NCBI RefSeq assembly: GCF_018968705.1 | Contig: NZ_CP076668.1 | Location: 5,033,001-5,097,000, forward strand | DNA from: Pseudomonas lijiangensis | Lineage (GTDB): Bacteria > Pseudomonadota > Gammaproteobacteria > Pseudomonadales > Pseudomonadaceae | Reading direction: 5' to 3' | DNA: 64,000 nucleotides | Shown: positions 1-64,000 of the stretch, piece after piece | Layout of the letters: each line of letters opens with the position of its first letter | How positions within the stretch are numbered: position 1 is the stretch's first letter | Made by a program: the position numbers and the translations under genes | The notes under the pieces: generated by a model | Database searches by the model: none | What the model was told of the DNA's origin: nothing | The model's input: the letters and a program-made list of their open reading frames with translations, nothing else

Positions 1-1
1 G

Positions 2-67
2 TCGAGCTTTGTGCTCAATCAGGTGCTGGCCAGCACTGAATTACCCCTGACTCACCTGCGCAGCTAA
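2..67 (+). CDS. 3' end of an unidentified gene cut by the window edge
   Basis: An open frame enters from the left edge and ends at a TAA at 65-67. Only the last 21 residues are visible and they end ELPLTHLRS. The next gene starts 24 bp downstream on the same strand, so the two may be co-transcribed. The fragment is too short to name a family. Confidence 0.5.
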   Translation, partial: SSFVLNQVLASTELPLTHLRS

Positions 68-91
68 GCGGCACCCGGACTGGAGCAAACG

Positions 92-298
92 ATGGATCCC
101 GTGCTTTTTGAAGAGTGGATGATGACTATTCTGGTCACCCTCCTGATCGGTTTCATGGGCTTTATCGTCTGGGATCTGGCCAAGAAATCCAGAGCGGGCA
201 AATTTGGCACCTTCATCCTGTTCTTCGTGCTGGGCCTGGGCATCATGGCATTCGTGATCAAAAGTCTGGTGATTGCCTATATCGAGAATGGCTCATGA
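92..298 (+). CDS. DUF2788 small membrane protein
   Basis: This 68-residue protein fits the DUF2788 family of small gammaproteobacterial membrane proteins of unknown function. It has two hydrophobic segments at about residues 9-27 and 39-62, separated by a basic loop containing KKSRAGK, so it is probably a two-pass inner-membrane protein. It starts shortly after the preceding partial gene and ends just before a REP palindrome pair. The family call is from memory of its length and pattern. No enzymatic motif is visible. Confidence 0.7.
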   Translation: MDPVLFEEWMMTILVTLLIGFMGFIVWDLAKKSRAGKFGTFILFFVLGLGIMAFVIKSLVIAYIENGS

Positions 299-331
299 GA
301 ACCCCATCAATCAAGGCACACACAAACTTGT

Positions 332-416
332 AGGAGCGCGCTTGCCCGCGACCGAGTGCGAAGCGCTCGCAAAATTTACGACTGCTACGCAGCCGGTCGC
401 GGGCAAGCGCGCTCCT
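332..416. repeat. REP palindrome pair (REPIN-like) beside the insertion sequence
   Basis: A 23-bp arm at 332-354 (AGGAGCGCGCTTGCCCGCGA...) is matched by a perfect inverted copy at 394-416. About 39 bp lie between the arms. This is the typical paired REP arrangement of Pseudomonas intergenic DNA. It directly precedes the presumed left end of the IS110 element and is not itself interrupted. Confidence 0.85.
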
Positions 417-419
417 TGT

Positions 420-658
420 ATGGCAACTATCGACATTTCTGGTGTCGATAGTTCTCGACTGATCATCGAGGGAGGGCCAAGAAGCTGTCGCGCTCCTAAG
501 GCCCAGAGCCTGCAATACGTAGATTGAGCTCTGGCCCTCCACCCTCACTCAGCAAGTCCGAACGGTATCTGGTGCCCGTCAGTGACGTGAGCACGTATTG
601 AATTGCAAGGCTGGACAGAGTGCAGCTCGATCATCACCCAACTGATCAAGGAGCCCAT
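420..658 (+). ncRNA. Candidate bridge RNA region of the IS110 element
   Basis: The non-coding left part of the element can fold into several hairpins. There is a perfect 11-bp stem at 425-435 / 443-453 with a 7-nt loop. There is a long-range stem GGAGGGCCA (471-479) with TGGCCCTCC (532-540) enclosing a second stem CCAGAGC (503-509) / GCTCTGG (528-534) with an 18-nt internal loop. There is also CGTCA-g-TGACG at 577-587 flanked by GTGC/GCAC. IS110-group elements carry a bridge (seek) RNA upstream of the recombinase with internal loops that pair with target and donor DNA. Location and folding fit, but loop-to-target pairing was not demonstrated. Confidence 0.4.
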
Positions 659-1630
659 ATGCCTGTAGCTGTCGGCGTCGATTGCGCTAAGAAAACCTTT
701 GATATCGCTCTGCTCCAGGGCAACCAAAAATTTCGTACCAAAGCCAAGCTGGCCAATACGGAGGCTGGTTTCAATCAGTTCGAGCAGTGGCTGGAAACGC
801 ATGCAGAGAAAGCCTGCTGGGTCGTCATGGAAGCAACGGGCATCTACTACGAAGCCTTGGCTGAATTTCTCTACGCCAGAGGATTCAAGGTCGCAGTGCT
901 CAATCCAGCCATCATTCATGCCTATGGCAAAGAGGATCTGCGGCGAGTCAAGACGGACAAGGCAGACGCCAAGCTCATTGCCCGGTACGGTTCTGAGCGA
1001 ACTCACAAACTGCGAGAGTGGACACCGGAACCTCCGTCACAGCGGCGTTTACGGGCGCTGGTACGCCGACTGGAGGACTTGCAGGAAATGCGGCAGATGG
1101 AAGCCAATCGCCTGGAAGTTTGCGACGTCAGCGTTCAGCACTCCATACGGTCGCTCATCGACTCCCTTGACGAGCAGATCGAACACACCAGAAAAAAGAT
1201 TCGTCAGCACATTGATGACGATCCCGATCTGCGCGGCAAGCGTGATTTGATCGTATCAATCGACGGTCTGGGTGACACAAGTGCGGCCTCTCTGCTGGCA
1301 GAGCTTGGGGATCCACTTAAGTACAAAGGGGCTCGTGCCATTGTGGCATTTGCCGGCCTTAACCCGGTACCTGACCAATCAGGTGAATACACAGGGCCGA
1401 CGCCCATCTCCAAAACCGGGTCCGCCAGACTGCGTAAAAGCCTGTATATGCCCGGCATTGTGGCCTCCCGCCATAACGCCGTGATTAAGGCTCAAAGCGA
1501 TAGGCTCAAGGCGCGAGGCAAAGCGCCCCAACAGATCATCTGCGCAGCCATGCGTAAGCTCTTGCACCTGGTGTATGGCGTGATCAAGTCAGGCAAGCCA
1601 TACGATCCTAAATATGCGATGGCTGTGTAA
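659..1630 (+). CDS. IS110-family DEDD transposase
   Basis: The 323-residue protein is a full-length IS110-type recombinase. The N-terminal RuvC-like domain shows the acidic set D8 (GVDCAKK), E58 (VVMEATG), D100 and D103 (KTDKADAK). The C-terminal transposase_20 domain carries the ISKTGSARLRKSLYM segment, which holds the conserved serine region, and ends in a basic MRKLLHLVYG tail. The ATG at 659 is chosen because AAGGAG lies 5 nt upstream at 648-653. The frame is also open upstream to 620, but that extension lacks family similarity. No frameshift or truncation is seen, so the gene looks intact and possibly active. Confidence 0.93.
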   Translation: MPVAVGVDCAKKTFDIALLQGNQKFRTKAKLANTEAGFNQFEQWLETHAEKACWVVMEATGIYYEALAEFLYARGFKVAVLNPAIIHAYGKEDLRRVKTDKADAKLIARYGSERTHKLREWTPEPPSQRRLRALVRRLEDLQEMRQMEANRLEVCDVSVQHSIRSLIDSLDEQIEHTRKKIRQHIDDDPDLRGKRDLIVSIDGLGDTSAASLLAELGDPLKYKGARAIVAFAGLNPVPDQSGEYTGPTPISKTGSARLRKSLYMPGIVASRHNAVIKAQSDRLKARGKAPQQIICAAMRKLLHLVYGVIKSGKPYDPKYAMAV

Positions 1631-1756
1631 AAGACGCCCCTTACATCCGGTATTGCAAGGGGCTGATCAAGACGGTATCTACACCTGTTTGCTGCGCGAC
1701 AGCGCGGCGCCAAGGCGGCGGGTGATCTCCCACAAAGTGATCTATGACCTTCTCCG

Positions 1757-2386
1757 TCAGGGCTTTATTTCCCGATACTGCCCCTGATCCAGCCCCTCCA
1801 GGGTCCAGTCGCCAATCCTGACGCGCACCAGCCGCAGGGTTGGTAAACCCACCGCAGCAGTCATGCGGCGTACCTGACGGTTACGACCTTCCTTGATGAT
1901 CAGCTCCAGCCAACTGGTCGGCACGCTCTTGCGAAAGCGCACCGGCGGGTTGCGTGGCCAGAGTTGCGGTTCGTCCAGTTGACGCGCCTCGGCGGGTAAG
2001 GTCGGGCCATCGTTGAGTTCGACGCCATTGCGCAGTTGTTGCAGTTGTTCCTCGGTCGGCTCGCCTTCAACCTGCACCCAATACGTCTTGGGCAGTTTGT
2101 GTTTGGGGTCGGCAATCCGCGCCTGTAGCTGGCCGTCGTTGGTCAGCAGCAATAACCCTTCACTGTCGCGGTCCAGACGCCCGGCCGGGTAAACGCCGGG
2201 GATGTCGATAAAGTCCTTGAGCGTGGCGCGGCCCTCGCCATCGCTGAATTGCGTCAGCACATCGAAAGGCTTGTTGAACAGGATGAGCTTGGGTTCGGCT
2301 GGCGGCGCCTTGGCGACACGACGGGCAGCGCCCGGACTCTTGGAATCTGGACGACGAGAAACGGGACGTTGGGTGCGGGACATGGG
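1757..2386 (-). CDS. rluE: 23S rRNA pseudouridine synthase RluE
   Basis: This 209-residue protein belongs to the RsuA/RluB/E/F family, which converts uridine to pseudouridine in rRNA. RluE acts on U2457 of 23S rRNA. The catalytic motif [14 protein letters not shown] is present with its aspartate, and the C-terminal half carries the conserved [11 protein letters not shown] segment. A basic, low-complexity tail of about 35 residues precedes the catalytic domain, and no full S4 domain is seen, as expected for RluE. The start at 2386 (MSRTQRP) is preferred over an in-frame upstream codon at 2410, which falls in the amn terminator. Confidence 0.88.
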
Positions 2387-2408
2387 AGCTTCAGTGGCTG
2401 GAAAACAC

Positions 2409-2433
2409 AAAGGGCCACTTTAAGTGGCCCTTT
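2409..2433 (-). terminator. Rho-independent terminator downstream of amn
   Basis: A perfect 12-nt inverted repeat AAAGGGCCACTT / AAGTGGCCCTTT is followed on the minus strand by a T-rich tail. It lies 17 bp after the amn stop and before rluE. Confidence 0.85.
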
Positions 2434-2449
2434 GCATAAATACCAACAC

Positions 2450-3913
2450 TTAACGGAACGGTGGCTCGTCGAAGCTGCGCAGTTTGCGTGAGTGCAACGA
2501 GTGCAGTTCGGTGCGCAGCAGATCCAGAGCCGCGATGCCGATCTTCAAGTGCTGGCTGACAGCACGCTCGTAGAAAGCGTTGGCCGAACCCGGCAATTTG
2601 ATTTCACTGTGCAAAGGCTTGTCCGACACGCAGAGCAATGTGCCGTAAGGCACACGCAAACGATAGCCTTGAGCTGCAATGGTGCCGCTTTCCATATCAA
2701 CGGCCACAGCACGGGACAGGTTGATGAGCGGACGCTCCTGGGCCCAGCGCAGTTCCCAGTTACGGTCGTCATAGGTCAGCACGGTGCCTGTGCGCAGACG
2801 CTTCTTGAGATCATCGCCACGTTCGCCGGTGATCTGCGCCGCCGATTCCTGCAACGCCAGTTGCACTTCGGCCAGGGCCGGGATCGGAATGTGCGGCGGC
2901 AGTACGCGATCCAGAATGCCATCGCGGCGCATGTAGGCGTGGGCCAGCACATAGTCACCGATGGTCTGGGACTGACGCAGGCCGCCGCAGTGGCCGATCA
3001 TCAGCCAGCAATGCGGACGCAGCACCGCCAGGTGATCGGTGATGTTCTTGGCATTGGACGGGCCGACGCCGATATTGACCAGCGTGACGCCATGACCATC
3101 TTCCGCGATCAGGTGATAGGCCGGCATCTGGTAACGGTGCCAGACCACACTGGCAACAATGGCCTGAGCCTCTTCGACACCCATGCTCTTGTCGACCACC
3201 ACATTGCCGGGCAACACCATACGCACGAAACGCGGGTCTTCGCGCAGTTTTTCCAGGCCATGCAGGATGAACTGGTCAACGTAGCGGTGGTAGTTGGTCA
3301 GCAGAATCCAGGGCTGCACATGACGCCAGTCACTGCCGGTGTAATGCACCAGACGGCGCAGCGAGAAGTCCACACGTGCCGCGTCGAACAGTGCCAGCGG
3401 CAGCGGGTCGGTATTGGCCCAGTCGTACAGACCATCAGCGATGCCGTCGGTGGCGGCGGACAGGTCGGTGCTGGGGAAAACACGGGCCAGCGCAGCGGCG
3501 GTCACGCCGGAGCCTGCCAGCTCATCGCCCTGCTCGACCACGTACGGATAAGGAATGTTCTGCTCGCTCACGCCCACTTCGATGGTGACCGTGAAATCGC
3601 TCATCAGCGGCCGCAGTTGCTCAAGCAGGTATTTACGGAATGCCTTGGGGTGAGTCACGGTGACACTGTAGGTGCCGGGCAACTGCACCTTGGCGTAGGC
3701 GCGAGTCGTCAGCGGCACATCGCCCTGATAGGCGTAAGTCAGGCGCAATTCCGGGTAGCGGAACAGCGCTCGCTGTTCGGCGTCGGGTTCGACGCGGTCT
3801 TTCAGGTAGCGCTTGAGCGCCTGACTCAAGGCGCTGGTTGCACGTTCATGCAGTTCTGCGAGCCGCTCCACAGCTTGCTCGGCGGTGTCTACAACAACAA
3901 AGGCTTGCGTCAC
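2450..3913 (-). CDS. amn: AMP nucleosidase
   Basis: The 487-residue protein matches AMP nucleosidase, which hydrolyses AMP to adenine and ribose 5-phosphate in purine salvage and AMP homeostasis. The length is typical. The N-terminal half is the AMP-nucleosidase-specific regulatory domain. The C-terminal half is the nucleoside-phosphorylase-type catalytic fold, visible as the GVGPSNAKNITDHLAV and MIGHCGGLR segments and AVDMESGTIAAQGYR near the end. The gene ends in a strong hairpin terminator and is followed by rluE on the same strand. AidB lies upstream, as in P. aeruginosa. Confidence 0.95.
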   Translation of the reverse strand: MTQAFVVVDTAEQAVERLAELHERATSALSQALKRYLKDRVEPDAEQRALFRYPELRLTYAYQGDVPLTTRAYAKVQLPGTYSVTVTHPKAFRKYLLEQLRPLMSDFTVTIEVGVSEQNIPYPYVVEQGDELAGSGVTAAALARVFPSTDLSAATDGIADGLYDWANTDPLPLALFDAARVDFSLRRLVHYTGSDWRHVQPWILLTNYHRYVDQFILHGLEKLREDPRFVRMVLPGNVVVDKSMGVEEAQAIVASVVWHRYQMPAYHLIAEDGHGVTLVNIGVGPSNAKNITDHLAVLRPHCWLMIGHCGGLRQSQTIGDYVLAHAYMRRDGILDRVLPPHIPIPALAEVQLALQESAAQITGERGDDLKKRLRTGTVLTYDDRNWELRWAQERPLINLSRAVAVDMESGTIAAQGYRLRVPYGTLLCVSDKPLHSEIKLPGSANAFYERAVSQHLKIGIAALDLLRTELHSLHSRKLRSFDEPPFR

Positions 3914-3965
3914 GGTTTAGGTCCTGTCTGATCTTGCAGGCCCTCATCCTAACGGGTTCGCGTGC

Positions 3966-5615
3966 TTATGCCACCTGCGGCGAAGCACGGGCCAGTAAAG
4001 TTTCTGCATCGACACCTGTCGGCAAAGCGCCATAAACCCGCCCGGACGACAGCAATCGACCGGCAATGAACGCATCGCTGACGGCAGCGTTGCCCGCTTC
4101 GAGCAGCAGTCTGGCCTGCAAGCCCACGGCAATATCTTCGGTCAGTTGCCGGGCGCGGTACTGGATATCGCGGGTGTCCGTGAATGCGGCTTTCAGTTTG
4201 TCGATATGCGCCTTCAGATGCCGGTCGCCATGCCCGTCGCCCAACTCAGCGAACAGCGCATCCAGCACGCCTGGTTCCTTGGACAGCGCCCGCAACACGT
4301 CCAGGCACTGCACATTGCCGGAGCCTTCCCAGGTCGAGTTGACCGGCGCTTCGCGATACAGGCGCGGCAGAATACTGTCTTCCACATAACCGGCACCGCC
4401 CATGCATTCGGCGGCCTCGTTGATCATGGCCGGCGCACGCTTGCAGATCCAGTACTTGCCCACCGCCGTGACCAGCCGCACAAAGCGCGCCTCATGATCG
4501 TCATCCAGATGGTCCAGCGCACGCCCCATGCGCAGGGTCAGGGCCAGCGCGGCCTCGCTTTCCAGTGAGAGGTCGGCCAGCACGTTCTGCATCAAGGGCT
4601 GTTCGCTGAGCAGGCGCCCGCTGACTTTACGATGGGCACAGTGATGAGTGGCCTGGGTCAGGGCCTGACGCATCAGGGCGCTGGAACCGATCATGCAGTC
4701 GAAACGGGTCATGGCGACCATTTCAATGATGGTCGGAACACCCCGGCCCTCTTCACCAACCATCCAGGCCAGTGCGCCGCGCAGCTCGATCTCGCTGGAG
4801 GCGTTGGACCAGTTGCCCAGTTTGTCTTTCAGACGCTGGATATAGAACTCGTTGCGGGTGTCATCCGGTCGATGGCGCGGCAGCAGGAAACAGCTCAGGC
4901 CCTTGTCGGTCTGCGCCAGGGTCAGGAACGCATCGCACATGGGTGCGGAGCAGAACCATTTGTGGCCCACCAGTTCATACGCCTGTCCCGGCCCGCCTGC
5001 CCCGACCGGATAAGCCCGCGTGGTGTTGGCGCGCACATCGGTGCCGCCCTGTTTCTCGGTCATGGCCATGCCGATGGTTGCACCGGTTTTATGGGCGATG
5101 CCGACATTGCGCGGGTCGTATCGGGTGGACAGGATTTTCGGCAACCATATCTGCGCCAGCTCGGGCTGCAGCCTGAGGGCCGGAACGCTGGCAAAGGTCA
5201 TGGTCAACGGGCAACCGCTGCCGGGGTCGGCCTGGGTGTGCAGATAACTCATCGCAGCACGCGCTACATGGGCACCGGGTTGCGGATCGGTCCATGGCAA
5301 GGAAGGAATTCCATGCTCGATGGCGGTGCTCATCAACTGGTGATAAGCCGGGTGAAACTCGACCAGATCGATGCGATGGCCATATCGGTCATGACTGGCA
5401 AAGGTCGGTTTGTTCTGATTGGCGAGGAAACCGGCCTCCATGAGAGGTCCGCCTGCCAGGGCACCATAAGCATCGATGCGGGGCTCGGCCCAAGCCGCGC
5501 CAAAACGTTTTACCCAGGTTTGCAGTGGCAGGTCGATGCGGTAGAGGTTGACGCCATCCAGTGACGGCGGCTGGTTGGTCACCTGATGGGTTTCGGCGAA
5601 CTGATGCAGGTTCAT
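3966..5615 (-). CDS. aidB: AidB-like acyl-CoA dehydrogenase (alkylation response)
   Basis: The 549-residue flavoprotein is related to AidB, the acyl-CoA-dehydrogenase-like protein induced by alkylating agents in E. coli, which binds FAD and DNA. Family segments seen include GMAMTEKQGGTDVRANTT, the flavin loop KWFCSAPMCDAFL, and the C-terminal ECMGGAGYVEDS. The start at 5615 (MNLHQFAETHQ) is chosen because AGGAGG lies just upstream; the frame is open to 5678 without a better start. It sits between amn and the LadS-like kinase. The TetR-type gene that I recall beside it in P. aeruginosa is absent. Its in vivo role is not settled for the family. Confidence 0.88.
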   Translation of the reverse strand: MNLHQFAETHQVTNQPPSLDGVNLYRIDLPLQTWVKRFGAAWAEPRIDAYGALAGGPLMEAGFLANQNKPTFASHDRYGHRIDLVEFHPAYHQLMSTAIEHGIPSLPWTDPQPGAHVARAAMSYLHTQADPGSGCPLTMTFASVPALRLQPELAQIWLPKILSTRYDPRNVGIAHKTGATIGMAMTEKQGGTDVRANTTRAYPVGAGGPGQAYELVGHKWFCSAPMCDAFLTLAQTDKGLSCFLLPRHRPDDTRNEFYIQRLKDKLGNWSNASSEIELRGALAWMVGEEGRGVPTIIEMVAMTRFDCMIGSSALMRQALTQATHHCAHRKVSGRLLSEQPLMQNVLADLSLESEAALALTLRMGRALDHLDDDHEARFVRLVTAVGKYWICKRAPAMINEAAECMGGAGYVEDSILPRLYREAPVNSTWEGSGNVQCLDVLRALSKEPGVLDALFAELGDGHGDRHLKAHIDKLKAAFTDTRDIQYRARQLTEDIAVGLQARLLLEAGNAAVSDAFIAGRLLSSGRVYGALPTGVDAETLLARASPQVA

Positions 5616-5711
5616 GAGTGGCCTCCTGTCTGCGCTTGCAGCAGTGAACCACGCAACAAGAGCTTTAAACAGTGCCATTCATGACCAATGATCGGGGCTT
5701 TTTTCCACCCC

Positions 5712-7700
5712 TCAGATGCCCCACTGAGCCTTGGCAGCCGGAGCCCGGCGCACGGCGCCCGGTATGGCCATCAGCAAAGGCAGGCTCAGGGTGAAGCAAC
5801 TGCCCTTGCCCGGCTCGGAGCGATGGCTGAGGCTTCCGCCCTGCAATTCGACCAGTTGCCGACAGATCGCCAGGCCGATTCCCAACCCGCCATACTCGCG
5901 GGTCATGGAGCCATCGACCTGGAAGAAGCGCTGATACAACGTCGCTTCATCCAGTTGGCTGAAACCTATACCGGTGTCCATCACCTCGACCCGCAGCAGC
6001 AGGACATCGTTGTCATGCTGCTGAGACATGGCTCGTACCTTGACCGCGCCTTGCTTGGTGAACTTGATCGCATTGTCCAGCAGGCATTCAAGGCACTGGT
6101 AAAGCTTGTGAACATCGCCGCGCACGCTTTCCGGCATCTGCTCGTCCAGCTCGAACCTCAACTCCAGCCCCTTGGCCTGGGCGGCACCGCGGAAACGGTC
6201 GCGCAACTGTTCGAACAGGCTGCACGTATCGAAGGCATCGCTTTCGGCATACAGCACACCGGCCTGAAGCTCGGTCAGGGTCAGGATGCCATTGATCATG
6301 CTCATCATGTCCTGAGCGGAGGCAGCGGCCGTTTGCTGATACATCTCCAGCTCGCCGTCCATCGGCACGGTCTGCATCAGTTCCAGTGAGCCGATAACCC
6401 CATTCATCGGGGTTCGCAATTCGTGGGTCAACGTGGCCAGAAACTCGTCCTTGAGCCGGTTACTGGTAGCCAGTTGGCGGTTCAGGCGCTCCATGTCCTT
6501 GCCGGCTTCCACCAGGGTCTGGGCCTGTTGCTCGCGTATGTGGTTGACCCGATCAGCCAGCGCCAGAGACAGCAGCGCCATTTCAAGCACTGAACTGATC
6601 TGGCTGGCGTACAGGCTAAGAAAGGTATTGGGGATATAACCGAACAGCATCACGGCGTTGACCAGACCGCCCATCAGGAACACAAGCCAGGCAACCAGGA
6701 AGTAGCGAGCGATTCGGACGCCCTTGAGCACCGCCGTGATCCCGGTTGTCAGCATTGCCAGGAAACACGCCAGCACCAGCATCGTCACGCTGCGCAATGC
6801 CAGGCCGTAATCGGCAAACAGGGCCAGCAGAGCTGCCACCACGGCACCGCCCATCACTGCGATCAACAGAAAATCCAGCCAGCGCGCAATGGCTCTGGTC
6901 TGCAGAAAGCTGCGTGAAAACTGGCTGACGAAAAACACCGAGATTGCCATCAGCAAGGGCGTAGCGGTGTTGGCCCACACCGGGCTGTCCGGCCAGAGGT
7001 ATTCGATGGCGACGCCATTGATCGAGAGCTGATAAAGGCCGAACGAGGCGATATAGAGGATGTAATACAGATAACTCGGGTCGCGCACGCTGATATAGAT
7101 GAACAGGTTGTAGACCAGCATGCCCGTCAACACACCATAGATCAGCCCCAGGATATAGACCTTGGCGGGCTGCTCTTCCATGTAGGCGTGGCTGGCCCAC
7201 AGATTGAGCGGTGCCTGGATCGGCCCCTTGCTGGCGATGCGCATATAAACCGTAGTCTGCTTGCCCGGCTGCAGGTCCACCCCGAACACGAAATTGCCCT
7301 GCTTCACGTCACGGCTTGAAAACGGCAGCATGTCGCCGGTTTTCCAGGCCAGTTGATAGCGCCCGTTGCCGTCCGGCAGATAGACATCCACATGGTCCAT
7401 CGGTGGATAGGCCAGCTCCAGTAGCCAGTCGGAATGCGGTGCTCGGGGATTGGGCTTGTAGAACAGATCGACTTTCAGCCAGAACGCAGAGCGCGAATAA
7501 CCCGCGTTGAGTGTTTCACTGTCGAGCGCACGAAAGGCTGCCGTTTCAGAGACGACCCTGTCGATACTCGCCTTGCCACCCACGTCTTCAAAAACCTGAA
7601 TCTCGCGCCCCAACGGCAAGCTGCGAATGTTTTCATCAAACTCGACGGCATGAGCCAGCAAGGGAAACCAGGCAACCAGCATGATCAGCAAATAGCGCAT
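5712..7700 (-). CDS. ladS: LadS-like sensor histidine kinase without receiver domain
   Basis: The 662-residue protein has a signal peptide (cleavage about residue 18), a periplasmic 7TMR-DISMED2 sensor domain (about 25-165), seven membrane segments of the 7TMR-DISM type (about 180-385), a coiled linker, a HisKA domain with the H-box FLATLTHELRTPMNG, and a HATPase domain with N-box LLDNAIKF, DTGIGF and GGLGIGLAI. LadS of P. aeruginosa, which sits next to thiD-thiE-hemL as here, promotes GacS-GacA signalling. That protein is longer, about 795 residues, and ends in a receiver domain. This one stops right after the ATPase domain, and aidB begins about 100 bp further, with no receiver remnant between. 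Orthology is inferred from domains and neighbours. Confidence 0.82.
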   Translation of the reverse strand: MRYLLIMLVAWFPLLAHAVEFDENIRSLPLGREIQVFEDVGGKASIDRVVSETAAFRALDSETLNAGYSRSAFWLKVDLFYKPNPRAPHSDWLLELAYPPMDHVDVYLPDGNGRYQLAWKTGDMLPFSSRDVKQGNFVFGVDLQPGKQTTVYMRIASKGPIQAPLNLWASHAYMEEQPAKVYILGLIYGVLTGMLVYNLFIYISVRDPSYLYYILYIASFGLYQLSINGVAIEYLWPDSPVWANTATPLLMAISVFFVSQFSRSFLQTRAIARWLDFLLIAVMGGAVVAALLALFADYGLALRSVTMLVLACFLAMLTTGITAVLKGVRIARYFLVAWLVFLMGGLVNAVMLFGYIPNTFLSLYASQISSVLEMALLSLALADRVNHIREQQAQTLVEAGKDMERLNRQLATSNRLKDEFLATLTHELRTPMNGVIGSLELMQTVPMDGELEMYQQTAAASAQDMMSMINGILTLTELQAGVLYAESDAFDTCSLFEQLRDRFRGAAQAKGLELRFELDEQMPESVRGDVHKLYQCLECLLDNAIKFTKQGAVKVRAMSQQHDNDVLLLRVEVMDTGIGFSQLDEATLYQRFFQVDGSMTREYGGLGIGLAICRQLVELQGGSLSHRSEPGKGSCFTLSLPLLMAIPGAVRRAPAAKAQWGI

Positions 7701-8065
7701 AAAGCCCCAAGGTAGAACGTCGCTGTCATTTCATCCGTTGATGACGACGCCCCGCAAATTTCTTTCCTTGAAACAGGCAATAGTTCAAAACAGACACGTC
7801 AGTGTGTGGACCTTGCTTACGCTGATCACCCGACTCTGGCGATAGAAATCACCAGAGACAAAAAGGTTTCAGGAATAACCAAGCATAGCGGTTAATGGCC
7901 TATAGTCACTATCGCTTTAAAATAAAAGCAACGGCTCTATCTCGGCACTTGCAGAGCAAACTCAAATATTTCTGCCTTGAAGACGTCCTCGGGTTTTCAC
8001 CTTTGCCCAGAAAAAACCGGAACGACCGACAGCCCGGGAAAGGTTTAGTGATAAGCTCGCGCACC
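7701..8065. other. Intergenic region between ladS and thiD
   Basis: This 365-bp divergent region must hold the promoters of ladS and thiD, but no confident -35/-10 pair is seen. It has one good hairpin, CTCTGGCGAT / ATCACCAGAG at 7834-7843 / 7848-7857, with an AGAA loop and one mismatch. An open frame runs from 7895 into thiD but lacks family similarity. No TPP-riboswitch motif was found. Confidence 0.5.
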
Positions 8066-8863
8066 ATGAATATCTATAGCTCCCGTCCCGTAGTCCTCTG
8101 CCTCAGCGGCCACGATCCCAGCGGTGGTGCTGGCTTGCAGGCCGATATCGAAGCCCTGCTCGCCCAAGGCTGCCATGCTGCTGCGGCCGTGACTGCCCTG
8201 ACTGTTCAGGACACCGTCAATGTCAGCGACTTTCGCGTTCTCGACCGCGAATGGGTCCTGGCCCAGGCCAATGCAGTCTTCAATGATTCGAGCGTAGCAG
8301 CAGTCAAGCTGGGTATGCTGGGTTCACTGGAAATGGTCGACACCGTTGCTCAATTGCTGATCGAGCATCCCGACTTGCCGGTGGTCTGTGACCCGGTTCT
8401 GCGCGCGGGTGGCGGTGGCCAGCTGGGCAAGGATGAGGTCGGCTACGCAATGCGTGAGCGCCTGCTTCCACTGTCGACGATTGCCACTCCCAACCTGCCT
8501 GAAGCCCGCATTCTGGCCGAACTGCCTGACGGCACAGCCGACGAATGCGCACAAAAACTGCTGCCATTCTGTGAGAACCTGCTGATCACCGGCGGGCATG
8601 GCGATGAGCAGGAAGTACACAATCGACTGTACACCCGCGATGGTCAGACCCACACCTTTATCTGCCAGCGCCTGCCCGGCAGCTATCACGGTTCGGGCTG
8701 CACACTGGCCAGCGCCCTGGCTGGACGACTGGCTCAGGGAGAAGGCCTGATCAGCGCGGTGCAAACAGCACTGGATTACACCTGGCGAACGTTGCGCGAT
8801 GCTGAGCAGTTGGGCAAAGGGCAATTCGTGCCTCGCCGCCTGCCGCTGGATTTTGGTTCGTAA
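8066..8863 (+). CDS. thiD: Hydroxymethylpyrimidine / HMP-phosphate kinase ThiD
   Basis: The 265-residue ribokinase-fold enzyme phosphorylates HMP and HMP-P to HMP-PP in thiamine synthesis. Family signatures are [16 protein letters not shown] at the N-terminus, the [11 protein letters not shown] segment in the middle, and the anion-hole/catalytic segment [18 protein letters not shown]. The ATG at 8066 is chosen because homology begins there; an in-frame extension back to 7895 is not conserved in character. thiE follows after 23 bp, so the pair is probably one transcript for the pyrimidine branch and the coupling step. Confidence 0.95.
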
Positions 8864-8886
8864 CGCCCTGCCATGAGGCTCATTCG

Positions 8887-9510
8887 ATGAAACTACGTGG
8901 CTTGTATGCCATTACCGACAGCACATTGCTGGCCGGTAAATTCCTGACCTACGTCCAGGCTGCCCTCGACGGCGGCGTGACCCTGCTGCAATACCGGGAC
9001 AAGACCAGCGACGAATCCCGTCGCCTGCGCGAAGCCAGCGAACTGCTCAAGCTGTGCGAGCAGTACAAGACCCGATTGATCATCAACGACGACGCCGAAC
9101 TGGCAGCCCGTCTGGGCGTGGGTGTTCACCTGGGGCAAACCGATGGCTCGCTCCCGGATGCCAGGGCACTGCTGGGCCATAAAGCGATTGTCGGGGCCAC
9201 TTGCCACGGCAAACTTGAACTGGCTGAAAAGGCCAAGGCAGACGGTGCTACTTATGTGGCATTCGGGCGGTTCTTCAACTCACAGACCAAACCCGATGCG
9301 CCTGCCGTGCCGTTTGATCTGCTGGATCAGGTACGCGCCAAAGTGCATCTGCCGATTGCCGTGATTGGCGGCATTACCCAGGAAAACGCACCGCAACTGG
9401 TGGCCCACGGGGCTGATCTGCTGGCAGTGGTGAACGGGCTGTTCGGTGCAGAGAATCCGCAGGAAGTGACGCGGCGGGCGAAGGCGTTCAATAGTCTTTT
9501 TCGCGAATGA
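8887..9510 (+). CDS. thiE: Thiamine phosphate synthase ThiE
   Basis: The 207-residue TIM-barrel enzyme joins HMP-PP to thiazole phosphate to give thiamine phosphate. Typical segments are LYAITD at the N-terminus, [45 protein letters not shown] and [13 protein letters not shown]. It lies 23 bp downstream of thiD. A REP-like inverted repeat follows and separates it from the convergent ogt gene. Confidence 0.95.
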
Positions 9511-9522
9511 AGTGGCTCTGAA

Positions 9523-9568
9523 GTGGGAGGCAACTTGCTTGCCCTGTCGCGAGCAAGCTCCCTCCCAC
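9523..9568. repeat. Imperfect REP hairpin between thiE and ogt
   Basis: Two 20-bp arms (9523-9542 and 9549-9568) beginning GTGGGAGG are inverted with three mismatches and a 6-nt loop. It belongs to the same family as the pairs at 41144 and 53250. It may act as a bidirectional transcription barrier between convergent genes. Confidence 0.7.
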
Positions 9569-9597
9569 AAAGAGCACATCCACTTCAGATCCGTTTT

Positions 9598-10119
9598 CTA
9601 CACGACTCCGATAACCTTGAGTTCAAAATCAGGCATGCCATTGGCGTTCTCCAGCGCCAGTAACGCCCGTTTGCGATCAACGCCACCGGCGTAACCCGTC
9701 AGATCCCCGCCCGCACCAATGACCCGATGGCAAGGCACAATGATCGAAATCGGGTTCTTGCCATTGGCTGTACCCACCGCACGGGAATGCCCGGGGCTCA
9801 GGCCCATTTTTCGGGCCATGGCGCCGTAGGACAGCACTTCGCCATAGGGAATCCGCGCCAGTTCGCGCCAGACCTGCTCCTGAAAGGAAGTCCCGCGAAA
9901 ACGCAGCGGCACTTCGAAAACTCGTCGCTGACCACTGAAGAACTCGGTCAGTTGCTCCTGGGCCTGGCGAATCACTCTTGGGACGGCATGATCGTTGGGC
10001 AGCATGACCAATTGCGGAAAGTATTTCTGACCGACGAAGTACACGCCGGTCAGCGCATCATCCTCGGCTCGCAAGGCAACATCGCCCAGCGGGCTAGAAA
10101 GCAGATAGCCATGAATCAT
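9598..10119 (-). CDS. ogt: Methylated-DNA--protein-cysteine methyltransferase (Ogt/AGT)
   Basis: The 173-residue suicide repair protein removes O6-alkyl groups from guanine and O4-alkyl groups from thymine. The active-site motif VPCHRVIGAGG with its acceptor cysteine is intact, and the helix-turn-helix segment IPYGEVLSYGAMARKMG precedes it. Its ATG overlaps the stop of the upstream ada-alkA gene by 4 bp, so the two are translationally coupled. Together they cover direct reversal of O-alkyl lesions and excision of N-alkyl lesions. Confidence 0.93.
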   Translation of the reverse strand: MIHGYLLSSPLGDVALRAEDDALTGVYFVGQKYFPQLVMLPNDHAVPRVIRQAQEQLTEFFSGQRRVFEVPLRFRGTSFQEQVWRELARIPYGEVLSYGAMARKMGLSPGHSRAVGTANGKNPISIIVPCHRVIGAGGDLTGYAGGVDRKRALLALENANGMPDFELKVIGVV

Positions 10120-11561
10120 TTTTTGGCCTCCTCACGTTGACGCCAGACATGCACCGTAGCGTAAGCACGCCAGGGTGCCCACTGGCTGGCGTATTCATTG
10201 AGCTGGGCGACCGTTGCACAGCCTAGATGTTTCTTGAGTACCGCATCGCCTTCGGGAAAGGCGTTGGGCCAGCCCAGGGCACGCATGGCGATATATTGCA
10301 CGGTCCACTCACCGATGCCGCGAATATGCCGCAAGGCCGACAGGGTTTCATCCAGAGGCACCAGCGGTTCGAGAATGATGCGCCCTGCCGCCACTTCCTG
10401 CGCCACGGCAATAATCGCCTCGGCACGAATCCGGATGATACCCGTGGCAATCAGGTCTTCCGGAGCCAGGCAGGCAATCGCTTCGGCCGTCGGGAACGCA
10501 TGCTGCAACCCGAAAGGTGCCTCATCCACCGCCGTACCGAAACGCTCGGCGATACGCCCCAGAATCAACCGGGCCTGTGTCACCGATATCTGCTGGCCAA
10601 CCACCGCCCGAACCGCGATCTCGAAGCCCTCGAACGCTCCCGGGACACGCATGCCCGGTAATCCGGCAACCAGCGGGCCTAGATGGGCATCCACCAGATC
10701 AGGCCGACAGCCCGTATCGAACACCCGCCGCACGCGCCCCAATACCTGAGCGATCCCCGACTGAAGAGAGGCCGACACCGTCACCACCAGAGCATGGCGC
10801 AACGGCGCATGGCTCACTGTCAGCCAGCCGGCCAGACGGCGACCCGCCTGTTCGACCGTGAGCACCCGGGTATAGGACTCGTCATCCACATGCTCGACCC
10901 CGGCAATACAACGATGCGCCAGAAACTCCAGTACGCCGCCCCATGAAAAAGGCGGCCGGTACGACAACTCGAAACGCATGCTGGCCTCACCGCTGCGATT
11001 CGTCGTCTTCCTCAAGCGCAACGGGTTGAGGCCATAACGCGCCTGAAACACATCATTGAAGCGTCTGACGCTGCCAAACCCGGAAGCCAGCGCCACTTCA
11101 GCCATGGACATGCCTGTATCGGTCAGCAGACGCTTGGCGATCAGCAGCCGCTGGGTCTGGGAATAATCGATCATCGACACACCAAACTCGGCCTCGAAGA
11201 TCCGCCGCAGATGCCGCGAGGTCACGCCAACCCGATCAGCCAGGGCATCGAGGCTTCTGCCGCTTAAAAAGCCTTCATCTATCAAGCGGGCGGCAGCCTG
11301 GGCCAAACGGCTGGAGACATCCAGCAAGCCATGGCCGGGTGCCAGTTCCGGGCGGCAGCGCAGGCACGGACGAAAGCCCGCCTGCTCGGCAGCCGCTGCC
11401 GTTGCATAGAAACTGCAATTGCGGGGCAGTGGCTTACGCACCGGACACATGGGCCGACAGTAAATTCCGGTCGTCGATACGCCCATGAAAAACCAGCCGT
11501 CAAAACGGCGGTCCCGGGCGATAAAGGCCGCATAGCACACATCTGGATCAAGAGTTTTCAT
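10116..11561 (-). CDS. Ada-type regulator fused to AlkA DNA glycosylase
   Basis: The 481-residue protein joins three modules. The Ada metal-binding domain (about 1-75) has its four cysteines in GIYCRPMCPVRK and CLRCRPE; in Ada one of them accepts methyl from phosphotriesters. An AraC-type HTH follows (about 85-185; LADRVGVTSRHLRRIF and VALASGFGSVRRFND). An AlkA_N plus HhH-GPD glycosylase comes last, with the catalytic aspartate in PEGDAVLKKHLG after GEWTVQYIAMRALG. It is predicted to sense methylation, activate repair genes and excise 3-methylpurines. The start at 11561 (MKTLDPDVCY) matches family N-termini; the frame is open to 11636. It is coupled to ogt by a 4-bp overlap. Confidence 0.9.
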   Translation of the reverse strand: MKTLDPDVCYAAFIARDRRFDGWFFMGVSTTGIYCRPMCPVRKPLPRNCSFYATAAAAEQAGFRPCLRCRPELAPGHGLLDVSSRLAQAAARLIDEGFLSGRSLDALADRVGVTSRHLRRIFEAEFGVSMIDYSQTQRLLIAKRLLTDTGMSMAEVALASGFGSVRRFNDVFQARYGLNPLRLRKTTNRSGEASMRFELSYRPPFSWGGVLEFLAHRCIAGVEHVDDESYTRVLTVEQAGRRLAGWLTVSHAPLRHALVVTVSASLQSGIAQVLGRVRRVFDTGCRPDLVDAHLGPLVAGLPGMRVPGAFEGFEIAVRAVVGQQISVTQARLILGRIAERFGTAVDEAPFGLQHAFPTAEAIACLAPEDLIATGIIRIRAEAIIAVAQEVAAGRIILEPLVPLDETLSALRHIRGIGEWTVQYIAMRALGWPNAFPEGDAVLKKHLGCATVAQLNEYASQWAPWRAYATVHVWRQREEAKK

Positions 11562-11753
11562 GAGGCTGACCCTACTCCTGCGCCGGGAAAAAGTCTGGCT
11601 GAATTCGGACATGTGCATCCGGCAGCCATGTGGCATTTGCTATAGTGCGGCTCCCTACGCCTTCTGGCCTCGTGACGTCACCGAAGCAGCCATGCACAGA
11701 GCTGCGCACTCAGCGTAGAAACGACTTCCCGGTTCAAAAGCAGAGACCCGATC

Positions 11754-13037
11754 ATGTCCCGTTCCGAAACACTCTTCGCCAACGCCCAGAAACACATCCC
11801 AGGCGGTGTCAACTCGCCGGTCCGCGCATTCAAGAGCGTTGGCGGCACGCCCCTGTTCTTCAAACATGCTGCCGGCGCCTACGTGACTGACGAAGACGAC
11901 AAGCGTTATGTCGATTACGTCGGCTCCTGGGGCCCGATGATTCTGGGCCACAGCCACCCGCAAGTACTCGACGCCGTGCGCAGCCAGCTGGAGCACGGTC
12001 TGTCCTATGGCGCACCGACCGCCATGGAAACCGAGATGGCCGATCTGGTCTGCTCGCTGGTGCCCTCCATGGAAATGGTGCGCATGGTCAGCTCCGGCAC
12101 CGAAGCGACCATGAGCGCGATTCGCCTGGCTCGTGGCTACACCGGCCGCGACAGCATCATCAAGTTCGAAGGCTGCTACCACGGTCACTCCGACAGCCTG
12201 CTGGTCAAGGCCGGTTCCGGCGCACTGACCCTGGGCGTGCCCAGCTCGCCCGGCGTTCCGGCAGCGTTCGCCAAACACACCCTGACCGTACCGTTCAACG
12301 ACCTGGAGGCCGTGCGCCAGTTGCTGGCCGATGTCGGTCAGGAAGTGGCGTGCATCATCGTCGAGCCGGTCGCGGGCAACATGAACTGCGTTCCGCCTGC
12401 ACCGGGCTACCTGCAAGGCCTGCGCGCCCTGTGCGACGAACATGGCGTGGTGCTGATCTTCGACGAAGTGATGACCGGTTTTCGCGTGGCACTCGGCGGC
12501 GCCCAGGCTTACTACGGCGTGACACCGGACCTGAGCACCTTCGGCAAGATCATTGGCGGCGGCATGCCGGTGGGCTGCTTTGGCGGCAAACGCGAAATCA
12601 TGTCGCATATCGCACCGCTGGGGCCGGTCTATCAGGCCGGTACGCTGTCGGGCAACCCGCTGGCCATGGCCGCCGGCCTCACCACCCTGCGCCTGATCAG
12701 CCGCGAAGGCTTCCACGATGAGCTGAGCGACTACACTCGCCGCCTGCTCGAAGGCCTGCAACAGCGTGCTGACGCTGCGGGTATCCCGTTCGTGACCACT
12801 CAGGCGGGTGGCATGTTTGGCCTGTATTTCAGTGATGCCAAGGAAATCGTGACCTTCCAGGACGTCATGACCAGCGATGCAGACCGCTTCAAACGTTTCT
12901 TCCACCTGATGCTCGAAGGCGGCGTGTACCTGGCGCCAAGCGCATTCGAGGCTGGCTTCACCTCCATCGCCCATGGCGAAACCGAGTTGAAACTGACTCT
13001 CGATGCTGCCGAAAAAGCGTTCGCTGCGCTGAAATAA
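11754..13037 (+). CDS. hemL: Glutamate-1-semialdehyde 2,1-aminomutase
   Basis: The 427-residue PLP enzyme makes 5-aminolevulinate from glutamate-1-semialdehyde, the second step of C5-pathway haem synthesis. Family segments are [26 protein letters not shown], the [13 protein letters not shown] site holding the PLP aspartate, and the Schiff-base lysine in [14 protein letters not shown]. Length is standard. Gene order thiD-thiE-(ogt, ada)-hemL places it as in other pseudomonads, with the two repair genes inserted on the opposite strand. Confidence 0.97.
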
Positions 13038-13042
13038 GCTAA

Positions 13043-13081
13043 TGTAGGAGCGAATTCATTCGTTAATGAATTCGCTTCCAC
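13043..13081. repeat. REP-type inverted repeat after hemL
   Basis: The arm GGAGCGAATTCATT (13047-13060) is inverted in AATGAATTCGCTTCC (13065-13079) with one inserted base. This is the GAATTCATTCGCG class of repeat that recurs at 15601, 25669, 46150 and 50168. It lies just after the hemL stop. Confidence 0.75.
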
Positions 13082-13226
13082 GGGTTTGAACCATAAAAAC
13101 GGGGCCCGTGCAGCAGAAAAACCGTAAAGACTTTGTAAGGTTGGCCCTGCTTATTTCATAATGGCCAGCCAGCACGTTTCGCTGGACGGGCAAGCCCGCA
13201 CCTTTTTCAGAGGTAAGTCGACTCCC

Positions 13227-13775
13227 ATGAACCGCACCGGCCGCACCCTTGCATTGGGCTGCCTGTTGCTTGTCTATCCCCTGCTGACCAATGCAGGGAG
13301 CAACTCGTTGTTAATCCCAGCGGTGGGTCGTTGCACCCTCAATACTCAGCCCGAGAATCTTCCGGCTGCGCTTTCGGCATGCCAGCAAGCTGCACAATCG
13401 GGGGATGCACAAGCGCAATACGAGCTGGGCGAGTTCTATTACGAAGGCCAGAACACCCCTCGCGACCTGCCACAGGCGCTGAATTATTTCGAGCAAGCGT
13501 CATTGCTGGGCCATGCGCAGGCGCAGTATCAGCTGGGCTTGATGTTCGCCCGCGGCGAAGGCGTGCAGGCCAATAACATTCAGGCGTATATCGTGCTGAA
13601 GATGGCGGCGGTCAATGGCTCGGAAGAAGCGCTGGATGCGGCGGACGAAGTGTCGGCCAAGATGAAACGCGACGAGCTGGAAGTCGCGACCCAGGTGCTG
13701 GGCCAGATCTTCCGCAAATACCTGATGGAACTGCAAACCGCCGAAGGGCGCAGCCCGTTCTCGCCACTGCCCTGA
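13227..13775 (+). CDS. Sel1/TPR-repeat secreted protein
   Basis: The 182-residue protein has a signal peptide (about residues 1-24, ending NAGS) and two clear Sel1-like repeats, AQAQYELGEFYYEGQN and AQAQYQLGLMFARGEGV, followed by a helical tail. Sel1 repeats mediate protein-protein contacts. It is predicted to be periplasmic. The start at 13227 follows AGAGG at 13210 and gives a good signal peptide; the frame is open back to 13161. It lies between hemL and the DUF1820 gene. The specific role is unknown. Confidence 0.8.
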   Translation: MNRTGRTLALGCLLLVYPLLTNAGSNSLLIPAVGRCTLNTQPENLPAALSACQQAAQSGDAQAQYELGEFYYEGQNTPRDLPQALNYFEQASLLGHAQAQYQLGLMFARGEGVQANNIQAYIVLKMAAVNGSEEALDAADEVSAKMKRDELEVATQVLGQIFRKYLMELQTAEGRSPFSPLP

Positions 13776-13808
13776 TCGAATCGCGTCAGGGCAGGCTTTC
13801 CTTGTTTT

Positions 13809-14135
13809 CTACTTCTCGGGCATCGGCATAGGAAACGGCATCACATTGCCACCTCCACGCGCCTCGCTGATCTTTGGCGTGCCCATGCGCTCGACCTCGT
13901 CGATGCGCACAATCGAATGCATCGGCACGAAACTGCGCACCACGCCCTCGAACTGTGCCTTGAGCTTTTCTTCGCTGGGATCAACCACGACAGTCGTACG
14001 CTCGCCGAAGACGAACTCTTCCACTTCCAGAAAACCCCACAGATCGCTCTGATAGATCTGCTTGGCGTACATCTCGAACACCTGGCCCTGGTTGAGGAAA
14101 ATAACCTTGTAGATTGGAGCTTCGCGTTTGGTCAT
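13809..14135 (-). CDS. DUF1820 family protein
   Basis: The 108-residue protein fits the DUF1820 family of short cytosolic proteins of unknown function. It opens PIYKVIFLNQGQVFEMYAK and has the segment LWGFLEVEEFVFGER. The C-terminal tail is rich in glycine, proline and methionine. The start at 14135 (MTKREAP) is chosen from the family N-terminus; the frame is open to 14273, which runs into the miaB promoter region. It is divergent from miaB. Confidence 0.8.
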   Translation of the reverse strand: MTKREAPIYKVIFLNQGQVFEMYAKQIYQSDLWGFLEVEEFVFGERTTVVVDPSEEKLKAQFEGVVRSFVPMHSIVRIDEVERMGTPKISEARGGGNVMPFPMPMPEK

Positions 14136-14227
14136 AAAAGCCGGATAACGATGGGAGATAAAAAAAGGGCACGAACTATAGCATGTCCTCCAGACAGGCA
14201 ACGCTAGGAACCCGTGAGCATCGTCCC

Positions 14228-14233
14228 TATAAT
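14228..14233 (+). promoter_or_regulatory. Likely -10 box of the miaB promoter
   Basis: A perfect TATAAT lies 33 bp upstream of the miaB ATG. No good -35 hexamer is seen 17 bp upstream, so the promoter may depend on an activator or an extended -10. Confidence 0.45.
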
Positions 14234-14265
14234 GCGCGGTTCTTTGAATCTGCTGATGATCACGC

Positions 14266-15594
14266 ATGGCCAAGAAGCTTTATATCGAAACCCACGGTTG
14301 CCAGATGAACGAGTACGACAGCTCGCGCATGGTCGATCTGCTGGGCGAACATCAGGCCCTGGAAGTCACCGCTCGTGCGGAAGACGCCGACGTGATCCTG
14401 CTCAATACCTGCTCGATTCGCGAGCGCGCCCAGGATCGGGTCTATTCCCAACTGGGTCGCTGGCGTGAACTGAAACTGGCCAACCCCGAGATGGTCATCG
14501 CTGTCGGCGGCTGCGTCGCCAGTCAGGAAGGCGCTGCGATTCGTGATCGCGCCCCTTACGTGGACGTGGTCTTCGGCCCGCAGACCCTGCACCGTCTGCC
14601 GGAAATGATCGACACCGCCCGTATTACCCGCCTGCCCCAGGTGGACGTGTCGTTCCCGGAAATCGAGAAATTCGACCACCTGCCCGAGCCGTGCATCGAT
14701 GGCCCGAGCGCGTACGTGTCGGTGATGGAAGGCTGCAGCAAGTACTGCACGTTCTGCGTCGTGCCTTATACCCGTGGCGAAGAAGTCAGCCGTCCGTTCG
14801 ATGACGTCCTGGCGGAAGTCATTCACCTGGCCGAAAACGGCGTGCGTGAAATCACGCTGCTGGGCCAGAACGTCAACGGCTATCGCGGCACGACCCATGA
14901 CGGCCGCGTGGCCGATCTGGCCGACCTGATCCGCGTGGTTGCGGCAGTCGACGGTATCGACCGCATCCGCTACACCACTTCGCACCCTCTGGAGTTTTCC
15001 GACAGCCTGATCCAGGCTCACGCCGAAGTGCCGGAGCTGGTCAAACACCTGCATTTGCCTGTGCAATCGGGCTCCGACCGCGTTCTGGCAGCCATGAAGC
15101 GCAACCACACCACGCTGGAATACAAGTCCAAGCTGCGCAAGCTCAAGGCTGCCGTGCCGGGTATCAGCATCAGTTCGGACTTCATCGTCGGCTTTCCGGG
15201 GGAAACCGAGAAAGACTTCGAGAACACCATGAAGCTGATCCAGGACGTGGGTTTCGACTTCTCGTTCTCGTTCATCTACAGCCCGCGCCCTGGCACACCA
15301 GCCGCCGATCTGAAAGACGACACCCCGGAAGCCCTCAAAAAGGAACGCCTGGCGGCCCTGCAACATCGTCTCAACCAGCAGGGTTTCGAGATCAGCCGAC
15401 AAATGGTCGGCAGCACCCAGCGCATTCTGGTGACCGATTACTCGAAAAAAGACCCCGGAGAGCTGCAAGGGCGCACCGAAAACAACCGGATCGTCAACTT
15501 TCGCTGCGACAACCCCAAGCTGATCGGGCAATTCGCCGATGTACACATTGACGATGCACAGCCGCATTCCTTGCGGGGTTCGCTGTTGCAGTAA
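14266..15594 (+). CDS. miaB: tRNA-2-methylthio-N6-dimethylallyladenosine synthase MiaB
   Basis: The 442-residue radical-SAM enzyme adds the methylthio group to i6A37 of tRNA. It has the N-terminal UPF0004 domain with cysteines in [17 protein letters not shown] and VGGCVASQ, the radical-SAM CxxxCxxC in [16 protein letters not shown], and a C-terminal TRAM domain ending near the stop. It heads the run miaB-phoH-ybeY-corC-lnt, although a REP hairpin lies between it and phoH. Confidence 0.97.
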
Positions 15595-15600
15595 CGTTTT

Positions 15601-15656
15601 TTCGCAAATGAATTCGCGCCCACAAATGGCCGTGTGGGCGCGAATTCATTCGCGAA
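15601..15656. repeat. REP hairpin between miaB and phoH
   Basis: Two 24-bp arms (15601-15624 and 15633-15656) are inverted with one mismatch and an 8-nt loop. The 3' arm extends the phoH reading frame artificially upstream. Confidence 0.8.
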
Positions 15657-15750
15657 CAACTCCTGCATGGCAAGTCAGACCTTTCGCCCAAGGTTCTCTA
15701 GGGGTATTCTTCAATTCAACTCAACTGCCGTCGGGCGGCTAAAAACGACC

Positions 15751-16773
15751 TTGAACGCTCCCACAGAACCTCATCGCTTCATCCTCGAACCTTTCGAGGC
15801 CCATCGTTTCGCCAACTTGTGCGGGCAACTCGACGAGCATCTGCGCTTGATCGAACAACGCCTGGACATCGAGATCCGCAATCGCGGCAATCAATTCGAG
15901 CTCATTGGCGAGTCCCGGCAAACCACCTCGGCTGAAAACCTTCTGCGCCGCCTGTACCGTGAAACCAAAGGTACGGACCTGACGCCAGACATGGTTCACC
16001 TGTTCCTGCAGGAATCCGGTGTCGACGGGCTGGACAACCATCCGGCCGCCGAAGTGGGCGTGGCCCTGCGCACCAAGAAAGGCATGATTCGCCCACGCGG
16101 CTTGAATCAGCAGCGTTACGTCAAGGAAATCCTCGGTAACGACATCAACTTCGGCATCGGCCCTGCGGGTACCGGCAAGACCTATCTGGCTGTCGCCTGT
16201 GCGGTGGATGCCCTGGAGCGCGAACAGATCCGCCGTATCCTGCTGGTGCGTCCGGCCGTGGAAGCGGGCGAAAAGCTCGGCTTCCTGCCCGGCGACCTGG
16301 CCCAGAAGATCGACCCCTATCTGCGCCCGCTCTACGACGCCCTCTACGAAATGCTGGGCTTCGAGTACGTCGCCAAGCTGATCGAGAAGCAGGTCATTGA
16401 AGTTGCACCGCTGGCCTACATGCGCGGACGCACCCTTAATAACAGCTTCATCATTCTCGACGAGAGTCAGAACACCACCGTCGAGCAGATGAAAATGTTC
16501 CTGACACGTATTGGCTTCGGCTCTACCGCCGTCATCACGGGTGACATTACCCAGGTCGACCTGCCCAAGGGCACGAAGTCGGGCCTGACTCATGTCATCG
16601 ATGTCCTCAAGGACGTACCGGGCATCAGCTTTACCCATTTCAAACCCAAGGACGTGGTTCGCCATCCGCTGGTGCAACGCATCGTCGAAGCCTATGAGCG
16701 CTTCGATGACCGTTTCAGCGACACGCAGAGCAGCAGCGTCAATTCCTCACGGGACAGCCGCCGCGATGCTTGA
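15751..16773 (+). CDS. ybeZ: PhoH-like ATPase YbeZ
   Basis: The 340-residue PhoH-family ATPase probably works with YbeY in RNA processing. It carries Walker [12 protein letters not shown] and Walker [12 protein letters not shown]. The start is placed at a TTG (15751, [10 protein letters not shown]) because family proteins begin with this segment; the only ATGs upstream (15634, 15667) would add residues encoded by the REP repeat. Its stop overlaps the ybeY start by 8 bp, so the two are coupled. Confidence 0.93.
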
Positions 16774-17266
16774 GCTGGATCTGCAACTGGCAAGCGAAAC
16801 AAAAGCCCCCAGCGAAGCCCAGTTCCGCCTCTGGTGCGAAATGGGCCTGCGCCAGCGCAGCGCCGATTCGGAGCTGACCATCCGTCTGGTCGACGAACCC
16901 GAAGGGCGCGAACTTAATCACACATGGCGGCACAAAGATTACGCCACCAACGTGCTTTCCTTTCCTGCGGACGTGCCCGACGACATGCTGGACATCCCGT
17001 TGCTGGGTGATCTGGTCATCTGCGTGCCGGTGGTCAATCGCGAAGCACAGGAACAAGGCAAGGCCGTTGATGCGCACTGGGCGCACATGGTCATTCACGG
17101 CTGCCTTCATCTGCTTGGTTACGACCATATCGACGATGAAGAGGCCGAAGAAATGGAAGCACTGGAACGAACGTTGCTTGAGGAACTGGGCTATCCGGAT
17201 CCTTATGCAGACGACGAAAGCGCCGAACATCAACCTTCAGAAACGACAAGCAAGGATCACGAGTAA
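16766..17266 (+). CDS. ybeY: Endoribonuclease / rRNA maturation factor YbeY
   Basis: The 166-residue metalloprotein acts in 16S rRNA 3' maturation and ribosome quality control. The zinc-binding motif [11 protein letters not shown] (H-x3-H-x5-H) is intact, preceded by [10 protein letters not shown]. The ATG at 16766 overlaps the end of ybeZ; the frame is open far upstream in the shadow of ybeZ. An acidic C-terminal tail follows the catalytic core. Confidence 0.95.
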
Positions 17267-17271
17267 GGGCT

Positions 17272-18114
17272 ATGAGCGAAGACCGATCGAGCAACGGACA
17301 AAAGTCATGGCTGGGTAAACTGACCCAGGCTTTTGTCCACGAGCCGAAAAACCGCCAGGAGCTGCTTGAGCTGCTGCGCGAAGCCCAACAGAACAAACTG
17401 CTGGACAGCGAAGCGCTGGCCATTGTCGAAGGCGCCATTCAGGTGGCTGACCTGCAAGTACGCGACATCATGGTGCCGCGCTCGCAGATGATCAGCATCA
17501 AGGCGACCCAGACACCCCGCGAATTCCTGCCAGCTGTCATCGATGCCGCGCATTCGCGCTATCCGGTGATCGGCGAAAGCCACGACGACGTGCTCGGCGT
17601 GCTGCTGGCCAAGGATCTGCTGCCGCTGATCCTCAAGGCCGACGGCGACAGCGACGACATCAAGAGCCTGCTGCGCCCGGCGACATTCGTCCCCGAGTCC
17701 AAGCGCCTCAACGTGCTGCTGCGCGAGTTCCGCGCCAACCACAACCACATGGCCATCGTCATCGACGAATACGGCGGTGTGGCGGGTCTGGTGACCATCG
17801 AAGACGTACTGGAACAGATCGTCGGCGACATCGAGGACGAGCATGACGTCGAAGAGGACAGCTATATCAAACCGCTGCCCAGCGGCGACTTCCTGGTCAA
17901 GGCCCTGACTCCCATCGAGAGCTTCAACGAGTTCTTCGACAGCGAATTCTCCGATGATGAATTCGATACGGTCGGCGGGCTGGTCATGAATGCCTTCGGT
18001 CATTTGCCCAAGCGCAACGAAATCACCGAAATCGGTGCCTATCGTTTCCGCGTCCTGAGCGCTGACAGCCGTCGCATTCACTTACTACGCCTGAGCCCTA
18101 TCTCTCGCCCGTAA
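17272..18114 (+). CDS. corC: CorC/HlyC-family CBS-domain transporter-associated protein
   Basis: The 280-residue cytosolic protein has two CBS domains (about residues 65-185; VRDIMVPRSQMISI and MAIVIDEYGGVAGLVTIEDVLEQIVGDI) and a C-terminal CorC_HlyC domain. It is linked to magnesium and cobalt efflux by homology. It lies 5 bp after ybeY and 17 bp before lnt in a tight run. The DEYGGVAGLVTxED signature is typical of the family. Confidence 0.93.
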   Translation: MSEDRSSNGQKSWLGKLTQAFVHEPKNRQELLELLREAQQNKLLDSEALAIVEGAIQVADLQVRDIMVPRSQMISIKATQTPREFLPAVIDAAHSRYPVIGESHDDVLGVLLAKDLLPLILKADGDSDDIKSLLRPATFVPESKRLNVLLREFRANHNHMAIVIDEYGGVAGLVTIEDVLEQIVGDIEDEHDVEEDSYIKPLPSGDFLVKALTPIESFNEFFDSEFSDDEFDTVGGLVMNAFGHLPKRNEITEIGAYRFRVLSADSRRIHLLRLSPISRP

Positions 18115-18131
18115 CGCTTCAAGGAATAGAC

Positions 18132-19652
18132 ATGCGCTGGATAACCCGTCCCGGCTGGCCCGGTAATCTGCTGGCCGTGGCGGCTGGCGGACTCACGACC
18201 CTGGCCCTGGCACCCTTCGACATCTGGCCTCTAGCCCTGGTGGCGGTGGCGATTTTCTACCTGGGCCTGCGCGAACCGAGTCCGCGCCAGGCATTCGTCC
18301 GAGGCTGGTGCTACGGCTTCGGCCTGTTCGGCGCAGGCACCAGCTGGATCTACGTCAGCATCAACACCTACGGCGGTGCATCGCCACTGCTGGCCGGGTT
18401 GTTGATGCTGCTGTTCATCAGCCTGATCGCCCTGTTCTTTGCCCTGCCCGCCTGGGTCTGGGCACGCTGGATTCGCCGCAATGAAGCACCTTTGGCCGAC
18501 GCCCTGGCCTTCGCAGCCTTATGGACCGCCCAGGAAGCGTTCCGCGGCTGGTTCCTGACCGGCTTCCCGTGGCTGTATTCGGGTTACAGCCAGCTCCATG
18601 GTCCGCTGGCCGGTCTGGCACCGGTCGGTGGCATCTGGCTTATCTCCTTCGTACTGGCGCTGACCGTTGCACTGCTGAGCAATCTGCACCGCTTGCGGGC
18701 ACGCAAGTCCTTCCTGGCGGCAGGCATCGCGCTGTTGCTGGCCCCCTGGATTATCGGTATCGCCCTCAAAAACCACGCCTGGACTTCACCGGCGGGCGCA
18801 CCGCTGAAAGTCGCAGCGATACAGGGCAACATCGAACAAAGCATGAAGTGGGACCCCAAGCAGTTGAATGCGCAACTGGCGCTTTATCGCGACATGACTT
18901 TCAACTCGCAGCAGGCCGACCTGATCGTCTGGCCGGAAACGGCTGTGCCGGTGCTCAAGGAGTCGGCGGAAGGTTACCTGACGATGATGGGCAAGTTCGC
19001 CGCCCAACGAGGCTCGGCGCTCATTACCGGCGTACCGGTGCGCGAAGTGACCGAGCGCGGCGAGTCCCGCTACTACAACGGCATCACGGTCACTGGCGAA
19101 GGTGATGGCACCTACCTGAAGCAGAAGCTCGTTCCGTTTGGCGAATACGTGCCGCTGCAGGACATTCTGCGCGGGCTGATCGCCTTCTTCGACCTGCCGA
19201 TGTCAGACTTCGCCCGCGGCCCGAGCGACCAGAGCATGTTGCAGGCCAAGGGTTATCAGGTTGCGCCGTTCATTTGCTATGAAGTGGTCTACCCGGAATT
19301 CGCGGCCGGCCTTGCGGCACAAAGCGACGTGCTGCTGACCATCAGCAATGACACCTGGTTCGGCACCTCCATCGGCCCGCTGCAACACCTGCAAATGGCT
19401 CAGATGCGTGCCCTGGAGGCCGGTCGCTGGATGATCCGCGCCACCAACAACGGCGTCACCGGCCTGATCGACCCGTTCGGCAAGATCACCGTGCAGATAC
19501 CGCAATTCGAACGCGGCGTACTGTATGGCGAAGTGGTCCCGATGCAGGAACTGACACCCTACCTGCACTGGCGCTCATGGCCGCTGATCATACTCTGCGG
19601 GCTGCTGTTTGGCTGGGCGTTGCTGGCGGCGCGGATTGCGAAGACGGTATAG
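18132..19652 (+). CDS. lnt: Apolipoprotein N-acyltransferase
   Basis: The 506-residue inner-membrane enzyme adds the third acyl chain to lipoproteins. The N-terminal part has several membrane segments, and the nitrilase-type domain carries the catalytic triad in WPETAVPV (Glu), KQKLVPFGEYVP (Lys) and FICYEVVYPE (Cys). A final membrane helix ends the protein. It is the last gene of the miaB-lnt run and is followed directly by a heptamer repeat hairpin. Lipoproteins encoded in this window (LptE, RlpA, the MORN protein) are expected substrates. Confidence 0.97.
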   Translation: MRWITRPGWPGNLLAVAAGGLTTLALAPFDIWPLALVAVAIFYLGLREPSPRQAFVRGWCYGFGLFGAGTSWIYVSINTYGGASPLLAGLLMLLFISLIALFFALPAWVWARWIRRNEAPLADALAFAALWTAQEAFRGWFLTGFPWLYSGYSQLHGPLAGLAPVGGIWLISFVLALTVALLSNLHRLRARKSFLAAGIALLLAPWIIGIALKNHAWTSPAGAPLKVAAIQGNIEQSMKWDPKQLNAQLALYRDMTFNSQQADLIVWPETAVPVLKESAEGYLTMMGKFAAQRGSALITGVPVREVTERGESRYYNGITVTGEGDGTYLKQKLVPFGEYVPLQDILRGLIAFFDLPMSDFARGPSDQSMLQAKGYQVAPFICYEVVYPEFAAGLAAQSDVLLTISNDTWFGTSIGPLQHLQMAQMRALEAGRWMIRATNNGVTGLIDPFGKITVQIPQFERGVLYGEVVPMQELTPYLHWRSWPLIILCGLLFGWALLAARIAKTV

Positions 19653-19658
19653 GAGCAC

Positions 19659-19739
19659 AAGCTGCAAGCTGCAAGCTGCAAGCTGCAAGCTGCAAGCTGC
19701 AAGCTTTTGACTTGAAGCTTGCGGCTTGCGGCTTGCAAC
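19659..19739. repeat. Tandem AAGCTGC heptamer array with inverted partner
   Basis: Six perfect tandem copies of AAGCTGC (19659-19700) are followed, after a short spacer, by degenerate inverted copies (GCTTGCG, GCTTGCG, GCTTGCA, ACTTGCC). The two halves can form a long hairpin. It fills the gap between the convergent lnt and ydcF-like genes and could stop transcription from both sides. Confidence 0.85.
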
Positions 19740-19753
19740 TTGCCGCTTCCCGC

Positions 19754-20512
19754 TCAATACATTGCCCTATAAAACAGCTGCCCCAACGCCTCGTTGATCA
19801 GCCACATGTTCTGCATGAAGGCCTTGGCTTCCGGCATCCAGCCACCCAATGGCTGGTCGTTGGCGCCTCCCAGGAATCCGACGGGGGCGGCGACTACGGT
19901 GAAACCTGCTTCCTCGAAGCTCCAGCGTGAGCGAGGCATGTGCCAGGCCTGAGTGACCACTACAACGCGCTTGATTCCCAAGGGCTGCAAGACCTCGGCT
20001 GTCATGGTCGCGTTCTCCCAGGTGGTGCGGCTGAGCCCTTCCTGCCAGCGCACCGTGACACCGAAGTCATCCTGCAGCGATTGAGCCATGATCGCTGCCT
20101 CGCTTGGCGGCTCACCAAAATGCAGGCCACCGGTTGTCAGGATCGGCAGCCCTGAAGCCTTCGACAATTGTGCAGCAAAGCGCAACCGCTCAAGTCCGGG
20201 CCCCGTCGGGGTATCCGTGCCCCAGGCCGGGTCATTACGCTCGCGCCCTGCCCCAAGAACCACAATGGCATCGGCCTGCTGTGCAAGCGTCGACCACTGC
20301 TGGCGCGACAGCGGCTGCTCGCTTTCAAGCCCCCGCGCAGCCCACTCCACCACCACAGGCAGGGTCATCAGCCAGAAGCCGCCCAGGCCCAGCGTGAAAC
20401 ACACAGCCGCGATACGCGGACGGGTGCGACGCAGCCACCAGGCGCTGATCAGCAATACAAAGAAAATGCCCGGAGGCAGAAGAAGGGCTTTAAGCAGGTA
20501 ACGTATAGGCAT
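19754..20512 (-). CDS. ElyC/SanA/YdcF-family membrane protein (DUF218)
   Basis: The 252-residue protein has two N-terminal membrane helices (about 7-25 and 34-53) and a DUF218 domain. Conserved pieces are DAIVVLGAGRE, TGPGLERLRFAAQL, TGGLHFGEPPSEA and VVVTQAWHMPRSRWSFE. ElyC, its best known relative, affects envelope integrity and undecaprenyl-phosphate metabolism in E. coli. It is convergent with lnt across the heptamer repeat. Confidence 0.85.
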   Translation of the reverse strand: MPIRYLLKALLLPPGIFFVLLISAWWLRRTRPRIAAVCFTLGLGGFWLMTLPVVVEWAARGLESEQPLSRQQWSTLAQQADAIVVLGAGRERNDPAWGTDTPTGPGLERLRFAAQLSKASGLPILTTGGLHFGEPPSEAAIMAQSLQDDFGVTVRWQEGLSRTTWENATMTAEVLQPLGIKRVVVVTQAWHMPRSRWSFEEAGFTVVAAPVGFLGGANDQPLGGWMPEAKAFMQNMWLINEALGQLFYRAMY

Positions 20513-20597
20513 CGAGCATCTCCAGAGATGCCCGAAGCCTAAGTTTTTTGAAACTAAGCAGCAATGCTTATAAGGCGGACACGCAGCCCGCTACGGT

Positions 20598-20969
20598 TTA
20601 GAGCTTGAACGTGGTATTTGACGTGTAACGGCTCAACCCACCCGATGCCCTGGCCCGCCTCTTGTCCTTGAGCCAGATGATTCTGGCGGACTCTTTAGGC
20701 GGCATTATCGAATGTGTCTGCTCCGGCGAAACAATGAAACTGCCCTCAGACTTACCCTTAACAGCCCCGCTCACACCCACCGTATCTTTCTCAAGATAAG
20801 CCTCGATAAATTCGAGTTCGGCACTGCTCAAACCTGCAAGCTCAAGCTCGACGGGCGACTCGTTACGGAGTCGAACCGCGGTATCTGCCGTTTCCAGAGC
20901 AAGCCCCAGACGATGGATCAAACGTTCATACAGCTCAGGAGTGCTTACTGTGTGCTGCAACTCTGTCAT
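20598..20969 (-). CDS. Unrecognised 123-residue protein
   Basis: I do not recognise this protein. It has no signal peptide or membrane helix. The first half is acidic and helical (VELELAGLSSAELEFIEAYLEK). The second half is basic (IIWLKDKRRARASGG). It lies between the ydcF-like gene and leuS, where I recall no equivalent in P. aeruginosa, so it may be lineage-specific. The reading frame is clean with an ATG start. Confidence 0.6.
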   Translation of the reverse strand: MTELQHTVSTPELYERLIHRLGLALETADTAVRLRNESPVELELAGLSSAELEFIEAYLEKDTVGVSGAVKGKSEGSFIVSPEQTHSIMPPKESARIIWLKDKRRARASGGLSRYTSNTTFKL

Positions 20970-23891
<2,922 letters not shown>

Positions 23892-23979
23892 TTGGATCGG
23901 GCGCCTGGCAAGGGTCGGGCGCCAGACATATTTCCAGGGCTGCATGGTCGGCCCAAACGGATTCAAGGGGAGCATCAAG

Positions 23980-24585
23980 ATGATCAAACGCAATTTGCTG
24001 GTGATGGGCCTGGCGGTGTTGTTGAGTGCCTGTGGCTTCCAGCTGCGTGGCACCGGCACCAACGAGCTGGCGATCAAGGAACTGGATCTGAGTGCACGCA
24101 ATCAGTACGGCGAGACAGTCACCCAGCTCAATCGCACACTGACCAACTCGGGCGTCAAGATCTACACCGGCGCGCCCTACAAGCTGATCCTGACCAACGA
24201 AGCCGAAACCCAGCGCACCGCCAGCTATTCGGGCTCCGGTCGCTCGGCCGAGTACCAGCTGACCGTTACGCTCAACTACGAAATGCGTGGCGAGAAAGAC
24301 CTCGTCCTGCTGGGCGATAAAGTCACCGTGGAGAAGATCTACAACCACGACGGCAACAACCTGACCGCTTCGGACAACGAAGCCCAGCAAGTGCGCAATG
24401 AAATGCGTAGCGAACTGGTCCAGAAGATGATGGCTCGTCTGCAACAGTTGACCCCGGAGCGTCTGGAGCAACTGCAGAAGAAAGCCAACGATGTTGCCAA
24501 GGCTGAAGCGGACGCTCTGGAAGCGGCCCAGCGGGTACGCGACGCAACACCTCAGCAATCGCCTCTCGAAATACCAGCCAGGTAA
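23980..24585 (+). CDS. lptE: LPS-assembly lipoprotein LptE
   Basis: The 201-residue lipoprotein plugs the LptD barrel and helps insert LPS in the outer membrane. The signal peptide ends in the lipobox LSAC, followed by GFQLRGTG, which is typical of LptE. The ATG at 23980 follows AAGGGGA at 23964 and gives the correct lipoprotein signal. The C-terminus has an Ala/Glu-rich helical tail. It lies 88 bp after leuS and 41 bp before holA, as in other gammaproteobacteria. Confidence 0.95.
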   Translation: MIKRNLLVMGLAVLLSACGFQLRGTGTNELAIKELDLSARNQYGETVTQLNRTLTNSGVKIYTGAPYKLILTNEAETQRTASYSGSGRSAEYQLTVTLNYEMRGEKDLVLLGDKVTVEKIYNHDGNNLTASDNEAQQVRNEMRSELVQKMMARLQQLTPERLEQLQKKANDVAKAEADALEAAQRVRDATPQQSPLEIPAR

Positions 24586-24626
24586 GTGTCCGGGGCCAGC
24601 TTGCTGGCCCCGGTATCATCTGAACC

Positions 24627-25664
24627 ATGAAACTCGCCCCCGCCCAACTCAGCAAGCATCTGCAAGGCGCGCTCGCGCCTGTGTATGTCATCAGCGGCGA
24701 CGATCCGCTGCTCTGCCAGGAAGCTGCCGACGCCATCCGCACGGCCGCACGCCAGCAAGGTTTCGACGAACGCCAGGTATTCAGCGCCGACGCCAGCTTT
24801 GACTGGGGCACGCTGTTGCAGGCAGGTGCCAGCATGTCGCTGTTCGCTGAGCGCCGTCTGCTGGAACTGCGCCTGCCGTCGGGGAAACCCGGCGACAAAG
24901 GCGCTGCCGCGCTGATGGAGTACTGCGCCAACCCTGCCGAAGACACGCTGCTGCTGATCAGCCTGCCCAAGCTGGACGGCAGCGCCCAGAAGACCAAATG
25001 GGGCAAGGCGCTGATCGAAGGCCCGCAGACCCAGTTCCTGCAGATCTGGCCGGTGGATATCGGCCAGTTGCCGCAATGGATTCGCCAGCGTCTTTCCCAG
25101 GCCGGACTGTCTGCCACTCAGGATGCCGTCGAGCTGATTGCAGCCCGTGTCGAAGGCAACCTGCTGGCTGCCGCCCAGGAAGTCGAAAAGCTCAAGCTGA
25201 TGGCCGAGGAAGGCCAGATCACCGTCGACACCGTACAGGCTGCCGTGGCTGACAGCGCACGCTTCGATGTTTTCGGCCTGACCGACGCGGTACTCAATGG
25301 CGAAGCCGCCCATGCCCTGCGCATTCTGGAAGGACTGCGCGGTGAAGGCGTCGAGACGCCGGTGATTCTCTGGGCGCTGACCCGGGAGCTTCGGGTACTG
25401 GCCAACATGTCATTGCAGTACAGCCAGGGCATCCCGCTGGATAAAGTCTTCAGCTCGGCAAGGCCGCCGATCTGGGACAAGCGCAAACCCCTGATGAGCA
25501 AAGCCCTGCAACGCTACTCCGCCAAGCGCTGGGCTCAGTTGCTGATGGACGCCCAACGCATCGACGCCCAGATCAAAGGCCAGGCCGCCGGTTCACCCTG
25601 GAGCAGCCTGAGTCGGTTGGCCCTGTTGATGGCTGGCCAGAAACTGCCGTTGCCTGCTGAGTGA
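24627..25664 (+). CDS. holA: DNA polymerase III delta subunit
   Basis: The 345-residue clamp-loader subunit opens the beta clamp. The N-terminal segment VYVISGDDPLLCQEAADAIR and the C-terminal collar segment SPWSSLSRLALLMAG match HolA. It follows lptE in the conserved leuS-lptE-holA order and is followed by a strong REP hairpin. Confidence 0.96.
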   Translation: MKLAPAQLSKHLQGALAPVYVISGDDPLLCQEAADAIRTAARQQGFDERQVFSADASFDWGTLLQAGASMSLFAERRLLELRLPSGKPGDKGAAALMEYCANPAEDTLLLISLPKLDGSAQKTKWGKALIEGPQTQFLQIWPVDIGQLPQWIRQRLSQAGLSATQDAVELIAARVEGNLLAAAQEVEKLKLMAEEGQITVDTVQAAVADSARFDVFGLTDAVLNGEAAHALRILEGLRGEGVETPVILWALTRELRVLANMSLQYSQGIPLDKVFSSARPPIWDKRKPLMSKALQRYSAKRWAQLLMDAQRIDAQIKGQAAGSPWSSLSRLALLMAGQKLPLPAE

Positions 25665-25668
25665 ACGC

Positions 25669-25732
25669 TTGTTCGTGAATGAATTCGCTCCTACGGATTT
25701 TTTTTTGTAGGAGCGAATTCATTCGCGAACAA
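25669..25732. repeat. REP hairpin after holA
   Basis: Two 26-bp arms (25669-25694 and 25707-25732) of the GAATGAATTCGCTCCTAC class are inverted with one mismatch. The spacer holds a run of nine T, so it may also act as a terminator for holA. Confidence 0.85.
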
Positions 25733-25820
25733 GGTCTGCCATAGCACACAACTATTAGACACAAGCCCCACCCTGCCTGATCATACGCACCGTTCAATCC
25801 CCAGCCGAGAGTACCCCGCC

Positions 25821-25976
25821 ATGAGCAAACCGAAGCGGCCGAACAAGGCCAAGTCCATCATTGCCCAGCCATTGTTCCGCAGTCGTCAGGAACGACCAGC
25901 CAAGGGCAAAGGCAGCTACCGCCGCGAAGCCTTCCAGTCTAAAAGCTGGGAGGCTTCTTGCTTTCTGGCTGCGTGA
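25821..25976 (+). CDS. arfA: Alternative ribosome-rescue factor ArfA
   Basis: This 51-residue gene encodes ArfA, which recruits release factor 2 to ribosomes stalled on non-stop mRNA when trans-translation fails. The core PLFRSRQERPAKGKGSYRR and the motif SWEAS match the family, whose core is PLFRxR...KGKGSY. The C-terminus is basic then hydrophobic (CFLAA). A strong hairpin spans the stop codon. Its place between holA and a lytic transglycosylase gene fits the P. aeruginosa order as I recall it. Confidence 0.88.
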   Translation: MSKPKRPNKAKSIIAQPLFRSRQERPAKGKGSYRREAFQSKSWEASCFLAA

Positions 25977-25997
25977 TAAAGAGCAACAAGCCTCCAG
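25946..25997 (+). promoter_or_regulatory. Hairpin across the arfA stop codon
   Basis: The arm at 25946-25962 pairs with 25982-25997 over about 15 bp with one mismatch and one bulge, and the loop contains the TGA stop. In E. coli the arfA mRNA is cut or terminated at a hairpin before the stop, so the product is normally tagged by tmRNA and degraded. The position here fits the same feedback. No poly-T follows, so cleavage (RNase III) rather than termination is the likelier route. Confidence 0.6.
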
Positions 25998-26063
25998 GCG
26001 CTTTCAACCGCCAAGCCGTGTTAAGGTCTGCATCTGTCGTCGGTAATCCCTTTGGACCCAAGC

Positions 26064-27392
26064 ATGCCTTCTTGTTTTACCCATCCCTGGCAGTTGCGCC
26101 AACTCATCGCCGCCTCCAGCCTTATTGCTCTGGTAGCTTGCGCAGAAAAACCCACTGCTGCCGATGCCACCCCTCTTCAAGCCAGCAAGACCCTGCCTGT
26201 TGCGCCCGTAGCGGTGCCGACACCGGCTCTGGTCGTGGATGAAAACCTCACCATCCAGCCCGCCATCAGCTTTGCGGAATGGCAGGCAGGCTTTCGCAAT
26301 CAGGCACTGAAGGCCGGTATTCGCGCAGACGTCTTCGACCGTGCATTCAGCGGCGTGACGCCAGACATGAGCGTGGTAAAGGCCGACCGCAGCCAGCCGG
26401 AGTTCAGCCGCCCGGTGTGGGAATACCTGGACGGCGCGATTTCTGCCGCACGGGTACGCAAGGGCCAGGCCCTGCTTTCCCAGTACAGCACCGACCTGCA
26501 GAACATCGAGCAACGCTATGGCGTCGACCGTCAGGCACTGGTCGCGGTATGGGGCATGGAGAGTAACTTCGGACAGTTCCAGGGTTCACAGTCGGTAATC
26601 CGCTCTCTGGCCACACTGGCCTATGAAGGCCGTCGCCCGGACTTCGCCCAGAGCCAGTTGCTGGCGGCGCTGGAAATCCTCCAGCAAGGCGATATCACGC
26701 CTGAGAAAATGCTTGGCTCATGGGCTGGCGCCATGGGACAGACCCAGTTCATACCGACCACCTACAACACCCATGCGGTGGACTTCAACGGAGACGGTCG
26801 TCGGGATATCTGGAACACACCGGCCGACGCCCTGGCGTCCACCGCTCATTACCTGCAAAGCTCCGGATGGCAGCGTGGCCAGCCGTGGGGCTTCGAAGTC
26901 GTGTTGAGTTCGGATTTCGACTACGCCCTGGCTGACGCGTCGACCCGAAAGAGCCTGACTGAATGGCAAAAGCTTGGCCTGAAGCTTCCCGACGGCTCGG
27001 CACTGCCTCTGGCCTCCAGCCAGCAGCAAGCGGCCCTGCTTCTGCCTGCAGGCTATCGCGGCCCGGCCTTTCTGGTGCTGGACAACTTCCGCGCCATCCT
27101 GCGCTACAACAACTCGTCGTCCTATGCCCTGGCCATCAGCCTGCTGTCCGACCGCTTCAAGGGGGCCGGTTACATCGTAGGCAATTGGCCTCGTACAGAC
27201 CTGCCTCTGAGCCGCTCAGAGCGGATCGAGCTGCAGACCCTGCTGTCGGCCCGCAAGTACGATGCAGGCGCGCCAGACGGCATTATCGGCGCCAACACCC
27301 GCAAGGCGATTCGCAGTGCCCAACAGTCTCTGGGCTGGCCAGCCGATGGCTATCCGACTCATGAGCTGCTGAACAACCTGCGCAAACCCTGA
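26064..27392 (+). CDS. Lytic murein transglycosylase lipoprotein with PG-binding domain
   Basis: The 442-residue protein is an MltB-type (family 3) lytic transglycosylase that cleaves peptidoglycan to anhydro-muropeptides. It has a lipobox LVAC at the end of the signal peptide, a catalytic domain with the glutamate in [12 protein letters not shown] and the segment [13 protein letters not shown], and a C-terminal PG_binding_1 domain ending GADGYPT-like ([17 protein letters not shown]). The ATG at 26064 is preferred over the TTG at 26052. It resembles the SltB3-type enzymes of P. aeruginosa. A bidirectional terminator follows. Confidence 0.9.
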
Positions 27393-27403
27393 CAGACCGC
27401 CAT

Positions 27404-27441
27404 AAAAAAACGGGCCGGATATCACTATCCGGCCCGTTTTT
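27404..27441. terminator. Bidirectional rho-independent terminator
   Basis: A 16-bp perfect inverted repeat built on ACGGGCCGGATA / TATCCGGCCCGT, with a TCAC loop, is flanked by A-run and T-run. It separates the transglycosylase gene from the convergent lipA. Confidence 0.92.
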
Positions 27442-27461
27442 CATTACCCGTCAAATGCTCT

Positions 27462-28469
27462 TCAGAGCAGATTCTTGGCAATCTTGGCCTGTTCGTCAGC
27501 GTGGTACGACGAACGCACCAGCGGCCCGGAAGCCACGTTCTTGAAGCCCATCTTGTAACCTTCCTCGGCGAACCAGGCAAAAGTGTCTGGATGCACGAAG
27601 CGCTGAACCGGCAAGTGGCTGCGCGAAGGTTGCAGGTACTGACCCAGGGTCAGCATGTCGATGTCGTGTTCGCGCATGCGCTGCATGACTTCGATGACTT
27701 CGTCGTCGGTTTCGCCCAGGCCCAGCATCAGACCGGATTTGGTCGGAACGTGCGGCACCATCTGCTTGAAGCGTTGCAGCAGGGTAAGCGACCACTGGTA
27801 GTCAGAACCCGGACGCGCAGCCTTGTACAGGCGCGGTACGGTTTCCAGGTTGTGGTTGAACACATCAGGCGGCTCGGCTGCGGTGATTTCCAGCGCAACG
27901 TCCATGCGGCCACGGTAGTCCGGGACCAGGGTTTCGAGCTGGACATTCGGCGACAGGGCACGGATTTCACGGATGCAGTCGGCAAAGTGCTGGGCACCGC
28001 CGTCGCGCAGGTCGTCGCGGTCCACCGAGGTGATGACCACGTACTTGAGGCGCAGGTCGGCAATCGCCACCGCCAGGTTATGCGGTTCTTCGGTGTCCAG
28101 AGGCTTCGGACGGCCATGGCCGACGTCGCAGAACGGGCAGCGACGGGTGCAGATGTCACCCATGATCATGAAGGTCGCGGTACCGCCGGAGAAACACTCG
28201 CCCAGGTTCGGGCAGGATGCCTCTTCGCAGACGCTGTGCAGCTTGTGCTTGCGCAGCAGTTGCTTGATACGGTCGACTTCAGGGGAAACCGGGATTCGTA
28301 CACGAATCCAGTCCGGCTTCTTGGGCAATTCAACCGTCGGGATGATCTTGACCGGGATGCGTGCGACTTTTTCGGCACCGCGCAGCTTTACGCCCGCTTC
28401 GACTTTCGGACGGGGAGCGCGCTCGGAAACATCCAGCGTCGGGATCAGGGTTTGCACGGTGTCAGTCAT
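27462..28469 (-). CDS. lipA: Lipoyl synthase LipA
   Basis: The 335-residue radical-SAM enzyme inserts two sulfurs in protein-bound octanoyl groups. Both iron-sulfur motifs are present: the auxiliary cluster C-x4-C-x5-C in [14 protein letters not shown] and the SAM cluster in [10 protein letters not shown]. The C-terminal RSSYHA motif is also seen. It follows lipB by 1 bp on the same strand, forming ybeD-lipB-lipA. Confidence 0.97.
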
Positions 28470-28470
28470 A

Positions 28471-29118
28471 TCATTCTATTCCGCCCGTAAGGGTCGCCTG
28501 CTCAGCATAGTCGAGGTGTTTGACGAGCTGCGCGCGCAGCCGGGCACTTACCTCGGAAAATTCCGTCTTCCCTGCGTGATCGCGCAACTGGGTCATTGCC
28601 AGCCCGGCATATCCACAGGGGTTGATGCGGCGGAACGGCTCCAGGTCCATGTCGACGTTCAACGCCAGTCCATGGAACGAACAACCGTTACGAATGCGCA
28701 GGCCGAGAGACGCGATTTTCGCGCCGTCGACATATACGCCAGGGGCATCGGCCTTGGCCGCCGCCGTCACCCCATAACTGTCCAGCAAGGCAATAAGGGT
28801 GTTTTCGATCCGGGTAACCAGATCGCGAACCCCGAAACCAAGGCGCCTGACATCGAGCAACAGATAGGCAACCAATTGGCCGGGGCCATGATAGGTCACT
28901 TGGCCGCCACGATCGACCTGTACGACAGGAATATTACCCGGCAACAGCAAATGTTCTGCCTTGCCGGACTGTCCCTGGGTAAAGACCGGGGGATGCTGCA
29001 CCAGCCAGATCTCGTCTGCGGTGTCACGGTCACGCCCGTCGGTGAAGCGCTGCATGGCATGCCAGGCGCTTTCGTAATCGATCAAGCCAAGATCACGAAA
29101 GCCCAGGATATCGCCCAT
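28471..29118 (-). CDS. lipB: Octanoyltransferase LipB
   Basis: The 215-residue enzyme moves octanoyl from ACP to lipoyl domains. The signature [20 protein letters not shown] is present, and the catalytic residues lie in [13 protein letters not shown] and [13 protein letters not shown] (Cys, Lys region). Its ATG overlaps the upstream ybeD-like stop by 1 bp. Confidence 0.96.
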
Positions 29119-29393
29119 CAGAGCACCATGTGCACGACACCCGTAGCGCGAAGAGCACTATTGATATCGCGCAACTGGTCTTCGCCGGTGGCGACGATAT
29201 GCAGTTGTACGGTGGTGTACTTGCCGTTGCTGCTCTGACGCTCGGCGAGCGTGGAGACGTCGATCTTGGCATGTTTGCCGAGAATCTCGATCACTGCAGC
29301 AGTAAAACCCACGCTGGTATCACCGATCACCTTGATCGGGTAGTCATCGCAGGGGAATTCGATTTTGTGCGACTTGACGTCGGTATCGGTCAT
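29118..29393 (-). CDS. YbeD-like DUF493 protein
   Basis: The 91-residue protein is a DUF493/YbeD-family cytosolic protein of unknown biochemical role that sits upstream of lipB in many gammaproteobacteria. The fold is ACT-like, with [15 protein letters not shown] and [17 protein letters not shown] as conserved segments. The start at 29393 ([10 protein letters not shown]) is chosen from family N-termini; the frame is open to 29429. It is coupled to lipB. Confidence 0.9.
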
Positions 29394-29428
29394 GGCAGTA
29401 AAGGTCTCACAAGCCGTGACGACGGACA

Positions 29429-29455
29429 CGCGGCCTGCTCAGGAAGCAGGCCGCG
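29429..29455. terminator. GC-rich hairpin between dacC and ybeD
   Basis: An 11-bp perfect stem CGCGGCCTGCT / AGCAGGCCGCG with a 5-nt loop lies in the 89 bp between the dacC stop and the ybeD start. There is no T-run, so it may be a partial barrier or an mRNA stabiliser rather than a classical terminator. Confidence 0.5.
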
Positions 29456-29482
29456 AGAAGGTCGGCATTGATTACTAGAAGG

Positions 29483-30643
29483 TCAGTTGAACAAGCCGTA
29501 GAAGAACAAGCGAATGCTATCCCACACGCGGCGGAAAATACCACCTTCCTCGACAGCTTCAAGTGCGATCAGGTTGGCAGTGTGCACAACCTTGTCTTCC
29601 TTCTTCACTTCAACCTTGCCGATCACGTCACCCTTGGCAATGGGCGCAACCAGTTGCGGGTTCATGGTCATGCTGGCGCTGAGCTTCTTCATGTCGCCCT
29701 TGGGCATGGTCATGCTCAGGTCTTCTGCCAGACCGGCCTTGACCTGACGGGTGGAGCCTTTCCAGACGGACGCCTGGGCCAGCTCGGTACCCTTCTGGTA
29801 GAAGTTCTGGGTTTCGAAGAAACGGAAACCGTAGGTCAGCAGCTTCTGGGTTTCGGCTGCACGAGCCTGCTCGCTGTTGGTGCCGAACACCACGGCGATC
29901 AGACGCATGCCGTCACGTACGGCCGAGGACACCATGCAGTAGCCGGCTTCTTCGGTGTGGCCGGTTTTCAGACCGTCAACGGTCTTGTCGCGCCACAGCA
30001 GCAGGTTGCGGTTAGGCTGTTTGATGCCGTTCCAGAAGAACTCTTTCTGCGAGTAGATCGCGTAGTGAGCCGGGTCTTCGTGGATGATGGCACGTGCCAG
30101 GATGGCCATGTCATGAGCCGACGAGTAGTGCTCGGGGTTCGGCAGACCGGTCGGGTTCATGAAGTGACTGTTGGTCATGCCCAGATCGCCAGCCGTCTTG
30201 TTCATCATGTCGGCGAAAGCGTCTTCGCTGCCGGCAATGTGCTCGGCCACTGCAACGCTGGCGTCGTTACCCGACTGGATGATGATGCCGTGCAACAGGT
30301 CGCTGACCGTTACCTGGCTGCCAACCTTGATGAACATCCGCGAACCGCCGGTGCGCCAGGCGTTTTCGCTGACGGTGACCGGATCGTTCTCGCCGATCTG
30401 GCCGCGACGGATTTCCAGGGTTGCGATGTAGGCCGTCATCAGCTTGGTCAGGCTCGCAGGAGCCAGACGCTGGTCACCGTTGTTTTCAACCAGAACGTTG
30501 CCGCTGGAGGCATCCATCAGCACGTAGGACTTGGCGGCCAGTTGCGGCGCAGCAGGCGTCATCTGTTCGGCAGCCCAGGCAGCCGGGGCAATGACCAGTG
30601 GCACAAGCAGGCACAAACGTTTTGCAAAGGTGGTGATGTTCAT
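29483..30643 (-). CDS. dacC: D-alanyl-D-alanine carboxypeptidase (PBP5 type)
   Basis: The 386-residue periplasmic enzyme trims the terminal D-alanine of peptidoglycan stem peptides. Active-site motifs are SLTK (in APASLTKLMTAY), SGN (in IIQSGNDASVA) and KTG (in GLKTGHTEEAGYC). A signal peptide ends at AWAAEQ, and the C-terminus has the PBP5_C domain and an amphipathic membrane anchor (RVWDSIRLFFYGLFN). The start at 30643 (MNITTFAKR) gives a proper signal peptide; the frame is open to 30688. It is in the rodA-mrdA cluster. Confidence 0.95.
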   Translation of the reverse strand: MNITTFAKRLCLLVPLVIAPAAWAAEQMTPAAPQLAAKSYVLMDASSGNVLVENNGDQRLAPASLTKLMTAYIATLEIRRGQIGENDPVTVSENAWRTGGSRMFIKVGSQVTVSDLLHGIIIQSGNDASVAVAEHIAGSEDAFADMMNKTAGDLGMTNSHFMNPTGLPNPEHYSSAHDMAILARAIIHEDPAHYAIYSQKEFFWNGIKQPNRNLLLWRDKTVDGLKTGHTEEAGYCMVSSAVRDGMRLIAVVFGTNSEQARAAETQKLLTYGFRFFETQNFYQKGTELAQASVWKGSTRQVKAGLAEDLSMTMPKGDMKKLSASMTMNPQLVAPIAKGDVIGKVEVKKEDKVVHTANLIALEAVEEGGIFRRVWDSIRLFFYGLFN

Positions 30644-30877
30644 CCGTCTCTCGAAATTGCTAATGGGCAAACATGCCCTCACGGGCAAAGCGGAACAAGC
30701 TGGCGAAGCGCATGCACTTCACCGCGGCTCGTGGCGCCAGGCTAAAACCCTGGCTGACAAGATCGCCTGTTCAACACACGATCCTGCGGGCAGTGCCTGC
30801 AACACTTGCTCTGACGGCAAGTCCGCATTGCGGGCCACTGCATATCGCTCTTCATACTGCCAAGAACGACTGTTGAC

Positions 30878-31894
30878 TCAATCCAGTGTTACAAGGCTCG
30901 GCTGACCAAGGTTGGCCGATCTGACACTATCCTGCAATTGCTGGGCTTCACCCTGAGTGCCTATCGGCCCCATGCGAACCCGATAGAGCGTCTGTTGGTT
31001 GCGGGCTATCGAACTCACGAAAACCGGCGCCCGGACCATCGCGCTCAACTTCGATCTCAGGAGCTCTGCAGCGTCCGGATTCGCGAAGGCTCCCACCTGG
31101 AGAAATAGCCCAGAGGCTTGTCCTGAAGCGTTTTTTTTTGCGTCAACCTGCAAAGGTACAGGCGGAGCGGCATGCTGCTGAGGCGGTGGCGTGTATTGCT
31201 CGACCGTCCCGGTGGAGGTCGTGAACGCCGGCGTAGCCGCCTGGGCCACCACTTGTGGCTGATCCAGGGCCAATGGCGCCGGGCGACCCCGTTGTGCCCA
31301 CCATTCCTGGGGATCGATACCTTCGACCTTGACCCGCGCCGTGCCGATTTCGGCATAACCGAGCTTCTTGGCGGCCGCATAGGACAGGTCGATGATCCGG
31401 TCGGAGTAGAACGGACCACGGTCGTTGACGCGCAGAATCACGGTGCGGTTGTTGTCCAGGTTGGTCACACGCACATAGCTGGGCAATGGCAGGGTCTTGT
31501 GGGCCGCGCTCATGCCGTACAGGTCATAGACCTCGCCATTGGCGGTGTTCTGACCATGAAACTTGGTGCCGTACCAGGAAGCCGTACCCGTGGCGACATA
31601 GCGCTTGGATTCGCTCATCGGGAAGTAGCTCTTGCCCAGCACCGTATAAGGGTTGGCCTTGTAGGGACCTGTGTGGACAGTCGGCGTGGCATCGGGAATA
31701 CGCGAGATATCCACATCCCACCAGGGAGCCCCGTCCTTGTGCGCACGGTTGATATCGAGCCCGGGAGCAGAGCGCACGGCGGTGCCGCTCTGCTGTTGTG
31801 GCGACCGCGAAGTGGACGAGCAGCTTGCCATCAGCAATGCCAGCCCAGCACAAGCCAGCACTTTCAAAGGTGTACGAATCGGCAATGGCCGCAT
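30878..31894 (-). CDS. rlpA: RlpA septal-ring lytic transglycosylase lipoprotein
   Basis: The 338-residue lipoprotein (lipobox MASC) cleaves denuded glycan strands at the division site in P. aeruginosa. It has the double-psi beta-barrel RlpA domain (TGTASWYGTKFHGQNTANGE, with the catalytic NDRGPF segment) and a C-terminal SPOR domain (LFLQVGAFANPDAAELLR). Its start overlaps the mltB stop by 1 bp, so it is translated with mltB. Confidence 0.95.
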   Translation of the reverse strand: MRPLPIRTPLKVLACAGLALLMASCSSTSRSPQQQSGTAVRSAPGLDINRAHKDGAPWWDVDISRIPDATPTVHTGPYKANPYTVLGKSYFPMSESKRYVATGTASWYGTKFHGQNTANGEVYDLYGMSAAHKTLPLPSYVRVTNLDNNRTVILRVNDRGPFYSDRIIDLSYAAAKKLGYAEIGTARVKVEGIDPQEWWAQRGRPAPLALDQPQVVAQAATPAFTTSTGTVEQYTPPPQQHAAPPVPLQVDAKKNASGQASGLFLQVGAFANPDAAELLRSKLSAMVRAPVFVSSIARNQQTLYRVRMGPIGTQGEAQQLQDSVRSANLGQPSLVTLD

Positions 31895-32901
31895 TACTTA
31901 ACGCCTCGTGCTTGAACCAACGATTCAGACAGCTGATACACGGCCATGGCGTACATCACACTGCGGTTATATCGCGTGATTGCATAAAAATTATTCAATC
32001 CCAGCCAGTATTCCGGACCTTGATCGCCTTCAAGGCGAAATGCCGTGACGGGCAGGTCGTCACGCAGCGCATCATGACTCGCCCAGCCCAGGCCTCGCAA
32101 CTCCCCGACCGACATGACCGGGTCCAGAGCAGGGCTCAAACCCTCATCGACCCGACTGCCGCGTGCCGAGGCACGACTGACGACACGCTGTCCGGCCACC
32201 CAGCCATGGCGCTTGAAGTAGCTGGCGACACTGCCGATGGCATCGTCCGGATCGGTCCAGATATTGATGTGCCCGTCACCGTCGAAATCCACGGCATAGG
32301 CGCGAAAGCTGCTCGGCATGAACTGCGGCAGGCCCATCGCACCGGCGTAGGAGCCCTTGAGCGTCAGAGGATCGACCTGCTGTTCACGGGCCAGCAGCAG
32401 GAACTCGCGCAGTTCCTTGCGGAAAAACGGGGCGCGGGGCGGATAGTCGAAGCCCAGCGTGGACAGCGCATCGATCACCCGGTAGTTGCCGGTATTGCGA
32501 CCGAAGAAGGTTTCGACGCCGATGATCGATACGATGATCTGCGCAGGCACGCCATATTCCTGCTCGGCACGAGCCAGGGCCGCTTCATGCTGACGCCAGA
32601 AATCGACGCCGCGAGCGATACGGGCATCGGTAATGAACATCGGGCGATATTCTTTCCACTGCTTGACCCGTTCGGCCGGGCGGGAAATGGCATCTAGGAT
32701 CGCCTGCTTGCGCTCGACCTCGCGAAACACGTCCATCAATTGCTCGCCGGCAAAACCGTACTCACGGGTCATCTCACCGACAAATTCGGCCACTTGAGGA
32801 GAACCTTCGTAGTCGCCGGCGATAGCTTCTTGTACAGATCCAAGGATGCTGACCAGACCGACCACCGGAGCATATCGAGCCCAGTTTCGCACTACCTGCA
32901 T
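31894..32901 (-). CDS. mltB: Lytic murein transglycosylase B
   Basis: The 335-residue family-3 lytic transglycosylase has a cleavable signal peptide without lipobox cysteine (about residues 1-28, ending AIAGDY), so a soluble periplasmic form is predicted. The catalytic glutamate is in IIGVETFFGRNTG, with GSYAGAMGLPQFMPSSFR and DFDGDGHINIW downstream. The start at 32901 (MQVVRNWARY) is preceded by AAGGTG; the upstream codon at 32937 would overlap rodA. It is the second transglycosylase of this family in the window. Confidence 0.93.
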   Translation of the reverse strand: MQVVRNWARYAPVVGLVSILGSVQEAIAGDYEGSPQVAEFVGEMTREYGFAGEQLMDVFREVERKQAILDAISRPAERVKQWKEYRPMFITDARIARGVDFWRQHEAALARAEQEYGVPAQIIVSIIGVETFFGRNTGNYRVIDALSTLGFDYPPRAPFFRKELREFLLLAREQQVDPLTLKGSYAGAMGLPQFMPSSFRAYAVDFDGDGHINIWTDPDDAIGSVASYFKRHGWVAGQRVVSRASARGSRVDEGLSPALDPVMSVGELRGLGWASHDALRDDLPVTAFRLEGDQGPEYWLGLNNFYAITRYNRSVMYAMAVYQLSESLVQARGVK

Positions 32902-32918
32902 TGAATTCTTCACCTTAA

Positions 32919-34064
32919 TCAAACCTGAGCGATCCATTTACGATGCGTATGGATCGACATCAAAACCCCAAACGCTGACAGCAGCGTCACGAGCGAAGTT
33001 CCGCCATAGCTAATGAAAGGCAGTGGTACGCCTACAACCGGCAACAGGCCACTGACCATACCGATATTGACGAATACATAAACAAAAAATGTCATTGTCA
33101 GCGCCCCGGCCAGCAACTTGCCGAACAGGGTCTGGGCTTGCGCGGTGATGACCAGGCCACGACCGATCAGCAGCAGGTAAATGACCAGCAGCGCGCAGAT
33201 CCCCACCAGGCCGAATTCCTCGCCCAGTACGGCAATGATGAAGTCCGTGTGGCTTTCAGGCAGGAAGTCCAGGTGCGACTGGGTGCCCAGCAGCCAGCCC
33301 TTGCCGAAGACGCCACCCGAACCGATGGCCGCCTTGGACTGGATGATGTTCCAGCCGGTGCCCAGCGGGTCGCTTTCCGGATCGAGAAAGGTCAGTACCC
33401 GCTGCTTCTGGTAGTCGTGCATGAAGAAGAACCACATGGCGACAGCCGCTGGCACCGCAGCAGCCAGCACGCTGACGATCCAGCGCCAGCGCAGCCCGGC
33501 CATGAACAGCACGAAGGCGCCCGAAGCAAGGATCAGCAGCGAGGTGCCAAGGTCAGGCTGGCGCACGATCAGCACGAAGGGCACGCCGATCAGCGCAAGA
33601 CTGACCGCCACATGCTTGAGCTGCGGCGGCAAGGTGCGCTTGGACAGGTACCAGGCGATGGTCGCCGGCATGATGATTTTCAGGAACTCCGAAGGCTGGA
33701 AGCGGATGACCCCCGGAATGTTGATCCAGCGCGTGGCCCCCATGGCGTTGTGGCCCATCACATCCACCACCACCAGCAACAACACGCCCATGACGTACAT
33801 GACCGGCACCCAGCGCGCCATGAATCGCGGCTCGAACTGGGCAATGATCAGCATCGCCGTCAGGCCGATCCCGAAAGAGCTGGCCTGCTTGAGCAGCAGA
33901 TCCCAGTTCTTGCCGCTGGCCGAATACAGGACGAACAGGCTGCCCGCCGCCAGGGTGAGCAACAGGATCAGCAACGGGCCATCGATATGGATGCGCTGCA
34001 GCAACGTCGCACGACGACGCATCACGTCTTCGCTGGAAAGGATGCGGTCGAAATTACTCTTCAC
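32919..34064 (-). CDS. rodA: Rod-shape SEDS glycosyltransferase RodA
   Basis: The 381-residue SEDS protein polymerises peptidoglycan during elongation together with PBP2. About ten membrane helices are visible. Conserved pieces are FQPSEFLKI near the centre, GWNIIQSKAAIGSGG, LPESHTDFI and the C-terminal LPFISYGGTSL. It overlaps mrdA by 11 bp. Confidence 0.96.
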   Translation of the reverse strand: MKSNFDRILSSEDVMRRRATLLQRIHIDGPLLILLLTLAAGSLFVLYSASGKNWDLLLKQASSFGIGLTAMLIIAQFEPRFMARWVPVMYVMGVLLLVVVDVMGHNAMGATRWINIPGVIRFQPSEFLKIIMPATIAWYLSKRTLPPQLKHVAVSLALIGVPFVLIVRQPDLGTSLLILASGAFVLFMAGLRWRWIVSVLAAAVPAAVAMWFFFMHDYQKQRVLTFLDPESDPLGTGWNIIQSKAAIGSGGVFGKGWLLGTQSHLDFLPESHTDFIIAVLGEEFGLVGICALLVIYLLLIGRGLVITAQAQTLFGKLLAGALTMTFFVYVFVNIGMVSGLLPVVGVPLPFISYGGTSLVTLLSAFGVLMSIHTHRKWIAQV

Positions 34065-35949
34065 GGGCCGCAGCCTCCGGATTCAGGGAACCGGCGTACT
34101 CAGGCTTGAGTGCGCCATTCTGGTCGAGCAGCCAGGCATCCATCACCTGACGAACCACGGGAGCCGCAACGCCAGAGCCGGACTCACCGTTCTCCACCAT
34201 CACAGCCACGACAATCTTGGGGTTGTCGGCGGGCGCAAAGCCCACGAACAAGGCGTGGTCACGATGGCGCTCCTGAACCTTGGTGCGGTCGTACTTCTCA
34301 CCCTGCTTGATGGCGACAACCTGAGCGGTACCGCTTTTACCGGCGATCCGGTATTGCGCACCGATGGAAGCCTTGCGCGCCGTACCACGGGCGCCGTGCA
34401 TCACTTCCTGCATGCCGTGGTTCACCCTGGCCCAGTTGGACGGGTCGCGCAGGATGATGTCCGGCATCGGGTTCTCGTCAACCGGCGCCTTGCCTTCGAT
34501 GCTCTTGGCCAGATGCGGCCGGTTCCATTTGCCCTTGTTGGCGACCAGCGCCGTGGCCTGCGCCAGTTGCAGCGGCGTGGCCTGCATATAGCCCTGGCCG
34601 ATCCCGAGAATCAGGGTTTCGCCGGGGAACCACGCCTGACGCCGGGTGGCCCGTTTCCAGTCACGGGACGGCATCAGGCCGGGAGATTCCTCGAACATGT
34701 CCAGAGACACCTTCTGCCCAAGACCGAACTTGTTCATGTAGCTGGACAGCCGATCGATACCGAGCTTGTGCGCCAGATCGTAGAAATAGGTGTCGTTCGA
34801 ACGCATGATCGCCACATCGAGGTCCACCCAGCCATCGCCGGTGCGGTTCCAGTTGCGGTATTTGTGGTCATAGTTCGGCAACTGGTAGTAGCCGGGGTCG
34901 AACACACGGGAAGACGGAGTCACGACGCCAGCATCCAGACCGGCAATGGCGACCGCTGGCTTGATGGTGGAACCCGGCGGATAAAGGCCGCGCAGAATAC
35001 GGTTGAACAGTGGCCGGTCGATGGAATCGCGCAGCTCGGCATAAGCCTTGAAGCTGATGCCCGTCACGAACAGATTCGGATCGAAACTCGGTGCGCTGAC
35101 CATCGCCAGCACCTCACCGGTATTCGGCTCCAGGGCCACTACGGCACCGCGACGACCGCCCAGTGCGGCTTCGGCGGCTTCCTGAAGATTGATGTCCAGG
35201 CTCAGGACGATGTCCTTGCCGGGAATCGGGTCGGTGCGCTTGAGCACACGCAAGACACGGCCCCGGGCATTGGTTTCGACTTCTTCGTAACCGACCTGAC
35301 CATGCAGCTCGTCTTCGTAGAAACGCTCGATACCGGTCTTGCCGATATGGTGCGTGCCGCTGTAATTGACGGGATCGAGGCCTTTGAGCTCTTTCTCGTT
35401 GATGCGGCCCATGTAACCGACCGAGTGGGCAAAGTGCGGCCCCTGGGGATAGTGACGGACCAGTTGCGCAACCACTTCGACGCCAGGCAGGCGGAACTGG
35501 TTAACAGCGATCAGGGCAATCTGCTCTTCGGTCAGCTCGAACAGGATCGGCACCGGCTCGAATGGCCGACGCCCCTGTTTCATGCGTTTCTCGAAGATGA
35601 TGCGGTCATCGGGCGTGAGCTGCAGCACTTCGACGATGGTATCGAGCACCTGGGACCAGTTGCCGGAGCGCTCGCGGGTCACGCTGAGGCTGAAGCTTGG
35701 CCGGTTGTCGGCCACCACAACGCCGTTGCGGTCGAAAATCAGGCCGCGACTCGGCGGAATCGGCTGGACATGGACCCGGTTGTTTTCCGACAGGGTCGAG
35801 TGATAGTCGTACTGAATGACTTGCAGGAAATACAGGCGCGCAATCAGGACGCACACCAGCAACATGACGGCCACTGCCCCGAACACGACCCTGCTGCGCA
35901 CAAGGCGTGCGTCTTTTTCATGGTCTTTTAGGCGGATCGGCTGAGGCAT
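34054..35949 (-). CDS. mrdA: Penicillin-binding protein 2 (transpeptidase)
   Basis: The 631-residue class B PBP crosslinks peptidoglycan in the elongasome. One N-terminal membrane helix (about 20-42) is followed by the PBP dimer domain and the transpeptidase domain. Active-site motifs are STIK (in LYPPGSTIKPAVAIA), SND (in MRSNDTYFYD) and KSG/KSGT (in IAGKSGTAQV). It is followed by rodA with overlap and preceded by rlmH after 28 bp. Confidence 0.97.
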   Translation of the reverse strand: MPQPIRLKDHEKDARLVRSRVVFGAVAVMLLVCVLIARLYFLQVIQYDYHSTLSENNRVHVQPIPPSRGLIFDRNGVVVADNRPSFSLSVTRERSGNWSQVLDTIVEVLQLTPDDRIIFEKRMKQGRRPFEPVPILFELTEEQIALIAVNQFRLPGVEVVAQLVRHYPQGPHFAHSVGYMGRINEKELKGLDPVNYSGTHHIGKTGIERFYEDELHGQVGYEEVETNARGRVLRVLKRTDPIPGKDIVLSLDINLQEAAEAALGGRRGAVVALEPNTGEVLAMVSAPSFDPNLFVTGISFKAYAELRDSIDRPLFNRILRGLYPPGSTIKPAVAIAGLDAGVVTPSSRVFDPGYYQLPNYDHKYRNWNRTGDGWVDLDVAIMRSNDTYFYDLAHKLGIDRLSSYMNKFGLGQKVSLDMFEESPGLMPSRDWKRATRRQAWFPGETLILGIGQGYMQATPLQLAQATALVANKGKWNRPHLAKSIEGKAPVDENPMPDIILRDPSNWARVNHGMQEVMHGARGTARKASIGAQYRIAGKSGTAQVVAIKQGEKYDRTKVQERHRDHALFVGFAPADNPKIVVAVMVENGESGSGVAAPVVRQVMDAWLLDQNGALKPEYAGSLNPEAAAREE

Positions 35950-35977
35950 CTAGGGCGCGTTCACAGTAAAGACAAGG

Positions 35978-36445
35978 CTACTTGTGATAAGGGTGCCCGG
36001 ACAGAACTGTCCAGGCGCGATAGATCTGCTCACCGATCAGGATCCGCACCAGCGGGTGCGGCAAGGTCAGTGGTGACAGCGACCAGCGCTGCTCGCTGCG
36101 CGCGCAAACCTCGGGGGCAAGGCCTTCCGGCCCTCCGACCATGAGGTTTACCGTGCGCGAGTCCAGACGCCAGCGATCAAGCTCGCTCGCCAGTTGTTCG
36201 GTGCTCCAGGGCTTGCCCTGCACTTCAAGCGTGACGATCCGCTCACCCGGTTGCACCTTGGCCAGCATGGCTTCGCCTTCCTGACGGATCAGGCGTGCCA
36301 CGTCGGCATTCTTGCCACGGGTATTGAGCGGAATTTCCACGAGTTCAAGCGCAAGTTCGGAAGGAAGACGCTTGGCGTACTCATGCCACCCCTCTTCCAC
36401 CCACTTGGGCATACGCGAACCAACGGCGATCAGACGCAGACGCAC
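35978..36445 (-). CDS. rlmH: 23S rRNA pseudouridine-1915 N3-methyltransferase RlmH
   Basis: The 155-residue SPOUT enzyme methylates pseudouridine 1915. The knot motif FxIGGxxG appears as [14 protein letters not shown], and the C-terminus [24 protein letters not shown] is diagnostic. It starts 9 bp after the rsfS stop. Confidence 0.97.
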
Positions 36446-36454
36446 AACGATGCC

Positions 36455-36841
36455 TTATTCGTGGCCCGGAGTGTGGTGCGCAGCGCTGGCAGCGCGGCTC
36501 TGCTCTGCGCCTTGCCACAGACGCTCCAGGTCGTAGAACTGACGTGCGGCAGCAGTCATCACGTGAACCACGACATCGCCCAGGTCCAGCAGAACCCAGT
36601 CGCTGTCGCCCTTGCCTTCTTCGCTCAGCGGCATCAGGCCGGCAGCCTTGACCTTCTCGCGAACGTTATCGACCAGCGCGTTGAGCTGGCGGTTGGAAGT
36701 ACCGGTGCAGATCAGCATGTAATCGGCGATGCTGGTCTTGTCACGCACGTCGAGCGCCAGGATGTCCGACCCTTTGACGTCTTCCAGTGCAGCCGTTGCC
36801 AATGCCACGACTTCTTCACTACTCATTTTCTGCTTTGTCAT
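36455..36841 (-). CDS. rsfS: Ribosome silencing factor RsfS
   Basis: The 128-residue protein binds uL14 and blocks subunit joining under poor nutrition. Typical segments are [31 protein letters not shown] and [15 protein letters not shown]. Three closely spaced ATGs (36856, 36841, 36826) make the start uncertain; 36841 is a compromise. The C-terminal tail ([14 protein letters not shown]) is not conserved. It lies between nadD and rlmH as in most gammaproteobacteria. Confidence 0.93.
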
Positions 36842-36901
36842 AAAAAACTCATTCAACTCATAGGTGTGGAAACGCCCAAACGCTTATCTATAAAAGCAGC
36901 T

Positions 36902-37582
36902 TCAGGGCGATCCATCAGTTTTCGGCGCACAGTACAGTCCGTGCACATCGATATAGGCCAGTACCGCGTCTGGCACCAGAAAACGTACCGACTTACCGCT
37001 GGCCAGCAGTTGACGGATCTGGGTGGCAGACACCGATAACGGCGTCTGCCAGACGAATGTAATGTGTCCGCCCGGCCCTTTCAGGGCCTTGGGGTCGCTG
37101 ACCGAGCGTGCCGCCAGCAGGTTGCGCATGGCATCCGGCGACTCGCTGTCCGCGTCCGGGCGTTGCAGCACCACGATATGGCAGTGCTCCAGCAGTTCTT
37201 CCCACCGATACCAGGTGGGCAGCCCGCAAAAGGCATCCCAGCCCAATAACAGAAACAACTGGTCCTCTGCGGCCAGTTCGGCCCGCATCGATTCCAGAGT
37301 GTCGATGGTGTACGACGGTTTATCCCGTTTCAGCTCACGGTCATCCACCGTCAAGGGTGACACACCGGCCACCGCACACTGAACCATCGCCAGACGGTCC
37401 TGCGCAGTCACGCTCGGCATGTCGCGATGGGGAGGTCTGGCGCTGGGCGTCAGGCGCAACTCATCGAGTTCAAGCAGCTCGGCCACTTCCAGTGCGCCGC
37501 GCAAATGACCTATATGTACCGGGTCGAACGTTCCCCCCAGCATGCCGATACGTCTGGGCAAGGCTGCTACGGGCTCGCTCAA
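36902..37582 (-). CDS. nadD: Nicotinate-nucleotide adenylyltransferase NadD
   Basis: The 226-residue enzyme makes nicotinate adenine dinucleotide in NAD synthesis. The nucleotidyltransferase motif [15 protein letters not shown] and the C-terminal segment [25 protein letters not shown] (ISSTxIR type) are present. The start is set at a TTG (37582) one base after the proA stop, with AGGAG about 10 nt upstream. A GTG at 37618 inside proA is the alternative. Confidence 0.93.
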
Positions 37583-37583
37583 G

Positions 37584-38855
37584 TCAGGCTGGCTCCTGGC
37601 CGCGCAATTGACCGTCACCGATCACGATGTACTTCTCGCAGGTCAGGCCTTCAAGGCCGACAGGGCCACGGGCGTGCAGCTTATCAGTAGAAATGCCGAT
37701 CTCGGCACCCAGACCGTACTCGAAGCCATCGGCGAAGCAGGTCGGGGCATTGATCATCACCGAACTGGAGTCGACTTCCGCCATGAAACGGCGAATCTGG
37801 CCCTGCTGCTCGGAAACGATGGCGTCGCTGTGATGCGAGCCATAGTGGTTGATGTGTTCGATGGCTTCATCCAGCCCGGTCACTACGCGAATCGACAGGA
37901 TCGCCGCCAGGTACTCGGTGTGCCAGTCTTCTTCGGTCGCCGGAATCGCGTCGATCAGCTCGCGGGTACGTTCGCAGCCACGCAACTCGACGCCCTTTTC
38001 ATGAAAGCGGGCCGCCATTGCAGGCAGGAACTCGGCCGCAACGGCCTGATCCACCAGCAGGGTTTCCATCGAGCCGCAGATACCGTAACGGTAGGTCTTG
38101 GCATTGAAGGCGATGTTCCGGGCCTTGGGCAAATCGGCGTAAGCGCTGACATACACGTGGCAGATGCCGTCCAGATGCTTGATGACCGGCACACGGGCAT
38201 CACGGCTGACACGCTCCACCAACCCCTTGCCGCCACGCGGAACGATGACGTCCACGTATTCGGGCATGGTGATCAGCGCGCCCACGGCATCGCGATCGGT
38301 GGTTTCGACAACCTGCACCACACCGGAAGGCAACCCGGACTCGGCCAGACCGCGCTGGATGCAGGCAGCCACTGCACGGTTGGAATGAATGGCCTCGGAG
38401 CCGCCGCGCAGGATAGTGGCGTTGCCGGACTTGAGGCACAGGCTCGCGGCATCGATGGTCACGTTCGGGCGCGACTCATAGATGATCCCGACTACGCCCA
38501 GCGGCACGCGCATCTTGCCGACCTGAATACCTGAAGGCCGGTAGCTCATGTCGCGGATGGCGCCTACCGGGTCCGGCAGACTGGCAACCTGACGCAACCC
38601 GACGATCATGCTGTCGATACGTGCGGGGGTCAGGGCCAGGCGTTCGAGCATGGCGGGAGCCAGGCCATTGGCGCGACCTGCGTTCAGGTCAAGCTCGTTG
38701 GCGGCGGACAGCTCGGTGCGGGCTTCGTCCAGAGCGGCGGCAATGGCCTGCAGGGCGCGGTTTTTCTGCGCTGTGCTGGCACGACCGATCACTCGCGAAG
38801 CTTCGCGGGCGGCGCGACCCAGGCGGGTCATGTAGTCAAGAACGGACTCAGTCAT
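37584..38855 (-). CDS. proA: Gamma-glutamyl phosphate reductase
   Basis: The 423-residue enzyme reduces glutamyl-5-phosphate in proline synthesis. Typical segments are [39 protein letters not shown] and the active-site cysteine in [14 protein letters not shown]. Length is standard. It heads the minus-strand run proA-nadD-rsfS-rlmH-mrdA-rodA-mltB-rlpA. Confidence 0.97.
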
Positions 38856-39129
38856 GGTCTCAGAGGTCTTGGCAGAGAAGAAAGCGGCCGATTATAGCTG
38901 TCGCGCCGCCCGAACGACAGCGCAGACAGGCGGATGGTCGATAACAGTGCAAAAAATGACCATGCAGCGCCCATTTCGCCAGCATCCAGCCTCTCAGGGT
39001 GAAAGGTTGCGAGTGAGCCTGTATTTTTGTCATGTCCAGAAACAACAAAGTTGGCGGCCAAATGACATTAAGGTGCTTTTAAGACAGCGCTTGTTATGAT
39101 TTGCGCCCTCTCACTTCATGTGTCCGCTT

Positions 39130-39801
39130 ATGCCCGTTGCTCTTGCCGACAGCTTTTTCAACCGAGATGCCCAGGTCCTGGCCCGCGACCTGCTGGGCAA
39201 GGTCATCCGGCACAAGGTCGGTGAGCTATGGCTGGCAGCACGGATCATTGAGACCGAAGCCTATTACTGCGCCGACAAGGGCAGCCATGCTTCGCTGGGC
39301 TACACCGAAAAACGCAAGGCGCTGTTTCTGGACGGTGGGCACATCTACATGTATTACGCCCGTGGCGGGGACTCGCTGAATTTCAGCGCCCAGGGCCCTG
39401 GCAATGCGGTGCTGATCAAGTCCGGTTTTGCCTGGGTCGATGAACTCAGCGATGCCAATGCCCTGGCACAGATGCAACTCAACAACCCGGATGCCAGCGG
39501 AGCCATTCGCCCGCAGGAGCGCCTGTGTGCGGGCCAGACGCTGCTGTGCAAGGCACTGGGCCTGAAAGTGCCCATGTGGGACGCCAAGCGCTTCGATCCG
39601 CAAAAGCTGCTCGTCGAAGACATTGGCCAGACACCGAAACTCATCGTTCAAACCACACGCCTGGGGATTCCCCAAGGCCGCGACGAGCACTTGATGTACC
39701 GCTTCGTCGATGCCGAATACGCCCGCTTCTGCACGCGGAACCCACTACGTCGCGGTCAGGTCGAAGGCCGCGACTATTTTCTAATCCCTCAAGGAAACTG
39801 A
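39130..39801 (+). CDS. 3-methyladenine DNA glycosylase (AAG/MPG type)
   Basis: The 223-residue protein is a mammalian-type alkyladenine glycosylase that excises N3-alkylated purines. Family segments are DLLGKVI, ARIIETEAYY with the catalytic glutamate, YMYYARGGDSLNF, GPGNAVLIK and RLGI near the end. The start at 39130 (MPVALADSFF) is preferred over 39118. A likely -10 box TATGAT is at 39095-39100. It is the fourth alkylation-repair gene in the window. Confidence 0.92.
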   Translation: MPVALADSFFNRDAQVLARDLLGKVIRHKVGELWLAARIIETEAYYCADKGSHASLGYTEKRKALFLDGGHIYMYYARGGDSLNFSAQGPGNAVLIKSGFAWVDELSDANALAQMQLNNPDASGAIRPQERLCAGQTLLCKALGLKVPMWDAKRFDPQKLLVEDIGQTPKLIVQTTRLGIPQGRDEHLMYRFVDAEYARFCTRNPLRRGQVEGRDYFLIPQGN

Positions 39802-39804
39802 TCC

Positions 39805-41121
39805 ATGGGCGAACTGCTCGATGGCATTACCGGCTGGTTGACTGCTAACCCGTCCTGGGTGGCGATAGCGATATTCGTGGTGGCATTCATCGAATGTGTC
39901 GCCATTGCCGGGATCGTCGTGCCAGGCACCGTTCTGATGTTCGCCATTGCGGCCCTGGCAGGCAGCGGCATTCTGTCGTTGAGCGAAGTCCTGCTGCTGG
40001 GCTTTCTGGGCGGCCTGTTGGGGGATGCGGTGTCGTACTTCATCGGCAAGCACTTCCATCAGAATATCCGCCAGTTGCCGGGCCTGCGTCAGCACCCGGA
40101 ATGGCTGACGGGTGCAGAAACCTATTTCCATCGCTATGGCATCGCGAGCCTGCTGGTGGGCCGCTTCATCGGCCCGTTGCGCCCGATGCTGCCGATGATT
40201 GCCGGCATGTTCGACATGCCCTTCCCGCGCTTTGCCATTGTCAGCATCATCGCCGCCGCTGGCTGGTCGATCGTTTACCTGATGCCGGGCTGGGCTGCGG
40301 GCGCCGCCATTCGCCTGCCTTTGCCGGAAGGGTTCTGGAGCGAAGCCGCCTTCGTCGGTGCAGGCCTGGCCATTCTGTTCGGGCTGAGCATCCAGGCCAG
40401 CATGCGCAAACAGCGTCATGCGACCAAGGTGATTGCAGGCCTGAGCGTGGTGATGCTGGCGGCCTTGCTGATCGGCTGGCCGTACCTGAACCATTTCGAC
40501 CAGGGCCTGATGACGCTGGTCCAGGAACATCGCAGCGCGACCGCACAGAATATCGTCCTGCTGGTCACCAGCATTGGCGACTTCAAGGCCCAACTGCTGG
40601 CGGCGGCGCTGCTGATCATTGTCCTGCTGATCGCCCGGCAATGGCGCCATGCCGCCTTCGCCCTCGCCACCACGCTGGGCACCGCCGTGGCGAACGGCAC
40701 GCTCAAGGCCTTCTTTGGTCGCGCCCGACCTGAGGTTCTGCTCGACCCGCTGACCACCTACAGCATGCCCAGCGGACACAGCTCGGCGGCGTTTGCGCTG
40801 TTCATGACCCTGGCAGTGCTGGCCGGACGCGGGCAGCCGATCAGACTGCGCCTGAGCTGGCTGCTGCTGGGCGGCGTTCCGGCGCTGGCGATTGCCTTGT
40901 CACGGGTTTATCTGGGGGTTCACTGGCCAACGGATATCCTGGCCGGGATGATGCTGGCGTTCTGTATCTGCGCCGCGAGCCTGACCCTGATCCAGCATCA
41001 GACGCCATTGCCGGCCATGTCGGCAAAAGTGTGGTGGCTGATCGTGCCGGCCATCACCGGCCTGCTGGGCATCTTTGCGGTCAATGCCCTGGCTCATGCG
41101 ACGTTGCGGTATCAGTATTGA
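39805..41121 (+). CDS. DedA-PAP2 fusion membrane protein
   Basis: The 438-residue protein joins an N-terminal DedA/SNARE-associated domain (about 1-190; GRFIGPLRPMLPMIAGMFDM) to a C-terminal PAP2 lipid phosphatase domain (about 230-430). The phosphatase motifs are complete: KAFFGRARP, PSGHSSA and SRVYLGVHWPTD. DedA proteins act in lipid-carrier flipping, and PAP2 enzymes dephosphorylate undecaprenyl pyrophosphate or phospholipids, so the fusion could recycle a lipid carrier. That function is inference. It starts 3 bp after the aag stop. Confidence 0.92.
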   Translation: MGELLDGITGWLTANPSWVAIAIFVVAFIECVAIAGIVVPGTVLMFAIAALAGSGILSLSEVLLLGFLGGLLGDAVSYFIGKHFHQNIRQLPGLRQHPEWLTGAETYFHRYGIASLLVGRFIGPLRPMLPMIAGMFDMPFPRFAIVSIIAAAGWSIVYLMPGWAAGAAIRLPLPEGFWSEAAFVGAGLAILFGLSIQASMRKQRHATKVIAGLSVVMLAALLIGWPYLNHFDQGLMTLVQEHRSATAQNIVLLVTSIGDFKAQLLAAALLIIVLLIARQWRHAAFALATTLGTAVANGTLKAFFGRARPEVLLDPLTTYSMPSGHSSAAFALFMTLAVLAGRGQPIRLRLSWLLLGGVPALAIALSRVYLGVHWPTDILAGMMLAFCICAASLTLIQHQTPLPAMSAKVWWLIVPAITGLLGIFAVNALAHATLRYQY

Positions 41122-41143
41122 TAGCGGGCTTTCGCATCACTTT

Positions 41144-41230
41144 GTGGGAGGCAGCTTGCTGGCGACTTCAGCGTACGACGCAGAATATCTGCCAATCTCA
41201 GGCATTTTTCGCCAGCAAGCTGCCTCCCAC
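41144..41230. repeat. REP pair, GTGGGAGGCAGCTTGC class
   Basis: Two perfect 22-bp inverted arms (41144-41165 and 41209-41230) are separated by 43 bp. The same arm sequence recurs at 53250-53304 and as a single copy at 59669. Confidence 0.88.
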
Positions 41231-41278
41231 ACGTATTGTTTGTGCCTTAACTGATCGGCATTAGAATGGAGCGCGAAA

Positions 41279-41869
41279 TCAGGCCTGCAAGTCGCCCTGC
41301 ATTTCATCGAGCAACTCCTGGATTGCATCCAGGCGCTCCTCGGGGTCGTCGATTTTCAGCAGTTCGATCTTGTCCTGCTCGGTAAAGGGCAGCAGGTAGG
41401 CCAGTTGATTGGCCAGTGATTGCTGACCGCTGGCCTCAAGCCCCATGTTCAGGGAAGCCACCATCGGGTGCTCTCCCAAGGCTTCGAGCAAGGCGACCAG
41501 ATCGGCGTCCTCCTCCTGCAACGGCCGATCCTGCCGCTCGTCCAGCCACTGGATTTCGGCCAGCAACGACTGGTCCCGCTGCACGGTGGCGTCGGTCACC
41601 CGAAAACGCCGTCCGCCGACGACGCGAATCCCCAGCAGGCCGTTTTCCTGCTGCTGGAAGTCGGTGACCAGCGCTTCACAGCCGATCAGCGAATAACCTT
41701 CAGGCGCCATGCCGACTTCGCTGCCATGGGTGATGCACACCACGCCGAAGCCCTCTCCCTGTTTCATGCAGCGGCTAACCATGTCCAGATAGCGCGCCTC
41801 GAACAACTGCAGGTCGAGCACACAACCGGGAAACAGCACAGCATTGAGTGGAAACAGTGGCAACGTCAT
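41279..41869 (-). CDS. Lon N-terminal (LonN) domain protein
   Basis: The 196-residue protein is a stand-alone Lon substrate-binding domain without ATPase or protease parts. It opens LPLFPLNAVLFPGCVLDLQLFEARYL, the Lon-N hallmark. Such proteins are common in Pseudomonas; their role is not established. A helical C-terminus (LLKIDDPEERLDAIQELLDEM) is typical of the family. Confidence 0.9.
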   Translation of the reverse strand: MTLPLFPLNAVLFPGCVLDLQLFEARYLDMVSRCMKQGEGFGVVCITHGSEVGMAPEGYSLIGCEALVTDFQQQENGLLGIRVVGGRRFRVTDATVQRDQSLLAEIQWLDERQDRPLQEEDADLVALLEALGEHPMVASLNMGLEASGQQSLANQLAYLLPFTEQDKIELLKIDDPEERLDAIQELLDEMQGDLQA

Positions 41870-41881
41870 AAATAAGTACCC

Positions 41882-42598
41882 TTAAACAGCCAAAGACACG
41901 GCCAACGGCAGAAACAATGCAGTTGCAACACCCATCAGGCTCATTGCCAAGGCAGCAAACGCGCCCGCCTCCTCACCTTCCTGCAAGGCCAGCGAGGTTC
42001 CCACCGCATGGGCGGTAAGCCCCAGCGCCATGCCGCGGGCCGCATGATTGTGCACCCGCGCCAATGACAACAGGCCCGGTCCGAAAATGGCACCGAACAC
42101 ACCAGTAATCAAGACGAACACCGCAGCCAGCGCCGCAACGCCACCAATCTGTTCAGCCACCAGCATGGCAATCGGCGAGGTGACCGACTTGGGCGCCATG
42201 GTCATCAGGATCATGTGATCAGCACCCAGCAACCAACCCAGGGACAGGCACAGGCCGGTGGCAAAAACACCACCAATCACCAGCGTAGTTAAGGTTGGCC
42301 ACAACAACTGCCGAATCCGCCGCAGATTCAGATAAAGCGGCACTGCCAGCGCCACCGTGGCCGGCCCCAGGAGAATGCCCAGGATCTCGGTGCTTTTGCG
42401 GTACTCGGTGTAATCCAGGCCGCAAGTGAACAGGATGCCGATCACGACCACCATCGAAACCAGCACCGGCTGCAGAAACAGCCAGCGGGTTTTCTCATAA
42501 GCGGCCATCGCCAGCTGATAGGCGCCCAGCGTGATGGCGATGCCAAACAGAGGATGATGAATCACCGACATCCAGGCCCCGTGCCAATCCAGGTTCAT
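41882..42598 (-). CDS. lrgB: LrgB/CidB-family membrane protein
   Basis: The 238-residue protein has about seven membrane helices and the LrgB core KSVTSPIAMLVAEQIGG and AHAVGTSLALQEGEEAGAF. LrgAB/CidAB pairs affect murein hydrolase activity, lysis and pyruvate uptake in other bacteria. Its start overlaps lrgA by 4 bp. Confidence 0.92.
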   Translation of the reverse strand: MNLDWHGAWMSVIHHPLFGIAITLGAYQLAMAAYEKTRWLFLQPVLVSMVVVIGILFTCGLDYTEYRKSTEILGILLGPATVALAVPLYLNLRRIRQLLWPTLTTLVIGGVFATGLCLSLGWLLGADHMILMTMAPKSVTSPIAMLVAEQIGGVAALAAVFVLITGVFGAIFGPGLLSLARVHNHAARGMALGLTAHAVGTSLALQEGEEAGAFAALAMSLMGVATALFLPLAVSLAV

Positions 42599-42957
42599 GG
42601 CTGCTCCTGACGGCGCGCCTGACGCTCGATGAGTTTCTGCATCAGCCAGCCGACAAAGGTCAGCGAAACGATCAGCGACAGAAAGAGGGTGCCAAAGATG
42701 GCCCAGAAGTCCTCGGCAATGGCAGAGGCATAAACCATCACGCCCACCGCAGGCGGCACCAGCAGCAGCGGCAGGTAACGCAACAGGCTGCTGGCGGCGA
42801 TGCTGATGGGCTCGCTCACTTCACCGCGCCAGATCAGGTACACGATCATGAAGACCAGCCCGATGATCGGCCCCGGCAGTATCGACAAGAACAGATGATT
42901 GAGCGCCGTCCCCAGCAATTGGAACAGCACCAGCCACGTCAGACCCCGTAACAGCAT
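42595..42957 (-). CDS. lrgA: LrgA/CidA-family holin-like protein
   Basis: The 120-residue protein has four predicted membrane helices and the family signature LPGPIIGLVFM followed by LLRYLPLLLVPPAVGVM. The C-terminal tail is basic. It is co-transcribed with lrgB. No LytTR-type regulator gene lies nearby. Confidence 0.92.
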   Translation of the reverse strand: MLLRGLTWLVLFQLLGTALNHLFLSILPGPIIGLVFMIVYLIWRGEVSEPISIAASSLLRYLPLLLVPPAVGVMVYASAIAEDFWAIFGTLFLSLIVSLTFVGWLMQKLIERQARRQEQP

Positions 42958-43162
42958 GGGAACTCCAGAAAATAAATGAACCCGGTGAATTCACGGCGCC
43001 ATTATAAACACGCTGCGTTCAACGCTATGGACAGGTATTCGCCTGCAAGGAGTCACTTGACCAACCGGCAACCCTCTGCTGATCTTGTCACTCGCCCGAC
43101 AGGGAATGCCCCGCACGGAGTCGGGCATCAAGGTGTAAAACCGAAAGATCAAGGAGAGTGAC

Positions 43163-43618
43163 ATGCCTTTTGTACCTGCTACAGAGCTCAAGAACTACAT
43201 CGGCAAGGAACTGGGACGTTCCGAATGGCTGACCATCGATCAGGAACGCATCAATCTGTTCGCTGAAGCAACCGGCGATTTCCAGTTCATTCATGTCGAT
43301 CCGGTCAAGGCAGCAAAAACTCCTTTTGGCGGCACCATCGCCCACGGCCTGCTATCGCTCTCGCTGATCCCCAAACTGATGGGCGATCTGCTGGTTATGC
43401 CCGAAGGCCTGAAGATGGTGGTCAACTATGGCCTGGACAGCGTGCGTTTCGTCCAGCCAGTGAAGGTCGACTCACGGGTGCGCCTGAAAGTGGAACTCAC
43501 TGACGTCACGGAGAAAAAACCGGGGCAATGGCTGCTCAAGGCCACGGCCACCATGGAGATCGATGGCCAGGAAAAACCGGCCTTTGTCGCAGAGCCTTTG
43601 ACCCTGTGCTTTGTGTAA
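43163..43618 (+). CDS. phaJ4: MaoC-family (R)-enoyl-CoA hydratase, PhaJ4-like
   Basis: The 151-residue hot-dog-fold protein carries the hydratase-2 motif region FAEATGDFQFIHVDPVKA with the catalytic Asp and His, and the FGGTIAHGLLSLSLIP segment. Enzymes of this type convert enoyl-CoA from beta-oxidation to (R)-3-hydroxyacyl-CoA. The neighbourhood (lrgAB on one side, MORN/C13 gene on the other) matches PA4015, known as PhaJ4. Substrate range is inferred only. AAGGAG precedes the ATG. Confidence 0.85.
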   Translation: MPFVPATELKNYIGKELGRSEWLTIDQERINLFAEATGDFQFIHVDPVKAAKTPFGGTIAHGLLSLSLIPKLMGDLLVMPEGLKMVVNYGLDSVRFVQPVKVDSRVRLKVELTDVTEKKPGQWLLKATATMEIDGQEKPAFVAEPLTLCFV

Positions 43619-43746
43619 TCCCGCTGAAACATGAAACAGTCGTAACAGACTGTTTCACCCCTATTACTCGCTGCGGCATACTCCCACCGGTGTGACACCA
43701 ATATCTGCTCAAGCAGAGTCACGGACCAACTCTCTTGGGATCTTAA

Positions 43747-45471
43747 ATGCGCGCGCTTGCTCCTCTGGCTCTGACCCTTCTGATCGCTGGCTGCGGCGAC
43801 AGCGAATCCCTGTTGCCGCCCGATGGCCTGCTGCCCGACGGCGGACGCTACCGTGGCGATCTGGTCAATGGCCGCTTGCAGGGCGAAGGCCGTATCGACT
43901 ATCCCAATGGCAGTTGGTACGCCGGCCAGTTCGAGAATGGTCTGCGCCATGGTCGCGGCGAATGGCATGCCAGTAACGGCGACATTTACAAAGGCCAGTT
44001 CGAACACGGCATGTTTCAAGGTCAGGGCAAGCTGACCACTGCAGGCGGGACGTACGTCGGCGGCTTCAAGCTCGGCCGCCGGGATGGCGAAGGCACCTGG
44101 CAGGAAAAAGGCGTGCTCTACAGAGGTCATTTCAAGGACGGTCAATACGATGGTCCCGGACGCCTCGAGATGGAAGACGGCAGCCAGTTCCAGGGCCAGT
44201 TCGCCCAGGGCAAACCCAATGGCGAAGGCGTGCGCACCGATGCCAGCGGCAATCAGTTCAGCGGCCCGTTCGTCAACGGTCAGCTCCAGGGTAACGGTAG
44301 CTTCGCCAGTGCCGATGGCGATCACTACATCGGCGGCTTTCGCAACAACCTGCTCGACGGCGATGGCCGCTACGAGAACAGCGATGGCGATGTCTGGAAC
44401 GGCCAGTTCAAGGAAGGGGCGCTGACCGGCCCGGGCGAACTGATCGGATCGGACGGCAGCCGCTACAAAGGCCACTTCAACAATTGGCAGTTTTCCGGCG
44501 AAGGCCATCTGCAACTGGCAGATGGCAGCCACTACGTCGGCCAGTTCGCCAATGACACCTACCAAGGCCCCGGCGTGCTGACGTCCGCCGACGGGACCGA
44601 ACTGCGCGGAGTCTGGGCCAACGGTCAGCGGATTCGCGACGCTCAGGGCAAGTTGCTGCCCGATCCACTGGAAGCCGGCCTGCTCGCCCAGGGCCCGTTA
44701 CTGGACAAGGCGCTGGCCGCCGTTCCCGCCTCGACACCCGGCCTGGAGCTGTACAGCCTGGTGGTGGCCGGTGACGGCAAGCAGAGCGTGTTCATGCGCG
44801 AAGCCGATTACGTCAACAACCTGCTGGCGTCGAGGTTTGGCGCTTCAGGGCAAATCAGCCTGGTCAATCATCGCGATCACATGATCGACCGCACTCTGGC
44901 GACCCGCGAATCCATCAGCCGTGCCGCCCAGACCCTGGCGCAACGCAGCGGCCCGGAAGACCTGGTGTTCATTTACCTGACCAGCCATGGCACTCAGGAT
45001 CATGAACTGGTGCTCGATCAGCCGCGCCTGTCACTGGCGGATCTGCCTGCCGATGCACTGGCCGCAGCACTGGCACCGCTGAAAGACCGCGACAAGATCA
45101 TCGTGATTTCTTCCTGTTACTCGGGAGGCTTCATCCCCGACCTCAAGGACGAGCGAACCCTGGTCATGACGGCCTCGCGAGCGGACCGTGTATCGTTCGG
45201 CTGTTCGGAGGAAGCAGACTTCACTTATTTCGGAGATGCACTATTTGCCAGGGCGCTGGTCGAAACCGATGACCTGCAACAAGCTTTCAACGAGGCAAAA
45301 GCGTATGTCGCGCAGCGCGAAATCGAGGATGATTTCGAGGCTTCCGAACCGCAGATATGGGCACCCAAGGGCGTCATTGCCCGCTGGCAACTGTTACGCA
45401 AGAATCAGGCAGAACGAGCGCTGAATACGACGTTGAATCGCAAGGAAGCGAAGACCTCCACTAGCCGCTAG
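43747..45471 (+). CDS. MORN-repeat lipoprotein with C13 (legumain-like) peptidase domain
   Basis: The 574-residue protein starts with a lipoprotein signal (lipobox IAGC, Cys16). It then has about eleven full 23-residue MORN repeats (about 34-285; typical unit YKGQFEHGMFQGQGKL) and a C-terminal Peptidase_C13 domain (about 325-545). The C13 dyad is visible as the histidine in YLTSHGTQDHEL and the cysteine in VISSCYSGGFIPD. It is predicted to be anchored in the outer membrane facing the periplasm. The role is unknown; MORN repeats often bind lipid or protein. An equivalent gene is recalled in P. aeruginosa. Confidence 0.9.
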   Translation: MRALAPLALTLLIAGCGDSESLLPPDGLLPDGGRYRGDLVNGRLQGEGRIDYPNGSWYAGQFENGLRHGRGEWHASNGDIYKGQFEHGMFQGQGKLTTAGGTYVGGFKLGRRDGEGTWQEKGVLYRGHFKDGQYDGPGRLEMEDGSQFQGQFAQGKPNGEGVRTDASGNQFSGPFVNGQLQGNGSFASADGDHYIGGFRNNLLDGDGRYENSDGDVWNGQFKEGALTGPGELIGSDGSRYKGHFNNWQFSGEGHLQLADGSHYVGQFANDTYQGPGVLTSADGTELRGVWANGQRIRDAQGKLLPDPLEAGLLAQGPLLDKALAAVPASTPGLELYSLVVAGDGKQSVFMREADYVNNLLASRFGASGQISLVNHRDHMIDRTLATRESISRAAQTLAQRSGPEDLVFIYLTSHGTQDHELVLDQPRLSLADLPADALAAALAPLKDRDKIIVISSCYSGGFIPDLKDERTLVMTASRADRVSFGCSEEADFTYFGDALFARALVETDDLQQAFNEAKAYVAQREIEDDFEASEPQIWAPKGVIARWQLLRKNQAERALNTTLNRKEAKTSTSR

Positions 45472-45498
45472 GCTATTCAGTATCAAGGGAGAAACACT

Positions 45499-46140
45499 AT
45501 GTACTTGACGCCGCAACACATCCTGCTTGCAGGGGCAACCGGACTCACAGGCGAACACTTGCTGGATCGTCTGCTCAACGAACCCACCGTCAGCCGCGTG
45601 CTGGCCCCGACCCGTCGCCCATTGGCCGCCCACTCCCGCCTGGAAAACCCGGTGGGCGAACTGCACAGCCTTTTACCCACCCTGGGCGGCAAAGTGGATA
45701 TCGCGTTCTGCTGCCTGGGCACCACTATCAAACAGGCAGGCTCGCAAGAGGCCTTCCGCGCCATCGACCTGAATATGGTACTGGCCGTGGGTGAACGTGC
45801 CCGCGAACTGGGTGCGCGGCATTTTCTGGTGATCAGCGCCATCGGCGCCGATGCCCGGTCCAGCGTGTTCTACAACCGCACCAAGGGTGAAATGGAAGAA
45901 GCCCTGCGAGCGCAGGACTGGCCGCAACTGACCATCGCCCGCCCGGCCCTGCTGGTAGGCAACCGCACGGAAACCCGCTGGGCCGAACAGCTCGCCGCAC
46001 CGATTGCCAAACTGCTGCCCGGCAAATACGGCGCCATCGAAGCCTGCAGCCTGGCTCGCGCCATGTGGCGGCTGGCCCTGGAAGAACAGGATGGTGTGCG
46101 GGTTGTGGAGTCGGATGAGTTGCGCAAGTTGGGGAAATGA
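45499..46140 (+). CDS. NAD(P)-binding Rossmann protein (TIP30/HTATIP2-like)
   Basis: The 213-residue protein is an atypical short-chain dehydrogenase of the NAD(P)H-binding family. The dinucleotide motif is [14 protein letters not shown], and the YxxxK-type site appears as [13 protein letters not shown] after [11 protein letters not shown]. The substrate is unknown. It follows the MORN/C13 gene by 27 bp and may share its transcript. Confidence 0.85.
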
Positions 46141-46149
46141 CAACCATTG

Positions 46150-46175
46150 GTTCGCGAATGAATTCGCTCCCACAA
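46150..46175. repeat. Single REP half-unit
   Basis: One copy of the GTTCGCGAATGAATTCGCTCCCAC sequence class lies just after the Rossmann gene without an inverted partner nearby. Confidence 0.65.
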
Positions 46176-46195
46176 GGGGGAAGTCGCGAAAAAAA

Positions 46196-46480
46196 TCAGA
46201 GCCCTCCCTGGGCCTGATAGCCAACCCCCAGCGCAGTCAGCAGAGACAACGGCAACAACAGGGTGTCGAGCAATGCGCTGGCGGGTAAATCCAGGGCCGG
46301 GTACTCAGGTGCTTCGGCGCCGAACCGGTCCTTCTCGCAGCAACCGCCTTGCATCGCATACAGATCGAGTCGTGTACCGGCATACACGACAGGCGCGCCC
46401 GGCTGAGCCGCATCCAGCGTCCTGACCGTCGCGCAGCCTGTCATGAGCAGCGCGACGGCGATCAGCAGCAGCTTATTCAT
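46196..46480 (-). CDS. YceK/YidQ-family lipoprotein
   Basis: The 94-residue lipoprotein has a signal ending MTGC and the YceK/YidQ-like segments [11 protein letters not shown] and [21 protein letters not shown]. The function of the family is unknown. The start at 46480 ([11 protein letters not shown]) overlaps the end of ubiX by 8 bp, so the gene is the tail of an mpl-ubiX-yceK transcript. Confidence 0.85.
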
Positions 46481-47102
46481 CACTCCCCATGTGATGCTCA
46501 CCCCAACGCGGCAACATGTCCTGAGGGATGTTCAACAGGTTGAGGATCCGCGCAACCACGAAATCCACCAGATCGTCGATGGTCTGCGGCTGATGATAGA
46601 AGCCGGGAGAGGCAGGCAGGATCACCGCCCCCATGTTCGACAGCTTGAGCATGTTTTCCAGGTGAATGCTGGAGAACGGCGCTTCACGCGGCACCAGAAT
46701 CAACTGGCGGCGCTCCTTCAAGGTGACATCCGCCGCACGCTCGATCAGGTTGTTGCAGGCACCGCTGGCAATGGCCGACAAAGACCCCGTTGAACACGGC
46801 ACCACCACCATCGCGCTGGGCGAACCCGAGCCCGAGGCCACCGGCGACATCCAGTCATCGCGGCCATAGACGCGAATCTGCCCGGCCGTCGCGCCGGTGT
46901 ATTCGGTCAGAAACGCCTGCATCATCGCGGGCTTGGGCGGCAGCCTCACGTCGGTTTCAGTCGCCATCACCAGTTGCGCGGCCTTGGAGATCAGAAAGTG
47001 GACTTCCCGGTCTTCACGCACCAGACAATCCAGCAGGCGCAAACCGTACTGGGCGCCCGAAGCACCGGTCATGGCCAGGGTAATGCGCTCGGGCCCGCTC
47101 AT
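46473..47102 (-). CDS. ubiX: Flavin prenyltransferase UbiX
   Basis: The 209-residue enzyme makes prenylated FMN, the cofactor of UbiD decarboxylase in ubiquinone synthesis. Family segments are [54 protein letters not shown] and [11 protein letters not shown]. It overlaps mpl by 4 bp. Confidence 0.96.
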
Positions 47103-48448
47103 TTCAGGGCCTCGGCCAGCTTGCCATGCAGGCCGCCAAAGCCACCGTTGCTCATGATCACCACATGAGTACCGGGCTGAGCCTGGCTTTTGACCCGCTC
47201 GATGATCCCTTCAAGAGAATCGCTGACGATGGAAGGCACTGTGCATTGCGCAGCGGTCGCGGCCAGGTCCCAGCCCAGATTGGCCGGTGCATACCAGACC
47301 ACCTGATCAGCCTGCTGCACGCTTTCCGGCAGACCATCGCGGTGCGCGCCAAGCTTCATGGAGTTGGAGCGCGGTTCGATAATGGCGATCACCGGCGCAT
47401 CGGCAACTTTCTTGCGCAGGCCGTCGAGGGTGGTGGCGATGGCCGTCGGGTGGTGAGCGAAGTCGTCATAGATAGTGATGCCGCGAACCTCTGCGACTTT
47501 CTCCATGCGGCGTTTCACGCTCTTGAAAGCACTCAGCGCCTCGACGCCCTGCGCAGGCACCACACCGACGTGTCGCGCTGCCGCCAGGGTCGCCAGGGCA
47601 TTGGCAACGTTGTGCTGCCCGGTCATGTCCCACTCGACCACGCCTTGAAGCTGCCCCTCGAACAGCACTTCAAAACGCGAGCCGTCTTCACTCAGCAGAC
47701 GTGCCTGCCACTGGCCGTTCTGGCCTGTGGTTTGTACCGGCGTCCAGCAACCCATTTCAACGACACGCTGCAAGGCAGGCTCGGTGGTCGGGTGAATCAC
47801 CAGCCCTTCGCTCGGGATGGTACGCACCAGATGGTGGAACTGCCGCTCGATGGCTGGCAGATCAGGGAAGATATCCGCGTGATCGAACTCAAGGTTATTG
47901 AGGATCGCGGTACGCGGGCGGTAATGGACGAACTTGGAGCGCTTGTCGAAAAAGGCGCTGTCGTATTCGTCAGCCTCGACCACGAAGAACGGCGTGCCGC
48001 CCAGTCGCGCAGACACCGCGAAGTTCTGCGGAATGCCGCCGATCAGGAAGCCCGGGCTCATGCCCGCATGCTCGAGCACCCAGGCCAGCATGCTGCTGGT
48101 GGTGGTCTTGCCGTGCGTACCGGCAACGGCCAGTACCCAGCGGCCCTGCAATACATGGTCGGCCAGCCACTGCGGGCCGGAAACATAAGGCAAACCTTTA
48201 TTCAGCACATACTCGACTGCCGGGTTGCCACGCGACAGCGCATTGCCGACCACCACCAGATCCGGTGCCGGGTCGAGTTGGGCGGGATCATAGCCCTGAG
48301 TCAACTCGATGCCCTGAGCCTCCAGCTGGGTGCTCATCGGCGGGTAGACGTTGGCGTCGGAGCCCGTGACGCGATGCCCCAGCTCTTTGGCGAGTACCGC
48401 CAGCGAGCCCATGAACGTGCCGCAGATACCAAGGATATGAATATGCAT
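47099..48448 (-). CDS. mpl: Murein-peptide ligase Mpl
   Basis: The 449-residue Mur-ligase-family enzyme attaches the recycled tripeptide to UDP-MurNAc. The ATP motif is [18 protein letters not shown], with the Mur ligase C-terminal domain segment [11 protein letters not shown]. The N-terminal Rossmann domain opens [14 protein letters not shown]. It is divergent from the aldehyde dehydrogenase gene. No regulator gene lies in the 192-bp gap. Confidence 0.96.
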
Positions 48449-48563
48449 GATGACCTCTTATAACATCCGCGCAGGGTAGCTCAGGACCGCTGAAATGGCA
48501 CCCGGTCTTTGTCCGGTCGTGCAAAAGCCCGTGCCTGAATTTCATTCCCGAAGCGGGTATAAA

Positions 48564-48579
48564 TGGCCTACTCTTGGCT
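48564..48579 (+). promoter_or_regulatory. Sigma-54 promoter of the aldehyde dehydrogenase gene
   Basis: The sequence TGGCCTACTCTTGGCT has the invariant GG (48565-48566) and GC (48577-48578) at the correct -24/-12 spacing. It lies 61 bp before the ATG. Ethanolamine genes in P. aeruginosa are known to need RpoN. Confidence 0.7.
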
Positions 48580-48640
48580 ACTCTCTGCCACAGGTTTGAC
48601 CACGCTGAATTCCCCACAACAAGAATCAGGAGACTTCACC

Positions 48641-50161
48641 ATGCGTTACGCACATCCCGGTACCGAAGGCGCGCTCATCAACTTCAAGGAACGCTACGGT
48701 AACTACATCGGCGGCGAGTTCGTCGCGCCGGTCAAAGGCCAGTACTTCACCAACACCTCGCCTATCACCGGCAAACCCATCGCAGAATTCCCCCGCTCCA
48801 CCGCAGAAGATATCGACAAGGCGCTGGATGCCGCCCACGCCGCTGCGCCGGGCTGGGGCACGACCTCCGTGCAAGAGCGTTCGCTGACGCTGCTGAAAAT
48901 TGCAGATCGCATCGAAGCCAACCTCGAAAAACTGGCCATCACCGAAACCTGGGACAACGGCAAGGCCGTTCGTGAAACCCTGAACGCCGACATCCCGCTG
49001 GCAGTCGACCATTTCCGCTACTTCGCTGGCGTCCTGCGCGCCCAGGAAGGCAGCGCGGCAGAGATCGACGGCAATACCGTGGCGTATCACATCCACGAAC
49101 CGCTGGGCGTGGTCGGCCAGATCATCCCGTGGAACTTCCCGATCCTGATGGCCGCCTGGAAACTCGCGCCAGCCCTGGCAGCCGGCAACTGCATCGTGCT
49201 CAAGCCCGCCGAGCAAACGCCACTGGGCATCAGCGTACTGGTCGAGCTGATCGGCGACCTGCTGCCACCCGGCGTGCTGAACATCGTCCAGGGTTATGGC
49301 CGCGAAGCGGGGGAAGCGCTGGCCAGCAGCAAGCGCATCGCCAAGATCGCCTTTACCGGCTCCACGCCGGTGGGTTCGCACATCATGAAACTGGCGGCGG
49401 ACAACATCATTCCGTCCACCGTGGAGCTGGGCGGCAAGTCGCCGAACATCTTCTTTGAAGACATCATGAGCGCCGAGCCGGAGTTCATCGAAAAAGCTGC
49501 CGAAGGCGTGGTGCTGGCGTTCTTCAACCAGGGCGAAGTCTGCACCTGCCCTTCCCGTGCGCTGGTTCAGGAATCCATCTATCCACAATTCATGGAAGCG
49601 GTGCTGAAGAAGGTCCTGAAGATCAAACGCGGCGACCCGCTGGACACCGACACCATGGTCGGCGCGCAGGCCTCACAGCAGCAATTCGACAAGATCCTCT
49701 CGTACCTTGAAATTGCCCAGTCCGAAGGCGCCGAGCTGCTGACCGGCGGCAAGGTGGAAAAACTGGAAGGCGATCTGGCGACCGGCTACTACATCCAGCC
49801 GACGCTGCTCAAAGGCAACAACAAGATGCGCGTCTTCCAGGAAGAAATCTTCGGCCCGGTGGTCAGCGTCACGACCTTCAAGGACGAAGCCGAAGCACTG
49901 GCCATCGCCAACGACACCGAGTTCGGCCTGGGTGCCGGTGTATGGACCCGCGACATCAACCGCGCCTACCGCGTAGGCCGTGCCATCAAGGCCGGTCGTG
50001 TCTGGACCAACTGCTACCACCTGTATCCGGCGCATGCGGCGTTCGGTGGTTACAAAAAGTCCGGCGTGGGTCGCGAAACCCATAAAGTGGCGCTGGAGCA
50101 TTATCAGCAGACCAAAAACCTGCTGGTGAGCTACGACACCAATCCGTTGGGCTTCTTCTGA
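48641..50161 (+). CDS. exaC: NAD-dependent aldehyde dehydrogenase (ExaC-like)
   Basis: The 506-residue dehydrogenase oxidises acetaldehyde, the product of ethanolamine ammonia-lyase, to acetate. Motifs are [11 protein letters not shown] for NAD binding, VELGGKSPN with the catalytic glutamate, and [11 protein letters not shown] with the catalytic cysteine. The C-terminal segment [10 protein letters not shown] is typical of the group. The ATG at 48641 follows CAGGAGA; the frame is open to 48563, which is within the promoter. It precedes eutB, which supports the acetaldehyde role. Confidence 0.93.
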
Positions 50162-50167
50162 TTGGTT

Positions 50168-50249
50168 GTTCGTGAATGAATTCACTCCCACAAGAGTGAC
50201 TGTGGGATTTATCCACACAGCCTGTGTGGGAGCGGATTCATCCGCGAAC
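50168..50249. repeat. REP pair between exaC and eutB
   Basis: Two 25-bp arms (50168-50192 and 50225-50249) of the GAATGAATTC class are inverted with a few mismatches. It fills part of the 304-bp gap between the dehydrogenase and eutB and may limit read-through. The rest of the gap holds the eutB promoter. Confidence 0.75.
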
Positions 50250-50354
50250 AGCGCACCAACGCCGGGCATTCTCCCGAATCCCGGCGCCCCACCTTGAAGC
50301 AGCACCCGTAAATACCTCCCGCCACACCCCGCAAATTCGCACTTCCATTCACTA

Positions 50355-50370
50355 TGGAGTATTAATTGCT
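50355..50370 (+). promoter_or_regulatory. Sigma-54 promoter of eutBC
   Basis: TGGAGTATTAATTGCT matches the -24/-12 consensus, with GG at 50356-50357 and TTGC at 50366-50369. It lies 95 bp upstream of the eutB ATG, so eutBC can be expressed separately from exaC. Confidence 0.78.
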
Positions 50371-50465
50371 TACATCGCTTCCCACAGTCGCTTGAACCGG
50401 AACGTCACCGGTTTGACCGAAAGACTACGTCCGACGCCAACGGCGGGACGTCATGGAGAATCTGT

Positions 50466-51860
50466 ATGGCAAGCTTTTCACAGGCTATCGGTGCGCTGAC
50501 GTACCGTTTCGACAGCCTCAAGGACGTGATGGCAAAAGCCAGTCCTGCCCGTTCCGGCGATTTTCTGGCCGGGGTTGCAGCGCAAAACGATGGTGAGCGA
50601 GTCGCCGCACAAATGGCGCTGGCCAATATTCCCCTCAAGCATTTCCTTGAAGAAGCGCTGATCCCTTACGAAAAAGACGAAGTCACCCGTCTGATTATCG
50701 ATACCCACGACAAGCTGGCTTTTGCGCCCGTCAGCCACCTGACCGTGGGCGGCTTTCGGGACTGGCTGCTCAGCGACAAGGCCGACGAAACCAGCCTTCG
50801 CGCCCTGGCTCCCGGCCTCACGCCGGAGATGGCGGCGGCAGTCTCGAAAATCATGCGCGTGCAGGACCTGGTGCTGGTGGCGCAAAAGATTCGCGTCGTG
50901 ACGCGCTTTCGCAACACCGTCGGCCTGCGCGGCCGGCTGTCGACACGCCTGCAGCCCAATCACCCGACCGACGAGCCTTCAGGCATTGCGGCCAGCGTGC
51001 TGGACGGCCTGCTGTACGGCAACGGCGACGCCATGATCGGCATCAACCCGGCCACCGACAGCACGTCGTCCATCGTCGCCCTGCTGGAAATGCTGGATGC
51101 GATCATCCAGCGTTATGAAATCCCGACTCAATCCTGCGTGCTGACCCACGTCACCACGTCCATTGAAGTGATAAACCGTGGCGTACCGGTCGATCTGGTC
51201 TTTCAATCCATCACCGGCACCGAAGCCGCCAACGCCAGCTTCGGGATCAACCTGAAACTGCTGCAGGAAGGTTATGACGCAGGCCTGAGCCTCAATCGCG
51301 GGACGCTCGGGCAAAACCTGATGTATTTCGAAACCGGCCAAGGCAGCGCTCTGTCGGCCAACGCGCACCATGGCGTCGACCAGCAGACCTGCGAAACCCG
51401 CGCCTATGCCGTGGCCCGGCATTTCAATCCGTTTCTGGTCAACACCGTGGTCGGCTTCATTGGCCCGGAATACCTCTACAACGGCAAACAGATCATCCGC
51501 GCCGGGCTCGAAGACCACTTCTGCGGCAAGCTGCTGGGCGTGCCCATGGGCTGCGACATCTGCTACACCAACCACGCCGAAGCCGACCAGGACGACATGG
51601 ACACCCTGCTGACGCTGCTGGGCGTGGCGGGAATCAACTTCATCATGGGCATCCCGGGTTCCGACGACATCATGCTCAATTACCAGACCACCTCCTTCCA
51701 TGACGCACTCTATGCGCGGCAAAGCCTGGGCTTGCGTCCGGCACCCGAATACGAGGCCTGGCTGGAAAAAATGGGCATCTTCACCCAGGCCGATGGCCAT
51801 GTGCGCTTTGGCGACAGCCTGCCACCGGCCTTCCGCCATGCTCTGGCGCATCTGGCATGA
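50466..51860 (+). CDS. eutB: Ethanolamine ammonia-lyase large subunit
   Basis: The 464-residue subunit forms the TIM-barrel active site of the B12-dependent enzyme that splits ethanolamine to acetaldehyde and ammonia. Family segments include the substrate region [43 protein letters not shown] and [21 protein letters not shown]. eutC overlaps by 4 bp. No microcompartment genes are present, so this is the short cytosolic pathway. Confidence 0.97.
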
Positions 51861-52696
51861 GTGAAACTTCCATGACCGACGAAACACTCCCCAACCCGTG
51901 GCTGGAACTGCGCCGCCTGACTCCGGCGCGTATTGCCCTGGGCCGTACCGGCACCAGCCTGCCCACCAGCGCACAACTGGACTTCCAGTTCGCCCATGCC
52001 CAAGCACGGGATGCCGTGCATTTGCCCTTCGATCATGCAGGACTGAGCGCACAACTGGCGGAAAAAGGCCGTGAAACCTTGCTGCTGCACAGCGCCGCTG
52101 CCGACCGTAACAGCTACCTGCAACGCCCGGACCTTGGACGACGCCTGAACGACGACTCGGCCAAACAGTTGAAGGATTACGCTGCTGCCCATCCCGGCGG
52201 CGTCGATCTGGCCATCGTGGTTGCCGATGGCCTGTCATCGCTGGCCGTGCATCGCCATACCGTACCGTTTCTGGCGCGACTGGAAGAACAGGCCGCCACC
52301 GAAGGCTGGACACTGTCTCCCGTGGTTCTGGTGGAGCAAGGCCGTGTCGCCATCGCCGACGAAATCGGCGAGCTGCTGGGGGCGAAGATGGTGGTGATCC
52401 TGATCGGCGAACGCCCGGGCCTGAGCTCTCCGGACAGCCTGGGGCTATATTTCACCTATGCGCCCAAGGTTGGCCTGAACGACGCCCATCGCAACTGTAT
52501 TTCCAATGTGCGACTGGAAGGCCTGAGTTACGCAATGGCGGCTCATCGCCTGCTTTATCTGATGCGTGAAGCCTGCCGGCGACAGGTGTCGGGGGTAAAT
52601 CTCAAGGATGAAGCCGAATTGAAGACTGTGGAATCGGATGGCGCCGCCGATAACAAGGGTAACTTCCTGCTCGCAGGCCCGGTTGAGCCGCATTAG
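51857..52696 (+). CDS. eutC: Ethanolamine ammonia-lyase small subunit
   Basis: The 279-residue subunit helps bind adenosylcobalamin. Typical segments are [64 protein letters not shown] and HRNCISNVR. It is translationally coupled to eutB. A GNAT gene follows after 84 bp. Confidence 0.97.
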
Positions 52697-52780
52697 ATTG
52701 CGCTTTCTAAAGCCAGTCGGCAGCATCAAACCGTCGCCCGAACACACTGCATTCGCCCATAGTGAAGTTGAGGCCCAATC

Positions 52781-53233
52781 ATGCGGATCATAAAAGCAAC
52801 TCTTGAACACTTGGACCTGCTCTGCCCGCTGTTCATCAAATATCGCGAGTTTTATGGCGAGTTGCCCTTCCCGGATTCGTCACGCGACTTTCTGGAGAAG
52901 CGTCTGCGCCGTGATGAGTCGGTGATCTACCTGGCACTGTCCAAGGATGACGACACCAAGGTGCTGGGCTTCTGCCAGCTCTACCCGAGCTTCTCGTCCT
53001 TGTCGCTCAAGCGCGTGTGGATTCTCAACGACATCTACGTGGCCGAAGACTCCCGCCGCCAACTGGTCGCAGACCATCTGATGAAGCATGCCAAACAGAT
53101 GGCCAAGGAAACCCATGCCGTACGCATGCGCGTGTCCACCAGCAGCGACAACGAAGTGGCGCACAAGGTCTACGAGTCCATTGGCTTCAAGGAAGATACG
53201 CAGTTCAAGAACTACGTATTGCCGATCAACTAA
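52781..53233 (+). CDS. GNAT-family N-acetyltransferase
   Basis: The 150-residue protein has the GNAT fold with the acetyl-CoA loop near EDSRRQLVADHLMKHAKQMAKE and the C-terminal segment NEVAHKVYESIGFKEDTQFKNYVL. The substrate is unknown. It lies after eutC as in P. aeruginosa, but a link with ethanolamine is not shown. Confidence 0.88.
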   Translation: MRIIKATLEHLDLLCPLFIKYREFYGELPFPDSSRDFLEKRLRRDESVIYLALSKDDDTKVLGFCQLYPSFSSLSLKRVWILNDIYVAEDSRRQLVADHLMKHAKQMAKETHAVRMRVSTSSDNEVAHKVYESIGFKEDTQFKNYVLPIN

Positions 53234-53249
53234 GGTCACCACTCTCTTT

Positions 53250-53304
53250 GTGGGAGGCAGCTTGCTGGCGACTTCAGCCTTGTCGCCAGCAAGCTGCCTC
53301 CCAC
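53250..53304. repeat. Perfect REP hairpin, GTGGGAGGCAGCTTGC class
   Basis: Two perfect 23-bp inverted arms (53250-53272 and 53282-53304) enclose a 9-nt loop. A related half-unit (GTGGGAGCGACTTCAGTCGC) follows at 53321. Confidence 0.9.
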
Positions 53305-53367
53305 AAGTTCAGCATTACCCGTGGGAGCGACTTCAGTCGCGAAAAACCCATGCCTTGTTTATACCTC

Positions 53368-53373
53368 TATAAT
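53368..53373 (+). promoter_or_regulatory. Likely -10 box upstream of the DedA gene
   Basis: TATAAT lies 69 bp before the dedA ATG. No convincing -35 is seen at 17 bp, so the assignment is tentative. Confidence 0.35.
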
Positions 53374-53442
53374 GCCGCCCGTAGCGCACAGTAGTTTCTT
53401 CCGCACGCGCCCTGCTCCAAGGGGCTGGCCTCAGGTATACCA

Positions 53443-54090
53443 ATGGAATTCAACCCCCTCGATCTCATCCTGCACCTCGATGTGTACCTCGACCTGCTGG
53501 TAACCAATTACGGTACCTGGATCTACGCCATCCTGTTTCTGGTGATTTTCTGTGAGACCGGGCTGGTGATCATGCCCTTCCTGCCGGGCGACTCGCTGCT
53601 GTTCATCGCAGGCGCAGTGGCAGCCGGTGGCGGCATGGACCCGGTTCTGCTGGGTGGGCTTCTGATGCTGGCCGCCATAATGGGCGACAGCACCAACTAC
53701 GTTATCGGGCGTACCGCCGGAGAACGACTGTTCCGCAATCCCGACTCGAAAATCTTCCGTCGCGACTACCTGATTCGCACTCAGATGTTCTACGCACGCC
53801 ATGGCGGCAAGACCGTTACGCTGGCGCGCTTTCTGCCGATCATTCGTACTTTTGCGCCTTTCGTCGCGGGCATTGGTCGGATGAACTATCTGCGCTTCCT
53901 GGGGTTCAGCGTGCTGGGCTCGATCCTGTGGGTCGGCAGTCTGGTGACGCTGGGGGTCTATTTCGGCAATGTGCCCTTCATCAAGAAGAACCTGACGCTG
54001 CTGGTGCTGGTGATCATCTTGATTTCCCTGCTGCCCATGATCATCGGCCTGATCCGCAGTCGCACGGGCCGCTCGGCAGACGCACGCTGA
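53443..54090 (+). CDS. DedA-family membrane protein
   Basis: The 215-residue integral membrane protein belongs to the DedA/VTT family, which takes part in lipid-carrier translocation and envelope stability. Typical segments are FCETGLVIMPFLPGDSLLF, ARFLPIIRTFAPFVAGIGRM and the membrane helices near the C-terminus. It is a stand-alone DedA, in contrast to the fusion at 39805. mtfA follows after 3 bp. Confidence 0.92.
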   Translation: MEFNPLDLILHLDVYLDLLVTNYGTWIYAILFLVIFCETGLVIMPFLPGDSLLFIAGAVAAGGGMDPVLLGGLLMLAAIMGDSTNYVIGRTAGERLFRNPDSKIFRRDYLIRTQMFYARHGGKTVTLARFLPIIRTFAPFVAGIGRMNYLRFLGFSVLGSILWVGSLVTLGVYFGNVPFIKKNLTLLVLVIILISLLPMIIGLIRSRTGRSADAR

Positions 54091-54093
54091 GCC

Positions 54094-54906
54094 ATGTGGT
54101 CTTTCAGCAACTGGCGCAGGCAGCGCACGCTGGCCAAAAACCCCGTCGCCCCCGAAGTGTGGGAACGGGTGCGCCAGCGGCTGCCGATTCTGGAGGGCTT
54201 GAGCGACGCGCAGGACCAGGCCCTGCGCGAAGCCTGCGTGCTGTTCCTGCAGGCCAAGCACCTGACGGCATTGCCGGGCGTAGAACTGGATGATGAACAG
54301 CGCCTGTTCCTCGCCGCCCAGGCCCAGTTGCCATTGCTCAACCTTGAGGATCTGAACTGGTATCAGGGCTTTCATGAAATCGTCCTGTACCCCGGCGACT
54401 TCATCAGCCCGCAACGCCATCGCGATGCCAGCGGTATCGAACATGAATGGGATGGCGAACACAGCGGCGAGGCCTGGCAACAAGGCCCGGTGATTCTGGC
54501 GTGGCCGGGCGTGCTGTCCAGCGGCGACTGGGATGCCTATAACCTGGTTATCCACGAGCTGGCGCACAAGCTCGACATGCTCAATGGCGATGCCAACGGC
54601 CTGCCGCCACTGCATGGCGACATGCGGATCAGCGAGTGGGCCAGTGTCATGCAAAGCGCCTACGACGATCTCAACCGGCAACTGGACAACAATCCGGACA
54701 TCGAGACGGCCATTGATCCTTATGCCGCCGAAGACCCGGCCGAATTCTTTGCCGTGACCAGCGAGTACTTCTTCAGCGCGCCCGACCTGCTGCACGACAC
54801 CTATCCCGAGGTCTATGAGCAACTGAAGGCCTTTTACCGCCAGGACACCCTGGCACGCCTCGAGGCCCTGCAAAAGGGCGACACAGCCTGTCAAAGCCCC
54901 CACTGA
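54094..54906 (+). CDS. mtfA: MtfA-like zinc peptidase (M90)
   Basis: The 270-residue protein resembles MtfA, a cytosolic aminopeptidase that binds the Mlc regulator in E. coli. The zinc motif is VIHELAHKLDMLNG, and a further acidic ligand lies in EDPAEFFAVTSEYFF. It starts 3 bp after dedA. No PTS glucose regulator gene is nearby, so the partner here is unknown. Confidence 0.9.
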   Translation: MWSFSNWRRQRTLAKNPVAPEVWERVRQRLPILEGLSDAQDQALREACVLFLQAKHLTALPGVELDDEQRLFLAAQAQLPLLNLEDLNWYQGFHEIVLYPGDFISPQRHRDASGIEHEWDGEHSGEAWQQGPVILAWPGVLSSGDWDAYNLVIHELAHKLDMLNGDANGLPPLHGDMRISEWASVMQSAYDDLNRQLDNNPDIETAIDPYAAEDPAEFFAVTSEYFFSAPDLLHDTYPEVYEQLKAFYRQDTLARLEALQKGDTACQSPH

Positions 54907-54920
54907 TCCAACGCGGTACG

Positions 54921-54949
54921 TGTCAACGCCAACAGAATGTGCCTATAAT
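54921..54949 (+). promoter_or_regulatory. Candidate sigma-70 promoter of ppa
   Basis: TATAAT at 54944-54949 is preceded by TGTCAA at 54921-54926 with a 17-bp spacer. The -10 is perfect and the -35 weak. The start codon of ppa is 62 bp downstream. Confidence 0.5.
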
Positions 54950-55010
54950 CCGGCCCACTTTTTGGCGTTAATGCCAATATCTGTCTGGTCAACTACGGGG
55001 GCAAAACCCA

Positions 55011-55538
55011 ATGAGCTACAGCAAGATTCCGGCTGGTAAAGACCTGCCGAACGACATCTACGTCGCTATCGAAATCCCGGCCAACCACGCGCCGATCAAA
55101 TACGAAATCGACAAAGAATCCGATTGCCTGTTCGTTGACCGTTTCATGGCCACCCCGATGTTCTACCCGGCCAACTACGGTTTCATCCCTAACACCCTGG
55201 CTGACGACGGTGATCCCCTCGACGTGCTGGTTGTTACTCCTTACCCGGTTGCTCCAGGCTCGGTCATCCGTGCCCGCCCGGTCGGCATCCTGAACATGAC
55301 CGACGATGGCGGCGGCGATGCCAAGGTTATCGCTGTACCACACGACAAGCTGTCCCAGCTGTACGTCGACGTGAAAGAGTACACCGACCTGCCAGCCCTG
55401 CTGCTGGAACAGATCAAGCACTTCTTCGAGAACTACAAGGATCTCGAAAAAGGCAAATGGGTGAAGATCGATGGTTGGGGCAATGCTGACGCAGCCCGCG
55501 CCGAGATCCTGAAATCGGTTGCAGCCTACAAAGGCTGA
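55011..55538 (+). CDS. ppa: Inorganic pyrophosphatase
   Basis: The 175-residue family I enzyme hydrolyses pyrophosphate. Active-site segments are [17 protein letters not shown], the signature DGDPLDVLV and the D-rich metal site near [10 protein letters not shown]. Length is standard. It is the last gene of the conserved block. Confidence 0.97.
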
Positions 55539-55556
55539 TCACCCGTTTCACCGTTT

Positions 55557-55580
55557 CGGAACACCTGACCGGGTGTTCCG
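55557..55580 (+). terminator. Hairpin downstream of ppa
   Basis: A 9-bp perfect stem CGGAACACC / GGTGTTCCG with a 6-nt loop lies 19 bp after the ppa stop. It lacks a T-run, so termination is probable but not certain. Confidence 0.55.
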
Positions 55581-55737
55581 AACACCTTCTGCAAAACCCT
55601 CGCCTCCTCCGCTCCTCTCCTGCCTCGCAAATCCTCCAGAACACCATCAATAAACAAACGTATAAAAATACAGCTCTCATTTGAAACGCGATAAACACAG
55701 CGTGAACACCGCGCAATCGGTTTAAAGCAGAACGCAG

Positions 55738-55860
55738 CGTTTACTTCAAATAAACGGATTGCGGAACATGCCTACGCAACGGCTGTTGTACCTGTAGGTC
55801 GCTAACCGTAAGCAATAAGGGAACTGCAGTATTTGCACATCCCGTTCATTTAAACGGATT
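55738..55860. promoter_or_regulatory. Possible operators upstream of the S24 repressor
   Basis: TAAACGGATT occurs twice as a direct repeat at 55751-55760 and 55851-55860. The first copy is part of the palindrome CGTTTA-N7-TAAACG (55738-55756) and the second of CCGTT-N6-AACGG (55842-55857). They lie in the 346-bp gap before the repressor gene and could be autoregulatory sites. The remainder of the gap shows nothing recognisable. Confidence 0.35.
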
Positions 55861-55884
55861 CGCGACCGCCGTAAACTCGACCTC

Positions 55885-56616
55885 ATGAATACATCCGGTG
55901 ATCGACTACGCATCCTCCTTCGGGAGTGCCATCTTTCTGCGACGGACTTTGCAGCCAACCGCAAAGTCACGCCCCAGCACGTGAACAACTGGTTCAAACG
56001 CGGCGTACCCATGGCGCGGCTGGAAGAAGTGGCTGAACTACTGACCGTCAACCCCCGCTGGCTGCGCACCGGCGAAGGACCCAAACACCCGACAGACTCC
56101 GCCAACGAGAACAATGGCGGCGACACCCCGATTACGCTCCACCAAGGCAGAAGCCTGCTGCGCGGCGATGTGGAAATCCAGATCTACAAGGAAATCGAAT
56201 CCACCAACAGCATTGGCAAGACCGTACTGGCCGAAGCGCCCGGCCAGAAAATACGTTTGCCCATGCACGTGCTGCAAACCATGAACATCGACCCCAAGAA
56301 CACCATGTGCGTCGCCATGATCGGCAACAGCATGGCCGACAAGATCCAGGACGGCTCACTGCTGGGCGTCAACCGTGACCTGACCCAGGTCATCGACGGC
56401 GAAATGTACGCCCTCGAACATGGCGGCATCCTGCGCGTCAGATACCTCTACCGCCTGCCCAACGGCGGCCTGCGCCTGCGCAGTCACAACAACAGCGAAT
56501 ACCCCGACGAACTCTTCAGCGCCGAAGAAATCGAGCGGGAAAACATCCGCATCCTGGGCTGGATATTCTGGTGGTCCACCCTCAACAGCCGCCGAAACGC
56601 CATGCTGCTGCGCTAA
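55885..56616 (+). CDS. XRE/S24-family repressor with altered catalytic dyad
   Basis: The 243-residue protein has an N-terminal helix-turn-helix (about 5-60; LSATDFAANRKVTPQHVNNWFKR) and a C-terminal peptidase_S24 domain like LexA and phage CI. The nucleophile is Ser149 in MIGNSMAD. The general-base position, 37 residues later as in LexA, is Arg186 (codon AGA at 56440) in place of lysine. No Ala-Gly or Cys-Gly cleavage site stands out in the linker. It may be an orphan repressor. No phage structural genes are near. Confidence 0.88.
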   Translation: MNTSGDRLRILLRECHLSATDFAANRKVTPQHVNNWFKRGVPMARLEEVAELLTVNPRWLRTGEGPKHPTDSANENNGGDTPITLHQGRSLLRGDVEIQIYKEIESTNSIGKTVLAEAPGQKIRLPMHVLQTMNIDPKNTMCVAMIGNSMADKIQDGSLLGVNRDLTQVIDGEMYALEHGGILRVRYLYRLPNGGLRLRSHNNSEYPDELFSAEEIERENIRILGWIFWWSTLNSRRNAMLLR

Positions 56617-56832
56617 ACCGGGACAGCCACGTATGAGAAAGTGTTTCAAGACTGGGCATCGGAGGAAAACATCAGTATCCTAACGCCACCATTCGGCACA
56701 GGCCGCCCAGCGCGACCCGTGCCACACAAGGCGAACGACACGTTCGGTTTGTTACCTTTTTAGCATCCCTTGCGGTTGCACCTGTTGAAGGCGATTGCGG
56801 TTTACCAAAAATAAACCAAGACCGTCCCCGAG

Positions 56833-56858
56833 AAGCCGGCCACAAGCCGGCTTTTTAT
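56833..56858 (+). terminator. Rho-independent terminator
   Basis: AAGCCGGC / GCCGGCTT with a 5-nt loop is followed by TTTATTT. It lies about 220 bp after the S24 gene and reads in its direction. Confidence 0.75.
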
Positions 56859-56872
56859 TTGCTTGCGAAAAG

Positions 56873-57175
56873 TCAGTCAATCACTCCCATACGTCTGCGC
56901 CGCGCAACCAAAGCCCTCCGAAACGAAATCTCCGCATACTCCATGAACAACCGCGCCAAGTGATTCAGCGCTTCCTCTTCCCCTTCGCCACCCACGACAA
57001 AATCAAAACCCAGCGCACGCTTGTTCTGCTCAGGCAACTCGTCCCAACTGTTCATCAGGTAGGCGTACATGGCGCTGACGACTTGTTGCCTGGTCATAAC
57101 CTCCCGCGCCGAGAAGGTTGAGGATCTGAGTCTGCGAGGCTTGCGAGACAACAGTTGTGGTTTCTTGTTTTTCAT
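56873..57175 (-). CDS. Unrecognised protein, copy 1 of a duplicated gene
   Basis: I do not recognise this 100-residue protein. The N-terminus is very basic (KNKKPQLLSRKPRRLRSS). The core holds VVSAMYAYLMNSWDELPEQN and a helical, arginine-rich C-terminus (FRRALVARRRRMGV). The paralogue at 59747 is nearly identical over the last 80 residues. The start at 57175 has AGGGAG upstream; the frame is open to 57238. It is divergent from the XRE gene at 57299 across a 17-bp palindrome. Confidence 0.7.
   Translation of the reverse strand: MKNKKPQLLSRKPRRLRSSTFSAREVMTRQQVVSAMYAYLMNSWDELPEQNKRALGFDFVVGGEGEEEALNHLARLFMEYAEISFRRALVARRRRMGVID
56898..57090. repeat. Direct repeat, left copy (partner at 59786)
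   Basis: About 193 bp within the unknown gene recur with high identity at 59786-59978 in the same orientation. The two copies flank the XRE gene, the broken gene and hipAB. Confidence 0.8.
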
Positions 57176-57238
57176 ACTGACTCCCTTGCACTTGTGCGTG
57201 CACATCCCTGGAAGCAGAAGCTTAAACCAAAAACCCAT

Positions 57239-57255
57239 TTTGGGATAATCCCAAA
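57239..57255. promoter_or_regulatory. 17-bp palindromic operator between divergent genes
   Basis: TTTGGGATAATCCCAAA is a perfect palindrome around a central A. It lies 64 bp before one gene and 44 bp before the other, where a single XRE dimer could control both. The likely binder is the XRE protein encoded at 57299. Confidence 0.6.
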
Positions 57256-57298
57256 TCAGGTTTATTCAGGGTGTCGGACCATCAAACGGCACACCTAC

Positions 57299-57544
57299 GT
57301 GAAAACCATCCACAACACCCGCTACCAAGCATTGCTCCAGCTTTTGCTGGAGGCACGCGAAGCAGCCGGTCTGACTCAAAAAGAACTGGCAACCCGGCTC
57401 GGCCGCCCACAATCCTTCGTCTCGAAAACCGAGAATGCCGAGCGCAGGTTGGATGTGATTGAGTTTTTGGAGGTGTGCAAGGGGATTGGGGTGGATCCGT
57501 ATGGGGTGCTTCGGGGGGTGGAGGGTGCGACTACCTCGATTTGA
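57299..57544 (+). CDS. Small XRE-family DNA-binding protein
   Basis: The 81-residue protein is essentially one helix-turn-helix XRE domain: LLEAREAAGLTQKELATRLGRPQSFVSKTENAERR, followed by DVIEFLEVCKGIGVDPYGVL. The start is set at GTG 57299, since no ATG is available except far upstream at 57155, inside the divergent gene. It could repress itself and the divergent unknown gene. It might also be an antitoxin-like partner of that gene, but no evidence for toxicity is visible. Confidence 0.8.
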   Translation: MKTIHNTRYQALLQLLLEAREAAGLTQKELATRLGRPQSFVSKTENAERRLDVIEFLEVCKGIGVDPYGVLRGVEGATTSI

Positions 57545-57583
57545 GCGAGCAAAAGGATAGGATTGGGCATTTAAAGACTTGCA

Positions 57584-57607
57584 CGACACCATCTGGCGAT
57601 GGTGTCG
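57584..57607. repeat. Perfect hairpin after the XRE gene
   Basis: CGACACCATC / GATGGTGTCG forms a 10-bp stem with a TGGC loop, 40 bp after the XRE stop. There is no T-run. Confidence 0.6.
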
Positions 57608-57643
57608 AGGTGCTTGACAGGGCCCACTGACAAATGCTCAAAG

Positions 57644-57669
57644 TGTCCTCAGTCCTAGGACAAAGGACA
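57644..57669. promoter_or_regulatory. Nested palindrome upstream of the broken gene
   Basis: An inner perfect palindrome GTCCTAGGAC (57652-57661) is flanked by outer inverted arms TGTCCT (57644-57649) and AGGACA (57664-57669). Four AGGAC/GTCCT half-sites are thus arranged symmetrically 20 bp before an ATG. This looks like a two-dimer operator. Confidence 0.55.
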
Positions 57670-57688
57670 GTTGCTAACCGAGAACCTC

Positions 57689-57847
57689 ATGAAGAGCCAA
57701 GACGTCCTGCTGCTACTCAAATTGATCTGCCTCGAATAACGTGAGCGCCAGCAACTGAAGCGCGAAAGCGAAACGGCAGAGTTGATCATGTTCACAGGCC
57801 ATCACTGGAATGGAAAGGGCGTCCCACTTATTTTGAAATCCCTCTGA
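57689..57847 (+). pseudogene. Remnant of a small gene broken by an in-frame stop
   Basis: An ATG at 57689 opens MKSQDVLLLLKLICLE and hits TAA at 57737. The same frame continues as RERQQLKRESETAELIMF and stops at 57845. The start resembles, from memory, a family of Pseudomonas regulators beginning MKSQDxxLLLKL that are much longer, so this is probably a decayed fragment. The palindrome upstream supports a former regulated gene. The rest of the 334-bp gap between the XRE gene and hipB shows no other gene. Confidence 0.4.
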
Positions 57848-57878
57848 TCGATAAGAAGCTAAGCACATATCACCATTT

Positions 57879-58196
57879 TTAACGCCCCCCCACATACTGA
57901 CTCCGCTTCACCCTCACCGGACAAAGCTCAAGACCAAACGGCTTGAACACCGCATTCATCGACTTGATCGTCTGATTACCTTCTTCATGCTCAATATGCG
58001 CCAGGGTACGAATCGAGATTTTGCACATTTTGGCAAAGGTACGCTGATCCAGCCTGGCCACCATTGTTCGAAGCATCTCAACAGCCTTGCCCATCGATAT
58101 TTCACCATGACCCAGCATGTTCTCGATGGAGCGAATGAGCTCTTCCCTTGTCATTTTGCTGAAGTCCTGCCCACTCATGGCGGCATTTGAACTCAT
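57879..58196 (-). CDS. hipB: HipB-like XRE antitoxin
   Basis: The 105-residue protein has an N-terminal helical part (MTREELIRSIENMLGHGEISMG) and a helix-turn-helix (LDQRTFAKMCKISIRTLAHIEHEEG), with a C-terminal strand (LELCPVRVKR). It overlaps the upstream hipA gene by 4 bp, so it is translated after the kinase. It would bind HipA and the operators upstream of hipA. In the classical E. coli locus hipB precedes hipA; here the order is reversed. Confidence 0.82.
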   Translation of the reverse strand: MSSNAAMSGQDFSKMTREELIRSIENMLGHGEISMGKAVEMLRTMVARLDQRTFAKMCKISIRTLAHIEHEEGNQTIKSMNAVFKPFGLELCPVRVKRSQYVGGR

Positions 58197-59512
58197 AGAA
58201 CACCCCAGGCTTGCATTCGGTTTTTGAGGTTGGCCAGCGGGATGCTGGGGTGGTTCCAGATTAACTCCGGCAGATCTGGCTGAAGGATGTCAGGAAGTTG
58301 AAGGAACAGCTTGGCGTCCTCCATCAGGCGTTCATATAAGCGAGCGGGATGCACATAGGTTCCCAAGCTCATACAGGCGGCCTTCCAATCGATGTTATTG
58401 GCCAACTCAATCGGCTTAGGCCATCGTGTCGTTCTGATGATCCCTTCGCGATCTGCAGACATCGGAGCCAGGTCATAAATGGGGGCCAGTTTGAAGCGCC
58501 CCTTCTCACGGATGATTGACGTGTTCCGACCGTGATTGTCGGTGTTACCCAATACCTGGTTGAGCAAATCGCGGCGCAGATATTCAGAAATCAGTTCAGG
58601 GATCTCCTCTTTCTGGCCCGCGTATCTCCAGATGCTTACCAGCACATCGATGACCTGAAGATGACTCATTTGAACCCCAGGCTCTGAAATACCGGCCAAT
58701 GAGTAAATGGACTCCACCGCAAAACGTTTAACGCCTTCAGCTGATGTTTCACGATCAAACCGCTTCATCCAGAGACTTGGCTTGCGACCTTCATGAAGTG
58801 CCAGCCCATCCTGCGAAATCGTATTCAGCCCGAGCTGGTGAATCGCTTTGTAGTACAGGTACTCCGCGTGCAGGATGGCGACGTCTTCGTTTAGTGCCTG
58901 CCCCCTTGGAAACTTGATAAACCAGTGCTCAGCAGCCTCTGTATCTGGAAGCGATGCATCCGGGTAAAGAAGGCCCGTTTTGTCTTCCGTCATCAGAATC
59001 TTTGGTGCTGCACCACCTGCTCCACTGGCACCGCCAATGGCAGCTCCTTGATCGTATGCGTAGTCGATGAACTCAGTACTCAGAGCAATCACCTCATCAC
59101 GAGAAAATCCAAGGCGAGCTGACTGATCAATCAGGTCGGCAGACTCTTTGATTCGCATGTTGCCGATTGGCGCTGGCGTACAACGACGGAGCAGAAAGAG
59201 GTCAGTGGCCAGACCCTCAGGCTTTTCCCCGCCTATTCGCCGCATCAGAGAACTCTTTGCTGCACCCGCTGGCGAGATATCGTGAAGAAATGCTGGAGCG
59301 ATCTTGATTGTGTTGTCGTCAAAACCTACCGGGAAGTTGTAGCTGACCGCCGACTCATCCTGTGCCAGAACGTCGTTGATGTGGCGAATGATGTAATCAC
59401 GGTCGTAGGCATAAGAACACGGCCCAAGGAAACCTTCCGCAGGCTCTTGAAAGGTGAGATGAAAAGCATCACGCCACTGGCCTTCATCGTGGATCTGGAT
59501 TGTGAGCTGCAT
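58193..59512 (-). CDS. hipA: HipA-family serine/threonine kinase toxin
   Basis: The 439-residue protein has the HipA fold. HipA kinases phosphorylate aminoacyl-tRNA synthetases (GltX in E. coli) and can cause persistence. The Gly-rich loop is GGASGAGGAAPKILM, the catalytic loop is GNTDNHGRNTSI with the base aspartate, and the metal site is IYDLAPMSAD. The length is full. The RBS AGGTGG lies just before the ATG at 59512 and next to operator 1. It is first in the operon, with hipB overlapping its end. All kinase motifs look intact. The target is not predictable here. Confidence 0.88.
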   Translation of the reverse strand: MQLTIQIHDEGQWRDAFHLTFQEPAEGFLGPCSYAYDRDYIIRHINDVLAQDESAVSYNFPVGFDDNTIKIAPAFLHDISPAGAAKSSLMRRIGGEKPEGLATDLFLLRRCTPAPIGNMRIKESADLIDQSARLGFSRDEVIALSTEFIDYAYDQGAAIGGASGAGGAAPKILMTEDKTGLLYPDASLPDTEAAEHWFIKFPRGQALNEDVAILHAEYLYYKAIHQLGLNTISQDGLALHEGRKPSLWMKRFDRETSAEGVKRFAVESIYSLAGISEPGVQMSHLQVIDVLVSIWRYAGQKEEIPELISEYLRRDLLNQVLGNTDNHGRNTSIIREKGRFKLAPIYDLAPMSADREGIIRTTRWPKPIELANNIDWKAACMSLGTYVHPARLYERLMEDAKLFLQLPDILQPDLPELIWNHPSIPLANLKNRMQAWGVL

Positions 59513-59521
59513 AACGCCACC

Positions 59522-59535
59522 TGCAATATAGTGCA
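59522..59535. promoter_or_regulatory. hipAB operator 1 (TGCA-N6-TGCA)
   Basis: TGCAATATAGTGCA is centred at 59528.5, across the predicted transcription start and next to the hipA RBS. Confidence 0.72.
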
Positions 59536-59539
59536 GATA

Positions 59540-59568
59540 ATCATAGGGAAGAGGCCTAAAAAATGCAA
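59540..59568 (-). promoter_or_regulatory. Sigma-70 promoter of hipAB
   Basis: On the minus strand TTGCAT (59563-59568) and TATGAT (59540-59545) are separated by exactly 17 bp. The predicted start of transcription is near 59533, about 20 nt before the ATG. The -35 lies inside operator 2. Confidence 0.75.
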
Positions 59569-59577
59569 TTTATTGCA
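59564..59577. promoter_or_regulatory. hipAB operator 2 (TGCA-N6-TGCA)
   Basis: TGCAATTTATTGCA is centred at 59570.5, 42 bp from operator 1, and overlaps the -35 hexamer. Confidence 0.72.
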
Positions 59578-59605
59578 GAAAACCCACCCTCAAAGGCTGT
59601 ATAAG

Positions 59606-59619
59606 TGCACTATATTGCA
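59606..59619. promoter_or_regulatory. hipAB operator 3 (TGCA-N6-TGCA)
   Basis: TGCACTATATTGCA is centred at 59612.5, again 42 bp from operator 2, upstream of the promoter. It is the inverted version of operator 1 (TGCAATATAGTGCA). Confidence 0.72.
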
Positions 59620-59668
59620 GATTGCTCGATAACGATGCCCACAAGCCTGATCCAGATCTGAAGGACTT

Positions 59669-59691
59669 GTGGGAGGCAGCTTGCTGGCGAC
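59669..59691. repeat. Single REP arm, GTGGGAGGCAGCTTGC class
   Basis: One 23-bp arm identical to those at 53250 occurs without a partner, between hipA and copy 2 of the duplicated gene. Confidence 0.8.
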
Positions 59692-59746
59692 GACTGATGA
59701 AAAAACACCGCATATGTACTGGTCGGCCTTAACCACAAACCAGCTT

Positions 59747-60118
59747 TTATTTATCAACGGAAACCTTCTCAACCCCAAGCCTTCTACGCCGCGCAACCAA
59801 CGCCCGCCGAAACGAAATCTCCGCATATTCCATAAACAACCGCGCCATATGATTCAGTCCCTCTTCCTCCCTTTCACTGCCCACGACAAAATCAAAACCC
59901 AGCGCACGCTTGTTCTGGTCAGGCAGTTCTTCCCAACTGTTCATCAGGTAGGCGTACATGGCGCTGACGACTTTTTGCTTGCTCAGTGGTTCGTGTGACG
60001 GGCGAGGTGACCGGGCAAGCATGTGACGCCTTCGGAGAAGGCCACACTTCTTGCAGGTGGTTTGCGAGGATGAAAAGCGATGTTTCGGGTAGCGGACAGG
60101 TGAGTCTTTGATGTTCAT
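59747..60118 (-). CDS. Unrecognised protein, copy 2 of a duplicated gene
   Basis: This 123-residue protein is a paralogue of the one at 56873. The C-terminal 80 residues (SAMYAYLMNSWEELPDQN onwards, ending FRRALVARRRRLGV) are nearly the same. The N-terminus differs and contains CKKCGLLRR, a possible half zinc site absent in copy 1. The start at 60118 (MNIKDSPVRY) is tentative; the frame is open to 60238. It lies between hipA and the RTX gene. Confidence 0.65.
   Translation of the reverse strand: MNIKDSPVRYPKHRFSSSQTTCKKCGLLRRRHMLARSPRPSHEPLSKQKVVSAMYAYLMNSWEELPDQNKRALGFDFVVGSEREEEGLNHMARLFMEYAEISFRRALVARRRRLGVEKVSVDK
59786..59978. repeat. Direct repeat, right copy (partner at 56898)
   Basis: This is the second copy of the ~193-bp repeat, about 2.89 kb from the first and in the same orientation. 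Confidence 0.8.
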
Positions 60119-60229
60119 GAAAGGTTCCGGCCTTGATGAGTCGTACGAGATACCCATCATTTTTGGACGCAAACCTGTCAATGAACACACGCTATGGCGT
60201 GCGTTCAGCGATTTTCTCTTCGATTGGAT

Positions 60230-60261
60230 CAAAAGCAACCGCGCCCAAAGGCGCGGCTGCT
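60230..60261 (-). terminator. Rho-independent terminator of the RTX gene
   Basis: On the minus strand AGCAGCCGCGCC, TTT loop, then GGGCGCGGTTGCT is followed by TTTT. It lies 8 bp after the RTX stop codon. Confidence 0.88.
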
Positions 60262-60268
60262 TCCTGCC

Positions 60269-63200
60269 TTACTGCCAGTTCGCAGCAATCACCGCATTCA
60301 ACGAGGCCTGGTAGTTTTCCGACAGTTTCACTTCTCCCGGTGCAGGAGGCGCGAAAGCCGCCATGGCTTGTACCATCTGGTCAACCTGACTGGCCATCAG
60401 GACCTTGCCGTCCGCCGTGCGGAATTGCTCGATCTGTTGGGCCTTCTCCCAAGTGCCCTCGCCCCAGAATGACCATTTGGATACCGTCACCTTGTCGCTC
60501 GTGCCGATGACGCCGACTTCCAGGTCCCAGCCATTCTTGCTGAACCACAGTTGGTCGGCCGCAATACCGCTACCGAACTGCAGCACATCCGTGTTGGCAT
60601 CCGGGTCAAAGTCGTCGATGACGTCCTGGCCACCGCCGCGCTCGAACTGATAGAGGTCGTTGCCACGGTCGCCATACAGCCGGTCATTGCCCGTGCCACC
60701 GATGAGGGTGTCCGCGCCTGCGCCGCCGTTCAGTTCATCATCCCCGGCACCGCCCGACAGCACGTCGTTGCCGCCCAGACCATAGAGCTTGTCGTTGCCT
60801 GCAAGGCCACTGAGCGAATCGGCCACAGCATCATCGCCATAAAGCGCGTCATTGCCCTGGGTGGACGTGCCGTTGCTCATGGTCTTGATGGTGCTGGCAT
60901 TCCAGGTGGTCCCGTCAGCGAACTGGATCTGTTCGATCAGGTTCGCGCTATTGGAGAACCATCCGGAAACCGTCAGCCTGTCGCTGGTGCCGGCAATGCC
61001 GACATACAGGTCGTTCAGGCTACGGGTGAGCTGGATATCGGCAGGTTTGAGGCCTTCCGCAAGCTTGATCACGTCCAGGTTGCCGGCCGTATTGTCGTAG
61101 TCGCTTATCCAGTCCTGCCCGGCACCGCGATAGAACAGGTAGGTGTCGTTGCCTGCATCGCCATACAGGCTGTCATCACCGGCACCGCCATCGAGGATGT
61201 CCGCTCCTGCTCCGCCATAGAGCTTGTCCTTGCCAGCGCCACCGTTGAGGGTGTCGTTGCCTGACAAGCCGTAAAGGCTGTCGTCACCGCCCAGACCGCT
61301 GAGGACATCGGCAACAGACTCTTCGCCTTGCAGGGTGTCGTTGCCTTCACTCGCCACGCCTTTGACCATGGCTTTGAGGGCCGTCGCATCCCAGACGGTG
61401 CCGTCCACGAACTGGACTTGCTCGATCTGCGAGTCGGTGGAGTAGAACCAGTCGCGAACGGTGATCTTGTCCGAAGTGCCGATGATCGCCAGTTCGAGGT
61501 TGTCGCCCACGCGCGAAGCCTTGATATCGCCCGGGCTGATACCTGGTGCCAGCTTGATCACATCGATATTGCCGGAGGTCCAGTCACGGTCGTAGATCTG
61601 GTCCTGGCCACCGCCCCGCTGGAACAGGTAGATGTCGTTGCCCGAGCCACCATACAGCGTGTCGTTGCCTGCTCCGCCATCCAGCGTATCGACACCCGTT
61701 CCGCCATCGAGCATGTCATCGCCAGCACCGCCAATGAGCACATCGTTACCGGCCTGGCCGTACAACTGATCATTGCCGCCAAGCCCGTCGATCTGCTCGC
61801 CCGTCTCGTCGCCGTAAATCGTATCGGCCGCTTCGCTGGCCACGACCACCGACAGGCGCTTGAGGTCCGCAACAGACCAGACGGTCCCGTCCGCGAACTC
61901 GACGCGCTCCACCTGATAGTTGGAGCTGGTGTAGTCGTAGATTTTCATCCAGTCGTTCGTGCCCTTGATGGAGAGCACGATATCCGTCCTGTCACGCTTG
62001 ACGATGACATCGCCAGGGGTGATGCCTGCCGCGACTTTGATGGTGTCGACATTGCCCGTGGTGGAGTCGAACTCGTTGATCGTGTCCTGGCCCATGCCGC
62101 GATAGAAGAGGTAAGTATCATCGCCGCGAGATCCGCTCAGGGAATCGTTGCCGGCACCGCCATCGAGAATGTCATTGCCATCGCCACCATCGAGGTAGTC
62201 GTTGTCGGCTCCGCCATTGAGGGTGTCGTTGCCATTGCCGCCATACAGCGAATCTCTACCGGCACCGCCATTGAGCTGGTCGTTACCACCGTCACCGTAG
62301 AGTTTGTCGTCACCATTGAGCCCATCAAGCACATCGGCTCCACTGTCACCATACAGGGTATCGGCTGCATCACTGGCCACACCGCGGCTCATGGCCTTGA
62401 GGGTGTCGATATCCCAGACTGTGCCATTGGCAAACTCGACACGCTCCACCTGATAGTTGGCGTCGCTGAAAGAACTGATCGACAGTTTGTCGGTGGTCCC
62501 TTTGATCGAGAGTGTGAGAGAGCTGAGATCACGACTGAGGATCACATCTTCCGGTGCGATACCCGCTGCGACCTTGATGGTGTCGACGTTGCCGACGGTC
62601 CGGTCGAAATCGGACACGGTGTCCTGCCCCATACCGCGGTAGAACAGGTACGTGTCGTTGCCCGCATCGCCAGACAATCTGTCATTGCCCGCACCACCAT
62701 CCAGCGTGTCGTTGCCGTCGCCACCGTAAAGCCAGTCGACGCCATCACCACCGTTCAGTACGTCGTTGCCAGCCCTGCCGTAAAGGGTATCGTCGCCACC
62801 CAAGCCGTTGATGGTATTGGCGAGCGCATCGCCATTGAGGTAGTCACCGCTCTGGGTGCCGGTGATCAAACCGGTCTGTTCGCCGACCACGATGTCGAAC
62901 ACATCACTGACCACTGCGCCTGCACGGTCCACGGCCGAAACCTTGACCGAGACGGTTCCCTGACTTCCAGGCGTGCCGCTGAAGGTGCGAGTGGCCGCAT
63001 CGAACGTCAGCCAGGCAGGCAACGACTTACCGTCGGCAGACTGCGCGGTGATGCTCAATGTGTCACCGGCATCCACGTCGGTGAACGTTGCAGCAGGTAG
63101 CGCAAAATTCAGGAGGGTGCCTGCGGTTGCGGCCTGATCGACAATGGCCTTGGCCAGGACCGGTGCATCGTTGGTATTACTGATCCGCACGTCAAAGCTG

Positions 63201-64000
63201 TCGCTGACGGACAGGCCGGCCTTGTCGGTCGCGGTGACGCGAATCGACAGGTTACCCACGGCGCTGTTGTCCGGCGTGCCACGGAAGGTACGGGTGGCAG
63301 CATCGAAACTCAGCCAGGCTGGCAGAGGGTTGCCATCAGCCAGTGTGGCGTTCAGTTTCAGGGCATCACCGCTGTCCGCATCGACAAAGGCGTTGGGTGC
63401 CAGGGTCAGGACGAAGCCGCTGTCTTCGGCCACGCTCTGGTCGGCAATCGCCTGCGCCAGGGTCGGCGCACGGTTGGCCTGGGTCGCCAGCGCTGCTGTA
63501 TTCCAGACCGTGCCGTTGGCGAACTCGATGCGCTCGATGCTGTGGCCACGGGCTGCGGTCCAGCCGGAAATGATCTGCTGACCATCGTTCAGGCGCAGCA
63601 CCATGCCTTGCGCTGAGTGATCGACAGCAACGTCGCTTGCATTGATGCCCGCTTCAAACACGATGGTGTCAACGCCACCGCTGGCATCCAGGTCTTCGTT
63701 GATCGTGTCCTGGCCATGGCCGACGCCGAACACGTAGCGGTCATTGCCTTTGCCACCCTGCAGGAAGTCGTCGCCAGCGCCGCCGTACAGGCGGTTGTCG
63801 TGTTCGTTGCCGAACAGTTCGTTGGCCTGGGCGTTACCCGTGGCATTCAGGGCGGAACCGGACAGGGTCAGGCTCTCGACATTCGTCGCCAGGCTGTAGT
63901 CGACTGTGGAAATGACCTTGTCATTACCCGCGTCGGTATCCTCCATGACCACATCGCCGATGTGATCGACGAAGTAGGTGTCATTACCCAGGCCACCGAT
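60269..64000 (-). CDS. Large RTX calcium-binding protein, 5' part outside the window
   Basis: The visible 1243 residues are the C-terminal part of a secreted RTX protein; the frame stays open to 64000. From the N-terminal side there is an RTX block, an HCBP-related segment (about 63480-63670), two cadherin/dystroglycan-type Ig-like domains (about 62900-63470; [17 protein letters not shown] and [17 protein letters not shown]) and five tandem modules. Each module has GGxGxDxLx nonapeptides, a YLFYRGxGQDxIxDxD segment and an HCBP-related domain ending [14 protein letters not shown]. The C-terminus ([11 protein letters not shown]...VIAANWQ) is of type I secretion type. It could be an adhesin or toxin. 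No secretion genes are in the window. Confidence 0.92.

Follow-up and report, generated by a model that had tools for sequence, protein, structure and literature searches.

Probable operators at a conserved 41-42-bp spacing precede toxin-first hipAB operons in a gammaproteobacterial HipA clade

Introduction

In Escherichia coli, HipB binds its four operators cooperatively and bends the DNA by 70 degrees, and HipA has been reported as a co-repressor (PMC3920265). The HipBST system of Legionella pneumophila, as presented in PMC10653801, carries three evenly spaced operators (O1-O3) that are bound by HipB and conserved across species. For the toxin-first HipAB pair on GI21 of Shewanella putrefaciens CN-32, HipA is reported to be toxic and HipB to neutralize it, and promoter activity is reduced 2.1-fold by HipB and 2.9-fold by HipAB (PMC8978831). 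Toxin-first hipAB subclades and HipE, Hip kinases with HTH antitoxins, were named by phylogeny by Gerdes et al. 2021 (PMC8262856).

Here, we describe an operator array at a toxin-first hipAB locus in a 64,000-nt stretch of the Pseudomonas lijiangensis genome (NZ_CP076668.1, positions 5,033,001 to 5,097,000; hereafter the window, with coordinates counted from its first letter). Like E. coli K-12 hipBA, the locus has a linked HTH antitoxin and palindromic operators over the promoter (four there, three or four here); unlike it, the toxin gene comes first, whereas in E. coli the antitoxin gene leads, the spacing is an uneven 28/39/28 bp and the operator, TATCC-N8-GGATA, is unrelated. Three evenly spaced operators are shared with Legionella HipBST, which differs, according to its description, in being tripartite and antitoxin-first, with 18-nt sites and 53-bp gaps; the 42-bp center spacing in the window leaves 28 bp between 14-mers. 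Moreover, near-perfect conservation in 28 species is described for Legionella O1, with O2 and O3 more variable; in the clade described here the operator changes between lineages and the spacing stays. The CN-32 pair is similar in being toxin-first and autorepressed, with a HipA of 448 aa and an HTH antitoxin of 152 aa encoded downstream, but the main text of PMC8978831 describes no operator sites or palindromes. The reversed-order hipAB and HipE groups likewise combine a toxin-first Hip kinase with an HTH antitoxin; in PMC8262856 the word operator is used three times, for E. coli hipBA in the introduction and in a reference title.

A first-pass annotation of the window stated that no report of such an arrangement was known for a hipAB locus. 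This holds, within our search, for the 42-bp period, but hip operons preceded by several operators are known (E. coli, Legionella hipBST). In the open-licence literature, judged mostly by titles and the starts of abstracts, we found no report of a 41-42-bp period, of its persistence through operator change or of a lineage-specific hip operator spacing. As far as we searched, two elements are new, the four-turn period and the fact that it outlasts changes in operator sequence; the array is a variant of known hip autoregulation, not a new kind of system.

Results

The hipAB locus and its operators

The features of the locus are as follows.

57879..58196, minus strand: hipB, XRE-type HTH antitoxin/repressor gene, 105 aa (profile match to E. 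coli HipB, probability 96)
58193..59512, minus strand: hipA, HipA-family kinase toxin gene, 439 aa, first in the operon (Pfam HipA_C, PF07804, 2.8e-29)
59522..59535, no strand: operator 1, the proximal site, TGCAATATAGTGCA; covers the predicted transcription start and touches the AGGTGG ribosome-binding site with its edge
59540..59545, minus strand: possible -10 hexamer TATGAT, 5/6 to consensus
59563..59568, minus strand: possible -35 hexamer TTGCAT, 3/6 to the consensus TTGACA; 5 of its 6 bases lie within operator 2
59564..59577, no strand: operator 2, TGCAATTTATTGCA, overlapping the possible -35
59606..59619, no strand: operator 3 (distal), TGCACTATATTGCA, the reverse complement of operator 1

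From their sequences and models, the two genes would form a toxin-first hip operon, with a HipA-family kinase gene adjoining an HTH antitoxin gene. The hipB start codon overlaps the hipA stop as ATGA, and most relatives in the core clade defined below also have an overlapping start. The HipA motifs GNTDNHGRN and YDLAPM align with E. coli HipA (catalytic D/N and YD), and D325, N330 and D347 are invariant across 13 aligned rows. The best 19 PDB matches of the HipA model (pLDDT 83.3) are HipA entries, with TM-scores by query of 0.58-0.66; they include entries titled 'MDT protein', which we take to be HipA. The protein is full-length in fold, with N- and C-terminal parts, unlike the split kinase hipS/hipT. 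HipB gave no Pfam match at E <= 0.001. Its model is helical (pLDDT 88.5), and solved HipB proteins head its Foldseek list, which is weak (best E 0.018, nothing at E <= 0.001); PDB 9u9g (HipB of P. fluorescens 2P24) has 23% identity in the Foldseek comparison and is absent among the best 60 of 97 profile matches.

The hipAB region is flanked by a direct repeat of 214 nt with copies 87% identical (56883-57096 and 59772-59985), each copy lying inside a small minus-strand ORF of similar sequence (56873-57238 and 59747-60238). This arrangement suggests a duplication or insertion. Two more repressor-like genes, for an HTH_3 protein and an S24-peptidase protein, are nearby (57155-57544 and 55885-56616, both on the plus strand). 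Phage records gave no HipA match at E <= 1e-10.

Upstream of hipA, exact matches place three TGCA-N6-TGCA sites with centers at 59528.5, 59570.5 and 59612.5 and both gaps exactly 42 bp, and site 3 is the exact reverse complement of site 1, all as the first-pass annotation had described. Neither half-site of the classical TATCC-N8-GGATA operator is present in 59500-59720. The bare motif is not rare: the 64-kb window holds 4 copies versus 2.73 expected, and 28/100 shuffles reach 4, so the sites might be a chance alignment of a common short motif. However, paired sites with a 42-bp offset are unique to the hipA promoter in the 5,870,232-bp genome (control pattern, 0), and their conservation over a whole clade (below) refutes a chance alignment, to which we assign a negligible probability. 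The fuller motif TGCANTWWANTGCA is confined to the three sites genome-wide (5.87 Mb; control, 0), and we rejected a wider regulon because the motif occurs at this promoter only.

We also used a motif-free search for the highest-scoring trio of palindromic 16-mers that resemble one another, letting each gap vary from 24 to 70 bp and counting as a match any locus with both gaps at 40-43 bp. The 200 nt upstream of hipA score 247.1, while 400 random 200-mers of the window have a mean of 168.0 (SD 7.1, maximum 214.9) and give both gaps at 40-43 bp in 3/400.

The promoter had been called near-ideal. Both hexamers of TTGCAT-N17-TATGAT and the 17-bp spacer are present on the minus strand, but the term is overstated for a -35 matching at only 3/6 positions, and because a consensus scan of 59400-59800 listed no promoter, we retain it only as possible. 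The placement proposed for the sites is consistent with this promoter: operator 2 spans 5/6 bases of the possible -35, and a start ~7 nt downstream of the -10 would land in operator 1. By eye, similar hexamers 17 bp apart occur in relatives L004, L034 and L035, with a -10 of TATGAT in L004 and L035 and TATCAT in L034. Among 47 representatives there is no conserved -10 at the promoter position of the window, and we therefore rejected the idea that this position is common to the whole family. The proximal operator slot in relatives is centered mostly -16 to -24 from the hipA start.

Operator spacing in Pseudomonas

A HipA search in 398 genomes of the genus gave a match at E <= 0.001 in 197, many of them partial or weak, and a search in named genome contigs gave 42 loci. 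From 74 loci we removed L001 and L002 (the same place as the window), 5 with duplicate upstream regions and 10 with another motif or none. The resulting set of 57 includes the window, as L003, and L067, although its hipA is interrupted.

The first-pass annotation had suggested looking for the same period upstream of other toxin-first hipAB loci. Using the motif-free search, we found both gaps at 40-43 bp in 57/57 Pseudomonas loci. The 156 gaps in these loci are 42 bp (91), 41 bp (61), 43 bp (3) and 40 bp (1), and their mean of 41.62 bp (SD 0.54) is near whole turns, in agreement with the proposal that the sites share one face of the helix. The array is also fuller than first noticed, with a four-site chain in 42/57 loci and a three-site chain in the other 15/57, including the window. 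A fifth match to the motif matrix, found in 3/57 loci, falls off the 41-42-bp row. This matrix was trained on the same loci and is circular for the motif, though not for the spacing; outside promoters it matches 4 times in 67431 coding positions.

Operators at matched slots in the 57 loci are 85% identical, while the 24-nt spacers, at 30%, are near random. That spacer length is kept while spacer sequence is not points to selection on distance. We explored the alternative that these are HipB operators whose effects simply add up, with no cooperative contact, and that the even spacing is a relic of a 42-bp tandem duplication. The sites within one locus are alike, and a duplication would yield even spacing at once. 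However, spacers share almost nothing between loci, and gaps of 40-43 bp are kept in L069, L070, L072 and L074, whose HipA proteins are only 32-38% identical to that of the window. Over such divergence neutral indels would have scattered the gaps, and we consider a relic quite unlikely. We conclude that the array at the hipA promoter is real, dedicated and strongly conserved, its sites being operators for which binding is predicted.

Spacing across the wider HipA clade

At E <= 1e-20, a HipA profile matched 5/369 genomes of the class and 16/398 of the phylum, with the genome of the window and two others in both sets. In total, both gaps are 40-43 bp in 85/91 loci assigned to one gammaproteobacterial HipA clade, here called the core clade: 74/76 for 57 Pseudomonas and 19 distant core loci, 5/6 core plasmid loci and 6/9 loci of one other genus. 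Among relatives outside the core clade the count is 0/15 (5 distant and 10 plasmid loci).

The core clade is one side of a well-supported branch in two trees. In the first tree it comprises 31 rows with support 100/100, namely 14 Pseudomonas loci and 17/19 distant core loci; L026 and L032 are counted as core without being in the tree. Together, the trees hold 14/57 Pseudomonas loci, 17/19 distant core loci, all 16 plasmid loci and 4/9 loci of the other genus, the rest being assigned by similarity.

Of the distant loci, 17/24 have both gaps at 40-43 bp, which is 17/19 for those counted as core and 0/5 for those outside it (L073, L078, L089, L090 and L091). Both core misses contain the 42/41 pair further down the ranking, L076 as the second and L084 as the 16th best of 2209 gap pairs. 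Outside the core, L073 gives 44/43, and by eye two sites lie 44 bp apart in L089 and 43 bp apart in L078; none of these was counted.

The plasmid loci were fetched after the claim had been formed. We picked 16 for genus spread among the matches listed (20 and 60, of 126 records), with P. aeruginosa and Burkholderia excluded, and used the protein-match start in place of the annotated start for L142 and L148. Gaps of 41-42 bp occur in 5/6 plasmid loci that the second tree places in the core (Pseudomonas, Rahnella, Ewingella, Marinobacter adhaerens and Acinetobacter towneri) and in 0/10 outside it. In L136, the sixth core plasmid locus, two sites lie 42 bp from each other. For the other genus, the six loci at 41/41 are near-copies of each other; L154 has two sites 41 bp apart, and L149 and L150 show nothing clear.

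The array is not equally distinct in every core member. Only two sites are clear in L136 and L154, and sites are weak in L084, L149 and L150. In L085 (z 0.1) and L135 (z 1.2) the spacing matches, but the scores do not stand out clearly from those of shuffles. These z-values rest on approximate dinucleotide shuffles, 15 for distant, 8 for classical and 6 for plasmid loci.

No array was found in L090-type relatives (L090, Comamonas, Polaromonas and two Acinetobacter plasmids) or in L091/L148. We therefore limit the claim to the core clade and reject a family-wide array. Alphaproteobacterial-type toxin-first relatives (L073, L089, L142, L145, L146 and L147) apparently have two operators 42-44 bp apart, of CCAT/ATGG type and read largely by eye, with perhaps three sites in L073.

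Within the core clade, the spacing persists where the operator differs (CTGCA, GGCA, GAGCA, GAGTAA, CGGTAG, GTCTA and others). The refuting outcome named at first pass, a lack of conservation in homologous loci, therefore did not occur: spacing is retained in most core-clade loci, although the motif changes in sequence within the clade. The best reading of these sequences is that the 41-42-bp spacing is a structural constant of the core-clade HipAB lineage, and that the operators themselves drift in sequence together with the recognition helix of HipB.

Antitoxin-first hipBA loci

For comparison, E. coli HipA has a match at E <= 1e-15 in 72/369 genomes. We fetched 30 classical loci and set aside L129 (partial) and L128 (without an upstream ORF). 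In the remaining 28 antitoxin-first loci, among which the hipB assignment of L127 is uncertain and L109 and L116 have a stop in hipA, the motif-free search gave both gaps at 26-29 bp in 20/28 (all 27 or 28) and at 40-43 bp in 0/28. As the same search returns 27-28 bp for classical loci and never 40-43 bp, it is not biased toward 42. Conversely, both gaps are 26-29 bp in 0/81 toxin-first loci versus 20/28 classical loci. L123 fits the 27-28-bp period with a score near shuffles (z 0.8), and L107, L118 and L120 give 26-28-bp chains once one doubled gap is filled. The operators of E. coli K-12 hipBA, which we measured at 28/39/28 bp, are unlike the even arrays of other classical loci. The antitoxin-first loci L100-L127, from varied gammaproteobacteria, thus also have evenly spaced operators (20/28, at 27-28 bp), and these vary in sequence. 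On this comparison, operator spacing seems to be a lineage character.

Operator sequence and the HipB recognition helix

We compared operators with helix 3 of the linked HipB in 32 rows, constraining gaps to 40-44 bp, so that this comparison is no evidence for spacing. All 24 rows with Arg at the fourth listed helix residue have C at half-site position 4 (24/24); 14 of these rows are Pseudomonas with the same motif. Lys or Gln at this residue goes with T in 6/8 rows; two rows have no clear call, and one of them, L087, runs counter to the pairing, with Lys in the helix but C in the left half-sites. The contrast is sharpest between SRRTLSDIE with GAGCA and SRKTLSDIE with GAGTA. Loci added later fit as well: L134 and L135 (SRKTL, GAGT) and the six 41/41 loci of the other genus (SRKTL, GAGTA). 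In L138 (SRRTL), C is present in one half of the half-sites and A in the other half.

In a partial Mantel test, helix 3 correlates with the operator given the rest of HipB (r = 0.30; 34/5000 permutations as high). The rest of HipB has a higher partial correlation of its own (0.55), which means that the pairing may partly reflect common descent. Operator variation thus follows, in part, that of the recognition helix encoded by the downstream hipB, as expected if HipB, the binder named at first pass, occupies the sites. Being linked, HipB-like in its HTH and changing in its helix along with the operator, HipB would be the natural candidate.

Because HipB binding is itself a prediction, we considered that the sites could be bound by another cellular regulator. 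We judge this very improbable: the genome offers no sign of a wider regulon for TGCANTWWANTGCA, the operator changes together with the helix of the linked hipB, and the array is also found on plasmids of other bacterial families.

A subgroup of loci (L072, L084, L085, L134, L135 and L149-L157) encodes a long HipB (~150-166 aa) with a C-terminal HTH and an extra N-terminal part, resembling the 152-aa HipB of S. putrefaciens CN-32. From its gene order, protein lengths (448/152 aa) and primer-encoded ends, CN-32 HipAB is probably of the same lineage as L084, L085 and L134; the CN-32 hipAB primers match none of the loci compared.

Discussion

We think it likely that the sites are HipB operators bound cooperatively by HipA-HipB complexes, which would repress the toxin-first operon. 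Each palindrome would take one HipB dimer carrying HipA. The four-turn spacing would align these complexes on one face of the DNA so that neighbors touch, probably through HipA, and this contact would make binding cooperative. We infer the contact from the fixed spacing. RNA polymerase would be excluded by operator 2 on the -35 and by operator 1 on the start and adjoining the ribosome-binding site, holding the toxin-first operon tightly off. The repression reported for CN-32 HipAB, a probable member of the family, is likewise stronger with HipAB than with HipB alone (PMC8978831).

A row of touching complexes is one geometry; in another, wrapping having also been suggested at first pass, the DNA would wrap or loop around a HipA-HipB core in a nucleosome-like manner. 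Same-face sites extending across ~100-140 bp are compatible with wrapping, as is the 70-degree bend that E. coli HipB introduces into its operator (PMC3920265), yet we consider wrapping unlikely. The argument from the helix face is also less strong than it seems: the classical spacing of 27-28 bp is not a whole number of turns, suggesting that contact geometry rather than the helix face may set the distance.

If neighboring complexes touch, a spacing that is kept while the sequence changes allows contact between DNA-bound proteins to be read from promoters, and the array offers a testable explanation for the tight repression of a toxin-first operon. Cooperativity through the toxin could be probed by spacer length alone. 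The natural operator/HTH pairs, with the suggested Arg/Lys to C/T correspondence, would be useful for studying XRE recognition.

Since classical hipBA has a different period, promoters may even reveal the geometry of the whole complex. We hypothesize, as a proposal about as likely to be right as wrong, that Hip complexes carry a built-in DNA ruler. Contacts between neighboring HipA-HipB complexes would set a lineage-specific spacing (27-28 bp in classical hipBA, 41-42 bp in the core toxin-first clade and perhaps 42-44 bp in the two-site alphaproteobacterial cousins), leaving the operator sequence free to drift with the HTH. The promoter would then serve as the template on which HipAB forms an ordered oligomer, with the double effect of silencing the operon and storing the kinase.

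In a number of Pseudomonas genomes hipA of this family is matched only in part, in some cases with stops, as if the hipAB module were frequently lost by decay. In L067, the operator row persists although hipA is interrupted.
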